DNA of 46,697 nt from Clostridia bacterium (GTDB lineage: Bacteria > Bacillota > Clostridia > Oscillospirales > Acutalibacteraceae): NCBI GenBank assembly GCA_017465085.1, contig JAFTWW010000009.1, forward strand, positions 1 through 46,697, given 5' to 3'. Below the pieces are notes generated by a model. It did no database searches. It was not told where the DNA came from and was given only the letters and a program-made list of their open reading frames with translations. The position numbers and the translations under genes are program-made. Each line of letters starts with the position of its first letter. Positions within the stretch are counted from its first letter, which is position 1. Below, in pieces: positions 1-46,697 of the stretch.

Positions 1-24
1 AGCCATGATCAAACTCTCTAAAAA
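1..24 (-). rRNA. rrs: 16S ribosomal RNA, 5' end only
   Basis: Read on the minus strand, positions 17 to 1 give AGAGTTTGATCATGGCT, the universal 16S 5' sequence (E. coli positions 8-24, the 27F primer site). The mature 5' end is therefore near position 24 and the gene runs off the left edge. Only about 24 bases are present, so the sequence cannot be used for classification. The promoter and leader lie immediately to the right. Confidence 0.93.
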
Positions 25-205
25 ATTATATCTTAACACCTAAGTGTTAAAAACTTTTTATTAGCTTGTTAGCTCATAATTTCTAAATGCTGACGCATTT
101 TAATTTGTCCTTGATTTCTAAGATTTCTCTTGGAATCGTCGGGTCCTTATTATTGTCGTTGTTTAATTTTCAAGGTTCGGTTTTTGCTACCCTTTCTCAA
201 GGGTG
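25..205 (-). other. 16S rRNA leader (5' external transcribed spacer)
   Basis: This is the transcribed leader between the rrn promoter (213-241) and the mature 16S 5' end. It contains a short hairpin right after the probable start (accctt/aagggt, 189-204), the AACCTTGAAAATTAAACAA segment common in Firmicutes rRNA leaders and spacers (a boxA-like antitermination region), and a 7-bp hairpin (33-50, ttaacac/gtgttaa) just upstream of 16S. An open frame of 87 codons on the other strand across 87-350 is judged spurious. Confidence 0.75.
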
Positions 206-212
206 CCCGATT

Positions 213-241
213 ATATTACCACATCAAAACCTCTTTGTCAA
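213..241 (-). promoter_or_regulatory. rrn promoter with AT-rich upstream region
   Basis: On the minus strand a perfect -35 TTGACA (236-241), a 17-bp spacer and -10 TAATAT (213-218) form a strong vegetative promoter firing toward the 16S gene. Upstream of it, 242-345 is very A/T rich, with long A-tracts on the template-sense strand, as expected for an UP element. The start point should be near 204-206. No gene is visible between this promoter and the terminator at 355. Confidence 0.88.
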
Positions 242-354
242 CACTTTTTTTCACTTTTTTTTAATTTTTTTGAAACTTGTGTTTTTTGCTTTTTTACTCT
301 TCAATATATTGTATAAAATATGTTCAAAATTACTAATGCCATATATATGAATAA

Positions 355-377
355 GGGAGCTTCCCTTTGAAGCTCCC
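355..377 (-). terminator. Terminator of the glycosyltransferase gene
   Basis: A perfect 9-bp stem (gggagcttc/gaagctccc) with a 5-base loop lies directly past the stop codon of the minus-strand glycosyltransferase. The following tract on the minus strand (TTATTCATATAT) is only moderately T-rich, so termination may be partial. It separates that gene from the rrn promoter region. Confidence 0.7.
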
Positions 378-384
378 CTGTATT

Positions 385-1335
385 TTATTTATTATCTGTT
401 GTTTCACTAATAATATATCTGGGCCTTTGTTTTGTTTCCAGATACATTTTACCTATATATTCACCTATAATACCAAGGCTCAGAAGCTGAACGCCTCCAA
501 GGAAGCAGATTATACTAACCATTGACGCCCAACCTGCAACCGATTTACCCATAAGGGCTGTTACAACCGACCATATTATGCCCACAAGGCTTATCAGCGC
601 TACTATAAAACCGAAGGCGGTAATAATTCTGATGGGTTTTACCGAAAATGAGGTTATACCATCAAACGCCAGCGACAGCATCTTTTTAAGGGGATACTTG
701 CTCTCCCCTGCAAGACGGGGTGTTCGCTCATAGCTTACGCTTGTGCTCTTAAAGCCAACGAGGGTTATCATTCCGCGCAGGAACAGGTTTACCTCCTTAA
801 AGCCTTCAAGCTCCCTTAAGACTCTTGAAGAAAGCAGGCGGTAATCGGCGTGATTATAAACCACCTCGGCGCCGAGAACATTCAAAAGCTTATAGTAAAG
901 CTGTGCAGAGCCACGCTTAAAGGCGGTATCGCTTTTACGGTTACTGCGCACTCCATATACCACATCGCAACCTGCAAGATACTCATCCACCATTTTATCT
1001 ATGGCATTTATATCATCCTGCCCATCGCAATCGATACTAACGGTGATATCGCAATTATCCTTAGCCTCCATAAGACCTGCAAGCAGGGCGTTCTGGTGAC
1101 CACGGTTACGGCTTAAAGATATACCTTTAACGCGGTTATCCTTTTGAGCCAGAGATTTTATGATATCCCAAGTTTTATCGCGACTGCCATCATTCACAAA
1201 AAACACACGGCTTTTATCGCTGATTTTTCCCGCGGCGGTGAGGCTTTCGATTTTGCCGATAAACATAGGCGCTGTAATGGGAAGAACCTCTTCTTCGTTA
1301 TAGCACGGTACCACTATATATAATGTAGGTTTCAT
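385..1335 (-). CDS. Family 2 glycosyltransferase, GtrB/dolichol-phosphate-sugar synthase type
   Basis: A 316-residue protein with an N-terminal GT-A domain opening with VVPCYNEEEVLP, the DGSRDKT nucleotide-binding segment and a DCDGQDD metal-binding motif. Two predicted membrane helices follow at about 235-300 (ITAFGFIVALISLVGIIWSV and SIICFLGGVQLLSLGIIGEY). This architecture is that of GtrB/YkcC/DPM1-like enzymes, which transfer a sugar from a nucleotide donor to undecaprenyl phosphate at the inner face of the membrane. The sugar and the final acceptor cannot be told. It lies after sigF but has its own vegetative promoter overlapping the sigF stop, so it is probably not part of the sporulation operon. 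The ribosome binding site is AGGATGG before ATG. Confidence 0.88.
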   Translation of the reverse strand: MKPTLYIVVPCYNEEEVLPITAPMFIGKIESLTAAGKISDKSRVFFVNDGSRDKTWDIIKSLAQKDNRVKGISLSRNRGHQNALLAGLMEAKDNCDITVSIDCDGQDDINAIDKMVDEYLAGCDVVYGVRSNRKSDTAFKRGSAQLYYKLLNVLGAEVVYNHADYRLLSSRVLRELEGFKEVNLFLRGMITLVGFKSTSVSYERTPRLAGESKYPLKKMLSLAFDGITSFSVKPIRIITAFGFIVALISLVGIIWSVVTALMGKSVAGWASMVSIICFLGGVQLLSLGIIGEYIGKMYLETKQRPRYIISETTDNK

Positions 1336-1364
1336 TTTTTCGCCATCCTATAAATTATAGGAAC

Positions 1365-1393
1365 ATTTTAACATACGGCATAACCTTTGTCAA
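1365..1393 (-). promoter_or_regulatory. Promoter of the glycosyltransferase gene, overlapping the sigF stop
   Basis: Minus strand -35 TTGACA (1388-1393), 17-bp spacer, -10 TAAAAT (1365-1370). The TGA stop of sigF (1390-1392) lies inside the -35 hexamer. A small palindrome, cctataaattatagg (1347-1361), sits near the predicted transcription start and could be an operator, but that is speculative. Confidence 0.7.
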
Positions 1394-2055
1394 ATAATAA
1401 CACTTCTCAGCTTTTTCAGTATCTTTTTTTCCATTCGGGATACCTGCACCTGAGAGAGTGACAAAAGCTCGGCAGTTTTACTTTGCGTAAGAGAGCCGAA
1501 ATATCTATACCTGATAATTTTCTGCTCCACCTCATCAAGCTTTTGCAGGGCCATATCGATAACCAATCTATCAGATATCTCATCCTCCGCGCTCAGCGTT
1601 GGGATATCTACCTCGCTTACCCCATCCTCATCACAGACTGTTAGTGAAGCGGTGGGTTGGCTTGCGCACAGCGCCTCGGTTATATCCTCGGGCGTTACTT
1701 TGAGCTCTGCCGCCAATTCGTTAACGGTAGGCTCTCTGCCTAAATCGGTTTGCAGATTTTCTTTGGCGCGGTTGATTTTTAGGGATAGCTCTTTGAGACT
1801 TCGCGAAACCTTTACGGGACCTCCATCACGGAAGAGGCGGCGTATTTCTCCGAGTATAACGGGAACGGCGTAGGTTGAAAAGCAAAGGCCCCTATCATCA
1901 TCAAAAGCATCGGTGGCTTTAACAAGGCCTAAACAACCCGCCTGAAACAAATCATCATACTCTATTCCCCTGCCCCTGAAACGATGGCAGAGAGAATGAA
2001 CCAATCGGAGATTTTCCTCGATAAAAGCCTCACGGTTAATATCATTTTTAAGCAT
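1390..2055 (-). CDS. sigF: RNA polymerase forespore sigma factor SigF
   Basis: A 221-residue sigma-70 family protein with region 2 (LVHSLCHRFRGRGIEYDDLFQAG, then AFDDDRGLCFSTYAVPVILGE in two adjoining blocks), region 3 and a C-terminal region 4 helix-turn-helix (SQSKTAELLSLSQVQVSRME-like). Length and order match SigF (SpoIIAC), the first compartment-specific sigma factor of the forespore. It is held by SpoIIAB and freed by SpoIIAA. The ATG immediately follows the spoIIAB stop. SigG is the closest alternative, but the spoIIAA-spoIIAB neighbours settle the call. Confidence 0.95.
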   Translation of the reverse strand: MLKNDINREAFIEENLRLVHSLCHRFRGRGIEYDDLFQAGCLGLVKATDAFDDDRGLCFSTYAVPVILGEIRRLFRDGGPVKVSRSLKELSLKINRAKENLQTDLGREPTVNELAAELKVTPEDITEALCASQPTASLTVCDEDGVSEVDIPTLSAEDEISDRLVIDMALQKLDEVEQKIIRYRYFGSLTQSKTAELLSLSQVQVSRMEKKILKKLRSVII

Positions 2056-2493
2056 TTACTTTACAAATCGGGGTGAGATATGTTTAACAAGGGTTACGGT
2101 GGTGCCCACATCTAATTTTGAACGGACGGTAAGCTTATCCATAAAGGTTTGCATTACAGAAAAACCGAGCCCCGCTCTCTCATCACCTATAGAAGAATAA
2201 AGAGGCTCCATCGCCTTATTAACATCTGCAATTCCGCAGCCCCTATCCTTAATTCTTATTCTTATACTTGAGTTATCAAGAATTTCGGCGGTTATGTAGA
2301 TTTTACCCGTGGCCTCACGATAGGCGTGAACTATGCAGTTTGTGACTGCCTCTGATACGGCAGTTTTAATATCGCTTATTTCCTCAATTGTGGGATCTAA
2401 CTGTAAAGCGAACGCCGATATTGCCGCTCTTGCAAAGCTTTCATTTGCCGAGCAGGATACCATATTCATTGAAAATTTATTTATTACCTTCAT
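2056..2493 (-). CDS. spoIIAB: Anti-sigma F factor / serine kinase SpoIIAB
   Basis: A GHKL-fold kinase of 145 residues with the N box EAVTNCIVHAY, the G1 box DRGCGI and the lid/G2 segment ERAGLGFSVMQTFMDK. It binds SigF and inactivates it, and phosphorylates SpoIIAA on serine, both on the mother-cell side of the sporulation decision. The frame can be opened three codons earlier with GTG. However, AGGTGAT followed by AAAA and the ATG at 2493 gives the proper ribosome binding site and the usual MKVINKF start. That ATG begins five bases after the spoIIAA stop, which suggests translational coupling. Confidence 0.95.
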   Translation of the reverse strand: MKVINKFSMNMVSCSANESFARAAISAFALQLDPTIEEISDIKTAVSEAVTNCIVHAYREATGKIYITAEILDNSSIRIRIKDRGCGIADVNKAMEPLYSSIGDERAGLGFSVMQTFMDKLTVRSKLDVGTTVTLVKHISPRFVK

Positions 2494-2498
2494 TTTTA

Positions 2499-2825
2499 TC
2501 ACCTGTTTATTATTGATGTTTCATCTAATACCGAAAGCCTTTCAAGACCTGCCAGCTTCATTACCTTATATATCTGCGGTGTAACACCGCTTATATGAAG
2601 CTTTGCCCCGCTTTTTGAAAGTACTCTGTATCTGCCCATAATAAGACCGATACCCGAGCTATCCATAAAGGTTATCCCCGAAAAATCAAGGATCAGCATA
2701 GTGGGCATATTAAGCTCTATGGACGAATCAATCTGATTTCGCATTGCTACGGCAGTGTGATGGTCCAGCTCACCGCTAAGATAGGCGGTTAGCACCTCAC
2801 CCGTAGTTTTCATCTCTACTGACAT
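2499..2825 (-). CDS. spoIIAA: Anti-anti-sigma factor SpoIIAA
   Basis: A 108-residue STAS-domain protein. The switch serine lies in MDSSGIGLIMGRY (Ser56/Ser57), the site phosphorylated by SpoIIAB and dephosphorylated by SpoIIE. Unphosphorylated SpoIIAA binds SpoIIAB and releases SigF. It is the first gene of the spoIIA operon, with AAGGAGG about 11 bases before the ATG. A terminator-like hairpin (2855-2890) separates it from folC, so the operon promoter is not obvious (see findings). Confidence 0.94.
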   Translation of the reverse strand: MSVEMKTTGEVLTAYLSGELDHHTAVAMRNQIDSSIELNMPTMLILDFSGITFMDSSGIGLIMGRYRVLSKSGAKLHISGVTPQIYKVMKLAGLERLSVLDETSIINR

Positions 2826-2854
2826 ATATAAATAAACCTCCTTGCGAAAATAAA

Positions 2855-2890
2855 AAGGACAAGCCTCCTTTATTATAGAGGTTTGTCCTT
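2855..2890 (-). terminator. Hairpin between folC and spoIIAA, likely folC terminator
   Basis: Minus strand stem AAGGACAAACCTC / GAGGCTTGTCCTT (13 positions, one A-C mismatch), a 10-base loop containing TATAATA, followed by TTTTTATTTT. It fits a Rho-independent terminator for folC and the genes upstream of it. Because it stands only about 30 bases before spoIIAA, it could also act in the leader of the sporulation operon. Confidence 0.75.
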
Positions 2891-2910
2891 AAAATCTTTG
2901 TCTTGTTAAG

Positions 2911-2918
2911 TTGTCAAA
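2911..2918. promoter_or_regulatory. Possible Spo0A box upstream of spoIIA
   Basis: TTGTCAAA matches the Spo0A box consensus TGTCRAA, and spoIIA operons are classically activated by Spo0A~P with SigH. No convincing SigH -35/-10 pair was found next to it. The same bases read on the minus strand give TTGACA, so the match may be accidental. Confidence 0.3.
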
Positions 2919-2933
2919 AAAAGTAAAGTTTTA

Positions 2934-4148
2934 TCACTTTATAAGCTTTCTGATATTTGAGGCTAAATAGAGTGAGCCGAATATAAAAATGGGGCTGCCC
3001 TGCGCCTTTTCTTTTGCCAATAGAAGCGCATCTCGCAGGTCTTTTGCAATTACTGTATCGGCGCAATACTTTTTAGCCTCGCGCTCAAGCTCTGCGCCCG
3101 ACAGGGCTCTTGGCATCTTAGTTGGGGTAACACACACAGTAGTGCGGCAATGTTTAAGTGCAGTTTCAAGCACCTTGCCGTAATCTTTATCCTGCATAAC
3201 GCCTACTATGGCGGTGATTTTGCCGCTATACTGCTCCATAAAGCTTGCAAGCACCGAGGCGCCATCGGGATTGTGGGCGCCATCCAACACTATCAGGGGC
3301 TCCTTTGAAAGAATTTCCATACGGGCAGGAATAAATGCATCGACAAGCCCCTCCTTAACAGAGGATATGGGTACATTAAATCCGCTTATACCAATCGCCT
3401 CAATAGCCGCGAGGGCATTTTCAACCTGAAACTCGCCCGCCAATGAGGTTTTATATTCCTCTCCTTTATATAAAAAGGTATTGCCGCTTATATCTGAGGT
3501 AATAAGCATTGGCTTTTCGGGTATTACGGTGTTAGGAGCATGCGCCTTTATAACCTTTAAAGCCTCGGGGACCTGCCCCGAAACCGTTACGGTTTTATTA
3601 TTCTTAATAATACCGCATTTTTCCTCCGCAATTTTCTCTACCGTGTTTCCAAGTATTGCGCCGTGGTCGAGCCCGATTTTAGTTATTACGGAAACGGATA
3701 CGTTATTTAACGTGTTAGTGGCATCAAGCCTGCCTCCAAGTCCCGTTTCGGCAACCACTACATCGCAGTTTTCCTCGGCAAAATATAAAAAGCCTACCGC
3801 GGTAATAAACTCAAACTCGGTAACGGCAACTCCGATATTTTTAACCTTTTCGGATAATCGGCAAAGAGCATCCTTACTTATGAACTCACCGTTTACGGTT
3901 ATACGCTCCGCAAAATCAACAATATAAGGCGAGGTAAAAAGACCAACCTTATATCCTGCCTTCTTAAGAACAGAGGCAATCATAACCGAAACCGAGCCCT
4001 TACCGTTTGTTCCCGCTATATGAATTGCAGGGAATTTATTCTGAGGGTTATCAAGCCTGTTTAATAGCTCTGTTATTCTGTTAAGGCCTGCGGGATGAGA
4101 AAACATCCCGAGGGAATGAATATACTCTAAGGTTTCGTTATAGTTCAT
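2934..4148 (-). CDS. folC: Folylpolyglutamate synthase / dihydrofolate synthase
   Basis: A 404-residue Mur-ligase family enzyme. The P-loop AGTNGKGSVS at about 45-54 binds ATP, LDATNTLNNVSV and GLDHGAILGNTVEKIAEEK form the central catalytic region, and VLDGAHNPDGA lies in the C-terminal domain. It adds glutamate to dihydropteroate and/or folates in the cytoplasm. The ATG overlaps the stop of ung by four bases (ATGA), indicating coupled translation. It ends the operon running from nptA, and the 2855-2890 hairpin follows. Confidence 0.95.
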   Translation of the reverse strand: MNYNETLEYIHSLGMFSHPAGLNRITELLNRLDNPQNKFPAIHIAGTNGKGSVSVMIASVLKKAGYKVGLFTSPYIVDFAERITVNGEFISKDALCRLSEKVKNIGVAVTEFEFITAVGFLYFAEENCDVVVAETGLGGRLDATNTLNNVSVSVITKIGLDHGAILGNTVEKIAEEKCGIIKNNKTVTVSGQVPEALKVIKAHAPNTVIPEKPMLITSDISGNTFLYKGEEYKTSLAGEFQVENALAAIEAIGISGFNVPISSVKEGLVDAFIPARMEILSKEPLIVLDGAHNPDGASVLASFMEQYSGKITAIVGVMQDKDYGKVLETALKHCRTTVCVTPTKMPRALSGAELEREAKKYCADTVIAKDLRDALLLAKEKAQGSPIFIFGSLYLASNIRKLIK

Positions 4149-4816
4149 ATATCAAGCTGCCAATCGATAGGTTTCTGACCTGACGATACAAGTATCTCAT
4201 TGGTCTTGGAAAAGTGCTTACAGCCGAAAAATCCACCGTAGGCGGAAAGGGGGCTCGGGTGAACTGTTATAAGCTTTTTATGTATGGGATTTTTAATAAT
4301 CTCCGCTTTTTTTCGGGCATTGGCGCCCCAGAGAAGAAACACAACGGGGGTCTGCTTTTTATCAAGCTCACTTATAACTCTATCGGTAAAAATTTCCCAA
4401 CCGCAGCCCTTGTGGCTGTTTGCCTGAGCAGCTCTTACGGTAAGCACATTGTTAAGCATAAGCACTCCCTGCTTTGCCCACTTTGTAAGCTCGCCGTGGT
4501 TTGCAGGAGTGATACCTAAATCGGTTTCAAGCTCCTTATACATATTACGAAGTGAAGGAGGAATCTCCACACCCTCCTTAACCGAGAAGCACAGCCCGTG
4601 GGCCTGTCCCTCACCGTGATAGGGGTCCTGACCGATAATAACCACCCTTGTATCCTCAAAGGAGGTATATTTAAGGGCATTAAAAATATCGTTCATATCA
4701 GGATAAATTGTTTTTGAAGAATATTCTGCCTTCAAAAAGCCTCTTAGCTTCTGATAATAGGGCTTCTCCCATTCGTCCTTTAGGATATTATCCCAATCGT
4801 TACCTATATTTACCAT
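4145..4816 (-). CDS. ung: Uracil-DNA glycosylase, family 1
   Basis: A 223-residue enzyme with the water-activating motif GQDPYHGEGQAHGLCFSV (catalytic Asp), the LLWGANA segment and the C-terminal HPSPLSAYGGFFGCKHFSK motif (catalytic His and the intercalating loop). It removes uracil from DNA by base excision. Length is normal. The ATG is preceded by GAGGTGAAAT. It lies 8 bases after the phosphatase gene and overlaps folC. Confidence 0.97.
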   Translation of the reverse strand: MVNIGNDWDNILKDEWEKPYYQKLRGFLKAEYSSKTIYPDMNDIFNALKYTSFEDTRVVIIGQDPYHGEGQAHGLCFSVKEGVEIPPSLRNMYKELETDLGITPANHGELTKWAKQGVLMLNNVLTVRAAQANSHKGCGWEIFTDRVISELDKKQTPVVFLLWGANARKKAEIIKNPIHKKLITVHPSPLSAYGGFFGCKHFSKTNEILVSSGQKPIDWQLDI

Positions 4817-4824
4817 ATTTCACC

Positions 4825-5430
4825 TCAAATAATATCGTAAACCTCTACAATACCGCTACTGTGGTAGAGGGAGGGCGTTACCATTATAGAATAGCCTCTG
4901 CCGTTATCACTTGTCCACTCAACAGAGCGCTTGCGGGGTACGGCGCAGGATGCCAAAAACATCATAATGGCGCCGCCGTGCATAATTACGCCTGCATTGG
5001 TTATACCCTTTTCCATCATATCCCGAACTATCATATTGATACCGAGAGCAATTCTTCTGATAAAATTATTGCTATCCTCACCCTCGGGTATGGCGGTAAT
5101 CTTACCTGATGTCCACCCCAGATATTCGGGAACAATCTCAAGCTCTGCCGCAGTTTTGTTTTCAAAAATACCGAAATCATACTCCGTAAGTTCATCTACC
5201 TCTATGGCATCAAAGCCCGGGTAGATTATGGCGGCGCTTTGCTTACAGCGAAGCAAGGGGCTTGTGTAAAGCGCCTCTATATCGGGATAATCCATATTCT
5301 CCCTTAGATCCTTAAGCTCTCTCACGCCCTCGGGGTTAAGGGGCAAATCGGTTTTACAGCCGATATATCTGCCCGAAATATTGGCATCGGTCATACCGTG
5401 ACGGATAAGATGAATTTTATAGGTCTTCAT
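4825..5430 (-). CDS. Histidine phosphatase family protein (phosphoglycerate mutase-like)
   Basis: A 201-residue protein with the phosphohistidine motif LIRHGMTDAN near the N terminus, LYTSPLLRCKQSA, the acidic YDFGIFENKTAAEL segment and the second catalytic histidine in VIMHGGAIMMFL. These are the hallmarks of the branch that includes CobC, GpmB/PhoE and small broad-specificity phosphatases. The substrate cannot be read from the sequence. The ATG (after GGAG) lies inside the hemW 3' end, overlapping by 14 bases, so it is surely co-transcribed. Confidence 0.88.
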   Translation of the reverse strand: MKTYKIHLIRHGMTDANISGRYIGCKTDLPLNPEGVRELKDLRENMDYPDIEALYTSPLLRCKQSAAIIYPGFDAIEVDELTEYDFGIFENKTAAELEIVPEYLGWTSGKITAIPEGEDSNNFIRRIALGINMIVRDMMEKGITNAGVIMHGGAIMMFLASCAVPRKRSVEWTSDNGRGYSIMVTPSLYHSSGIVEVYDII

Positions 5431-6511
5431 AAATTAACTCCGTTATTAAAGTATTTGAAACTAAGCATCCCTTATCGGTAAGTGATACCATGGGATGATT
5501 ATAGGTTATCAAGCCTTGTTTTTTATAGCCCTCAAGCTTATTTATCAGGTCTTGGGGCAAGGGATTATAATATTCGGTTATATCTATACCTTTCATAAGG
5601 CGAAGGGCAAGCATAAGCTCCTCTTGCGCGCTACCGCCCGCACCATCGGGCAGGGTTTCAGGAGAAGAGATAAAGCCCTTCAAATCATCGGGATAGTAAA
5701 ACCTTTTATTATCTAAGAAAGAGTGAGCGGATGGGCCTATGCCCAAATACTCCTCGCACAGCCAATATTTAAGGTTGTGGCGGCTCTTCCTTCCCTCTTT
5801 GCAGAAGTTGGAAATCTCATAATGCCCATAGCCCTTTTTTTCGAGATAATCGCACATATAAAGATACTGCCTTGCCTCTTCCTCTTCGTCGGGAAGATTA
5901 AGGTCCTCCCTTTTGGCAAAGAGGGTATTCTCCTCAACCTTAAGCATATAAGCCGAGATGTGCTCAGGTTCAAGGGCGGTTATATAATCAAGGCTGTTTT
6001 TAAGCGTTCCTATATTACTATCGGGAAGGCACAGCATAAGGTCAAGGGATATATTATCAAAGCCCTCTTCCCTTGCAAGCTTTACCACCCTTTCCGCCTC
6101 TTCAGCTGTGTGGGCGCGGCCTAAGATTTTAAGCTCGGTATTGTTTCCGCTTTGAACGCCTATGGAAAGGCGGTTAACACCCGCATTCCTTGCCGACTGT
6201 AAAAACTCAGCTGTTATGGAGCAGGGGTTTGCCTCAACGGTTATTTCGGCGCCTTCCTCAACACAGAAGCTATCATATACCTTTTTTACTATATCACATA
6301 TCCGCTTGCCTAAAACGGATGGGGTACCGCCGCCTATATAGATAGTATCAATGGGGCGGTCTATAAGGCCGCCCCATTTGCTGATTTCATCTTTTAGTGC
6401 AGAAAGATAACGCTCTATAACGGTGCCTTCTGCAAAGGTTGAATAAAAATCACAGTAGGCGCATTTTTTAGCGCAAAAAGGTATATGGATATAAATCCCA
6501 AGCTTACGCAA
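5417..6511 (-). CDS. hemW: Radical SAM heme chaperone HemW
   Basis: An enzyme-like protein of 364 residues opening LGIYIHIPFCAKKCAYCDFY, with the CxxxCxxC cluster-binding cysteines, then IDTIYIGGGTPS and the SIGVQSGN strand of the radical SAM barrel. It resembles oxygen-independent coproporphyrinogen III oxidase, but size and motif make it HemW, which inserts heme into client proteins. GTG at 6520 would be the longest start. TTG at 6511 is preferred because AGGTG lies 6 bases before it and the protein then begins with the family's usual residues. It overlaps the pduL stop. Confidence 0.88.
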   Translation of the reverse strand: MRKLGIYIHIPFCAKKCAYCDFYSTFAEGTVIERYLSALKDEISKWGGLIDRPIDTIYIGGGTPSVLGKRICDIVKKVYDSFCVEEGAEITVEANPCSITAEFLQSARNAGVNRLSIGVQSGNNTELKILGRAHTAEEAERVVKLAREEGFDNISLDLMLCLPDSNIGTLKNSLDYITALEPEHISAYMLKVEENTLFAKREDLNLPDEEEEARQYLYMCDYLEKKGYGHYEISNFCKEGRKSRHNLKYWLCEEYLGIGPSAHSFLDNKRFYYPDDLKGFISSPETLPDGAGGSAQEELMLALRLMKGIDITEYYNPLPQDLINKLEGYKKQGLITYNHPMVSLTDKGCLVSNTLITELIYEDL

Positions 6512-7076
6512 GGATTTCACCTATGCAGCTACCAGGAACTGCAGCGGCATTAGCCTCATCGGTATCGATATGCATAGCAAGCGCATAGCTATCGCTGACA
6601 CGGGCTACAACATCATCGAATACAAGGGATCTGCCTTCGGTTGCGATCTTAACGCTAACAACCTGCTTATCGGTAATGCCGAACTTTTCGCCATCAGCCA
6701 CGGTCATATGGATATGACGCTTAGCGGCAATAACGCCTTCCTTAAGCTCAACCTCACCGCAGGGGCCTACTAACTTACAAGCGCCGCTACCTGCCACATC
6801 GCCTGACTCACGAATAGGCGCGCTAACGCCGATGGCTCTTGCATCGGTAAGGGAAAGCTCAACCTGATCGGCAGGTCTTGTGGGACCCAAGATGGAAGCC
6901 TTTACGCTTGATTTAGGACCAACAACGGTAATCTTCTCCTCACAGGCATACTGGCCCGGCTGAGAAAGCTCCTTTTTAGGAGTAAGCTTGTGGCCTGCGC
7001 CAAAAAGAATCTCAAGGGTTTCCTGAGTTACATGGGCGTGACGGGCGGAAATTTCAACTAACACTTCTTTTGCCAT
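6504..7076 (-). CDS. pduL: Phosphate acyltransferase PduL
   Basis: A 190-residue protein with two PduL domains. The first has VEISARHAHVT, the second AKRHIHMTVADGEKFGI; these histidines bind the zinc ions. PTRPADQVELSLTDARAIG lies between them. It interconverts acyl-CoA plus phosphate with acyl phosphate plus CoA. No microcompartment shell gene is nearby and there is no N-terminal encapsulation helix, so it probably serves as a housekeeping phosphotransacetylase feeding acetate kinase (inference). It overlaps hemW at its 3' end. Confidence 0.93.
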   Translation of the reverse strand: MAKEVLVEISARHAHVTQETLEILFGAGHKLTPKKELSQPGQYACEEKITVVGPKSSVKASILGPTRPADQVELSLTDARAIGVSAPIRESGDVAGSGACKLVGPCGEVELKEGVIAAKRHIHMTVADGEKFGITDKQVVSVKIATEGRSLVFDDVVARVSDSYALAMHIDTDEANAAAVPGSCIGEILA

Positions 7077-7101
7077 TTTACAATACTTCCTTTATATAAA
7101 A

Positions 7102-8859
7102 TTAAATTGAATACTTTTCTTCGTACATATTATATTCGTTAACATACTCTTCAACCGCTCTTGTCTTAACATTACGCAGATACTTATGAGTATCGAGGGT
7201 TTCGGTATGAAGCTGAATGGTATATACGGCTATGTTGGAGCAATGGTCGGAAACACGCTCATAGTTGGTAAGCAAATCGGAGAATACGAAGCCGAGCTGA
7301 ACGGTACATTCGCCCCTCTGAAGTCTATCAACATGGCGGGCTTTAAGTCTATCACGGAGCTTATCGATAACCTGCTCTAAGGGCTCAACCTTAGAAGCCA
7401 TATCAACATCATCGTTTATAAACGAATCCACGGTTATATCCAATATTTCCTTAAGGGCTTCGGTAACAACCGAGATTTCCTTTTTGGCCTCATCGGAGAA
7501 AATAATATTCTTATCCTTAATCTCCTGAGCTAAATCGCAAACATTGAGGGCATGGTCGGTAATACGCTCAAAGTCACTCAAAGAGTGGAGCATACGGGCA
7601 ACCGAATGGGACTCATCAGGGGTTAAATCCTTACTGCTGATTCGCACAAGATATGTACCCAGCTTGTCCTCATACTTATCGGTAAGAGCCTCCGCCTCGC
7701 GAACAGCATCAATTTTATCCTTATCGTAGTTATCAACGGTGCCGATGGCGGTTAAAAGGGCGTTTCTTGTATGCTGGGCCATTTCAACAGTAAGCCTGCG
7801 GCACTCGGAGAGGGCCAAGGGAACATTGTTGAAGATACGCTCGTCCAAAAATACGGTATGGGTTTTTTCTTCCCTATCGGGAACAACCCATTCGCATAAT
7901 CTAATAAGAAGCTTCTTTATAGGTGTTAAAATAATGGTGTTTATGGTGTTGAACAAGGTATGGATTATGGCAACGCCAACCATATTGATTTCAGCCGCCA
8001 GTATGCTGATGCCGAAGGCCTTGAGAACATACATAATAACCATGCAGAGAATGGAGCCAAAAACATTAACCGAGAAGTGCATAACAACAACTCGTTTAGC
8101 AGCCTTATTGGTACCGATACTTGAAATAAGGGCGGTAACGCAGGTGCCGATATTGGCGCCGAGCACCAAGGGAATTGCCATCTGCCAGGTAATTCCACCC
8201 GAAAGAGCGAGAGCCTGAACGATACCGATGGTAGCGGCAGAGGACTGAATAACACCCGTGAAAACGGTGGAAATGAGCAACGCTATTATGGGGCTTTTAA
8301 GGGTTGCAAGAAAATCGTTAAAGCCTGGAATTGTACGAACGCTCTGCATAGAATCGCTCATTAAATCCATACCGCAGATAAGAATGGCAAAGCCGATAAA
8401 TATGTTACCTAATTGCTTTTTCTTCTCGCCCTTTGAAAGCATCTGCATAGCAATACCTATAAAGGCAAGTATAGGAGCGAAATTGCTTGGGTTAAGTAAC
8501 GCTACAAAGAAATTGCTATCCCCAAGCCCCGCAAGGCTTAAGAGCCAGGCAGTAAGGGTGGTGCCCACATTTGAGCCCATTATCATACCGAAGGTGTTTG
8601 AAAACTCCATAATACCCGAATTTACAAGACCTACGAGCATAACTGTCATAGCGGAGGAGGACTGAATTGCTATCGTGATACCCGCGCCTAAGAAGAAACC
8701 TAAAAAGTCATTAGAGGTTACATTTCTCATTGTGCGTTCAAAGCCACCGCCCGCCATTGTTTCAAGACCCTTGGACATAACATTCATACCGAAGAGGAAG
8801 AACGCAAGTCCGCCTACGAGCATCGCAAACATACCTAAAATCTGGGTTGCCATCAACAT
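7102..8859 (-). CDS. nptA: Na+/phosphate cotransporter family protein with PhoU-like C-terminal domain
   Basis: A 585-residue protein. Two inverted Na/Pi-cotransporter repeats carry the signature QSSSAMTVMLVGLVNSG and, in the second, VIQSSAATIGIVQALALSGG, with about 8-9 membrane segments up to residue 310. A long helical cytoplasmic PhoU-like region follows from about 345 to 560. It probably imports phosphate, with the C-terminal region sensing or gating. An upstream GTG exists, but AAGGAGA with ATG at 8859 sets the start. It heads the group running down to folC, with 25 bases between its stop and pduL. Confidence 0.92.
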   Translation of the reverse strand: MLMATQILGMFAMLVGGLAFFLFGMNVMSKGLETMAGGGFERTMRNVTSNDFLGFFLGAGITIAIQSSSAMTVMLVGLVNSGIMEFSNTFGMIMGSNVGTTLTAWLLSLAGLGDSNFFVALLNPSNFAPILAFIGIAMQMLSKGEKKKQLGNIFIGFAILICGMDLMSDSMQSVRTIPGFNDFLATLKSPIIALLISTVFTGVIQSSAATIGIVQALALSGGITWQMAIPLVLGANIGTCVTALISSIGTNKAAKRVVVMHFSVNVFGSILCMVIMYVLKAFGISILAAEINMVGVAIIHTLFNTINTIILTPIKKLLIRLCEWVVPDREEKTHTVFLDERIFNNVPLALSECRRLTVEMAQHTRNALLTAIGTVDNYDKDKIDAVREAEALTDKYEDKLGTYLVRISSKDLTPDESHSVARMLHSLSDFERITDHALNVCDLAQEIKDKNIIFSDEAKKEISVVTEALKEILDITVDSFINDDVDMASKVEPLEQVIDKLRDRLKARHVDRLQRGECTVQLGFVFSDLLTNYERVSDHCSNIAVYTIQLHTETLDTHKYLRNVKTRAVEEYVNEYNMYEEKYSI

Positions 8860-8890
8860 ATCTCTCCTTATCACTTAGCCAAAGTATTTA

Positions 8891-10282
8891 TTAAAAAGCG
8901 ATCTTCTCAGCAATATAGCCTTTAAGCTCACTGATGGGGATTCTTACCTGCTCCATTGTATCTCTATCACGAACGGTAACACAGCCATCGTTCTCGGAAT
9001 CAAAGTCATAGGTAATGCAAAGAGGAGTGCCTATTTCATCCTCTCTTCTGTAGCGCTTACCGATGGAGCCTGCATCATCGAAATCAATCATAAAGTCTTT
9101 TGCCAGCTCGTTCTTAATTTCCATAGCCTTATCAGAAAGCTTTTTGGAAAGAGGAAGAATTGCAGCCTTAAAGGGAGCAAGGGCGGGATGAAGTCGCAAA
9201 ACGACTCTCTTATCACCCTTATCATCAATTTCCTCATCATAAGCGTTGCAAAGGAATGCAAGGGTTACACGGTCGGCTCCCAGAGAGGGCTCAATAACAT
9301 AAGGTACATATTTTTCATTGGTTTCGGGATCGAAATACTCCATAGGCTCGCCCGAATGCTTGGCGTGCTGAGAAAGGTCGTAATCGGTACGGTCGGCAAC
9401 GCCCCACAATTCACCCCAGCCAAACGGGAACAAGAACTCGAAATCGGTGGTAGCCTTAGAGTAGAAGCAAAGCTCATCCGTATCGTGATCACGAAGACGG
9501 AGAGCCTTCTCCTCCATACCGAGACCTAAAAGCCAATCGCGGCAGAAGCCACGCCAGTAATCAAACCACTCAAGGTCGGTACCGGGCTTGCAGAAGAACT
9601 CAAGCTCCATCTGCTCAAACTCTCTTATACGGAATATAAAGTTACCGGGAGTAATCTCATTACGGAAGGATTTACCTATCTGACCTACGCCAAAGGGAAG
9701 CTTTCTGCGGGTTGTTCTCTGAATATTCTTAAAGTTTACGAATATGCCCTGAGCCGTTTCGGGACGAAGATACAGGGTTGATGTGCTATCCTCGGTAACA
9801 CCCTGGAAGGTTTTGAACATAAGATTGAATTTTCTTATATCGGTAAAATCGTGAGAGCCGCAAGAGGGGCAGGCAATCCCGTGTTCACGGATATAGGCCA
9901 TCATCTCATCATCGCTCATAGAAGCGGGGTTATCGTTAAGGTCGTTTTCTGCCACATAATCCTCAATAAGCTTATCGGCTCTGTGCCTCGTTTTGCATTG
10001 ACGGCAATCCATAAGCGGATCGGAAAATCCACCTAAGTGACCTGAAGCCACCCAGGTTTCAGGGTTCATAATTATGGCGCTGTCAAGTCCCACATTATAT
10101 GGGCTCTCCTGCACGAACTTTTTCCACCATGCTTTTTTTATATTGTTTTTAAGCTCAACGCCTAAGGGGCCGTAGTCCCAAGCGTTTGCAAGTCCCCCGT
10201 AGATTTCACTACCGGGATATACAAAACCTCTGCCTTTGGCAAGGTTTACTATCATATCCATAGTTTTACTTGCATTATCCAT
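8891..10282 (-). CDS. glyS: Glycyl-tRNA synthetase, homodimeric class II
   Basis: A 463-residue enzyme of the eukaryote/Firmicutes single-chain type. It has the N-terminal [20 protein letters not shown] (the family's mark), motif 2 region [20 protein letters not shown], motif 3 [13 protein letters not shown] and a C-terminal anticodon-binding domain. A four-cysteine zinc site is plausible in CRQCKTRH...CPSCGSH. The frame opens 8 codons earlier, but AGGAGG plus ATG at 10282 decides the start. Its own promoter is at 10316-10343. No T-box leader is present, unlike many Firmicutes glycyl synthetases. Confidence 0.97.
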
Positions 10283-10315
10283 TTGTTTTTCCTCCTGAAA
10301 AATCATATTTACTCG

Positions 10316-10343
10316 ATTATAATTCTAATAAAAATTGTGTCAA
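10316..10343 (-). promoter_or_regulatory. glyS promoter
   Basis: Minus strand -35 TTGACA (10338-10343), 16-bp spacer and a perfect -10 TATAAT (10316-10321). The transcription start would fall about 25-30 bases before the glyS ATG, so the leader is too short to hold a T-box riboswitch. Confidence 0.85.
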
Positions 10344-10406
10344 AAGTCAATAAGAAAACATATATTTAATAAAGCTTTGGGCAAACTAAAATAAAAAACT
10401 CCCCAC

Positions 10407-10435
10407 TTGACATCTTAAAATGTATAGTTTATACT
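10407..10435 (+). promoter_or_regulatory. Promoter of the small two-gene unit
   Basis: Plus strand -35 TTGACA (10407-10412), 17-bp spacer, -10 TATACT (10430-10435), diverging from the glyS promoter. The leader is about 20 bases, ending in the ribosome binding site CGGAGGT. Confidence 0.83.
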
Positions 10436-10463
10436 TTTAATAGTTTTCTACGGAGGTACTTTT

Positions 10464-10724
10464 ATGGATATAAGCAAAATTCAACTTCACAATATTAACC
10501 TTAAAGAGTTTCTTGATGCTATCGACCACTGCAAAGGCGATGTTTTCCTTGAAACCGATGAGGGCGATTCATTAAATCTTAAATCAAAGCTTTGCCAGAT
10601 TATAGGACTTAGCAGCATTCTTTCCAATCCCGAGATTGGCGAGGCAACAATCCGTTGCACCAACCCCGAGGATGAAACCATGCTCTTCAGATTTAATCTC
10701 TACGGCAAAATTGATGAGAAATAG
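10464..10724 (+). CDS. HPr-fold, Crh-like small protein (no catalytic His)
   Basis: An 86-residue protein. DVFLETDEGDSLNLKS followed by a hydrophobic stretch lines up with the HPr/Crh core (in Bacillus Crh DVFLEKDGKKVNAKS), placing Ser41 where HPr carries the regulatory Ser46. ATIRCTNPEDE fits the next strand and helix. The HARPA active-site segment around His15 is absent. From the family, such a protein would be phosphorylated by HPr kinase on serine but could not pass phosphate in the PTS. That role is inference; residue 42 is Lys, where HPr has a hydrophobic contact. It is co-transcribed with the next gene, 11 bases apart. Confidence 0.6.
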   Translation: MDISKIQLHNINLKEFLDAIDHCKGDVFLETDEGDSLNLKSKLCQIIGLSSILSNPEIGEATIRCTNPEDETMLFRFNLYGKIDEK

Positions 10725-10735
10725 GAGAAAATAAG

Positions 10736-11011
10736 ATGTCTGAAAAATTTTTAACCTACAAGGGCAAACCCCTTGTTAGAAACGGCAACGAAATCTACTA
10801 CGGCGATATGAGTGAAAAGCTGGTAGTAAGGTTTGAAATTCTCTCTTACAAAAAGGATGGAAACATCGAGCTTGCCGATAAGGTAACCGTTCAGCTACTT
10901 GATAGCAACACCGATGCGCCCATTAAGGATAGAGTTAAGAAGGAAAGCACAAAGAACTCATTCTTCGAAGCCCTCGATTTAGGCTTCACTTGGCTTGAAA
11001 GATCGCTTTAA
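10736..11011 (+). CDS. Conserved small protein of unknown function
   Basis: A 91-residue soluble protein, opening MSEKFLTYKGKPLVRNGNEI. No signal peptide, membrane helix, cysteine or metal motif is visible. The predicted shape is mostly beta, with a KVTVQLLD strand and a C-terminal helix (NSFFEALDLGFTWLERSL). I recognise it only as a type of protein seen in gut Clostridia without assigned function. AGGAGA precedes the ATG. It shares a promoter with the HPr-like gene and is followed by a strong terminator, so the two form a self-contained unit. Confidence 0.8.
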   Translation: MSEKFLTYKGKPLVRNGNEIYYGDMSEKLVVRFEILSYKKDGNIELADKVTVQLLDSNTDAPIKDRVKKESTKNSFFEALDLGFTWLERSL

Positions 11012-11020
11012 GATTGCAAC

Positions 11021-11058
11021 AAAACAGCCGACTTGAAAATTCAAGTCGGCTGTTTTTT
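11021..11058. terminator. Bidirectional terminator
   Basis: A near-perfect stem (aaaacagccgacttg / caagtcggctgtttt) with a short loop is followed by T-runs on both strands. It ends the plus-strand small-protein unit and, on the minus strand, the ClC gene, whose stop codon lies at its edge. Confidence 0.93.
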
Positions 11059-12322
11059 ATCCTGCATTGCGCTCAATATCGCTATCATCTGTTTTTGAAA
11101 ACAAAAGCTTCTGGCTTGTGTAAAGCCCCGTATATCCCGAAAGGAGAAAGCTCGTTACTGCCGAAACGGCATAGAAAACTATTCCCTCGCCGCCAAACAG
11201 CTCTACACAGAGAATTACGGTTGCAATCGGGCAGTTTGTAACACCGCTGAAAAGCGCCGCCATACCTATAGCCGCGCCGAAGACGGTATCGATACCCAAA
11301 ATTCCACCTAAAGCGCAGCCGAGAGCCGCGCCTGTAAACAGGGCTGGAATAATTTCACCGCCCTTAAAGCCTGAGCCTACGGTAATTGCGGTGAATATGA
11401 TTTTAAGTAAAAAAGCGTAGAAGACCACCTGATCTCCCTCGAATATGCTTACTATTCCCTCCATACCGCTTCCGTTATAATCGGTGGTACGAAGAAGCAG
11501 AGTGAGTAGCAGAATAACTCCGCCGCCAAGCATTATACGAAGATACGGATTGGGGGCTATAGATGAAAATAATTTTTCAGAAATACGCAAAGCAAGGCAG
11601 AAAAGCATACTCACAAGCGCGCCTGCTATGACGATGGCGCCGAGCTTAACAACATTCAGACCGTTTACCTGCGGAACAAAATCAACATTCAACGGATGTG
11701 CTTTAACCCCTAAAAGCTTAGCAGTAAATGAAGCCGTCACGCTTGAAACAAGGGTTGGGAAAAATGCGCCCGAGCGGAATCGACCTACACTCGTTACCTC
11801 CAAAGCGAATATACAAGCGCACACGGGGGTTCCGAAAACTGCTGAAAACACCGCGGCCATACCGCACATTGTAACAATATGACGGGTCTTATCCTCAAGC
11901 TTAAAAGTCCTGCTCACAAGAGAAGCCACGCTTCCGCCAAGCTGTAACGCCGCGCCCTCTCTGCCTGCCGAGCCTCCAACCAAGTGGGTTATGACCGAGC
12001 CCATAAAGACCGCAGGGGCAAGCAGGGGCGATACGCCCTTCTTATCCCTTACGCTTTCCAAGACATCGTCGGTGCCCACACCTGATACGCGGCAAAGCTT
12101 ATAAACAGCCACGGTAACAAGACATAAAAACGGAAGCAGGAGCAACACCCATTTGTGCTCATTTCTGAATACCGTAACGCCATCCACCGCATAGTGAAAT
12201 GCGGCGCCTATGAGTCCGCATAAAACACCTATGAGAAGGCCAAATCCCAGCCACTTAAAAAATGCAACCGCATACTTGACGGCTATCCGCGAAGTGTTTT
12301 TTATATACTCACCGATTATCAT
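11057..12322 (-). CDS. ClC family chloride channel
   Basis: A 421-residue protein with about 10-12 membrane segments. The selectivity motif GREGAALQLGGS carries the gating glutamate; the usual GREGP has Ala for Pro here. Another conserved segment is GFKGGEIIPALFTGAALG, and VSGVGTDD occupies the place of the GSGIP filter. In the segment around the internal proton glutamate of ClC antiporters the protein has FALEVTS, with Val where antiporters carry the second Glu. That is the pattern of ClC channels. I therefore infer passive chloride conductance, not exchange. No CBS domains follow. It is a single gene. Confidence 0.88.
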   Translation of the reverse strand: MIIGEYIKNTSRIAVKYAVAFFKWLGFGLLIGVLCGLIGAAFHYAVDGVTVFRNEHKWVLLLLPFLCLVTVAVYKLCRVSGVGTDDVLESVRDKKGVSPLLAPAVFMGSVITHLVGGSAGREGAALQLGGSVASLVSRTFKLEDKTRHIVTMCGMAAVFSAVFGTPVCACIFALEVTSVGRFRSGAFFPTLVSSVTASFTAKLLGVKAHPLNVDFVPQVNGLNVVKLGAIVIAGALVSMLFCLALRISEKLFSSIAPNPYLRIMLGGGVILLLTLLLRTTDYNGSGMEGIVSIFEGDQVVFYAFLLKIIFTAITVGSGFKGGEIIPALFTGAALGCALGGILGIDTVFGAAIGMAALFSGVTNCPIATVILCVELFGGEGIVFYAVSAVTSFLLSGYTGLYTSQKLLFSKTDDSDIERNAG

Positions 12323-12396
12323 ATGGGCTATCCCCCTTCCGTTGCGATTTACATATCATACCACTTGTGGCTTAAAAAATCAACCTTGTTAAACAT

Positions 12397-12473
12397 AACT
12401 ATGCATCCAAAACTCGTTCATAACGATGCGAAGCATCTCATAACTCATAACTTGCCGTCAGGCAATCATAGTT
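12397..12473. repeat. Hairpin-rich intergenic repeat element
   Basis: A 77-bp stretch bounded by a 7-bp inverted repeat (aactatg at 12397-12403, catagtt at 12467-12473). Inside are two tight hairpins, gatgc-gaa-gcatc (12425-12437) and ttgcc-gtca-ggcaa (12452-12465), and three copies of TCATAAC, two of them in tandem (12438-12451). It has no coding potential and lies past the rpsI terminator. It looks like a small interspersed repeat of the kind scattered in clostridial genomes; copy number cannot be known from one window. Confidence 0.55.
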
Positions 12474-12487
12474 GTTCTCAAAGAAAT

Positions 12488-12517
12488 AAAAAAGCTCTGC
12501 CGAAGCAGAGCTTTTTT
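12488..12517 (-). terminator. rplM-rpsI operon terminator
   Basis: A perfect 13-bp stem aaaaaagctctgc / gcagagctttttt. On the minus strand the loop is UUCG closed by C-G, the ultra-stable tetraloop, and T6 follows. This shows that the minus strand is the functional direction, ending rpsI. A second perfect hairpin (aatttcggc-aaa-gccgaaatt, 12519-12539) sits between it and the rpsI stop. Confidence 0.92.
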
Positions 12518-12537
12518 GAATTTCGGCAAAGCCGAAA

Positions 12538-12936
12538 TTATCTCTTTGAGAACTGGGGTGCGCGACGTGCGCCTTTGAGACCGTACTTCTTTCTTTCCTT
12601 CATACGAGGATCACGGGTGAGGAATCCTGCCTTCTTGAGTGCGGGACGAAGATTCTCATCGCACTGGAGAAGAGCACGGGAAATACCGTGACGGATTGCG
12701 CCTGCCTGACCTGTAACACCGCCGCCTGCAACACGGCAAACGATATCGAACTTATCGGTGTTCTCGGTAAGTGTTAAGGGCTGGCGAACGATAAGCTTAA
12801 GAGTTTCAAGACCAAAGTAATCGTCTATATCTCTCTCGTTGATGGTGATTTTACCTGTACCGTTGTAGATACGTACACGGGCGACAGAGCTCTTTCTTCT
12901 GCCGGTGCCGTAAAAATAAGGCTTTCCTTCAAACAT
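12538..12936 (-). CDS. rpsI: 30S ribosomal protein S9
   Basis: A 132-residue protein with [34 protein letters not shown] and the C-terminal tail [14 protein letters not shown], which reaches the P-site tRNA in the small subunit. Length and ends are canonical. It is the second gene of the rplM-rpsI operon, 17 bases after rplM, with AAGGAAGGGAG as ribosome binding site. Confidence 0.98.
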
Positions 12937-12953
12937 AATTCTGTCTCCCTTCC

Positions 12954-13382
12954 TTAAAATTCAAGCTTTTCGGGCTTCTGAGCTACCTGAGCAAACTTCT
13001 CATCCTTGTAAACGTGAAGTCTGGTCATAGCCTTGCGGCCGATTGTAGTATCGGGAATCATACCCTTAACTGCAAGCTCCATAGCAAGCTCGGGACGGGT
13101 CTTCATAAGGGTGTTATACTGTACCTCTTTAAGACCGCCAATGAAGCCTGTATGACGGCGATAATACTTCTGCTCTAACTTTTTACCTGTTAAAACTGCC
13201 TTTTCAGCGTTGATAACAACAACGTGGTCGCCGCAATCAACATGGGGAGTAAACTCCGGCTTGCCCTTACCTCTGAGTAAGTCAGCAACCTTTACTGCTG
13301 TACGGCCGAGGGGCTTGCCCGCAGCGTCAACAATATACCATTTACGCTGAATTTCAGCAGGTTTTGCCATAAATGTGGACAT
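12954..13382 (-). CDS. rplM: 50S ribosomal protein L13
   Basis: A 142-residue protein with [35 protein letters not shown] and the C-terminal [19 protein letters not shown]. It binds 23S rRNA early in large-subunit assembly. TGGAGG precedes the first ATG (MSTFMAK), and a second ATG four codons on is less well placed. It heads the operon with rpsI from the promoter at 13427-13455. Confidence 0.98.
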
Positions 13383-13426
13383 AATTCAAAACCTCCAAAA
13401 AAATTCTTTTTCTAATCAGCCTGAAT

Positions 13427-13455
13427 ATAATAACACACCGAAAAAACTTTGTCAA
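13427..13455 (-). promoter_or_regulatory. rplM-rpsI promoter
   Basis: Minus strand -35 TTGACA (13450-13455), 17-bp spacer, -10 TATTAT (13427-13432). The start site would leave a leader of about 40 bases. No separate L13-binding structure stands out. Confidence 0.87.
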
Positions 13456-13588
13456 CACTATTTTTCAAAAATTTTAATCTAAAAAACGAAATCTCCGTTT
13501 TCCTCGTTTTTTCTTCCATTTCCTCGTTTTTGCTAACTTATGATTTTTGAAAAAATCACTGCCTTTTTCACCTGCTTTTATATTTTAA

Positions 13589-13617
13589 TTGAATTTAGGA
13601 CTTATTTATGGTATCAT
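13589..13617 (+). promoter_or_regulatory. Candidate promoter of the ymdB-recG operon
   Basis: Plus strand TTGAAT (13589-13594), 17-bp spacer, TATCAT (13612-13617), about 35 bases before the ymdB start. The hexamers are imperfect. The stretch 13456-13588 between the divergent promoters is AT-rich with repeated TTTTCCTCGTTTTT-like pieces and no gene. Confidence 0.6.
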
Positions 13618-13651
13618 TATTTAAAATATGTTTTGCGGAAGGGATGGTTTT

Positions 13652-14443
13652 ATGCGAATACTTGCGGTAGGCGATATATATTCTGTATACGGATGCGAAT
13701 GCGCCTTAAAGCTCATCCCTAAAATCAAAAGGCAGGAGCACATTGATTTAGTTATTGCCAACGGTGAAAACTCCGCCCTCGGCAACGGTATAACACCCGA
13801 GAGCGCCGATATGCTTTTTGCCGCAGGCGTTGATGTTATAACGGGGGGCAATCACTCCCTTCGCCGAAAAGAAATCTATGATATGCTTGATGAAAGCCCT
13901 TTTCTTTTAAGGCCTCACAATATGGTCTGCGATTACGGTACGGGCTACCGCCTTATAGATTTAGGCAGATACTCCGTTGCGGTTATCAATCTATTAGGTC
14001 ACGCTTTTATAGAAAGGCAGGAAACCACCAACCCCTTTACCGCCGCCGATGAGTTAATTGAAAGAGCAAAGGCGGATGGCGCTAAATATATTTTTGTGGA
14101 TTTTCACGCCGAGGCTACGGGTGAGAAAAAGGCTTTGGGGCTTTATCTTGACGGCAGGGTTTCTGCCATTTTCGGCACCCACACTCATATCCCTACTGCC
14201 GATGCGCAGATTTTGCCTCAAGGCAGCGGCTATATTACCGACCTTGGCTTTACGGGGGTTGAAAACTCGGTGCTTGGTGTTAAAAGTTCTATAATAATCA
14301 ACCGCTTAAAATCGGGCGGATGCGAAAAATTTGAAGCCGCCGAGGGAAAATGTATTCTTAACGCCTGTATCTTTGATATAGGTGATAACGGTCTGTGCAC
14401 TGCCGTTAAGCAGGTTATAATGAGGGAGGATGCTAATGCTTAA
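13652..14443 (+). CDS. ymdB: YmdB-family metallophosphoesterase
   Basis: A 263-residue protein with the dinuclear-metal motifs in order: ILAVGDIYS, ANGENSALGNGIT, GGNHSLRRKEI, VDFHAEATGEK and IFGTHTHIPTAD. These match the YmdB/TIGR00282 family, phosphodiesterases that hydrolyse cyclic nucleotides and affect biofilm and motility decisions in Bacillus. All metal ligands appear present, although GNHTW is replaced by GNHSL. The longest frame begins at 13628, but GGAAGGG and ATG at 13652 (MRILAVGD) fit the family start. The 3' end overlaps the lipoprotein gene by 8 bases. Confidence 0.9.
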   Translation: MRILAVGDIYSVYGCECALKLIPKIKRQEHIDLVIANGENSALGNGITPESADMLFAAGVDVITGGNHSLRRKEIYDMLDESPFLLRPHNMVCDYGTGYRLIDLGRYSVAVINLLGHAFIERQETTNPFTAADELIERAKADGAKYIFVDFHAEATGEKKALGLYLDGRVSAIFGTHTHIPTADAQILPQGSGYITDLGFTGVENSVLGVKSSIIINRLKSGGCEKFEAAEGKCILNACIFDIGDNGLCTAVKQVIMREDANA

Positions 14444-16025
14444 AAGAATTACAAGTCTTTTGCTTTGCGCCACGATAATTTTCTCCCTTGCGGCCTGCAA
14501 ATCAAACGGCAAGGATAAGGATATCGAGGGCGAAGCCAATAAAAAAAGCGTTACCGCAAGCCTGCTTTATTCCCAATCGGATACCTTTAATCCTTACACC
14601 GCCAAAACCGAAATCAACCGTCAGTTATGCGGTCTTGTTTTCGAGCCTCTTATAAAGCTTGATAACGAATTTAATATTACCTACCGATTGGCAAAAGAGA
14701 TAACCAATGAAGATAAGGTGTGGACTGTAAGGTTAATCGATACCGTTTTCTCAGACGGCACTCCCCTTACGGCTCAGGATGTTGTTTACTCCTATGATTT
14801 GGCAAGGGCATCCGCCACCACCTACGCTTCTGCTCTTTACGAGGTTGCCACCGTTACGGCTACCGATTCGAAAACTGTTGTGTTTGAGCTTAACCGCGTG
14901 GATAACTATTTTGAAAATCTGTTAAGCTTTCCTATTATAAAGGCAAAATCCGATACCGTAACCGATTCTGACGGTGTAACAGCCCCACCCATTGGTTGCG
15001 GAAGATACACGGTGGATCTTACCTCTTCCCTGCTTTTGCAGAACAAAAACTATTTTGGCGATAAGGGGCAGATTGGCAAGATAAAGCTTATCGATGCTCC
15101 CGACCGCGATGCCGTTGCCCATTATGTTGAAATAGGTGCGGCGGACATATATTATAACGATGCATCCGCAAGTGATATTGTGCGGATGAGCGGTAAGAGA
15201 ACACAGGTTAACCTTAACAATTTGGTTTATATAGGAATTAACTCTGCATATCCTGAGCTTAAGAATAAGTATATAAGGTATGCCATCTCGGCCGCGCTTG
15301 ACCGAAACAAGATATGCCGCAATGCTTTTTATAATAACGCGCTGGCGGCAACGGGCTTTTTTAATCCTAATTTTGATGATGCAAAGCCCTATCAGACCAT
15401 AGATCCCACACCTAATCTTAAAATAACAGTTGAGAATTTTGGCAAAATAGGTTATAATAGTCAAGATGAGGAGGGTTATCTTCTTAATTTATCGGGCAGG
15501 AGGGTTAAATTCACCCTGCTTGTAAACGAAGAAAACCAATCCAGAGTTTTAGCCGCAAGGCTTATCAGCGAACAGCTTAAAGCTGTTGGAATTGAAATCA
15601 CCGTTGTGGAAAAAAGCTATTCACAATATATAGCCGCTCTGCAATCGGGCGCATTTCAGCTTTATCTCGGCGAAATAAATATCCTTAATAATATGGATCT
15701 TTCGGGTCTTGTTACCCCCGGTGGCAGCGCCGCCTACGGTGTTTTGGGCAGTACTCCTGCCGCAAGTGAGAATGCAGATACAGAAGAGGAAGCGCAACAA
15801 ACAACCGTTGTGGCAGAAACCTCTGTTTCAAGTGTTATAAAGGGATTTTATGAGGGAGCCGATTCCATCGGCTCGGTGGTAAGCGTTCTTTTGACCGAGA
15901 TGCCGCAAATTCCCATTTGCTACCGCCAGGGCGTTTTATTCTATGATTCCGAGATTGAGGGTAATGTTACAGCCTCGGCCGATGATATTTACCTTTCCAT
16001 CGAAGAATATTCATACAAAAACTAA
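14436..16025 (+). CDS. ABC transporter substrate-binding lipoprotein, family 5 (peptide/nickel type)
   Basis: A 529-residue lipoprotein. The signal peptide ends in the lipobox SLAAC (Cys21), followed by a Lys/Asp-rich linker. The SBP_bac_5 fold is recognisable from TFNPYTAKTEINRQL, VFSDGTPLTAQDVVYSYDLA and IRYAISAALDRNKICR. A low-complexity acidic/Thr stretch at about 440-470 replaces part of the C-terminal lobe. No permease or ATPase genes lie nearby, so it is an orphan binding protein, perhaps sharing another transporter or acting as a sensor. GGGAGG sits six bases before ATG at 14436 and inside ymdB, so the two are coupled. Confidence 0.88.
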   Translation: MLKRITSLLLCATIIFSLAACKSNGKDKDIEGEANKKSVTASLLYSQSDTFNPYTAKTEINRQLCGLVFEPLIKLDNEFNITYRLAKEITNEDKVWTVRLIDTVFSDGTPLTAQDVVYSYDLARASATTYASALYEVATVTATDSKTVVFELNRVDNYFENLLSFPIIKAKSDTVTDSDGVTAPPIGCGRYTVDLTSSLLLQNKNYFGDKGQIGKIKLIDAPDRDAVAHYVEIGAADIYYNDASASDIVRMSGKRTQVNLNNLVYIGINSAYPELKNKYIRYAISAALDRNKICRNAFYNNALAATGFFNPNFDDAKPYQTIDPTPNLKITVENFGKIGYNSQDEEGYLLNLSGRRVKFTLLVNEENQSRVLAARLISEQLKAVGIEITVVEKSYSQYIAALQSGAFQLYLGEINILNNMDLSGLVTPGGSAAYGVLGSTPAASENADTEEEAQQTTVVAETSVSSVIKGFYEGADSIGSVVSVLLTEMPQIPICYRQGVLFYDSEIEGNVTASADDIYLSIEEYSYKN

Positions 16026-16041
16026 TCAGGAGGATTTTTAT

Positions 16042-16392
16042 ATGATTGCTTATGAAACCAGAACAGGTAAAATAACCTTTTCGGAAGCCTATCTTTCAAA
16101 GCTTATAGGTCACGAGGTTACCTCCTGCTTCGGTGTTGTTGGTATGGCTCCAAGCACAGGAAAGCAGAAGATACTTGGCATATTTTCCCAGAATCAGACC
16201 ATAGATACAGGCATTAAGGTTATCGGCAATACCGATACCGTTGATGTTGAAATTCATATTGTTGTTGTATACGGTATGAACATCAATGCTATTGCGGCAA
16301 GCATTACCGAAAAGGTAAGGTATGCCGTTAAAGAAAATACAGGGATAACCGTAAACAAGGTTATCGTAAAAGTTGATGGCATTAAGGAATAA
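16042..16392 (+). CDS. Asp23/Gls24 family envelope stress protein
   Basis: A 116-residue protein starting MIAYETRTGKITFSEAYLSK, with the family pattern of conserved beta strands (DVEIHIVVVYGMNINAIAAS) and the terminal INKVIVKVDGI-like strand. It corresponds to YloU, which in Firmicutes sits before the fatty-acid kinase gene. It is a cytoplasmic or membrane-associated protein of uncertain biochemical role. The frame is open 33 codons upstream inside the lipoprotein gene. AGGAGG and ATG at 16042 settle the start. Confidence 0.92.
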   Translation: MIAYETRTGKITFSEAYLSKLIGHEVTSCFGVVGMAPSTGKQKILGIFSQNQTIDTGIKVIGNTDTVDVEIHIVVVYGMNINAIAASITEKVRYAVKENTGITVNKVIVKVDGIKE

Positions 16393-16416
16393 TGCTTAGC
16401 TAAGGAGTGTTCTATT

Positions 16417-18096
16417 TTGATTAACGGTAATACACTGCGCGACGCGATTATTTCCGCCGCCAATAATCTTTCAAACTATCGCAAACAGGTTGATGACCTC
16501 AACATATTCCCCGTTCCCGATGGTGATACGGGCACAAACATGTCTATGACCATAGCAAACTCTGTAAGGGAGCTTGAAAAGTTAGAGGGTGCCACCGCAG
16601 GCAAGGTAGCATCGGTTAACGCTTCGGCATTACTGCGAGGCGCCAGAGGTAACTCGGGCGTTATTACCTCCCTTTTATTCAGAGGCTTTGCCAAGGGTAT
16701 CGGCGATGATGAATTTGTTACAGCCGAGAATATCGCCAAGGCTTTTGAGCAGGGCGTTGAGGCGGCCTACAAGGCAGTTATGAAGCCCACCGAGGGAACT
16801 ATACTGACAGTTGCAAGAATTGCAAGCGAAAAGGCTACCGCTAAATATAACGAGGGCGGCGATGAATTAGCAGTATTTGCGGCTGCTATCGAGGGCGCTG
16901 AAGAGGCCCTTGCCCAGACCCCCGAGCTTCTGCCCGTTCTTAAGAAGGCAGGGGTTGTAGATGCAGGCGGTAAGGGCTTTGTTCTTATCCTTGAAGGTAT
17001 GATGTCGGTATTTAAGGATGGCGTTATGATAGCCTCCAAGAACGCCGCTCCCGAGGCTTCTGCCGAGGAGGAAGAAGAATCCCGCAATGCCGCAGGTGAA
17101 TTTGAAACCGAGATCACCTTCACCTACTGCACCGAGTTTATAGTTAACCGTGACAGTGAAATCAAGAAGGAGCCCTCCGAACTTCGCGCATATCTTGAAA
17201 CCATCGGCGATTGTGTTGTTGTGGTTGATGATGATGAAATCATCAAGGTTCACGTTCATACCGACCACCCCGGTAACGCCATTGAAAATGCGCTTACCTT
17301 CGGTTCTCTTGTTCACCTTAAGATAGAGAATATGCGTGACCAGCACGAAAGAGCTAAGCACGATGCGCAGAATGCTTCCAAAAAGCCTACTAAGAGCGCC
17401 GACCTTAACGAAACCATTAAGCCCGCTGAGATTACCAAGCCCGTTGGCTTTGTATCTGTTTGCGCTGGTGATGGTATTGCGGCCCTCTTTAACGACCTTG
17501 GTGTTGATACCATCGTTAGCGGCGGTCAGACCATGAACCCCAGCACCGATGATATCCTTAAAGCCGTTGAGGCAACCCCCGCAGAAACTGTATTTGTTCT
17601 TCCCAACAACAAAAATATTATTATGGCGGCTGAGCAGACTATACCCATCAGCACAAGAAAGGTTATAGTGCTCCATACCCGCACAATTCCTCAGGGTATT
17701 TCGGCCATGCTTTCTTATGATGAGAGCGCTGACTGTGATGCCAACGCCATTGATATGATGAAGGCCGCAGAGAAGATAGGCACAGGTCAGATTACCTTTG
17801 CCGCGAGAGATTCCGATTTTGATGGCCATAAGATTAAGAAGGGCGAGCTTTTGGCCCTTAACAATGGCAAGGTTTCCTTTACCGAAACCGATCTTGAAAA
17901 GGCCGCAACCAAGCTTATTAAACAGATGATAAATAAGGATAGCGAATTTATCACCGTGCTTTACGGCGAGGATGTTACCGAAGAGAGCGCGGCGGCTATT
18001 GAGGCGGCTCTTAATGCAAAATTCGGTGACAGGTGCGAAATCACATTCATTAACGGCGGTCAGCCGGTTTACTATCTAATTATTTCAGTAGAGTGA
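16417..18096 (+). CDS. fakA: Fatty acid kinase catalytic subunit, DAK2/YloV type
   Basis: A 559-residue protein. The N-terminal DhaL/DAK2 domain (about 1-200) has DDLNIFPVPDGDTGTNMSMT, which binds Mg-ATP, and LLRGARGNSGVI. A middle domain with the TEFIVNRDS segment and a C-terminal DegV-like part (SVCAGDGIAALF...GGQTMNPSTDD) follow. With a FakB lipid-binding partner it phosphorylates exogenous fatty acids; no fakB is in the window. Translation starts at TTG, nine bases after AAGGAG. The order asp23-fakA-recG is conserved in Firmicutes. Confidence 0.92.
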   Translation: MINGNTLRDAIISAANNLSNYRKQVDDLNIFPVPDGDTGTNMSMTIANSVRELEKLEGATAGKVASVNASALLRGARGNSGVITSLLFRGFAKGIGDDEFVTAENIAKAFEQGVEAAYKAVMKPTEGTILTVARIASEKATAKYNEGGDELAVFAAAIEGAEEALAQTPELLPVLKKAGVVDAGGKGFVLILEGMMSVFKDGVMIASKNAAPEASAEEEEESRNAAGEFETEITFTYCTEFIVNRDSEIKKEPSELRAYLETIGDCVVVVDDDEIIKVHVHTDHPGNAIENALTFGSLVHLKIENMRDQHERAKHDAQNASKKPTKSADLNETIKPAEITKPVGFVSVCAGDGIAALFNDLGVDTIVSGGQTMNPSTDDILKAVEATPAETVFVLPNNKNIIMAAEQTIPISTRKVIVLHTRTIPQGISAMLSYDESADCDANAIDMMKAAEKIGTGQITFAARDSDFDGHKIKKGELLALNNGKVSFTETDLEKAATKLIKQMINKDSEFITVLYGEDVTEESAAAIEAALNAKFGDRCEITFINGGQPVYYLIISVE

Positions 18097-18108
18097 GTTT
18101 GAAATATT

Positions 18109-20133
18109 ATGTCCAATTTTAATACAGACATAAGATTTTTGAAGGGCGTTGGCGAAAAAAGAGCCACCGAGCTTTACCGTATGGGCATCGATACTATCGG
18201 TGCCCTTTTGCGTTTTTATCCAAGAGATTACAAGGATTTAGGCGTAATTACCCCTATTTTTGACTGTAACATCGGTGAAAAGGTGTGCATTAAGGGTAAA
18301 ATTATAACCCCCATCACCGAGCATTACATAAGAAAAAATATGACCCTTTATAAGTTCTCCGTAAGGGATGATACGGGGCTTATGAACGTTACCATGTTTA
18401 ACTGTAAATATACGGTTAAACAGCTTAATGAGGGATGCGAATACCTTTTCTACGGTAAAATTGAGGCAAACCGCTTTGCCTTACAAATGACTAACCCCGA
18501 AATTTCCGAGGTAGGCTCTATAGGCATCCATCCCGTTTATCCTGCTAGTGAAAAGATTTCCTCTAAGACCATAGAGAAGCTTATGAAAACGGCTCTTACG
18601 CTTCCCGTAGAAGAGGACCCTTTGCCCGAGGAAATAAGAAACAGATATAAGCTTACCGACCTTAAAACTGCTCTTTCAAACATCCATTTCCCAAAAAGTC
18701 CCGAGGCTCTGGCGAGCGCTAAACGCAGATTTGTTTTTGAAGAATTATTTATCCTGCAGGTAGGGTTAATGCTCCTAAAGGGCAAAAGAAGAACTGCAAC
18801 CGAGAGTATTATAAGGCAAAACTATTTCGGTGAGTTCGCCTCCCTCCTGCCCTATAAGCTTACCGATGCGCAAAAAAGAGCATATAACGATTGCCTTAAG
18901 GATATGGCAAGCGGCAGGGTTATGAACAGGCTCGTTCAGGGCGATGTTGGCAGCGGCAAAACCGCCGTTGCGGCGGCGCTTATGTATAGCGTGGCCAAAA
19001 ACGGTTACGCCTCCGCCCTTATGGCGCCCACCGAGATCTTAGCCGAACAGCATTATAAAACTGTTTCCGAGATTTTAGAGGGAAGCGGAATTAACTGTTG
19101 CCTTATAACAGGCTCTGTTTCAAAGGGTAAAAAGGAAAAAATCAAGCAGGGACTTAAATCGGGTGAATATCAGATTGCCATTGGCACCCACGCCCTTATT
19201 ACAGATGATGTTGAGTTTAAGAATTTGGGCCTTGTTATAACCGATGAACAGCACCGTTTCGGCGTGGCTCAAAGAAGCAAACTTGCCGCAAAGGGCAAAA
19301 ATGTGCACACCCTTGTTATGTCGGCAACGCCCATTCCCCGCACCCTTGGGCTTATTATCTACGGTGACCTTGATATTAGTATTATTGATGAATATCCCAA
19401 GGGCAGACAGCAGATTGAAAGCTACACCGTTACGAGCGAGCTCAGACCTCGGGTATTTAACTATATCAGAAAGCATCTCGATGAAGGAAGGCAGGGTTAT
19501 ATCGTTTGCCCCTTGGTTGAGGAAAGCGAGGTTGAGGGTCTACTCAGCGCCGAGGAATACTTTGAGAATATTGCCAAAAAGCAGTTAGGAGGCTACCGTT
19601 TAGGTCTTCTCCACGGAAAGATGAGCTCTAAGGATAAAGACCGCATAATGCGTTCCTTTAAGGAAGGAGAAATTGACCTTCTTATAGCCACCACCGTTAT
19701 TGAGGTAGGTATCGATGTGCCCAACGCCGCAATTATGGTGATAGAAAACGCCGAACGCTTCGGTCTTTCCCAACTTCATCAGTTAAGGGGAAGAATCGGC
19801 AGAGGCAAATGTAAATCCACCTGCATTTTCATTTCGGATATTAAGTCGGATAAAACAAAGGAAAGGCTACAGGTTATAACCCAAAGCTGTGATGGCTTTA
19901 AGATTGCGGATGAGGATTTGCGGCTTCGCGGCCCAGGCGACTTTTTAGGCAACCGCCAACACGGACTGCCCAAGCTTAAAATCGCCGACCTTTTCGCCGA
20001 TTCCGATACTCTGCGCCTTGCAGGTATGGCGGCGGCAGATATTTTAGAGCACGACCCACGCCTTAAAGCCGATGAAAATCTTGGACTTCGCGCCGAAATT
20101 ATCGCTCTTTACAAAAGACTTAATGAGAATTAG
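18109..20133 (+). CDS. recG: ATP-dependent DNA helicase RecG
   Basis: A 674-residue protein with an N-terminal wedge/OB domain (DIRFLKGVGEKRATEL; GKIITPITEHYIRKN), helicase motif I QGDVGSGKTAVAAALM, the DEQH box (ITDEQHRFGVAQR), motif III SATPIPRTLGL, and motifs V/VI (IATTVIEVGIDVPNA, QLRGRIGRG). It reverses stalled forks and branch-migrates Holliday junctions. It begins 12 bases after fakA and ends the operon at a strong terminator. Confidence 0.97.
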   Translation: MSNFNTDIRFLKGVGEKRATELYRMGIDTIGALLRFYPRDYKDLGVITPIFDCNIGEKVCIKGKIITPITEHYIRKNMTLYKFSVRDDTGLMNVTMFNCKYTVKQLNEGCEYLFYGKIEANRFALQMTNPEISEVGSIGIHPVYPASEKISSKTIEKLMKTALTLPVEEDPLPEEIRNRYKLTDLKTALSNIHFPKSPEALASAKRRFVFEELFILQVGLMLLKGKRRTATESIIRQNYFGEFASLLPYKLTDAQKRAYNDCLKDMASGRVMNRLVQGDVGSGKTAVAAALMYSVAKNGYASALMAPTEILAEQHYKTVSEILEGSGINCCLITGSVSKGKKEKIKQGLKSGEYQIAIGTHALITDDVEFKNLGLVITDEQHRFGVAQRSKLAAKGKNVHTLVMSATPIPRTLGLIIYGDLDISIIDEYPKGRQQIESYTVTSELRPRVFNYIRKHLDEGRQGYIVCPLVEESEVEGLLSAEEYFENIAKKQLGGYRLGLLHGKMSSKDKDRIMRSFKEGEIDLLIATTVIEVGIDVPNAAIMVIENAERFGLSQLHQLRGRIGRGKCKSTCIFISDIKSDKTKERLQVITQSCDGFKIADEDLRLRGPGDFLGNRQHGLPKLKIADLFADSDTLRLAGMAAADILEHDPRLKADENLGLRAEIIALYKRLNEN

Positions 20134-20138
20134 TAAAC

Positions 20139-20176
20139 AAAAAAAGGAAAGATTTGAGAAAATCTTTCCTTTTTTT
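20139..20176. terminator. Bidirectional terminator between recG and the antiporter
   Basis: The stem aaggaaagattt / aaatctttcctt is flanked by A7 on the left and T7 on the right, so it works for recG on the plus strand and for the convergent antiporter gene on the minus strand. Confidence 0.92.
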
Positions 20177-20179
20177 ACA

Positions 20180-21448
20180 TTATTTTGCCCCAATCTGCCT
20201 TGCACTCGTTTTACCTTCGGGGATAATCTCACCCGCTTTGAGCAATGAAATCTTGGTAAGATAGGGACCTACTATTTCATAAACCAACACCGAGAAGAGC
20301 GTGAGATTGGCTATCATATGGCCTTCGCTTCCAAGCTCCGATGCCTTAATGGCCATACCCAGCGCTACGCCCGCTTGAGGCAGTAGGGTTATACCTAAAT
20401 ATTTTACAATATTCTTATCACAGCCCACCGCTTTGGCGCTTATATAAGAGCCTATATATTTACCGAGAGAACGCATTATAATATACACTAGACCGATGAG
20501 AACTATAAGCATATCGCTGAATACCGAAAGCTCAAGCTCTGCACCGCTTAACACGAAGAACAGCATAAATATGGGGGCTGTCCAACGGTCGATTCTATCC
20601 ATAAGCTCCTCTGAAAAATCACAGATGTTACAGAAAACGGTACCTAACATCATACAAACAAGGAGTGAGGAAAAGGCTATATGTACGCCGAATATTTCAA
20701 ATTTCACCATAGAAAGCGCAACGGTCAGCAGAACAAAGGTTACTGACATTGAAAGACGCTTCGAGCGGGAGTGAAAAAACCTTTCAAAGAAGCTGAAAAT
20801 CATTCCCATAACAAAACCGAGTCCTAATGATAAAACTACCTCGAGAATGGGCTCGACGATTACCGAAATTACATCCAAATGCCCCGAAAGCATAGCCTTA
20901 GCAACGCCGAAGGATACAGCAAACACCACAAGTCCTACCGCATCATCGAGGGCAACTATAGGCAAAAGTATTGAGGTTAATGGGCCCTTCGCCTTATACT
21001 GCCTTACAACCATCAGCGTGGCGGCAGGGGCGGTAGCAGAAGCAACGGCGCCCATAATTATGGCGGTGGGCAGGGTTACTTTATCGGGGAACATAAAATG
21101 GAGCCCTATAAACGCCGCATCAACCAACACGGTTGCCGCAAGAGCCTGAATAACACCGATAATTGCCGCCTGTTTTCCTATCTGCTTTATCTGGCTTACT
21201 CTGAACTCATTTCCTATGGAAAAGGCTATAAAGCCCAATGCCACATCGGAAATGATGGAATAGCTTTTGATATCTGCCATACTTGTAAAGCCAAGGCCCG
21301 AAACACCGAAGGCGCCTAAAACATAAGGACCTACTAAAATTCCCGCTACCAAGTAGGCTGTAACAGCGGGAAGCTTTACAAGCTTTGCAAGGCGGGAAAG
21401 CATAAGCCCTGCAAACATTGCGATGGATAAACTAAGAAGAATTTGCAT
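20180..21448 (-). CDS. Cation/proton antiporter, CPA2 (KefB/NapA-like)
   Basis: A 422-residue protein with about 12-13 hydrophobic segments and no soluble TrkA-N domain. KLPAVTAYLVAGILVGPYVL and the helix-break region ALDDAVGLVVFAVSFGVA (with the ion-binding Asp pair) mark the Na_H_Exchanger family. It probably exchanges Na+ or K+ for protons at the membrane; the ion cannot be fixed from the sequence. The ribosome binding site is weak. It has its own promoter (21488-21516) and is convergent with recG. Confidence 0.88.
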   Translation of the reverse strand: MQILLSLSIAMFAGLMLSRLAKLVKLPAVTAYLVAGILVGPYVLGAFGVSGLGFTSMADIKSYSIISDVALGFIAFSIGNEFRVSQIKQIGKQAAIIGVIQALAATVLVDAAFIGLHFMFPDKVTLPTAIIMGAVASATAPAATLMVVRQYKAKGPLTSILLPIVALDDAVGLVVFAVSFGVAKAMLSGHLDVISVIVEPILEVVLSLGLGFVMGMIFSFFERFFHSRSKRLSMSVTFVLLTVALSMVKFEIFGVHIAFSSLLVCMMLGTVFCNICDFSEELMDRIDRWTAPIFMLFFVLSGAELELSVFSDMLIVLIGLVYIIMRSLGKYIGSYISAKAVGCDKNIVKYLGITLLPQAGVALGMAIKASELGSEGHMIANLTLFSVLVYEIVGPYLTKISLLKAGEIIPEGKTSARQIGAK

Positions 21449-21487
21449 AAAAAGGTCATCTCTTATATTAAAAATTTCAACCCTAAT

Positions 21488-21516
21488 ATTCTATTCCTTT
21501 AGATAATCAAAGTCAA
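21488..21516 (-). promoter_or_regulatory. Promoter of the antiporter gene
   Basis: Minus strand -35 TTGACT (21511-21516), 17-bp spacer, -10 TAGAAT (21488-21493), leaving a leader of roughly 35 bases. Confidence 0.75.
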
Positions 21517-21540
21517 GATTAAAAATAGATAAAAATTAAG

Positions 21541-21571
21541 CCCCACAGACACAAAAATCTGTGGGGTTTTT
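21541..21571 (-). terminator. pfkA terminator
   Basis: The perfect 9-bp stem ccccacaga / tctgtgggg has an 8-base loop and lies about 25 bases beyond the pfkA stop. The minus strand continues CTTAATTTTT; the plus strand has a cleaner T5. It fits as the end of pfkA, though the tract in that direction is imperfect. Confidence 0.8.
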
Positions 21572-21591
21572 CACATCAAAAATTACAATAC

Positions 21592-22551
21592 TTAATTTGA
21601 GGTTTCATAGGCGATACGAAGGGTATCTACGGGGAAGGGCTTCTCCATTTTAAGCGCCTCGAAAATATCGTAGTTAACAACTTGACCTGCCTTATAGCCT
21701 ACAACACGGTTGCCAATACCATTGCTTAAAAGGTGAACAGCCTCGTTGCTAAGCTTTGTAGCGATAACTCTATCCCTAACGGTAGGTCTGCCGCCGCGCT
21801 GAACATGACCTAAGATGGTAGGTCTTGACTCAATGCCTGTTTTTTCCTCGATCTCCTTTGCCATCTCTTCAACGCCGCCAACACCCTCGGCTACTACTAC
21901 AACAAAGTGCTTTTTGCCTGTATGACGGGCAGCCTCAATCTTCTCGATAATCTCCTCGATGGAAACGGAAACCTCGGGCACTGCAATAGCGGTAGCGCCT
22001 GCGGCAATACCGCAGTTAAGGGCAATATAACCCGCATGTCTTCCCATAACCTCAATTATGGTGCAACGCTCGTGAGACTGAGCGGTATCACGAAGACGGT
22101 CTATCATTTCCATAGCGGTATTCATAGCGGTATCGTAACCGATGGTAAATTCTGTGGAAGTTATATCATTATCTATTGTGCAGGGAACTCCAACACAGGG
22201 GATTCCCCTCTCGGATAAATCGCGGGCGCCTCTGAAAGAGCCATCACCGCCCATTACAACGATGCCTTCGATACCGTGCTTTTTACAGGTATTGATAGCC
22301 TCCTGCATACCCTCCTCCTCTTTGAAGCGGGGGCTTCTTGCGGTGAAAAGGGTTGTACCGCCTCTATGGATGGTATCAGATACAGAACGGATATCAAGAT
22401 CGATTATATCATCTTCAATAAGGCCGTTATATCCTCTACGGATACCCTTAACGGTCATACCCAAAGAAATTGCTGTTCTTACAGCCGCGCGGATTGCCGC
22501 GTTCATACCCGGCGCATCTCCGCCGCTGGTGAGCACACCTATAGTTTTCAT
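21592..22551 (-). CDS. pfkA: ATP-dependent 6-phosphofructokinase
   Basis: A 319-residue protein with GVLTSGGDAPGMNAAIRA (ATP site), VVMGGDGSFRGA, PCTIDNDITSTEFTIGYDTA (catalytic Asp and substrate loop), EVMGRHAGYIAL and a C-terminal LGHVQRGGRPTVRDR. GGDGS at the nucleotide site indicates use of ATP, not PPi. This is the committed step of glycolysis, in the cytoplasm. It has its own promoter immediately after dnaE and its own terminator, so it is a single-gene unit. Confidence 0.97.
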   Translation of the reverse strand: MKTIGVLTSGGDAPGMNAAIRAAVRTAISLGMTVKGIRRGYNGLIEDDIIDLDIRSVSDTIHRGGTTLFTARSPRFKEEEGMQEAINTCKKHGIEGIVVMGGDGSFRGARDLSERGIPCVGVPCTIDNDITSTEFTIGYDTAMNTAMEMIDRLRDTAQSHERCTIIEVMGRHAGYIALNCGIAAGATAIAVPEVSVSIEEIIEKIEAARHTGKKHFVVVVAEGVGGVEEMAKEIEEKTGIESRPTILGHVQRGGRPTVRDRVIATKLSNEAVHLLSNGIGNRVVGYKAGQVVNYDIFEALKMEKPFPVDTLRIAYETSN

Positions 22552-22626
22552 AGAATTTCATCTCCAAAGTATTGCTAATAAGGTTTTCGCAACCAAGTTT
22601 AACATAGTTGCAACAAATCATCAACC

Positions 22627-22655
22627 ATTATAAAACATTTTTTCCCAATTATCAA
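22627..22655 (-). promoter_or_regulatory. pfkA promoter
   Basis: Minus strand -35 TTGATA (22650-22655), 17-bp spacer, perfect -10 TATAAT (22627-22632), located directly after the dnaE stop. The leader is about 70 bases. No terminator for dnaE is seen, so read-through from dnaE is also possible. Confidence 0.82.
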
Positions 22656-22667
22656 CACTAATTTTTC

Positions 22668-25600
22668 TTATTTTATAAATTTTGTGTTGTTTTCACCCGT
22701 AACGGAATAAAGGGCGCTAAGCAGCTCATCATCCACATGGGCCCGCAGGTGCTCGGGAGCCTCTAATTTTTTGCCCGTATCCTCGCAAACGATATAAACG
22801 GGGGTGGTGCCGTGGTGAGTCCTCAACAACTCACACACCCTACCGAACATAGCCGAAGCCTTGCTATCAACCTTTATATAAAGACCCGTTTTAATATTTT
22901 TGACGGGCATATTTGCGGCAGACTCGGGAATAAGCTCCAAGGCTTCACAGATAAGCTCGGTATCCCTATCCTCCCGCTCACTTATTTTGCCCCACATAAT
23001 AACCGTATTACCCGCGGCAAAAAATGTTCGGTATTTAGAAAAGTTTGCGCCGAAAACAGTAACGGGAATTTTGCCCGTTAAATCCTCAAGGCTTGTAAAG
23101 GCTAACATATTACCGTTTTTAAGTTGCTTGGTTTTAATCTCTTCAAGCACGCCTGCAACCTTTACCCTGCTTCCATCGGGGCGGTTGTTTACAATAATAT
23201 CGCGAACAGATACAAACCCGCCGTTTTTCACGAAGCCCTCATACTGCTTCATAGGATGGCCCGAGAGATAAAGCCCCGTAGCCTCCTTCTCCATAGCATA
23301 AAGCTCCTTTTGCGGCATTTCCTCCACTTTATTAAGGGTAAATTCCTCAGGCTCCTCGCTTCCGAAAAGGCCTAATTGACCCTCACCTGAAAAGCGGCGT
23401 TGCTCCTCCACTACAGAAAGAACATTATCTATATTATATATCATTGTGCGGCGGTTATCCCCAAGACCATCCAACGCTCCGCATTTTATAAGGCTTTCCA
23501 ATGCTCTGCGGTTAAGCTCCCTGCCCACGTTCCGTTTGCAAAAATCATAAAGGGATGTATATTTTCCGTCTGATTCCCGCTCTCTTACCAACTTTTCGAT
23601 GAGCGCCGAGCCTAAATTCTTAACGGCTAAAAGCCCGAAAGAGATATTGTTATCCCGCGCCACGAAATCGGCTACGCTTTCGTTAACGCTTGGTGGCAAA
23701 ACCTTTATACCGAGCCGTTTGCATTCCTCGGTATAGAGGGTTATTTTACTGCTATCATCAAGAACGCTCGTAAGCAGAGCCGCAATATATTTATCGGGAT
23801 AATGGCATTTAAGATATGCGGTGGTATAGGCAACCACAGCATAGGCGGCGGCGTGGGATTTATTAAATGCATAGGAGCTGAATGCCGACATTTCATCAAA
23901 AATCTTGGCGGCAACCTCTTCGCTTACTCCCCTATTTACTGCGCCCTCGCAGATAACGTTGCCCTCGCTATCCTTTTCGCCGTATATAAAGGCCTCCCGC
24001 TCTTTTTTCATAACATCGTGCTTCTTCTTGGACATTGCTCTTCGCACGATATCGGCGCGGCCTAACGAATATCCCGCAAGACTGCGGAATATCTGCATTA
24101 CCTGCTCCTGATAAACGATACAGCCGTAGGTTACTTTAAGAATAGGCTCCAAAAGGGGCGTATCATAGGTGACCGCCTCGGGATGATGGCGATTATAGAT
24201 ATATCTGGGTATTGAATCCATAGGACCCGGGCGGTAGAGGGATAGTATGGCTATTAAATCCTCAAGCGTTTCGGGACCGAAGCGTCGGAGAACGTTCTTC
24301 ATACCGTCCGATTCGAATTGGAATATACCGTCCGTAAGGCCCTTGCCCATCATCTTAAATGTGTCCTTATCATCAAAGGGGATATTATCTGCGGAAAATC
24401 GGGGATTCTCTTTTCTGATTTCCCTTTCGGTATCGGCTATTACGGTAAGGTTTCTCAGCCCCAAAAAGTCCATTTTAAGAAGACCTAATTCATCAAGGGC
24501 GGTCATAGTATATTGGGTTACTACCATACCGTCATTAACAGCCAAGGGCACATACTCATCTACTCTTTTATCGGATATAACCACACCTGCGGCGTGGGTT
24601 GAGGCGTGGCGGGGCATACCCTCCACCTTTATTGCCATATCGAGCAATGCCTTTATCTGCTCATCGGTTTCGTATAGATTTTTAAGCTCTGCGCTACTCT
24701 GGAGGGCTTTTGTTAGTGTCATCCCCATAGCGTGCGGGATAAGCTTTGCAGTTTTATCGCACACATTATAGGGCAGATCCATAGCCCTACCCACATCCCT
24801 TACTGCCGCTCTTGCGGCAAGGGTGCCGAAGGTTACTATCTGAGCCACATGGTCAGAGCCGTATTTATTTACAACGTAATCAATTACCTTAGGTCTGTTA
24901 ACGAAACAGAAATCAATATCAAAATCGGGCATAGAAACCCTTTCGGGATTCAAAAATCTTTCAAAGAACAGACCGTATTTTATAGGATCAACACCCGTAA
25001 TACCGATGCAGTACGCGGCAAGACTTCCCGCTCCCGAGCCTCTGCCCGGACCTACGGGTATGCCGCTTTTTTTAGCATAGTTTACGAAATCCCATACTAT
25101 AAGGTAATAATCCACATATCCCATTTTATTTATGACCGAAAGCTCGTAATCAAGCCTTTCTATAACCTCTTTTTCGGGGGCTTGTCCATACCTCTTATAA
25201 AGCCCTTCGCAGCATTTTTCCTTAAAATACTCGAAATGGTCCTTATCACCCGTATCAAAGAAGGGGAGCTTTATTTTGCCGAATTCAAACTCCACATTGC
25301 ATCTTTCGGCAATCCTTACGGTATTACTTAAAGCCTCGGGAGTATCACCAAAGAGGCCTTGCATCTCATTAAAGGATTTAACATAGAATTCCTCTGTTTT
25401 GAATTCCATAGTGTTTTCATCGGTTATTTTACTGCCCGTTTGAACGCACAGTAAAACCTTGTGCATAAAGCTATCCTCTTTTTTAAGATAGTGGGCATCA
25501 TTGGTGGCAACAAGGCCGATATTAAGCTCGCCCGCCAGCTTCTTTATGAGAGGATTTACATATTTCTGCTCCTCTATTCCATGGTCCTGAAGCTCAAGGA

Positions 25601-26111
25601 AATAATTATTTTCACCAAAGGTCTGCTTATACCAAAGGGCAGTATCTACCGCCTTTTCCCAATCTCTTGACATAAGCGCCCTCGGTATTTCACCTGCAAG
25701 GCAGGCCGATAGGGCTATCAGTCCCTCGCTGTGCTTTGCAAGCAGCTCTCTATCAACCCTCGGCTTTGAATAAAAGCCCTCGGTGAAGCCTGCGGAAACA
25801 AGCTTTATTAGGTTTTCGTAACCCTTGTTATTTTCGCAAAGAAGCACAAGATGGCTATAATCGCCATCGGGGGATTTCTGTTTATCAAAGCGGGAATTGG
25901 GCGCAACATACACCTCACAGCCAATAATGGGCTTAATACCCCTTTTTTTAGCCGCCTTGTAAAAATCTATAACGCCGTACATAACGCCGTGGTCGGTAAT
26001 GGCAACCGCATTTTGACCAAGCTCCTCTACGGTATCCATCAGTTTTTCAATACGGCAGCAGCCGTCAAGCAGACTGTATTCCGTATGCAAATGCAGATGA
26101 ACGAACTCCAT
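22668..26111 (-). CDS. dnaE: DNA polymerase III subunit alpha
   Basis: A 1147-residue replicative polymerase. The N-terminal PHP domain (FVHLHLHTEYSLLDG, AITDHGVMYG) keeps its metal ligands. The family C catalytic centre has GPGRGSGAGSLAAYCIGIT and the acidic MPDFDIDFCF. SYAFNKSHAAAYAVVAY precedes the helix-hairpin-helix region (RELNRRALESLIKCGALD), and an OB domain with VRDIIVNNRPDGSRVKVAGV starts near 985. No 3'-5' exonuclease is fused, so this is DnaE and not PolC. ATG follows GGGAGG. It is the last gene of the hprK-to-dnaE unit. Confidence 0.97.
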   Translation of the reverse strand: MEFVHLHLHTEYSLLDGCCRIEKLMDTVEELGQNAVAITDHGVMYGVIDFYKAAKKRGIKPIIGCEVYVAPNSRFDKQKSPDGDYSHLVLLCENNKGYENLIKLVSAGFTEGFYSKPRVDRELLAKHSEGLIALSACLAGEIPRALMSRDWEKAVDTALWYKQTFGENNYFLELQDHGIEEQKYVNPLIKKLAGELNIGLVATNDAHYLKKEDSFMHKVLLCVQTGSKITDENTMEFKTEEFYVKSFNEMQGLFGDTPEALSNTVRIAERCNVEFEFGKIKLPFFDTGDKDHFEYFKEKCCEGLYKRYGQAPEKEVIERLDYELSVINKMGYVDYYLIVWDFVNYAKKSGIPVGPGRGSGAGSLAAYCIGITGVDPIKYGLFFERFLNPERVSMPDFDIDFCFVNRPKVIDYVVNKYGSDHVAQIVTFGTLAARAAVRDVGRAMDLPYNVCDKTAKLIPHAMGMTLTKALQSSAELKNLYETDEQIKALLDMAIKVEGMPRHASTHAAGVVISDKRVDEYVPLAVNDGMVVTQYTMTALDELGLLKMDFLGLRNLTVIADTEREIRKENPRFSADNIPFDDKDTFKMMGKGLTDGIFQFESDGMKNVLRRFGPETLEDLIAILSLYRPGPMDSIPRYIYNRHHPEAVTYDTPLLEPILKVTYGCIVYQEQVMQIFRSLAGYSLGRADIVRRAMSKKKHDVMKKEREAFIYGEKDSEGNVICEGAVNRGVSEEVAAKIFDEMSAFSSYAFNKSHAAAYAVVAYTTAYLKCHYPDKYIAALLTSVLDDSSKITLYTEECKRLGIKVLPPSVNESVADFVARDNNISFGLLAVKNLGSALIEKLVRERESDGKYTSLYDFCKRNVGRELNRRALESLIKCGALDGLGDNRRTMIYNIDNVLSVVEEQRRFSGEGQLGLFGSEEPEEFTLNKVEEMPQKELYAMEKEATGLYLSGHPMKQYEGFVKNGGFVSVRDIIVNNRPDGSRVKVAGVLEEIKTKQLKNGNMLAFTSLEDLTGKIPVTVFGANFSKYRTFFAAGNTVIMWGKISEREDRDTELICEALELIPESAANMPVKNIKTGLYIKVDSKASAMFGRVCELLRTHHGTTPVYIVCEDTGKKLEAPEHLRAHVDDELLSALYSVTGENNTKFIK

Positions 26112-26127
26112 ACCGTATCCTCCCTGA

Positions 26128-27021
26128 TTATTTTTTAATATCCTCGTAAATTTCTATTATTTTTTTAAGTCTGTGATTAAGACCCGAAACCGTTATACTC
26201 TCCTTTGATTGACGGCACAGCTCTCTTAAAGAAAGGTCAGGGTTTTGCAGCCTCAGGGTTGCCGCCGCCACCAAGGGCTCGGGGAGACTGTAAAGAATAT
26301 CCCTATCTTTAAGATATTCGATGGCTTTTCGCTGAGCAATAGATGCCTCAACCGTGCGGTTTATATTCCCGCTATCGCAGTTTCTTGCCCTATTGGTATT
26401 ATTCTTAACACTCTTGATTATAGAGGTTTCTATAATTTCAAGGCTACGGGCAGACGCGCCCATAAGGGCTAACAGGTCGCTTATGGTTTCGTTCCGTTTT
26501 ATGTAAACCACGAAACCCTTGCCCCTCGTTGAAATATTTGCGTTTATATAATGCTCCGAAAGAATGAATTTAAGCTCCTCGGCAAGCGCCCTTTCTTTAA
26601 CGGGAAAATCTACCCTATAAGCAGTATCGGGGTCGGAGAGATGTCCGCAGGCAAGGAAAACGCCCCTTATGAAGCTTGCGGCGCAACAATCCCTTTCGAA
26701 ATTCTCTTTATTTATTTTGCCCTCATATATGCCAAAATCCACCGAGGCTAAAATTTTGAGCCTATCGGCCTCGTTTACAACACTCGCCACATAGGTAGGC
26801 TTTTTTCCGCCTCCGCAGGAGAGCTCGCAATCCGCGCCATATACGGACTTAAGAAGCCTTGCATAAGCCTGCGCCGCGGCAATATTTTCGGTTTGCATAC
26901 ATATTTTTTTAATTGAAAAAGACCGACTAAACAGCAAAAAGCCGTAGATAAGCGGTTGTTTGCAACATTCAGACGGTCGAATCTTCGCGAGTTCATTCTT
27001 AATGTCGATATTAAACGACAA
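26128..27021 (-). CDS. whiA: DNA-binding protein WhiA
   Basis: A 297-residue protein with an N-terminal LAGLIDADG-like homing-endonuclease fold without nuclease residues (FIRGVFLACGHLSDPDTAYR) and a C-terminal helix-turn-helix (NPDLSLRELCRQSKESITVS). In Actinobacteria it controls sporulation genes; in Firmicutes it affects division and chromosome segregation. GTG at 27030 opens the frame. TTG at 27021 is better because AGGAG lies eight bases before it and the protein then begins MSFNIDIKNEL, like its relatives. It follows rapZ directly, with no yvcK between. Confidence 0.94.
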   Translation of the reverse strand: MSFNIDIKNELAKIRPSECCKQPLIYGFLLFSRSFSIKKICMQTENIAAAQAYARLLKSVYGADCELSCGGGKKPTYVASVVNEADRLKILASVDFGIYEGKINKENFERDCCAASFIRGVFLACGHLSDPDTAYRVDFPVKERALAEELKFILSEHYINANISTRGKGFVVYIKRNETISDLLALMGASARSLEIIETSIIKSVKNNTNRARNCDSGNINRTVEASIAQRKAIEYLKDRDILYSLPEPLVAAATLRLQNPDLSLRELCRQSKESITVSGLNHRLKKIIEIYEDIKK

Positions 27022-27032
27022 ATTCCTCACTC

Positions 27033-27890
27033 CTATTTATGAATATCTCTGTGAAGCGTGTTGGCATCAAAGCCCTTATCTTTCAGGTGATTACAGATAA
27101 GCTCCGCAAAGGTGACAGAGCGATGCTTACCGCCCGTGCAACCAAAAGCAATAACCAACTGACTCTTGCCCTCTTTAAGATAAAGGGGTACTGAAAAATC
27201 AAGAAAATCCTTGATTTTTGAAGCAAACTCCTTGCTCTCGGCAAAACCTAAAACATAGCCGCTCACCACTTCTTCAAGCCCTGTTTTCTGTTTAAGCTCC
27301 TCTATGTAATAAGGATTGGGCAAACACCTTACATCGAAAACCAGATCGGCATCGGGATCGGCTCCGTACTTAAAGCCAAAGGATTTGCAGAGAATCTTAA
27401 GGCCATCGTTATCATCATCCAAAAAAATATCCGCAAGCTGATTTTTAAGCTGAGTTGTGGATATAAGACTTGTATCCACAGTAAAATCCGCCATACTGCG
27501 AATATCTTTAAGAGTTTTTCGCTCTTTCTTTACCGCCTCGGTAACCGAAATATCCTCTTTATCGCACAAAGGATGCTTACGGCGGTTTTCCTTATATCTT
27601 CGAACTAAAACCTTATCCTCGGCATCTAGGAAAAGAATTTTATAATCGATATTCTTAGCCTTAAGTCCCTTTAACACATCGGATATTTCATTGAACATCT
27701 CGCCGCCTCTTATATCGGTGACGATTGCCATTTTATCAAGATTTTCCCCACCCCTTGCGGAAAAATCCACAAGCACGGGGATTATGGCGGGAGGGATATT
27801 ATCTACACAGTAATATCCCATATCCTCAAGGGCATTGGCGGCAAGAGATTTACCTGCGCCCGACATACCCGTAACTATAAGCAAATTCAT
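27033..27890 (-). CDS. rapZ: RNase adapter RapZ family nucleotide-binding protein
   Basis: A 285-residue protein with Walker A GMSGAGKSLAANALEDMGYY at the N terminus, the DNIPP motif and a C-terminal domain with FGCTGGKHRSVTFAE. The family (YvcJ in Bacillus) binds ATP/GTP; in E. coli it also presents small RNAs to RNase E and senses glucosamine-6-phosphate, a cell-wall precursor. In Firmicutes the molecular role is less clear. AAAGGAGG precedes the ATG. It lies 16 bases from murB. Confidence 0.95.
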   Translation of the reverse strand: MNLLIVTGMSGAGKSLAANALEDMGYYCVDNIPPAIIPVLVDFSARGGENLDKMAIVTDIRGGEMFNEISDVLKGLKAKNIDYKILFLDAEDKVLVRRYKENRRKHPLCDKEDISVTEAVKKERKTLKDIRSMADFTVDTSLISTTQLKNQLADIFLDDDNDGLKILCKSFGFKYGADPDADLVFDVRCLPNPYYIEELKQKTGLEEVVSGYVLGFAESKEFASKIKDFLDFSVPLYLKEGKSQLVIAFGCTGGKHRSVTFAELICNHLKDKGFDANTLHRDIHK

Positions 27891-27906
27891 TGCCGTCTAC
27901 CCTCCT

Positions 27907-28806
27907 TTATTCTCCTACAAAAATCACTTCGGGTTCTAAATTCACCCCATCGTTTTCATAAACTGTTTTCCTGATTATCTCAATCAATTCTTTTACATCT
28001 TTACTTGTAGCGCTGCCGCAATTCACAACGAAGCCCGCGTGCTTTTCGCTCACCATAGCATCGCCCACGCGCTTACCTTTAAGACCGTTTTTCTCAATAA
28101 GGGCCCCTGCAAAATAGCCCTCAGGTCTTTTGAAGGTGCTTCCTGCGCTTGCAAATTCCAGGGGCTGTTTTTCTTTTCTTCTGCCCATAAAACCATTCAT
28201 CTTCCCGAGTATCTCTTCCCTTTTACCTTCCTTTAATAAGAAGGTTGCCTCGGTTATAATATAGCCTGAATTTTTGAAGATACTTGTTCGGTAGCCAAGC
28301 GCCATATCCTCACGGCTTACGGTTTTGATATTACCCGCATCATCAATATATTTAGCCGATACTACACAATCTGCCATTTCACCGCCGTAGGCGCCTGCAT
28401 TCATATAAATTGCTCCGCCTACACTGCCTGGTATTCCAAAGGCAAATTCAAGGCCCGAAAGCCCCTTTTCCATAGCCAAGACACAAAGCTTCTGCAATGT
28501 TAAACCTGCGCCGCAGGTAACGATATTACCGTTAAAAATTACGTGATTAAGCTCAAGGCTTAAGGTAGCGCCCTTAAGGCCGTTATCTGATACCAAAAGG
28601 TTAGAGCCCTTGCCTAAAACGAACAAGGGCACATTATATTTATCTGCCGTTTTCTTAACGAATACCGCTTGCCCTTCATCCTTAACGGTGATAAACATTT
28701 CGGCTTCCCCACCGATTTTGAAGGTAGTAAGCTCCTTTAAGCAGACATTGTTTTTTATCTCAATATTATTTTCGGTTAAAGTCTTCAAAAAAGAATTCTT
28801 TTCCAC
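27907..28806 (-). CDS. murB: UDP-N-acetylenolpyruvoylglucosamine reductase
   Basis: A 299-residue enzyme. FAD-binding motifs: FVLGKGSNLLVSDNGLKG and AFGIPGSVGGAIYMNAGAYG. ASAGSTFKRPEGYFAGALIE carries the proton-donor serine of the type II enzymes, and EPEVIFVGE holds the final catalytic Glu. It makes UDP-MurNAc, the second committed step of peptidoglycan synthesis. Translation starts at GTG after AAAGGGTG. The murB-rapZ-whiA order is typical of Clostridia. Confidence 0.97.
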   Translation of the reverse strand: MEKNSFLKTLTENNIEIKNNVCLKELTTFKIGGEAEMFITVKDEGQAVFVKKTADKYNVPLFVLGKGSNLLVSDNGLKGATLSLELNHVIFNGNIVTCGAGLTLQKLCVLAMEKGLSGLEFAFGIPGSVGGAIYMNAGAYGGEMADCVVSAKYIDDAGNIKTVSREDMALGYRTSIFKNSGYIITEATFLLKEGKREEILGKMNGFMGRRKEKQPLEFASAGSTFKRPEGYFAGALIEKNGLKGKRVGDAMVSEKHAGFVVNCGSATSKDVKELIEIIRKTVYENDGVNLEPEVIFVGE

Positions 28807-28821
28807 AAAAACACCCTTTAA

Positions 28822-29778
28822 TTATTTATAGAGGTTGCAAAGATATGCGGCGCCGATAATACCCGCATTGTTGCCGAGTGTTGCCGCTTTGATTGCGGTT
28901 TTGCCATCAGCCTGATGGAAATAGTTCTCCTTATCAACCATATCAACAAGGGGCTTTATAAGGGTATCGCCCTCATTGGAGATACCGCCGCCGATACAAA
29001 GGGCTTCGGGCTGGAAGGTATTTATAACATTGATAAGGCCGATGCCGATATATCTGATATATTGATCAACCACCTGCTTACCTGCCTTATCGCCCTTGCG
29101 CATAGCATCGAAGGCTGTTCTGCCGCTTACCTTGCTTATATCGCCGCCAACGAGCTCCCACATAACGCTATCCTTGTTTTCCTCCATGGCGGCTTTGGTC
29201 TGGCGGATAAGCGCAGTTGCAGAAGCATAGGCCTCCCAACAACCCTTTCTACCGCAGGTACAGGCCTCGCCATCTATCTGAATAGCGGTGTGACCAAGCT
29301 CACCGCCTGCATTATTAGAGCCCGAGAAGAGCCTGCCATCAATGATAATACCGCTTCCAACACCTGTGCCAAGTGTTATGGCAACAAAGTGGCTCGTACC
29401 CTTGCCTGAGCCTGCTAAAAACTCACCGTAGGCGGCGGCATTGGCATCATTTTCGATAAAGAAATCCTTACCAACGCGTTCTTTTAGCATAGCGCATAAA
29501 GGAACATCCACAAAGCCTAAGTTATTGGAATAGGGCACCACACCTGTTTGGGGGTTGATAGAGCCTGGGGTGCCAACGCCCATATAATCAATATCATCAA
29601 GGGTTAAGCCTGCATTCTTAACAGCCTCAAAGGTAACCCTTGCCATATCATCTATAATCTCTTCGGCGGGACGGGGCGAGTTTGTTTTTGCCTTTGCAGT
29701 AGCAACAACGTTGTAGTTCTCATCAACAACGCCTGCTACGATATTTGTTCCACCTAAATCAATTCCTAATTTATACAT
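28822..29778 (-). CDS. glcK: ROK-family glucokinase
   Basis: A 318-residue kinase with LGIDLGGTNIVAGVV (phosphate-binding loop), ENDANAAAYGEFLAG (catalytic Asp), ITLGTGVGSGIIIDG, GGELGHTAIQIDGEACTCGR and the zinc site CTCGRKGCWEAYAS. The full ROK signature with glucokinase-like length makes glucose the most likely substrate. N-acetylmannosamine or fructose kinase activity cannot be ruled out. It sits between hprK and murB in one transcription unit, which ties glucose entry to HPr-Ser phosphorylation and wall synthesis. Confidence 0.93.
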   Translation of the reverse strand: MYKLGIDLGGTNIVAGVVDENYNVVATAKAKTNSPRPAEEIIDDMARVTFEAVKNAGLTLDDIDYMGVGTPGSINPQTGVVPYSNNLGFVDVPLCAMLKERVGKDFFIENDANAAAYGEFLAGSGKGTSHFVAITLGTGVGSGIIIDGRLFSGSNNAGGELGHTAIQIDGEACTCGRKGCWEAYASATALIRQTKAAMEENKDSVMWELVGGDISKVSGRTAFDAMRKGDKAGKQVVDQYIRYIGIGLINVINTFQPEALCIGGGISNEGDTLIKPLVDMVDKENYFHQADGKTAIKAATLGNNAGIIGAAYLCNLYK

Positions 29779-29800
29779 ATTTTTTTGCTCCTTCCGAGAA

Positions 29801-30763
29801 TTAAAATGCCTCTACTTTATCGTTTGATTTACCCTTGAAATCATCGGCCATACCAAGCCTTCCAAGCAAATCCTCTGCCGCGTTATAACCAAGCTTTTTC
29901 TGACGGCTGTTCATAGCGGCAACCTCAATTATAACCGCAAGGTTACGACCGGGTTTTACGGGTATGGTAAGGGATTGAATATTAAGGCCTAATATCTCTG
30001 TGGTCTGATTTTCAAGGCCCATACGGTCATACGCCTTGTTAACATCCCAAGGCTCCATATTGATGACCAGATCGATCTTCTCCGTAAGCTTTACCGAGCC
30101 CACGCCGAAAATACGGCTTGCGTTAATAATTCCTATTCCGCGAAGCTCGATAAAATGCCTTATATTATCGGGGGCTGTGCCCACAAGAGATTTACTTGAA
30201 ACACGCCTGATTTCAACCGCATCATCGGCTATAAGACGGTGACCTCTTTTAACAAGCTCAATAGCCGTTTCGCTCTTACCTACTCCACTCTCGCCAAGCA
30301 GTAATATACCCTCGCCGTAAACCTCGACCAAAACTCCGTGCTGAGTAACGCGGGGGGCTAAGTGAAGATTCAAAAAGGCTATAAGAGCTGCCGAGAAATC
30401 CGAGGTGGATTCACCCGTTTTAAGAAGGGGAACCCCGTATTCCTGCGCTATTTCTTTATAATAATCCTCAACCTCAAGCTCTCTTGCTATAACTACCGCA
30501 ACGGGCTTACGGGAGAAATACTCCTTCATTCTCTCCCTCGCCTTTTCGGTTGTGAAGCGCTTTAGGAAGCTTGTTTCACTAAGGCCTAAAATCTGAATTC
30601 TCTTTTCATCAAAATACTGAAAATATCCTGCGAGCTGAAGACCTGGGCGGTTAATTTCGGGGCTTGAAACCATAATCTCACCGCTGTTTTCAGGCAGGTA
30701 TAAAGGCTCTAATGAAAACTCCTTTATAATTTTTTCAAGTGAAATGGAAAAATCCGTTCTCAT
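29801..30763 (-). CDS. hprK: HPr kinase/phosphorylase
   Basis: A 320-residue protein. Walker A LLLGESGVGKSETAIELV at about 155-170, the QHGVLVEVYG catalytic histidine region, HRLIADDAVEI and the family signature IELRGIGIINASRIFGVG are all present. It phosphorylates HPr (and Crh) on a serine when glycolytic intermediates are high and reverses this with phosphate, controlling catabolite repression. It is the first gene of the unit hprK-glcK-murB-rapZ-whiA-dnaE, with TTAGGAGTG before the ATG. Confidence 0.97.
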   Translation of the reverse strand: MRTDFSISLEKIIKEFSLEPLYLPENSGEIMVSSPEINRPGLQLAGYFQYFDEKRIQILGLSETSFLKRFTTEKARERMKEYFSRKPVAVVIARELEVEDYYKEIAQEYGVPLLKTGESTSDFSAALIAFLNLHLAPRVTQHGVLVEVYGEGILLLGESGVGKSETAIELVKRGHRLIADDAVEIRRVSSKSLVGTAPDNIRHFIELRGIGIINASRIFGVGSVKLTEKIDLVINMEPWDVNKAYDRMGLENQTTEILGLNIQSLTIPVKPGRNLAVIIEVAAMNSRQKKLGYNAAEDLLGRLGMADDFKGKSNDKVEAF

Positions 30764-30795
30764 ATATTCACTCCTAACCCAAGTTATACAAAGTC

Positions 30796-30823
30796 ATTAT
30801 ACTATATATCTCCCCATTTTCAA
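30796..30823 (-). promoter_or_regulatory. Promoter of the hprK-dnaE unit
   Basis: Minus strand -35 TTGAAA (30818-30823), 16-bp spacer, perfect -10 TATAAT (30796-30801). Transcription would begin about 25 bases before the hprK ATG. Confidence 0.8.
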
Positions 30824-30872
30824 ACAATTTTTTGAAAAAATACATCTTTTTTTCTCAAATTTATATTTTTCC

Positions 30873-30901
30873 TTGATATAATAGAGAAATAATTATATAA
30901 T
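30873..30901 (+). promoter_or_regulatory. ychF promoter
   Basis: Plus strand -35 TTGATA (30873-30878), 17-bp spacer, perfect -10 TATAAT (30896-30901). It diverges from the hprK promoter across an AT-rich gap. Confidence 0.78.
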
Positions 30902-30937
30902 TATTAAATAAAGATATTTGTTCTCGGAGGAAAGTTT

Positions 30938-32041
30938 ATGAAACTCGGTATGGTGGGATTGCCAAACGTTGGCAAATCAACCCTATTTAATGCTATTACA
31001 AATGCAGGCGCGCAATCGGCTAACTACCCCTTTTGCACCATTGAGCCCAATGTGGGTATGGTAAGTGTTCCCGATGAGCGCCTTGAAAAACTTGCGGAGA
31101 TTTATTCTCCCGATAAATTCACCCCTGCGGTTATTGAGTTTGTGGATATTGCTGGTCTTGTTAAAGGCGCATCCAAGGGTGAAGGCCTCGGCAACAAGTT
31201 CCTTTCTAATATCCGCGAGGTTGATGCCATCGTTCATGTTGTACGCTGCTTTGAAAGCACCGATATAATTCACGTTGAAGGCTCTGTTGACCCTGCAAGA
31301 GATATTGAGACCATTAACCTTGAGCTTATCTTCTCGGATATGGAGATAGTAAGCAGAAGACTTGATAAAGCCACCAAGCTTGCCAAGGGGGACAAGTCTG
31401 CCGCGGCTGAAGTCGAATTCTTAAAAAGGCTTATGGCTCACTTGGAAGCAGGTCTTCCCGCCCGTTCTGTTGAGGTTACGGGTGATAACGAGCAGGAAAT
31501 TCTTGATACCACGGCGCTTCTCTCCTTAAAGCCCGTTATATATGCCTGCAATATGAGTGAGGATGATTTTATAAACGGTATTGAGGATAACGCCCATTTT
31601 GCCACCGTTAAGGAAATAGCCGCAAAGGAGAAGGCAGAAATTCTCCCCATCTGCGCGGCCCTTGAAGCCGAGATTTCGGGACTTGAGGATGATGAAAAGG
31701 TTATGTTCCTTGAGGATTTAGGTCTTGAAAGATCGGGCCTTGACCGTATGATTCAAAAATGCTACAGCCTTTTAGGTCTTATCTCCTATCTTACCGCAGG
31801 CAAGCCTGAGGTAAGGGCGTGGACCATTACCGAGGGCACCAAGGCTCCTCAGGCGGCGGGTAAAATTCACACCGATTTTGAACGCGGCTTTATTCGAGCC
31901 GAGGTTATAGCCTATGATGATTTCATAAATAAGTGCGATGGCAATATGGTAACGGCTAAAGAAAAGGGCCTTGTGCGCAGCGAAGGCAAAGAATATGTTA
32001 TGAAAGACGGAGATATCGTTCTTTTCAGATTTAATGTTTAA
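30938..32041 (+). CDS. ychF: Redox-regulated ATPase YchF (OLA1 family)
   Basis: A 367-residue Obg-related protein: G1 [19 protein letters not shown]3 [28 protein letters not shown] where GTPases have NKxD (hence ATP preference), and a C-terminal TGS domain ([28 protein letters not shown]). It is a ubiquitous ribosome-associated ATPase of stress response. CGGAGGAAAG lies before the ATG. No terminator follows, so the cassette downstream could be reached by read-through. Confidence 0.97.
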
Positions 32042-32051
32042 TCGGGCCCCT

Positions 32052-32076
32052 ATCACCCAATAATATTTTGGGTGAT
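32052..32076 (+). promoter_or_regulatory. Hairpin enclosing the ribosome binding site of the next gene
   Basis: The perfect 9-bp stem atcacccaa (32052-32060) / ttgggtgat (32068-32076) has a 7-base loop, taatatt. The 3' arm contains the whole GGTGAT Shine-Dalgarno of the TTG start at 32081. No T-tract follows, so it is not a normal terminator. A closely similar hairpin precedes the gene at 41983. Confidence 0.65.
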
Positions 32077-32080
32077 TAAA

Positions 32081-32470
32081 TTGAAAAACAATAATGTAAG
32101 GGTTATCCAATTTTCTTTTGGGGCAATAGGCTATGGCTTTCTCGAACTGCTGTGGCGCGGAAGAACACATTGGTCTATGCTGATAGCGGGTGGGCTTTCC
32201 TTTTTAGGCCTTGGCTCCATAGGAAAAAGAATGAAGAACTGCTCTGCCGTTAAAAAGGCCGTTGCGGGAAGTCTTCTTATAACCTCTATTGAATTTGTTT
32301 TCGGCGTGATTTTCAACATCATACTTAAAAGAAATGTTTGGAACTATAGCAAAATGCCCTTAAATCTTTTCGGGCAGGTTTGCGCCCTTTATTCTGTATT
32401 ATGGGGAATTTTAAGTCTTGCGCTTATCCCCTTTACCGCTGTTTTTGAAAAATATCTTAAGAAGGAGTAA
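32081..32470 (+). CDS. Small integral membrane protein, CmpB/DUF1113-like (putative ABC-transporter type IV)
   Basis: A 129-residue protein with four predicted membrane segments (about 10-25, 35-50, 65-85, 105-125). GYGFLELLWRGRTHWSMLIAG, GSLLITSIEFVFGVIFNIIL and WNYSKMPLNLFGQVC resemble PF06541 membrane proteins, named after a putative transporter but without proven function. A GTG nine bases earlier could start the frame. TTG at 32081 is preferred because GGTGAT lies four bases before it, as for spoIIAB and the gene at 41983. Eight bases separate it from the racemase gene. Confidence 0.65.
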   Translation: MKNNNVRVIQFSFGAIGYGFLELLWRGRTHWSMLIAGGLSFLGLGSIGKRMKNCSAVKKAVAGSLLITSIEFVFGVIFNIILKRNVWNYSKMPLNLFGQVCALYSVLWGILSLALIPFTAVFEKYLKKE

Positions 32471-32477
32471 GGAGCTT

Positions 32478-33620
32478 ATGTACCGCAATACCTTTGTAAA
32501 GATCGATAAGAGCATACTAAAAGAAAACGTACATAATATAACCCAAAGCTATAGCGAATATAAATACTTTTTCGGTGTAGTTAAGGGAGATGCCTACGGT
32601 CACGGCTTTGAGGTAATTAATTCCCTTATTGAAGGCGGAGTTAATTACTTGGCGGTTGCCACTCCCGAAGAGGCTTTAAGGGTAAGGGATTTTAATAAAG
32701 AAATTCCCGTGCTTTGCTTAGAGCCTGTGAACACAAATGCTTTCTCAGCTCTTTGCGAAAACGATATCACCTTTACGGTGGATAGTTTGCAAAACGCAAA
32801 GGAGCTTTGCTCTTATGAGTGGAAAAAAACCATAAAGGCTCATATAAAGCTTGATACGGGTATGAACAGATTAGGCTTTAAGGATGAAAACCAGCTTAAA
32901 GAAGCGCTTGATCTATTAAAAAAGAACCCCAAGATAGAGCTTGAAGGAATTTACACCCATCTTGCTACAAGCGGAGTAAACGATATTTACTATGACCTTC
33001 AATTAGATAATTTCTCAAAGCTTACACGGGATATTGATCTTAAAAGCATCCCGATAGTTCATATCGGCCGCTCTTTAATTCTCGTTCATCATAAGAAGCC
33101 CCCGTTTGTAAATGGAGTAAGACTCGGCATTTGTATGTACGGCTTTTCACAAAGTCTGCCCGAGCCTACGGGTATTAGAAAAATAAAGCGTGATTTTCTT
33201 CTTAAACACAAGGGGATAAGCGAGAGTATTCTCTCAAACGATTTACACCTTCACACCGCCTTTTCTCTTTACAGCGAGGTTATCTCTGTAAAGAAGGTTA
33301 AAAAGGGTGAGTTTGTAGGTTATTCGGCAGGCTTTATTGCAAACGAGGATATGAACGTTGCCACCCTTGCCATAGGCTATTTTGACGGAATGGATAAAAA
33401 GCTCGGCAAGGTAGTTATAAACGGAGAAAAATGCGAAATCTTAGGCGAGGTGTGTATGGATATGACCGCCGTAAAGGTTTCTGACCGTGTTTCCTGCGGT
33501 GATTTAGCCGAAATTTTCGGTTACACGGTAAGCATCAGCGAAGCGGCAAGGAATATGGGTGTTAACGCCTATAAGGTATTTACGGGTATATCTCACCGAG
33601 TACCGAGAATTTACGAATAA
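32478..33620 (+). CDS. Divergent alanine-racemase-family PLP racemase
   Basis: A 380-residue fold-type III PLP enzyme. The cofactor lysine lies in VVKGDAYGHGFE (Lys36; VVKANAYGHG is usual). HIKLDTGMNRLGF, the tyrosine-base region GEFVGYSAGF, LAIGYFDGMDKK and EVCMDMTAVKVSD follow the Alr plan. It differs from the canonical alr six kilobases downstream throughout, including the active-site entrance (GYS for SYG). Its amino acid may therefore not be alanine; serine, aspartate or another residue are options that I cannot decide. The frame is open further upstream, but AAGGAG and ATG at 32478 set the start. Confidence 0.85.
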   Translation: MYRNTFVKIDKSILKENVHNITQSYSEYKYFFGVVKGDAYGHGFEVINSLIEGGVNYLAVATPEEALRVRDFNKEIPVLCLEPVNTNAFSALCENDITFTVDSLQNAKELCSYEWKKTIKAHIKLDTGMNRLGFKDENQLKEALDLLKKNPKIELEGIYTHLATSGVNDIYYDLQLDNFSKLTRDIDLKSIPIVHIGRSLILVHHKKPPFVNGVRLGICMYGFSQSLPEPTGIRKIKRDFLLKHKGISESILSNDLHLHTAFSLYSEVISVKKVKKGEFVGYSAGFIANEDMNVATLAIGYFDGMDKKLGKVVINGEKCEILGEVCMDMTAVKVSDRVSCGDLAEIFGYTVSISEAARNMGVNAYKVFTGISHRVPRIYE

Positions 33621-33640
33621 TTTAAGGATTTAGAACATTT

Positions 33641-34861
33641 ATGGATTTTGATATTCTTATAATCGGCACCGATGCCAACGCCTATTATATGGCAAGATGC
33701 TTTCACGAGCAATACGGTAAAAAGGCAACCCTGCTTGGAAAATCTCCCCTGCCCTATACCTCATTTACAGATATACTTAATCTTAAATACGATGAAAATA
33801 TATGGAGTGAAGAGGGCTTTCTAAAGGCTCTTTATGAGCATAAGGCGAAGGTGGGAGAAAAAAAGGTTTTGCTTATAAGCTCCAATGAAACCTACGCCGG
33901 CTTTATTGCAAAGAATAAAGAAAAGCTAAACCTTGCAGGTTATGTTTTTAACTATCCCGATTCTGAGCTTATAAACTCTCTAATGTATAAAGAGGAGTTT
34001 TATAAGACCTATGAGTATAGCGTTCTTGATTTACCAAAGACCGCTTATTACGATTGCAAAAAGCAGGGTGAGATACCCTCGGGCTTTACCTACCCCGTTA
34101 TACTCAAGCCCAGCAATGTTATTCTTTACAATCATCTATCCTTTGAGGGTAAGAATAAGATTTACAAAATTGAGAGCGAAGAGGAGCTAAAGAGCACCGT
34201 TAAGAGAATAATCGGCGGCGGCTATGATGATATACTCATCATTCAGGATTTTATCCCCGGAGATGATAGCTGTCTTTTTGATGCGGTGGCCTATGCCGAC
34301 AGCAACAAAAGGGTTACGCTTTTATCCTTTGCGCAGATAGGTCTTCAAGAGCACTCTAAAAATATGGTGGGCAACGCGGCTGTGCTTATAAACGGATATA
34401 ATCAGTTTGGCGGCACAGAAGAGATATGCTCAAAGCTTAAGGAATTTTTGGAGGGCATCGGCTATCAGGGCTTTGCGGAGTTTGACCTTAAATATGATAG
34501 CAGAGACGGTAAATTCAAGGTGCTTGAAATAAATGCACGGCAAGGTAGGAGCAGTTATTATATCTGTCCTCTGGGCTTTAATCCTGTAAAGCTCCTTGCA
34601 GATGACCTTATTTACGGCGAGGAAAAGGATTTCACCTTGCTAAAGGATGAGGTGCTACTCTCCTTTGTTCCCAAAGGAATAATTAAGAAATATGTAGTTA
34701 ATGAGGATTATAGGAAAAAGGCCCTCTTGCTTTGGAAAAAGGGCCACGCAAATCCTCTTTGCTATAAGAAGGATAAAAACCTGAAGAGAAGACTTTATCT
34801 TTTAAAGAAAAAGCTTCGTTACTTTAAGGAATACAAAAACGGTTATTGGAAGGTTGATTAA
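33641..34861 (+). CDS. ATP-grasp ligase, D-aspartate ligase (Aslfm)-like carboxylate-amine ligase
   Basis: A 406-residue cytoplasmic enzyme. The N-terminal ILIIGTDANAYYMARCFHEQ resembles the first strand and helix of Enterococcus Aslfm. LLISSNETYAGFIAKNKEKL and the ATP-grasp core follow: YPVILKPSN (ATP lysine), IIQDFIPGDDS, FAEFDLKYD and the metal site VLEINARQGRSS. Aslfm attaches D-aspartate to the third-position side chain of the peptidoglycan precursor. Here a racemase gene precedes and an amidotransferase and flippase follow, which supports a D-amino-acid branch. The substrate remains inference. The C terminus is Lys-rich, which may aid membrane contact. Confidence 0.72.
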   Translation: MDFDILIIGTDANAYYMARCFHEQYGKKATLLGKSPLPYTSFTDILNLKYDENIWSEEGFLKALYEHKAKVGEKKVLLISSNETYAGFIAKNKEKLNLAGYVFNYPDSELINSLMYKEEFYKTYEYSVLDLPKTAYYDCKKQGEIPSGFTYPVILKPSNVILYNHLSFEGKNKIYKIESEEELKSTVKRIIGGGYDDILIIQDFIPGDDSCLFDAVAYADSNKRVTLLSFAQIGLQEHSKNMVGNAAVLINGYNQFGGTEEICSKLKEFLEGIGYQGFAEFDLKYDSRDGKFKVLEINARQGRSSYYICPLGFNPVKLLADDLIYGEEKDFTLLKDEVLLSFVPKGIIKKYVVNEDYRKKALLLWKKGHANPLCYKKDKNLKRRLYLLKKKLRYFKEYKNGYWKVD

Positions 34862-34864
34862 CTG

Positions 34865-36709
34865 ATGTGCGGATTTATAGGCTTTACGGATGAACGTACC
34901 GCCGAGGAAAAGAAGATTATAGCCAAGAAAATGGCAGACCGTATAATCCATAGAGGACCTGACAGCGAGGGTTATTTTACCGATGATAAGGTAGCCCTTG
35001 GTTTCAGGCGCCTTTCTATAGTTGACTTAGCGGGCGGCGACCAGCCTATTTTTAATGAAGACAAAAGCAAGGTTATCGTTTTCAACGGCGAGATATATAA
35101 TCATAAGGAATTAAGGGCAGACCTTGAAAAGAAGGGACATATTTTTAAGACCAATGCCGATACCGAGGCCATTCTTCACGGCTTTGAAGAATACGGGGTA
35201 AATCTGTTCCCTATGCTTCGCGGTATGTTTGCCTTTGTTATATACGATAAGGCCACAGGTAGCCTTACGGGCGCCCGCGACCCCTTTGGCATCAAGCCCT
35301 TTTACTACTATAAAAAAGATAATAAGTTTATGTTCGGCTCTGAAATTAAGGGCTTTCTTGACCATCCTGATTTTGAGAAGGAGGTCAACAAAAAGGCTCT
35401 TAAGATGTACCTTGTTTTCCAATATTCCGTATTCGAAGAAACCTTTTTCAAAAACGTATATAAATTAACCCCAGGGCATTATTTCACCTATAATAACGGC
35501 AAATTTGAAACCAAGCCCTATTTCGAGGTTAAATACGAAAAGGAAGAAAAATCCTACGAGGAGTATAAAACTCTTATTAAAGATGCTCTTGAAAACTCGG
35601 TTAAATACCATCAGATTACGGCCGATGTTGAGGTTGGCTCCTATCTTTCGGGCGGCGTTGATTCCTCCTATGTTGTAAGCGTTGCCAAGCCTGATAAAAC
35701 CTTCACCGTAGGCTTTGATGTTAAGGGCTTTGATGAAACCAAGATGGCTCACGATTTTTCGGCTCTTATGGGTATAAATAACTATGGCAAATACATCTCG
35801 AAGGAAGAGTTTTTCGAGGCTCTTCCCCGCGTTCAATACCATACCGATGAGCCCGAGGCAAATCTTTCTGCAGTACCCCTATTATTCCTTTCAAAGCTTG
35901 CAAGGGAGAAGGTTAAGGTAGTGCTTTCGGGCGAGGGCAGCGATGAGATGTTCGGCGGATATAACGAATATCCCGAAACGGTAGGGGTCAAACTTTATCT
36001 GCTGTTTCCTGAGTTTATCCGTAAAGGTATGGCGGCTATTGCTAAAAAGCTTCCCCATTTCCCCGGTAAAAACACTATTATTAAATACAGCAAGCCCTTC
36101 TGCGAAAGATATTTGGGCCACGCTCAGATTATGGATGAGGATGAGGCCAATCAAATCCTTTGCGATGAGCTTAAGGATAATATGACTACTACCGAAGTTC
36201 TTGCCCCCTACTACGAAAAGGTTAAGGATAAGGATGATGTGCTTAAGAAAATGTATATTGATATGCATTTCTGGTTACCTCAGGATATTCTCCTTAAGGC
36301 CGATAAAATGACCATGGCAAACTCTATTGAGCTTCGCGTTCCATTCCTTGATAAAGAGGTTTGGAAGGTGGCCTCCAAGGTGCCTACAAAGTATCTCGTT
36401 AAGGGTAAGAAGACCAAGGTTATATTCAGAGATATTGCTGATGATAAGATGCCTGCCGAATGGTCTGGCAGGAGAAAGCTTGGCTTCCCCGTTCCCTTCT
36501 CAAAATGGATAAGGGAAGAAAAATACTATAAGCTCTTAAAGGCTGAATTTGAAAAGCCCTGCGTAAGCCTTTTCTTTAACAAGGAGTTTATCAATAAGCT
36601 TCTTGATGACCACTATGAAGAAAAAGCCAACAACGGAAGAAAGCTTTATAATATTTACACCTTCCTAATCTGGTATAATGTTTATTTCGGAGAAAATGTA
36701 AATGGGTAA
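34865..36709 (+). CDS. asnB: Class II glutamine-hydrolysing asparagine synthetase / amidotransferase
   Basis: A 614-residue protein. The glutaminase domain begins at Cys2 (MCGFIGFTD) with IIHRGPDSEGYF, FNGEIYNHKELRADL and GARDPFGIKPFYY. The synthetase domain has the PP-loop SYLSGGVDSSYVVSVA at about 258-273 and VVLSGEGSDEMFGGYNEYPE. Relatives make asparagine, but others amidate wall precursors (AsnH on D-Asp in Lactococcus, LtsA/AsnB on diaminopimelate). Its place between the ATP-grasp gene and the flippase favours wall amidation (inference). The 3' end overlaps the flippase by 8 bases. Confidence 0.9.
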   Translation: MCGFIGFTDERTAEEKKIIAKKMADRIIHRGPDSEGYFTDDKVALGFRRLSIVDLAGGDQPIFNEDKSKVIVFNGEIYNHKELRADLEKKGHIFKTNADTEAILHGFEEYGVNLFPMLRGMFAFVIYDKATGSLTGARDPFGIKPFYYYKKDNKFMFGSEIKGFLDHPDFEKEVNKKALKMYLVFQYSVFEETFFKNVYKLTPGHYFTYNNGKFETKPYFEVKYEKEEKSYEEYKTLIKDALENSVKYHQITADVEVGSYLSGGVDSSYVVSVAKPDKTFTVGFDVKGFDETKMAHDFSALMGINNYGKYISKEEFFEALPRVQYHTDEPEANLSAVPLLFLSKLAREKVKVVLSGEGSDEMFGGYNEYPETVGVKLYLLFPEFIRKGMAAIAKKLPHFPGKNTIIKYSKPFCERYLGHAQIMDEDEANQILCDELKDNMTTTEVLAPYYEKVKDKDDVLKKMYIDMHFWLPQDILLKADKMTMANSIELRVPFLDKEVWKVASKVPTKYLVKGKKTKVIFRDIADDKMPAEWSGRRKLGFPVPFSKWIREEKYYKLLKAEFEKPCVSLFFNKEFINKLLDDHYEEKANNGRKLYNIYTFLIWYNVYFGENVNG

Positions 36710-38318
36710 ACTGAAAAAATCCTCTTTTTTAGAGGGCGCATTTATTGCCACCGCCTGTATCTTCATAAGTAAGATTTTAGGTATTATCTATGTTATTCCG
36801 TTTAACAAGATAATCGGTGAGCAGGGCGGCGCGTTATACGGCTATGCTTACAATATTTACAATATATTTCTTAATATTTCAAGCATAGGCATTCCCTTTG
36901 CTATCTGTAAGCTTGCAAGTGAATATCAGGCTCTCGGAGAAATTGATAAAAAGGTAAGAATGTACCGTTTGGGTATGGGAATCATAACCGTTTTCTCAGT
37001 GTTATCCTTCCTTATCTGCTTTATCTTTGCCTCTCCCATAGCCACCCTTATTATCGGGGATATTGAGGGCGGAAACACCATCTCAGATGTGGTTTTCGTT
37101 ATAAGATGTATATCCTTTACCCTGCTTATTGTACCCATGCTTAGTATTAAGAGAGGCTATTTGCAGGGGCATAAGTATATAAGTCAGCCCTCCATCAGTC
37201 AGGTTATAGAGCAGATAGTAAGAATAATCGTTATTCTCGTAGGCAGCGCCGCGCTCGTTTATATCGTTAAGGCCGATATTAAATTTGCGGTTGGTATATC
37301 TGTTCTCGCGGCGGGTATAGGCGGTCTTGCATCCTATTTATATCTATCGCGAACGGTTAGCAAAAATAAAACCGATTTGAGTCTTGATATAAGGCCTAAT
37401 GATAAATCAAAGGATAAAGAGATAATCAAGGCCATTATTGTTTGCGCGGTGCCTTATATAATCATCAACATAGCAAACACCCTTTATACCACCACCGATA
37501 TGATTTTGGTGCTTAAAACCTTACCTAAGCTTAATTTTACGGGTAAGGAAACCGAGTTTGTAAGCAGTGTGTTTACCACCTGGGGCACTAAATTCAACGC
37601 TATCATTACCGCCGTTTCAACGGGACTTATAGTCAGCCTTATTCCCCATATCGTTTCGGATTACACAAAGGGTGAAACGGAGAGGGTAAACACTAATTTT
37701 AACAAATGCCTTAAAATGATAATCCTTATTATCGCTCCCCTTTCCCTTTTCATAAGCCTTATGGCAGATAGCTTCTGGACCGTTTTCTACGGCAGAAACG
37801 AAATGGGCGCTTCTATAATTAAATTTTCAATTATTGTTACGGTGTTTGACTGTCTTTATATGGTGCTTAACTCTGCTATGCAGAGCCTTAACCGTAAGCA
37901 GATAATTTATAAGAGTGTGCTTTCGGGCCTTGCGGTAAATCTTGTGCTTGATGTTCCGCTTATGTATCTTTTCTCATATCTTGGTCTTAAAGCATATCAC
38001 GGCGCTATCACCGCTACCCTTTTAGGCTTTATTGTTTCTAACACCTTAAGCCTTTCATACCTTAAAAAGCATATGAATATAAGCTTTAAGGAAACCCTTA
38101 AAACTTTGCCGCGGGCGGCTGTATCCCTATTGGTTTTAATAATTCTCGGTGTGATTGCCAACAAGGTTTTACCCACCGATAACCCATCCCGCCTTGTTCA
38201 GATTATTAACATAGCGGTTTCGGGTATAGTTTGCGGCGGCGTTTATCTTATAATCAATCTAAAAGAACTAAAAACAGTTCTACCTGAGAAGCTTCTCAAA
38301 AAATTACACTTATCATAA
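36702..38318 (+). CDS. YtgP/SpoVB-type lipid II flippase (MATE/MOP superfamily)
   Basis: A 538-residue polytopic protein with about 14 membrane helices. FLEGAFIATACIFISKILGI and the following VIPFNKIIGEQGGALYGYAY are typical of the PST/SpoVB family. YtgP (Amj/MurJ functional class) translocates lipid-linked peptidoglycan precursor; SpoVB does the same for the spore cortex. Teichoic or other polysaccharide repeat units are an alternative cargo. The start codon lies within the end of asnB, after GGAG, so the two are translationally coupled. That is the strongest sign that the synthetase works on an envelope precursor. Confidence 0.9.
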   Translation: MGKLKKSSFLEGAFIATACIFISKILGIIYVIPFNKIIGEQGGALYGYAYNIYNIFLNISSIGIPFAICKLASEYQALGEIDKKVRMYRLGMGIITVFSVLSFLICFIFASPIATLIIGDIEGGNTISDVVFVIRCISFTLLIVPMLSIKRGYLQGHKYISQPSISQVIEQIVRIIVILVGSAALVYIVKADIKFAVGISVLAAGIGGLASYLYLSRTVSKNKTDLSLDIRPNDKSKDKEIIKAIIVCAVPYIIINIANTLYTTTDMILVLKTLPKLNFTGKETEFVSSVFTTWGTKFNAIITAVSTGLIVSLIPHIVSDYTKGETERVNTNFNKCLKMIILIIAPLSLFISLMADSFWTVFYGRNEMGASIIKFSIIVTVFDCLYMVLNSAMQSLNRKQIIYKSVLSGLAVNLVLDVPLMYLFSYLGLKAYHGAITATLLGFIVSNTLSLSYLKKHMNISFKETLKTLPRAAVSLLVLIILGVIANKVLPTDNPSRLVQIINIAVSGIVCGGVYLIINLKELKTVLPEKLLKKLHLS

Positions 38319-38331
38319 AGAAGGTATAGCT

Positions 38332-39462
38332 TTGGAATTTTTGCGAAGAACCTGGGCGGAGATAGATGTTTCCGCTCTTAAACACAATCTTAAAATTCTT
38401 GAAAACACCTCAAAGGAAAGCAGTATCTGCGCCGTTGTTAAGGCCAATGCTTACGGCCATAGTGACAGTATCGTGGCTCCTGTACTCTGTAAAGCAGGCG
38501 TCAACCTTTTTGCTGTTTCCAATATAGAAGAGGCCCTTCATCTAAGGGCGATAGGTATTGATAAGCCTATACTCATTTTAGGTTACACCCCTGCCGCGTT
38601 GGCAGGTACCCTCGCTGAGCATAATATCTCCCAATGTGTTTTTTCTCTGAGTTATGCCAATGAGCTTTCCCGTTTTGCAGTAAGCAAGGGAGTTACCGTA
38701 AAGGTTCATATAAAGCTTGATACGGGTATGGGCAGAATAGGTTTTGACCTGAGAAGCAATGATTTAAGCGAAATCGACCTTGCCATATCTGCGGCGAAGC
38801 TTCAAGGCTTTGAGTTCGAGGGACTCTTCACCCACTTTGCCTTCTCCGACCGAAACGAAACCGAGGAGGATGGATTCACCGATGAGCAGTATGCCCGTTT
38901 TGAGCACGCTGTTAAAAGGTTTGAAGAAGCGGGACTTAAGGCAAAATTTAACCATTGCCGTAATTCTGCCGCAATGTTAAAGGATAGCCGTAAGCAACTT
39001 GATTTAAGCCGCGCGGGAATATGCCTTTACGGCCTTACCCCATCATCCGAACTCACTCTTAAAGAGGATTTTATTCCCGTTATGACTCTTAAATCTGTTG
39101 TATCACAGGTTAAGACCATACATAAGGGTGATACCGTAAGCTATGGCAGAACCTTTGAGGCAGAAAAGGATATGACCGTTGCCACCGTTTCTGCAGGCTA
39201 TGCAGATGGATACCCAAGGCTCCTTTCAAACAAGGGATATGTTCTTATAAACGGCAAAAAAGCCCATATCTTAGGTCGCGTTTGTATGGACCAATTCGTT
39301 GTTGACATTACAGATATTGATAATGTTGCTACCGATAGCGAGGTTATCCTTTTTGGCAAGGACCTGCCCGTAGAGGAAATTGCAGGGCTTTGCGGCACCA
39401 TAAATTATGAGATAATTTGCGGCGTATCACCGAGAGTTCCTAGAATTGAAGTTAACGAATAA
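38332..39462 (+). CDS. alr: Alanine racemase
   Basis: A 376-residue PLP enzyme: cofactor lysine in AVVKANAYGHSDS (Lys37), KVHIKLDTGMGRIGFD, the base tyrosine in DTVSYGRTFEAEKDM, VSAGYADGYPRLL, GRVCMDQFVVDITD and the C-terminal CGVSPRVPRI. It supplies D-alanine for peptidoglycan. Translation begins at TTG, seven bases after AAGAAGG, 13 bases after the flippase stop, and a strong terminator closes the cassette. Confidence 0.95.
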   Translation: MEFLRRTWAEIDVSALKHNLKILENTSKESSICAVVKANAYGHSDSIVAPVLCKAGVNLFAVSNIEEALHLRAIGIDKPILILGYTPAALAGTLAEHNISQCVFSLSYANELSRFAVSKGVTVKVHIKLDTGMGRIGFDLRSNDLSEIDLAISAAKLQGFEFEGLFTHFAFSDRNETEEDGFTDEQYARFEHAVKRFEEAGLKAKFNHCRNSAAMLKDSRKQLDLSRAGICLYGLTPSSELTLKEDFIPVMTLKSVVSQVKTIHKGDTVSYGRTFEAEKDMTVATVSAGYADGYPRLLSNKGYVLINGKKAHILGRVCMDQFVVDITDIDNVATDSEVILFGKDLPVEEIAGLCGTINYEIICGVSPRVPRIEVNE

Positions 39463-39469
39463 ATAAACC

Positions 39470-39498
39470 AAGGGCGAAGTATGTTCTTCGCCCTTTTT
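39470..39498 (+). terminator. Terminator after alr
   Basis: A perfect 10-bp stem (aagggcgaag / cttcgccctt) with a 6-base loop and a following T5. It ends the transcript from ychF/the envelope cassette and separates it from glpK. Confidence 0.93.
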
Positions 39499-39529
39499 AT
39501 AAAGCTTATAAAGGAGTAGCAGAGCGGCT

Positions 39530-41023
39530 ATGAAAAAATATATACTAACCCTTGATGAAGGCACCACAAGCGCCCGAGCCATAATATTTGATAAAGAGGG
39601 TAAAATAGTTTCGGTTTCCCAGAATGAATTTACCCAGATTTACCCTGCTCCCTCCTTTGTGGAGCACGATGCCACCGAGATTTTATCCGCCCAATATTCC
39701 TGCGCTACTCAGGCTATAATTATGGCGGGTATCGATATAAAGGAAATTGCGGCGGTGGGTATCACTAATCAGCGGGAAACCACTGTGCTTTGGGATAAGA
39801 CTACGGGAGAGCCAATTTATAATGCAATAGTATGGCAATGCAGAAGAACTGCGGATATCTGCGAGGAATTAAAACAAAAGGGCCTTTCAGATTACATAAC
39901 CGAAACCACGGGACTCAAGCCCGATGCCTACTTCAGCGCCACTAAAATTAAGTGGATTTTAGATAATGTTAAGGGCGCTAAAGAAAAGGCCGAAAAGGGA
40001 GATATCCTTTTCGGCACCATTGATACCTGGCTTATGTGGAAGCTATCAGGCGGTAAAATCCACGCCACCGATTATACCAATGCCTCCCGCACCATGCTAT
40101 ACGATATTCACAATATGTGTTGGGATAAAAAGCTGCTTGCTTCCCTTGATATTCCCGAATGTATTTTACCGAAGGTTTACCCCAGCGGCTACAACTACGG
40201 CACCGTAAATATTATGGGTGAGGATTTAGCCGTTTGCGGTGTTGCAGGTGACCAGCAGGCCGCTCTATTCGGTCAGAAATGCTTCTTTGCAGGCGATGTT
40301 AAAAATACCTATGGTACGGGCTGTTTCCTGCTTATGAACACGGGAGAAAAGGCTGTTAAGAGCAATAACGGTCTTGTTACCACCGTAGCCGCCACACTGC
40401 AAAATGAAAAAACACAGTATGCTCTTGAGGGTAGTGTGTTTATCGGCGGCGCGGTTATTCAGTGGTTAAGAGATGAATTAGGTCTTATTAAAACCGCCTC
40501 AGAGAGCGAGGAATTGGCAGGTAAGGTAAAGGATAGTGACGGCGTTTACATCGTTCCTGCTTTTGCGGGGCTTGGCGCGCCCTATTGGGATATGTATGTT
40601 AAGGGCACTGTGTTAGGGCTGACACGGGGCAGTAACTCAAACCATATTATAAGAGCCGCCCTCGAATCCATTGCCTATCAGAGCAACGATCTGATTGAGG
40701 CTATGTCTGCCGATGCCCACATCCCTATAAATGAGCTTAAAGCCGATGGCGGAGCCGCTAAAAATAATCTTCTTATGCAGTTCCAATCGGATATTTCAAA
40801 TATTAAGGTAACCGTTCCCGATAGCGCGGAGGCTACCGCCCTTGGAGTAAGTCTTATTGCGGGGCTCACCTGCGGGCTTATTAAGGATAGAGAGGAAATT
40901 TTAAGTATTGGTGAGAACAGCCGCGCCTTTACCCCCGCCTTTGAAGAGGATAAGCGTTTAAGCCTCATCGGCGGATGGAAAAGGGCGGTTAAGGCTACCA
41001 AAGAATTTTCAAAAGGAGAATAA
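39530..41023 (+). CDS. glpK: Glycerol kinase
   Basis: A 497-residue FGGY kinase: [47 protein letters not shown], the signature around [15 protein letters not shown] and the C-terminal [17 protein letters not shown]. It phosphorylates glycerol to glycerol-3-phosphate. No glycerol facilitator or glpD is adjacent, but the following gene encodes a lipase-like hydrolase just two bases on, suggesting use of glycerol from acylglycerols. The AAGGAG site is unusually far (13 bases) from the ATG. Confidence 0.96.
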
Positions 41024-41025
41024 CT

Positions 41026-41943
41026 ATGGCTTACAGCATAAAGGATTTCGGCGTTAAATCAAGTGATGGAATACATACCCTGAAAGGCAAGCTTTATATT
41101 CCCGAGGGTGAAATCAAGGGACTTTTCCATTTAGTTCACGGTATGACCGAGCACATCGGCCGTTATACCCCGCTATTCGATGCCCTTGCAAACGAAGGCT
41201 ATCTTTGTTTGGCTTATGACCATTTAGGTCACGGTCACACAGCCGAAAGTGAAAGTGAGCTTGGCTTCATCGCTTCAAAGAACGGCTTTGATTACCTTTG
41301 CCGTGATGTTGCGGTATTTTCGGATGCGGTAAGAAAAGAGTATCCCCATAAGCCTTATATCCTTATGGGGCACAGTATGGGCTCCTTTATAGTTAGAATT
41401 GCGGCGCAAAAATATATTAAAAATCTTGACCGCCTTATAATCTGCGGAACGGCAGGCAAAAATCCTGCGGCGCCTGTTGGCCGTTTGCTTATTAAAATTA
41501 TGAAGATATTTAAGGGTGAGCGGGGCTATTCCAAATTTATTCAGAAGATGGCTTTTGGAAGCTATAATAAGCGGTTTGAGGAAAAATCTCCTTACGCATG
41601 GCTTACTAAGGACCCCGAAATAATGGCAACCTACAGCAAGGATAAATTCTGCACCTTTAAGTTTACCCTTTCTGCCATGGAGGACCTGATGAACTTAATC
41701 ATCAACTGCAACAGCGACACTTGGTATAAAGAGCTTTCGGTCAAGCTTCCAATATTGCTTATTGCAGGTAATGATGACCCCGTAGGTGACTACGGTAAGG
41801 GTGTTAAATCGGTTTATGATAAGCTAATAAGCACAAAGCACAACGCTGCGCTTAAGCTTTACGAAAATTGCCGCCACGAAATTCTTAACGATACCTGCAA
41901 GCAAGAGGTTTTGGAGGATATTTTTGCTTTTTTAGATAAATAA
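41026..41943 (+). CDS. Alpha/beta hydrolase, monoacylglycerol lipase-like
   Basis: A 305-residue protein of the serine aminopeptidase S33/lysophospholipase group. HLVHGMTEHIGRY forms the oxyanion region, YDHLGHGHT follows, the nucleophile elbow is MGHSMGS, the acid lies in AGNDDPVGDYG and the catalytic His in NCRHEILND. All triad residues are in place. No signal peptide is seen, so it acts inside the cell. Pairing with glpK makes monoacylglycerol or glycerophospholipid breakdown the likeliest role. Confidence 0.88.
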   Translation: MAYSIKDFGVKSSDGIHTLKGKLYIPEGEIKGLFHLVHGMTEHIGRYTPLFDALANEGYLCLAYDHLGHGHTAESESELGFIASKNGFDYLCRDVAVFSDAVRKEYPHKPYILMGHSMGSFIVRIAAQKYIKNLDRLIICGTAGKNPAAPVGRLLIKIMKIFKGERGYSKFIQKMAFGSYNKRFEEKSPYAWLTKDPEIMATYSKDKFCTFKFTLSAMEDLMNLIINCNSDTWYKELSVKLPILLIAGNDDPVGDYGKGVKSVYDKLISTKHNAALKLYENCRHEILNDTCKQEVLEDIFAFLDK

Positions 41944-41944
41944 A

Positions 41945-41984
41945 ATTCTTATCTCCTGCCCATAATATGTTGGGTGATAAGAAT
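41945..41984 (+). promoter_or_regulatory. Hairpin enclosing the ribosome binding site and start codon
   Basis: The outer stem attcttatc (41945-41953) / gataagaat (41976-41984) is 9 bp; the inner stem is ccca / tggg, with loop taatatgt. The GGTGAT site and the first two bases of the ATG are paired. The part CCCATAATATGTTGGGTGAT is nearly the same as that before the gene at 32081. Confidence 0.62.
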
Positions 41985-42600
41985 GAAATCAAAATCGAAA
42001 AGCATATTAAAAACTGCCTTTAGCGTTTTTTTAAGTCTGTTTATATTTTCCGCCTTTGTTTACGGCTACCTATATATAGATATGAAAAACAGCAAGGCAG
42101 AGGCAGATAACAAGGATTATAATGTACCTTACGAATCCTCTGCCCCCGATAATGTGGGCTTACTTTTGGAGTTAAGCCAAGGCTCAACACTTGTTTATCT
42201 CGATTTTGAGGAAAGCAACATTTTGCTTTTAGACCTTAAGGATGAAGCCGCCTCCCCTTCCGATTACGGCTACCCTGCCGATTTTGTTATTAAGACAAGC
42301 TATGATACTATAAAAACCGCAGTAGATGCGGTGGGTGGAATTGACCTTGTAATTGAGGAAGAGGACCTAAGGCTTACGGGTGTGCAGGTGGTGGAATATC
42401 TATCCACCAAGGTGGATACCTCTTCGGCGCGAAGAGAGATATTTCTGAGCTTTTTTAACAAGGTTTCAAAAAACGGTATTTTAAGAGAGGACCTTATAGC
42501 CATATTTGAAAGCGCCACGGGGGATATTACTGTTCCCGATTATTATAGATGGGCAGATTATCTTAAGGGTATGAGCGGAAGAGCCTACTATGTTAACTGA
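41983..42600 (+). CDS. Membrane-anchored protein with degenerate LCP (LytR-CpsA-Psr) domain
   Basis: A 205-residue protein with a positive N terminus, one membrane helix at about 9-31 (LKTAFSVFLSLFIFSAFVYG) and an outside domain. DFVIKTSYDTIKTAVDAVGG, LTGVQVVEYL and DTSSARREIFLSFF trace the end of the LCP fold (substrate helix, LNG-A-Y-R block, D-R-R block). LCP enzymes attach polymers to peptidoglycan. Here the domain is roughly half the usual size and the catalytic arginine positions are poorly kept, so it may be inactive or regulatory. ATG at 41983 follows GGTGAT; GTG at 41974 is less likely. Confidence 0.65.
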   Translation: MKSKSKSILKTAFSVFLSLFIFSAFVYGYLYIDMKNSKAEADNKDYNVPYESSAPDNVGLLLELSQGSTLVYLDFEESNILLLDLKDEAASPSDYGYPADFVIKTSYDTIKTAVDAVGGIDLVIEEEDLRLTGVQVVEYLSTKVDTSSARREIFLSFFNKVSKNGILREDLIAIFESATGDITVPDYYRWADYLKGMSGRAYYVN

Positions 42601-42627
42601 TTTGCATAATAATATTACGCAAATCAG
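42597..42627 (+). terminator. Possible terminator hairpin
   Basis: A 9-bp stem ctgatttgc / gcaaatcag begins in the stop codon of the LCP-like gene, with loop ataataatattac. No T-tract follows, so termination is uncertain. The next 120 bases, up to the glnN promoter, are AT-rich with no gene. Confidence 0.4.
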
Positions 42628-42749
42628 TACATAAACCGTTGTATATCGACGCTTTTACTTAATTTTATTAAGTTTTTAGTGATATTTGTTAATTTTTTAA
42701 GGGTTTTTTCACTTTTTTCATTTGAAAGTTAGAACTTAAGTTGCCTTCA

Positions 42750-42778
42750 TTGACAAAGGATGACAAAAACCGTATAAT
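42750..42778 (+). promoter_or_regulatory. glnN promoter
   Basis: Perfect -35 TTGACA (42750-42755), 17-bp spacer and perfect -10 TATAAT (42773-42778) on the plus strand, about 33 bases before the start codon. It should be among the strongest promoters in the window. Confidence 0.92.
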
Positions 42779-42810
42779 GATTACTATATTTTATTTAAGG
42801 TGTGATATTT

Positions 42811-44898
42811 TTGAACAATGTTAACGAATTGTTCGGCAGTATGGTTTTTAATGACTCGGTGATGAAGAAAAGCTTACCCGAGGATACATACAAAAAGCTA
42901 TGGGAGGCTGTATCGCTGGGTAAGGCTATTGACCGTAGCATTGCAGATACTGTTGCAAATGCTATGAAGGAGTGGGCCATTGAAAAGGGCGCTACCCATT
43001 TTTCTCATTGGTTCCAGCCTATGACGGGCATTACCGCCGAAAAGCACGATAGCTTTATAGCGCCTACTGATGATGGGCACATAATAATGGAATTTTCGGG
43101 CAAGGAGTTAATTAAGGGTGAGCCTGATGCCTCATCCTTCCCTTCGGGTGGACTTCGCGCCACCTTTGAGGCCCGCGGCTACACCGCTTGGGACCCTAGC
43201 TCCTTTGCCTTTGTTAAGGATAACACTCTTTGCATCCCAACCGCCTTTTGTTCCTATGGCGGTGAAGCGCTTGACCAGAAGACCCCCTTGCTTCGCAGTA
43301 TGGATGCAATAAACAAGCAGGCTCTCCGCCTTGTTAAGCTTTTAGGCCTTAAGGATGTGGAGCATATTGATGTTACGGTTGGTCCTGAGCAGGAATATTT
43401 CCTTATAGATAAGGAATTATTCAACCTCCGCCCCGACCTTATGTTCTGCGGAAGAACACTTATCGGCTCTATGCCGCCCAAGGGGCAGGAAATGAACGAC
43501 CACTATTTCGGCGTTATAAAGCCCCGCGTTGCCGCGTTTATGCGTGAGCTTGATGAGGAGCTTTGGAAATTGGGCGTGCTCGCTAAGACCGAGCACAACG
43601 AGGCTGCTCCCGCTCAGCATGAGCTTGCCCCCATTTTCACCACAATCAATATTGCGGCTGACCACAATCAGCTTACAATGGAAATGATGAAAAAGGTGGC
43701 ATCCCGCCACGGACTTGTTTGTCTTTTACACGAAAAGCCCTTTGACGGCGTTAACGGCTCGGGTAAACACAACAACTGGTCCCTTTCCACCAATACAGGT
43801 ATTAACCTCTTAAAGCCAGGCAAGGTACCCAGTGAAAACAAGGTATTTCTTATCTGCCTTGCCGCCGTTATGAAGGCGGTGGACGAGCATCAGGATTTAC
43901 TCAGAATTGCCATCGCCTCTGCAGGTAATGACCATCGCTTAGGCGCCGATGAGGCTCCCCCTGCCATTGTTTCTATGTATTTGGGCGAAGAGCTTACCAA
44001 TATTCTTTATGATATTGAACACGGCGTTCATCACGATGATTCAAAGCGTGTTAAGATGACGGTTGGTACCGAAACCATCCCCTATATAAGAAAGGACAAT
44101 ACCGACCGCAACCGCACCTCCCCCTTTGCATTTACGGGTAATAAATTTGAGTTCAGAATGCTGGGCTCCTCAGCTTCTATATCCGAAACCAATGTTATGA
44201 TTAACACTATGGTTGCCGATGTGTTCATGGAGTTTGCTGACCGTTTGGAAAAGGCCGAGGATAAGGAAAGCGAAATCAGCACCATAATCAGAGAAACGGT
44301 TAAAAATCATAAGCGTATCTTATTTGACGGTGACGGTTACTCTAAGGAATGGGAGGAAGAGGCTGCCAAGCGCGGACTTCTTAATCTTCGCAGTACGGTT
44401 GATGCTATTCCCCTATTCAGAAGCGGCGAAAATGTTGCTATGTTTGAGCGCCACGGTGTGCTCAACCGCACAGAGATTAACTGCCGCAGTGATATTGCTC
44501 TTGAAAACTACTGCAAGATTCTGCACATAGAGGCTCTCACCCTTATAGAAATGGTTAACCGCGATGTTATCCCCGCTATCAGCGAATATATAAACGCCCT
44601 TTGTGATGATGTTTCTAAGAAAGCGGCGGCAGGAATTAAAGGAAAAAGCATTGAAAAGGATATTGCCGAACGCCTTAATAATGATAACAATAACCTTTAT
44701 AGCTTAGTGGATAAGCTGGAAAAGGCGGTTGAGAAAGCAAGTAAAACTGAGGGACTTCTTGAGAGCGCCAAGATTTACCACGATGACGTTTTATTCATTA
44801 TGGAAAATATCAGGAAGTGCTCAGATGATGCTGAAAACGTTACCTCCAGAGATTATTGGCCCTACCCAAGCTATGGCGATTTGCTGTTCAAAATTTAA
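42811..44898 (+). CDS. glnN: Glutamine synthetase, type III
   Basis: A 695-residue enzyme, the long GSIII class. The N-terminal [20 protein letters not shown] leads to [20 protein letters not shown]. Catalytic GS motifs are [39 protein letters not shown] and [20 protein letters not shown]. It makes glutamine from glutamate, ammonia and ATP. Translation most likely begins at TTG 42811 after AAGGTG; GTG 42802 is possible. It is a single gene between its promoter and a bidirectional terminator. Confidence 0.96.
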
Positions 44899-44910
44899 TG
44901 TGTAAAAAAA

Positions 44911-44939
44911 AGCGATGAGAAATTTCTCATCGCTTTTTA
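44911..44939. terminator. Bidirectional terminator between glnN and mntP
   Basis: The 24-base palindrome agcgatgagaaa / tttctcatcgct is flanked by A8 and T5, fitting glnN on the plus strand and mntP on the minus strand. Confidence 0.92.
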
Positions 44940-44941
44940 TT

Positions 44942-45523
44942 TTAGAAAATACCCGTTATAAAAATTTCAATGCCTATTGCTATTAAAATTATTCCGCCGA
45001 ATATCTGGGCTTTGTTTGCAAGCACTGTGCCGAATTTCTTGCCTATCAGAAGACCTATCATACAGATGATAAAGGTTACAACCGATATAATAAGAGCGGC
45101 TATCACGGCGCTTAATAAATCATATTCAGCTATAGTAAATCCTACGGACAGCGCATCTATAGAGGTGGCAATGCCCTGAACTAAAAGGGAAATAAACCCA
45201 ACGCCCGCACACTCTTCCTCTTCGTTTCCCTTAATGCCATCAACAAGCATCTTACCGCCTATAAACAAAAGCAACGCCAAGGCTATAAATGGAATGAATT
45301 TCTGAAAAGCAGAAAAATACTGCAAAAGGGAATGAACGCATATCCACCCAAGCAGCGGCATAGCCGCCTGAAATCCTGCAAAAACGCCTGCTACAAGGAA
45401 CATTTTTCTTCTTTTCATACAGGGCTCATTAAGGCCGTTTGCCATAGAAACCGAGAAGGCATCCATAGCAAGACCTACGCCTAAAAGGATGCTGTTAAAA
45501 AAGAAAACAAAATCGAGTTGCAA
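44942..45523 (-). CDS. mntP: Manganese efflux pump MntP
   Basis: A 193-residue protein with six predicted membrane helices in two repeats. VGLAMDAFSVSMANG and GIATSIDALSVGFTIAEYD contain the paired Asp/Ser motifs that bind Mn2+ in MntP. It exports excess manganese. Expression in other bacteria is set by the yybP-ykoY riboswitch; none is visible here, and the gene follows the deacetylase with 11 bases between, so the two are co-transcribed. Confidence 0.93.
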   Translation of the reverse strand: MQLDFVFFFNSILLGVGLAMDAFSVSMANGLNEPCMKRRKMFLVAGVFAGFQAAMPLLGWICVHSLLQYFSAFQKFIPFIALALLLFIGGKMLVDGIKGNEEEECAGVGFISLLVQGIATSIDALSVGFTIAEYDLLSAVIAALIISVVTFIICMIGLLIGKKFGTVLANKAQIFGGIILIAIGIEIFITGIF

Positions 45524-45534
45524 GTAAAGGCCTC

Positions 45535-46380
45535 CTATTTAAGTTTAACTGTTTCTCCCGCCTTTACACAAACCATTTCCAAGGGCTTGTAGGGGGTTTC
45601 TCTCTTTTCAAACCAAACATCAATGGTGGTGGGATTGTAAACAAGGCTGTGATCCATAGAAAACTCAAGGGAACGGAATGCTTCTATATATCTGTAAATC
45701 TCTATATTAGTAGCATACCAAATCTCACTGTTGCCCGACATCATCTCGGCAAATTCCTCAATATGCTCCCAATTATTATTACGGGAAAATTCATAGGCGT
45801 GGCCCCACACATAGAAAAGAAGACCATCATTATTTCCAAGACCTATTCTATGCATATCGCGGGCTAAAAAGTCCTTCGCTAAATCAAAAAGATTTTTCGA
45901 ATCGTGATGGCAGGTAGGTTTGAGCCTTAGCCAATCGCAAGGCAAATCAAAATTATTTGAATGATTTATAGTTCTCGCATAATAAATTCCTGCCGCTTTT
46001 AATAACTCTACCGTGCGATCGGATGTGGTACCGTAAGGATAAGCAAGACCATGGATTATGGTGCCCGTAAGCTCTTCAAGACGGCGCCTATCCTCCATAA
46101 TCTCATATAATGCTAAGTTATCGGGAAGCTTTTCAAGGAAGGGGTGGTTAAGGCCGTGGCAGGCAAGCTCCTGACCGTTCCTAAGATATAAATCCTTTAT
46201 AATCTCAGCCGATAAGTGATTGGCATTGGAGGAAAAAAGGTTACTGTTTACATTAAAGGTACCCTTAAGACCATATTTCTTAAAGATTTCTACAAGCCTT
46301 ACATCCTCAGTTACGCCATCATCATAACTAAATGTAAGCGCCTTGGGTTTACCATCAGGAAATCGTAAAAAACAGTTCAT
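45535..46380 (-). CDS. Polysaccharide deacetylase family protein (NodB fold), cytoplasmic
   Basis: A 281-residue protein. KALTFSYDDGVTEDVRL gives motif 1 (Asp20-Asp21), CHGLNHPFLEKL gives the HxxxH metal site (His75, His79), and AYPYGTTSD stands for RxPYG, with the arginine missing. A small beta-rich end (GETVKLK) closes it. No signal peptide or membrane anchor is present, which is unusual for a peptidoglycan deacetylase, so the substrate is probably a small intracellular or imported amide or sugar. The role with mntP is unclear. It has its own promoter. Confidence 0.82.
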   Translation of the reverse strand: MNCFLRFPDGKPKALTFSYDDGVTEDVRLVEIFKKYGLKGTFNVNSNLFSSNANHLSAEIIKDLYLRNGQELACHGLNHPFLEKLPDNLALYEIMEDRRRLEELTGTIIHGLAYPYGTTSDRTVELLKAAGIYYARTINHSNNFDLPCDWLRLKPTCHHDSKNLFDLAKDFLARDMHRIGLGNNDGLLFYVWGHAYEFSRNNNWEHIEEFAEMMSGNSEIWYATNIEIYRYIEAFRSLEFSMDHSLVYNPTTIDVWFEKRETPYKPLEMVCVKAGETVKLK

Positions 46381-46412
46381 AGTAATTACTCCTATGTAAA
46401 TTTATTACAATT

Positions 46413-46441
46413 ATTATAATACTAAAAGCAACGAAATACAA
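46413..46441 (-). promoter_or_regulatory. Promoter of the deacetylase-mntP unit
   Basis: Minus strand -35 TTGTAT (46436-46441), 17-bp spacer, perfect -10 TATAAT (46413-46418), with ATAGGAG as ribosome binding site near the gene. Confidence 0.72.
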
Positions 46442-46454
46442 GGGGGAATTGAAT

Positions 46455-46577
46455 AATAGGGACTTTCCGCGCACTATCGTGCGCTATCGCGCCGCAAGCT
46501 GCTTGCCCACGTCGGCGAAAACCGTTACCCGAACGCTTTTCTTCCGCTTCGCTCCCTCCTTGTTAGAGTCCCTGTTG
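46455..46577. repeat. Structured GC-rich element flanked by tRNA-derived inverted ends
   Basis: A 123-bp non-coding stretch. Its ends, aatagggact (46455-46464) and agtccctgtt (46567-46576), are inverted copies at 9 of 10 positions. The right end (gagtccctgttg, 46566-46577) is an exact 12-base inverted copy of the T-arm/acceptor part of the adjacent tRNA (46632-46643). Inside are hairpins gcgcac-tatc-gtgcgc (46469-46484) and gcaag-ctg-cttgc (46494-46506). It is more GC-rich than its surroundings. It is possibly a mobile repeat or a remnant of integration at the tRNA. Confidence 0.5.
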
Positions 46578-46590
46578 TGAAGCATATAAA

Positions 46591-46622
46591 AAATAAGACC
46601 ACCCAAACGGGTGGTCTTATTT
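46591..46622 (-). terminator. Terminator of the tRNA gene
   Basis: A perfect 14-bp stem (aaataagaccaccc / gggtggtcttattt) with loop aaac, followed on the minus strand by T6. It lies directly past the CCA end of the tRNA. Confidence 0.93.
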
Positions 46623-46623
46623 T

Positions 46624-46697
46624 TGGTGGACCAACAGGGACTCGAACCCCGGACCGACCGGTTATGAGCCGGTTGCTCTAACCAACTGAGCTATTGG
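46624..46697 (-). tRNA. tRNA with CAU anticodon (Met elongator or Ile2), 5' end cut off
   Basis: Read on the minus strand: D arm AGCTCAGTTGGTTAGAGC, anticodon stem-loop ACCGGCTCATAACCGGT with anticodon CAT (46664-46666), T arm GGGGTTCGAGTCCC, acceptor TTGGTCCA and encoded CCA (46624-46626). The first four to five bases lie beyond the window. CAU may be elongator methionine or the isoleucine tRNA modified by TilS to read AUA. The AGAGCA and CGGCTCATAACCG parts resemble Bacillus tRNA-Ile2, but the missing acceptor bases prevent a firm choice. It is not the initiator, which lacks this D arm. Confidence 0.92.

Follow-up and report, generated by a model that had tools for sequence, protein, structure and literature searches.

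A gene unit pairing an alanine-racemase-fold enzyme with a D-aspartate-ligase-type ATP-grasp enzyme and an amidotransferase, proposed to add an amidated D-residue to peptidoglycan

The D-Asp/D-Asn cross-bridge of L. lactis, E. faecium and lactobacilli is made by the AslA/Aslfm–RacD–AsnH system, in which an ATP-grasp ligase is accompanied by a dedicated racemase and a class II amidotransferase. According to PMC4155827, AslA and RacD of L. lactis are encoded in one operon, with AsnH as a further component of the pathway; amidated D-Asp reduces sensitivity to lysozyme and nisin in this organism, and D-Asp or D-Asn bridges occur in most lactobacilli. The window analyzed here, a whole stretch of 46,697 nucleotides, contains a homologous ATP-grasp ligase (lig) with an adjoining dedicated racemase (rac) and an adjoining class II amidotransferase (asnB). 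It differs from the described system in that the racemase is a PLP-dependent enzyme of the alanine racemase (Alr) fold, not of the RacD kind, and the ligase falls in another clan. In addition, described D-Asp walls carry Lys, whereas the only MurE found in the window's host is of the mDAP type. Among the titles and abstract openings listed in our literature search, none links a racemase of the Alr type with a D-aspartate ligase, which is weak evidence of novelty.

Six plus-strand reading frames, all intact, follow one another with intergenic distances of 7, 20, 3, −8 and 13 bases (Table 1); the arrangement given in the preliminary description is confirmed. The first codon of rac is an ATG preceded by AAGGAG. 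The window appears not to be chimeric in assembly, since a locus from the same genus (L104, genome G290) has the genes murB-ROK-HprK-YchF-CmpB-rac-lig in the order seen in the window, with 49–89% identity. The lig copy of L104 carries an in-frame stop. The six-gene order as a whole is not conserved; the recurring unit consists of three genes, rac, lig and asnB, and this core recurs widely.

Table 1 Features of the six-gene stretch in window coordinates.
Feature	Position	Strand	Family	Assignment
Small membrane protein	32072 or 32081-32470	+	PF06541	Non-core neighbor
rac	32478-33620	+	PF01168+PF00842	Divergent PLP-dependent Alr-fold racemase; proposed aspartate (acidic D-amino acid) racemase
lig	33641-34861	+	No Pfam family	ATP-grasp carboxylate-amine ligase, homologue of AslA/Aslfm-type (D-aspartate) ligases
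asnB	34865-36709	+	PF00733+PF13537 (GATase_7)	Class II glutamine amidotransferase; candidate AsnH-like enzyme that would amidate the added residue
Flippase, YtgP/SpoVB-type	36702-38318	+	PF01943	Co-directional, non-core neighbor
alr, canonical alanine racemase	38332-39462	+	TIGR00492, 375 bits	Non-core neighbor

The product of rac scores 272.7 bits against TIGR00492 (alanine racemase), above the curated cut-off of 168, and profile scans gave no match to PF01177 or TIGR00035, which cover RacD-type aspartate racemases. In a tree, 49 rac sequences form one side of a branch facing 46 Alr sequences, with a support of 100 (every tree in this work is a 'quick' or FastTree build, with rows thinned to 107 of 124, 95 of 102 or 55 of 80). 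Catalytic Lys39 and Tyr265 are retained, together with R136, R219 and S204, and Tyr354, a position at which VanT differs, is kept in 53 of 54 rac. Residue 203, an Asn in 47 of 48 Alr, is Arg or Lys in 53 of 54 rac and Arg in the window; the rac of L221 retains Asn203. At the entryway, defined for Alr in PMC3245724, all 54 rac have lost D171 and no fewer than 51 have another residue for R309. Variation is also seen at D313, replaced by Gly in 11 of 54 rac, and at H166, replaced by Gln in eight. The separate branch and the changes at N203, D171 and R309 make rac a member of the Alr fold whose alanine specificity is doubtful, and they disfavor an ordinary Alr. PMC3245724 places residue 203 of S. 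aureus Alr in contact with the PLP phosphate via a water, so a direct contact between Arg203 and the substrate carboxylate is a guess. The proposed role of rac is to racemize an acidic amino acid, the likeliest reaction being L-Asp to D-Asp. If so, residue 203 and the entryway would provide a testable rule for substrate change in the alanine-racemase fold.

VanT and the broad-specificity Alr-fold racemases also use this fold for another amino acid, and rac matches the VanT serine-racemase profiles. All of these matches lie below the cut-offs, with 202 bits for VanT-G against 273 bits for the alr profile, and on these scores rac was rejected as a VanT; rac is also linked to a side-chain ligase and not to a D-Ala-D-Ser ligase. 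The VanT matches nevertheless lend something to an alternative that we consider unlikely, in which the same wall branch is made with another product of rac (D-Ser, D-Asn, D-Ala or D-Glu), while asnB supplies L-Asn to rac or amidates mDAP in the manner of L. plantarum AsnB1. An Arg or Lys at position 203 would instead fit an acidic substrate, and the window genome already has MurI for D-Glu and alr for D-Ala.

Sequence comparison identifies lig as a homologue of D-aspartate-ligase-type (AslA/Aslfm-like) enzymes, as the preliminary description had suggested. It is 31–34% identical across 90% of its length to lactobacillus homologues, with 31–33% for those of L. fermentum, L. curvatus and L. crispatus, which we take to be species with D-Asp/D-Asn bridges; the test sequences were these lactobacillus copies. 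The L. curvatus homologue lies after an amino-acid racemase gene and that of L. crispatus after an asnB. Pfam and TIGR profile scans assigned lig to no curated family above cut-off, and searches of the PDB returned one chance-level match for the lig sequence alone and weak matches, mainly to ATP-grasp kin, for a lig profile. The AlphaFold model (pLDDT 92) has an ATP-grasp fold, and Foldseek found 494 PDB matches at E ≤ 0.001, of which the 50 listed are, judging from their names, presumably ATP-grasp enzymes. In a 32-row alignment, K156, D282, N298 and R300 are invariant and E296 is nearly so; we take K156, D282 and N298 to be metal/ATP residues of the fold. Among named relatives that align in full length, the closest are ligases of the wall type and not members of a non-wall ATP-grasp family.

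Supported branches of the lig tree (quick build, midpoint root) part the rac-linked and Planococcaceae clans, which share one side of a supported branch, from the lactobacillus clan; we therefore claim family membership for lig, not orthology. The Planococcaceae ligases (Planococcus, Sporosarcina, Paenisporosarcina; A4alpha walls) form the nearest clan but differ from the window in having neither a racemase nor an asnB adjoining, among the loci listed. Genera of this clan have been described as Lys-D-Glu, Lys-Gly-D-Glu or Lys-D-Asp. The presence of D-Glu genera in the neighboring clan speaks for a residue other than D-Asp, as do the private residues of the rac-linked clan, L212, I233 and E280 (50 of 50), given which lig may act on neither D-Asp nor D-Glu. 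Its relatedness to ligases of the D-Glu type, together with these private residues, leaves room for other D-amino acids, although the D-residues reported for the ligase family are dicarboxylic.

The asnB of the locus is a second copy besides the ordinary asnB of the genus (51%, contig C24) and groups in a tree with other rac-linked copies. It is thus a class II enzyme that accompanies the ligase and differs from the ordinary asnB, as an AsnH-like amidotransferase should, and we infer that it amidates the added residue. AsnB1, which co-localizes with murE and amidates mDAP (PMC4155827), offers a precedent for the other role of asnB. Of the 55 rac loci, 15 have no adjoining asnB, a number of these being contig ends.

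Within the genus, rac was found in 13 of 14 genomes with lig and in none of 56 without it (Fisher p 3e-13, for related and hence non-independent genomes); in the fourteenth lig genome, the contig stops inside lig. Across 129 readable lig loci, a set that includes named loci (the best 80 of 569 confirmed matches to the window ligase, so that rac-linked loci are over-represented among them), rac lies beside lig in at least 55, directly upstream at gaps of −67 to 253 bases. A PLP-independent aspartate-type racemase lies beside lig in at least 20, and no locus has both (0 of 129). Here, 'beside' means on the same strand within 3,500 bases, and each racemase was classed by its best BLAST match within a small set of reference proteins. 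The counts are lower bounds, since antisense frames may hide racemases in loci scored as having none (e.g., L039, L046, L048-L050); loci where the antisense frame won were left out (L051 and L056-L058, four of 38 from the order; L288, one of 80 named; L324, one of four plasmid loci), and two named loci (L223, L242) are double-counted, their contigs being identical, judging by length and position, to those of genus loci L109 and L111.

Among relatives of the same order, at least 18 of 34 readable loci carry the aspartate-type racemase, mostly downstream of lig, and four were confirmed as PF01177 + TIGR00035. Such lig-AspRace(-asnB)(-MurE) loci (L035, L042, L052, L053, L061) share the ligase family, often an amidotransferase and often a second MurE, and differ in having the aspartate-type racemase where the window has rac. 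In the window genome (G000, 96% complete), PF01177 finds only MurI and no aspartate-type racemase, and a TIGR00035 racemase above cut-off is absent from 13 of the 14 lig genomes of the genus, G301 having one. The earlier proposal of an Alr-type racemase instead of the known PLP-independent enzyme is thus borne out by position, rac occupying the place of the aspartate-type racemase; should the reading hold, a familiar wall pathway would have two racemases that are unrelated to each other. Restricting it to Clostridia proved too narrow: rac-lig loci span MAGs titled Bacilli, Tenericutes, Clostridia, Lachnospiraceae and Coriobacteriia, and 23 of 30 named rac-lig-asnB loci (among the best 80 of 569) are titled Bacilli or Tenericutes. 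That the genes are ordinary neighbors, with rac a spare alanine racemase, asnB an ordinary asparagine synthetase and lig unrelated, is disfavored and highly improbable. The adjacent alr, the commonness of asnB as a housekeeping gene and the lack of a curated family for lig would agree with it, but rac and lig are linked in 55 loci from MAGs with the titles just named, rac without lig was not found in the genus, and the asnB here is a second copy.

The single MurE of the window genome has the motif DNPRSEEP, and we take DNPR to mark the mDAP type; the position-3 residue should accordingly be mDAP, and a Lys-type wall is unsupported. This murE sits elsewhere in the genome, next to two frames that, from reading the sequence and not from a profile scan, look like a penicillin-binding protein and an MraY-like protein. 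In relatives, MurE linkage occurs in five named rac loci (best 80 of 569) and 15 of 34 order loci; the 'MurE' of L251, with 23% identity, is probably a different Mur ligase and was not taken as support. The DNPR motif is missing from 17 of 18 MurE homologues in the fetched stretches of the order set. One non-DNPR MurE is fused to an ArgB-type domain, and others lie beside arginase or diaminobutyrate transaminase. In L213, rac-lig is inserted within the dcw cluster. This insertion, and the non-DNPR MurE accompanied by ornithine- or diaminobutyrate-making enzymes, tie the unit to peptidoglycan. Six lig-linked Mur proteins score 276–396 bits as TIGR01085 murE versus 66–120 bits as cyanophycin synthetase, and a cyanophycin-like synthesis by ATP-grasp and Mur ligases was dropped. 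It is very unlikely that lig acts on another lipid-linked or soluble polymer: the distant MurE means that the window itself names no acceptor, and a polysaccharide-type flippase adjoins the unit, but the homology to lactobacillus ligases, the MurE linkage and the dcw insertion argue otherwise.

We favor, with a probability of about 0.55, a cytoplasmic branch of peptidoglycan precursor synthesis in which the Alr-fold racemase supplies D-Asp, which is then attached to the diamino acid at position 3 (mDAP in this genome) and amidated. Rac, a PLP enzyme with a changed pocket, would convert L-Asp to D-Asp. Lig, whose enzyme class rests on homology, would use ATP to activate a carboxylate of the D-residue and couple this residue to the MurNAc-peptide precursor, at the side-chain amine of the diamino acid in position 3; donor and acceptor are our suggestion, and the product in the window genome would be an mDAP-D-Asp (A4gamma-like) branch. 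AsnB would then amidate the added residue, as AsnH does with D-Asp in L. lactis, before the precursor is flipped by a lipid II flippase, which may or may not be the neighboring one. The scheme would equal AslA-RacD-AsnH with a different, unrelated racemase. Counting against it are the position of the rac-linked lig clan with the Planococcaceae and apart from the lactobacillus enzymes, the private residues of that clan, Asn203 in the L221 rac, the variation at D313 and H166, the rac loci that lack asnB, and the TIGR00035 racemase of G301. More tentatively, a PLP-dependent aspartate racemase may have evolved once from the alanine-racemase family and travel with its own ligase and amidotransferase in uncultured gut Bacilli and Clostridia, placing amidated D-Asp on mDAP (A4gamma-like, in Firmicutes) or, where different MurE genes are present, on ornithine or diaminobutyrate. 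If right, the wall chemistry of uncultured gut bacterial groups (D-residue branch, diamino acid, amidation) would be predictable from genes, which would matter for their sensitivity to lysozyme and nisin and for the way hosts sense muropeptides.

The wall-branch reading of the preliminary description is thus supported in part, for the racemase, ligase and amidase core with its peptidoglycan link; its inclusion of the flippase, membrane protein and second alr as pathway parts is not supported, these being seen only in some close relatives and outside the core unit. The flippase scores below cut-off against SpoVB (TIGR02900). Eleven rac loci of the genus were fetched (L101-L113), several of them on contigs that end early; the flippase follows asnB in five and alr was seen in two. 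Because the flippase follows asnB in only one sub-clade, and was not seen there in the fetched stretches of the other, we excluded a dedicated flippase as a core part. The window alr groups with the other Alr of the genus. In L104 the small membrane protein precedes rac, whereas in L105 it is found between the flippase and alr. In the other sub-clade, an ABC-transporter ATPase, read from the sequence and not by profile scan, takes the place of the flippase.

The six plus-strand genes listed in the preliminary description (a small membrane protein, the divergent Alr-fold PLP racemase rac, the AslA/Aslfm-like ATP-grasp ligase lig, the class II amidotransferase asnB, a flippase, and alr) are all present where it placed them, with gaps of 7, 20, 3, −8, and 13 bases. 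The genome measures 1.66 Mb in 52 contigs (96% complete), and the window is its contig C45. A second genome of the genus (locus L104) repeats this chromosomal setting (HprK, YchF, membrane protein, rac, lig), making a binning artefact improbable; lig of L104 carries an in-frame stop. Between the start of asnB and the membrane-protein gene upstream, no plus-strand terminator-like site is listed. One lies within asnB and one within the flippase gene, and the region holds 15 versus 10.6 (sd 3.2) in shuffles. The flippase has two matches within the window genome, itself and one 22% identical.

We establish here the enzyme classes, their linkage, the replacement pattern of the racemases, and the family's link to peptidoglycan genes. 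The branch would add D-Asp, attached to mDAP and then amidated; we give the D-Asp reading a probability of roughly 0.55. Walls of the A4gamma type with mDAP, as in Brachybacterium and Dermabacteraceae, bear D-residue bridges. Passages in PMC3035206 and PMC6090031 report the A4gamma type with mDAP for these taxa. Text from PMC4155827 places AslA and the racemase RacD of L. lactis in one operon and has AsnH amidate D-Asp once attached.

Mainly two kinds of racemase accompany the ligase. Across 129 readable loci, the named ones drawn from the best 80 of 569, rac is found beside lig (same strand, within 3,500 bases) at 55, the PLP-independent aspartate-type racemase at 20, MurI at one, and none at 53; no locus in this set (0/129) has both rac and the aspartate-type enzyme. 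The median rac–lig gap is 12 bases, and a single branch separates rac from Alr (49 vs 46 rows). We compared residues of 54 rac and 48 Alr proteins, numbered by a reference chain that we take to be the Geobacillus enzyme. K39, Y43, R136, S204, R219, and Y265 are kept in all 54 rac. Residue 203, Asn in 47 of 48 Alr, is Arg in 48, Lys in five, and Asn in one; G86 becomes Glu in 53, D171 is lost in 54, R309 becomes Asp or Glu in 40, D313 becomes Gly in 11, and H166 becomes Gln in eight. As described in part of PMC3245724, Asp171, Arg290, and Arg309 correspond to the middle layer of the entryway in S. aureus Alr, and Asn203 contacts a water at the PLP phosphate. The new basic residue, intact catalytic pair, and remodelled entryway would fit an acidic substrate.

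The ligase has no Pfam match at E 0.001; among NCBIfam models it matches one, carbamoyl-phosphate-synthase-like, far under cut-off. Its AlphaFold model (pLDDT 92) has a predicted ATP-grasp fold; the 50 Foldseek matches listed are ATP-grasp enzymes (TM 0.49–0.61 of query), led by an L-amino-acid ligase. A translated search matched 42 plasmid records. Homologues from Limosilactobacillus fermentum, Latilactobacillus curvatus, and Lactobacillus crispatus are 31–33% identical over 90% coverage, and a Subdoligranulum record matches at 35%. The remainder consists mostly of Priestia proteins with a carbamoyl-phosphate synthase annotation (28–30% over 60–67%). The homologue is preceded by aspS and an amino-acid racemase in L. 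curvatus and by asnB in L. crispatus; neither racemase nor asnB adjoins it at the L. fermentum locus. A midpoint-rooted tree has three main clans, one with aspartate-type racemases and lactobacilli, one of Planococcaceae and allies, and one rac-linked (52 rows, 50 with rac, full support), whose closest clan is that of Planococcaceae. Residue 280 is Glu in 50/50 of the rac-linked clan and Asn in 17/17 and 24/24 of the other two. This closeness to D-Glu-type ligases and private residues such as E280 count against D-Asp and hold the estimate to its level; a different D-residue in the same place of the branch is less probable than D-Asp, with a probability of about one in four.

The listed Planococcaceae loci have lig with neither racemase nor asnB beside it. 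Parts of PMC5786688 give the wall as Lys-D-Glu in Planococcus, Lys-Gly-D-Glu in Sporosarcina, and Lys-D-Asp in Paenisporosarcina. One Paenibacillus (L281) has a MurI-like gene beside lig. Together these suggest that the racemase beside lig, where one exists, may be matched to the added residue.

Within the window's genus, 14 of 70 genomes have a strong lig and two more only weak matches. Thirteen of the 14 have rac; in the other (G300), the contig ends within lig. The remaining 56 have none (0/56), and the E<=1e-30 matches in 15 of them are all ordinary Alr; altogether, the 16 Alr matches score 386–515 bits to alr vs 136–169 to rac. A TIGR00035 racemase exceeds cut-off in 3/70 (G301, which has lig, and two genomes that lack it), and MurI is the sole PF01177 match in the window genome. 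The lig-adjacent asnB is an additional copy in sub-clade A: ordinary asnB is also present (48–51%) in the window genome, G249, G275, G296, and G302, and as fragments in G290 and G293. Sub-clade B has a single asnB match in each of seven genomes (58–60%). In a FastTree phylogeny, 30 of 32 rac-linked asnB rows (exceptions L225 and L230) form one cluster that also takes in two other rows and is separate from the ordinary copies of the genus. Both lig and asnB of a Bacilli locus, L218, group with sub-clade B, which suggests that the rac-lig-asnB unit moved by transfer.

Among 245 Oscillospirales genomes, lig matches strongly (E no higher than 2e-48) in 39, the window's included, and at any strength in 57. 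We fetched the surroundings in the 38 others. Of the 34 readable loci, 18 have an aspartate-type racemase beside lig, 19 have asnB there, and 15 have a MurE homologue there. Four of these racemases were verified as PF01177 plus TIGR00035.

MurE was found in all 34 lig genomes searched (26 from the order; eight from the genus, including the window's and G043), one copy in 15 and two or more in 19. Of 29 loci so obtained, 28 read DNPR, DNSR, or DNAR; the last, L145, reads DNPD and is the lig-linked copy of G178. The window genome's single MurE reads DNPRSEEP, the mDAP-type motif. Homologues in the fetched order stretches lack DNPR in 17/18, the exception being one of two in L056. The ArgB-type fusion beside lig in L043, whose genome (G162) also has a canonical DNPR MurE, suggests ornithine as substrate and an ornithine-type wall branch. 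Proteins of similar length occur in L044, L056, and L058. In two Lachnospiraceae loci, L248 (transaminase and both MurEs scanned) and L291 (MurE scanned), no MurE other than the divergent one was found in the genome, suggesting a wall peptide with diaminobutyrate at position 3.

Coordinates of features at the window and fetched loci
Locus	Positions	Strand	Feature
Window	46627-46697	minus	tRNA gene truncated by contig end (Rfam)
L036	7879-8883		AsnA, ammonia-type asparagine synthetase, directly downstream of lig; other loci have asnB there
L043	6060-8474		MurE homologue fused to ArgB-type acetylglutamate kinase domain, beside lig
L248	9169-11891		rac-lig-asnB-diaminobutyrate transaminase-MurE
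L291	9128-11835		rac-lig-asnB-diaminobutyrate transaminase-MurE
L251	5466-6239		Sortase gene (PF04203) downstream of rac-lig

The scan of named genomes kept the best 80 of 569 confirmed lig loci, 79 of them readable. In this best-80 set, rac lies beside lig in 43/79 and asnB beside 30 of those 43; 23 of the 30 titles are Bacilli or Tenericutes, the others Clostridia, Lachnospiraceae, Coriobacteriia, Firmicutes, or Bacillota. For 22 of the 80 loci (among them L217, without readable rac) we searched the genome for MurE, and 19 showed it: 11 with DNPR types only, five with DNPR and a different one, one with a fragment and a different one, and two with different ones only. L250 and L275 have an arginase-family gene near rac-lig-MurE; their different MurEs read EDPR, so a substrate change is less clear there. 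In L213, rac-lig sits inverted within the dcw cluster, flanked by mraZ-mraW and a 227 aa protein with no Pfam match on one side and penicillin-binding protein-murE-mraY on the other. L216 and L222 have class II asnB on both flanks of rac-lig, 46% and 64–65% similar to the window's. Sortases attach proteins to cross-bridge amines, so the pairing in L251 may merit attention.
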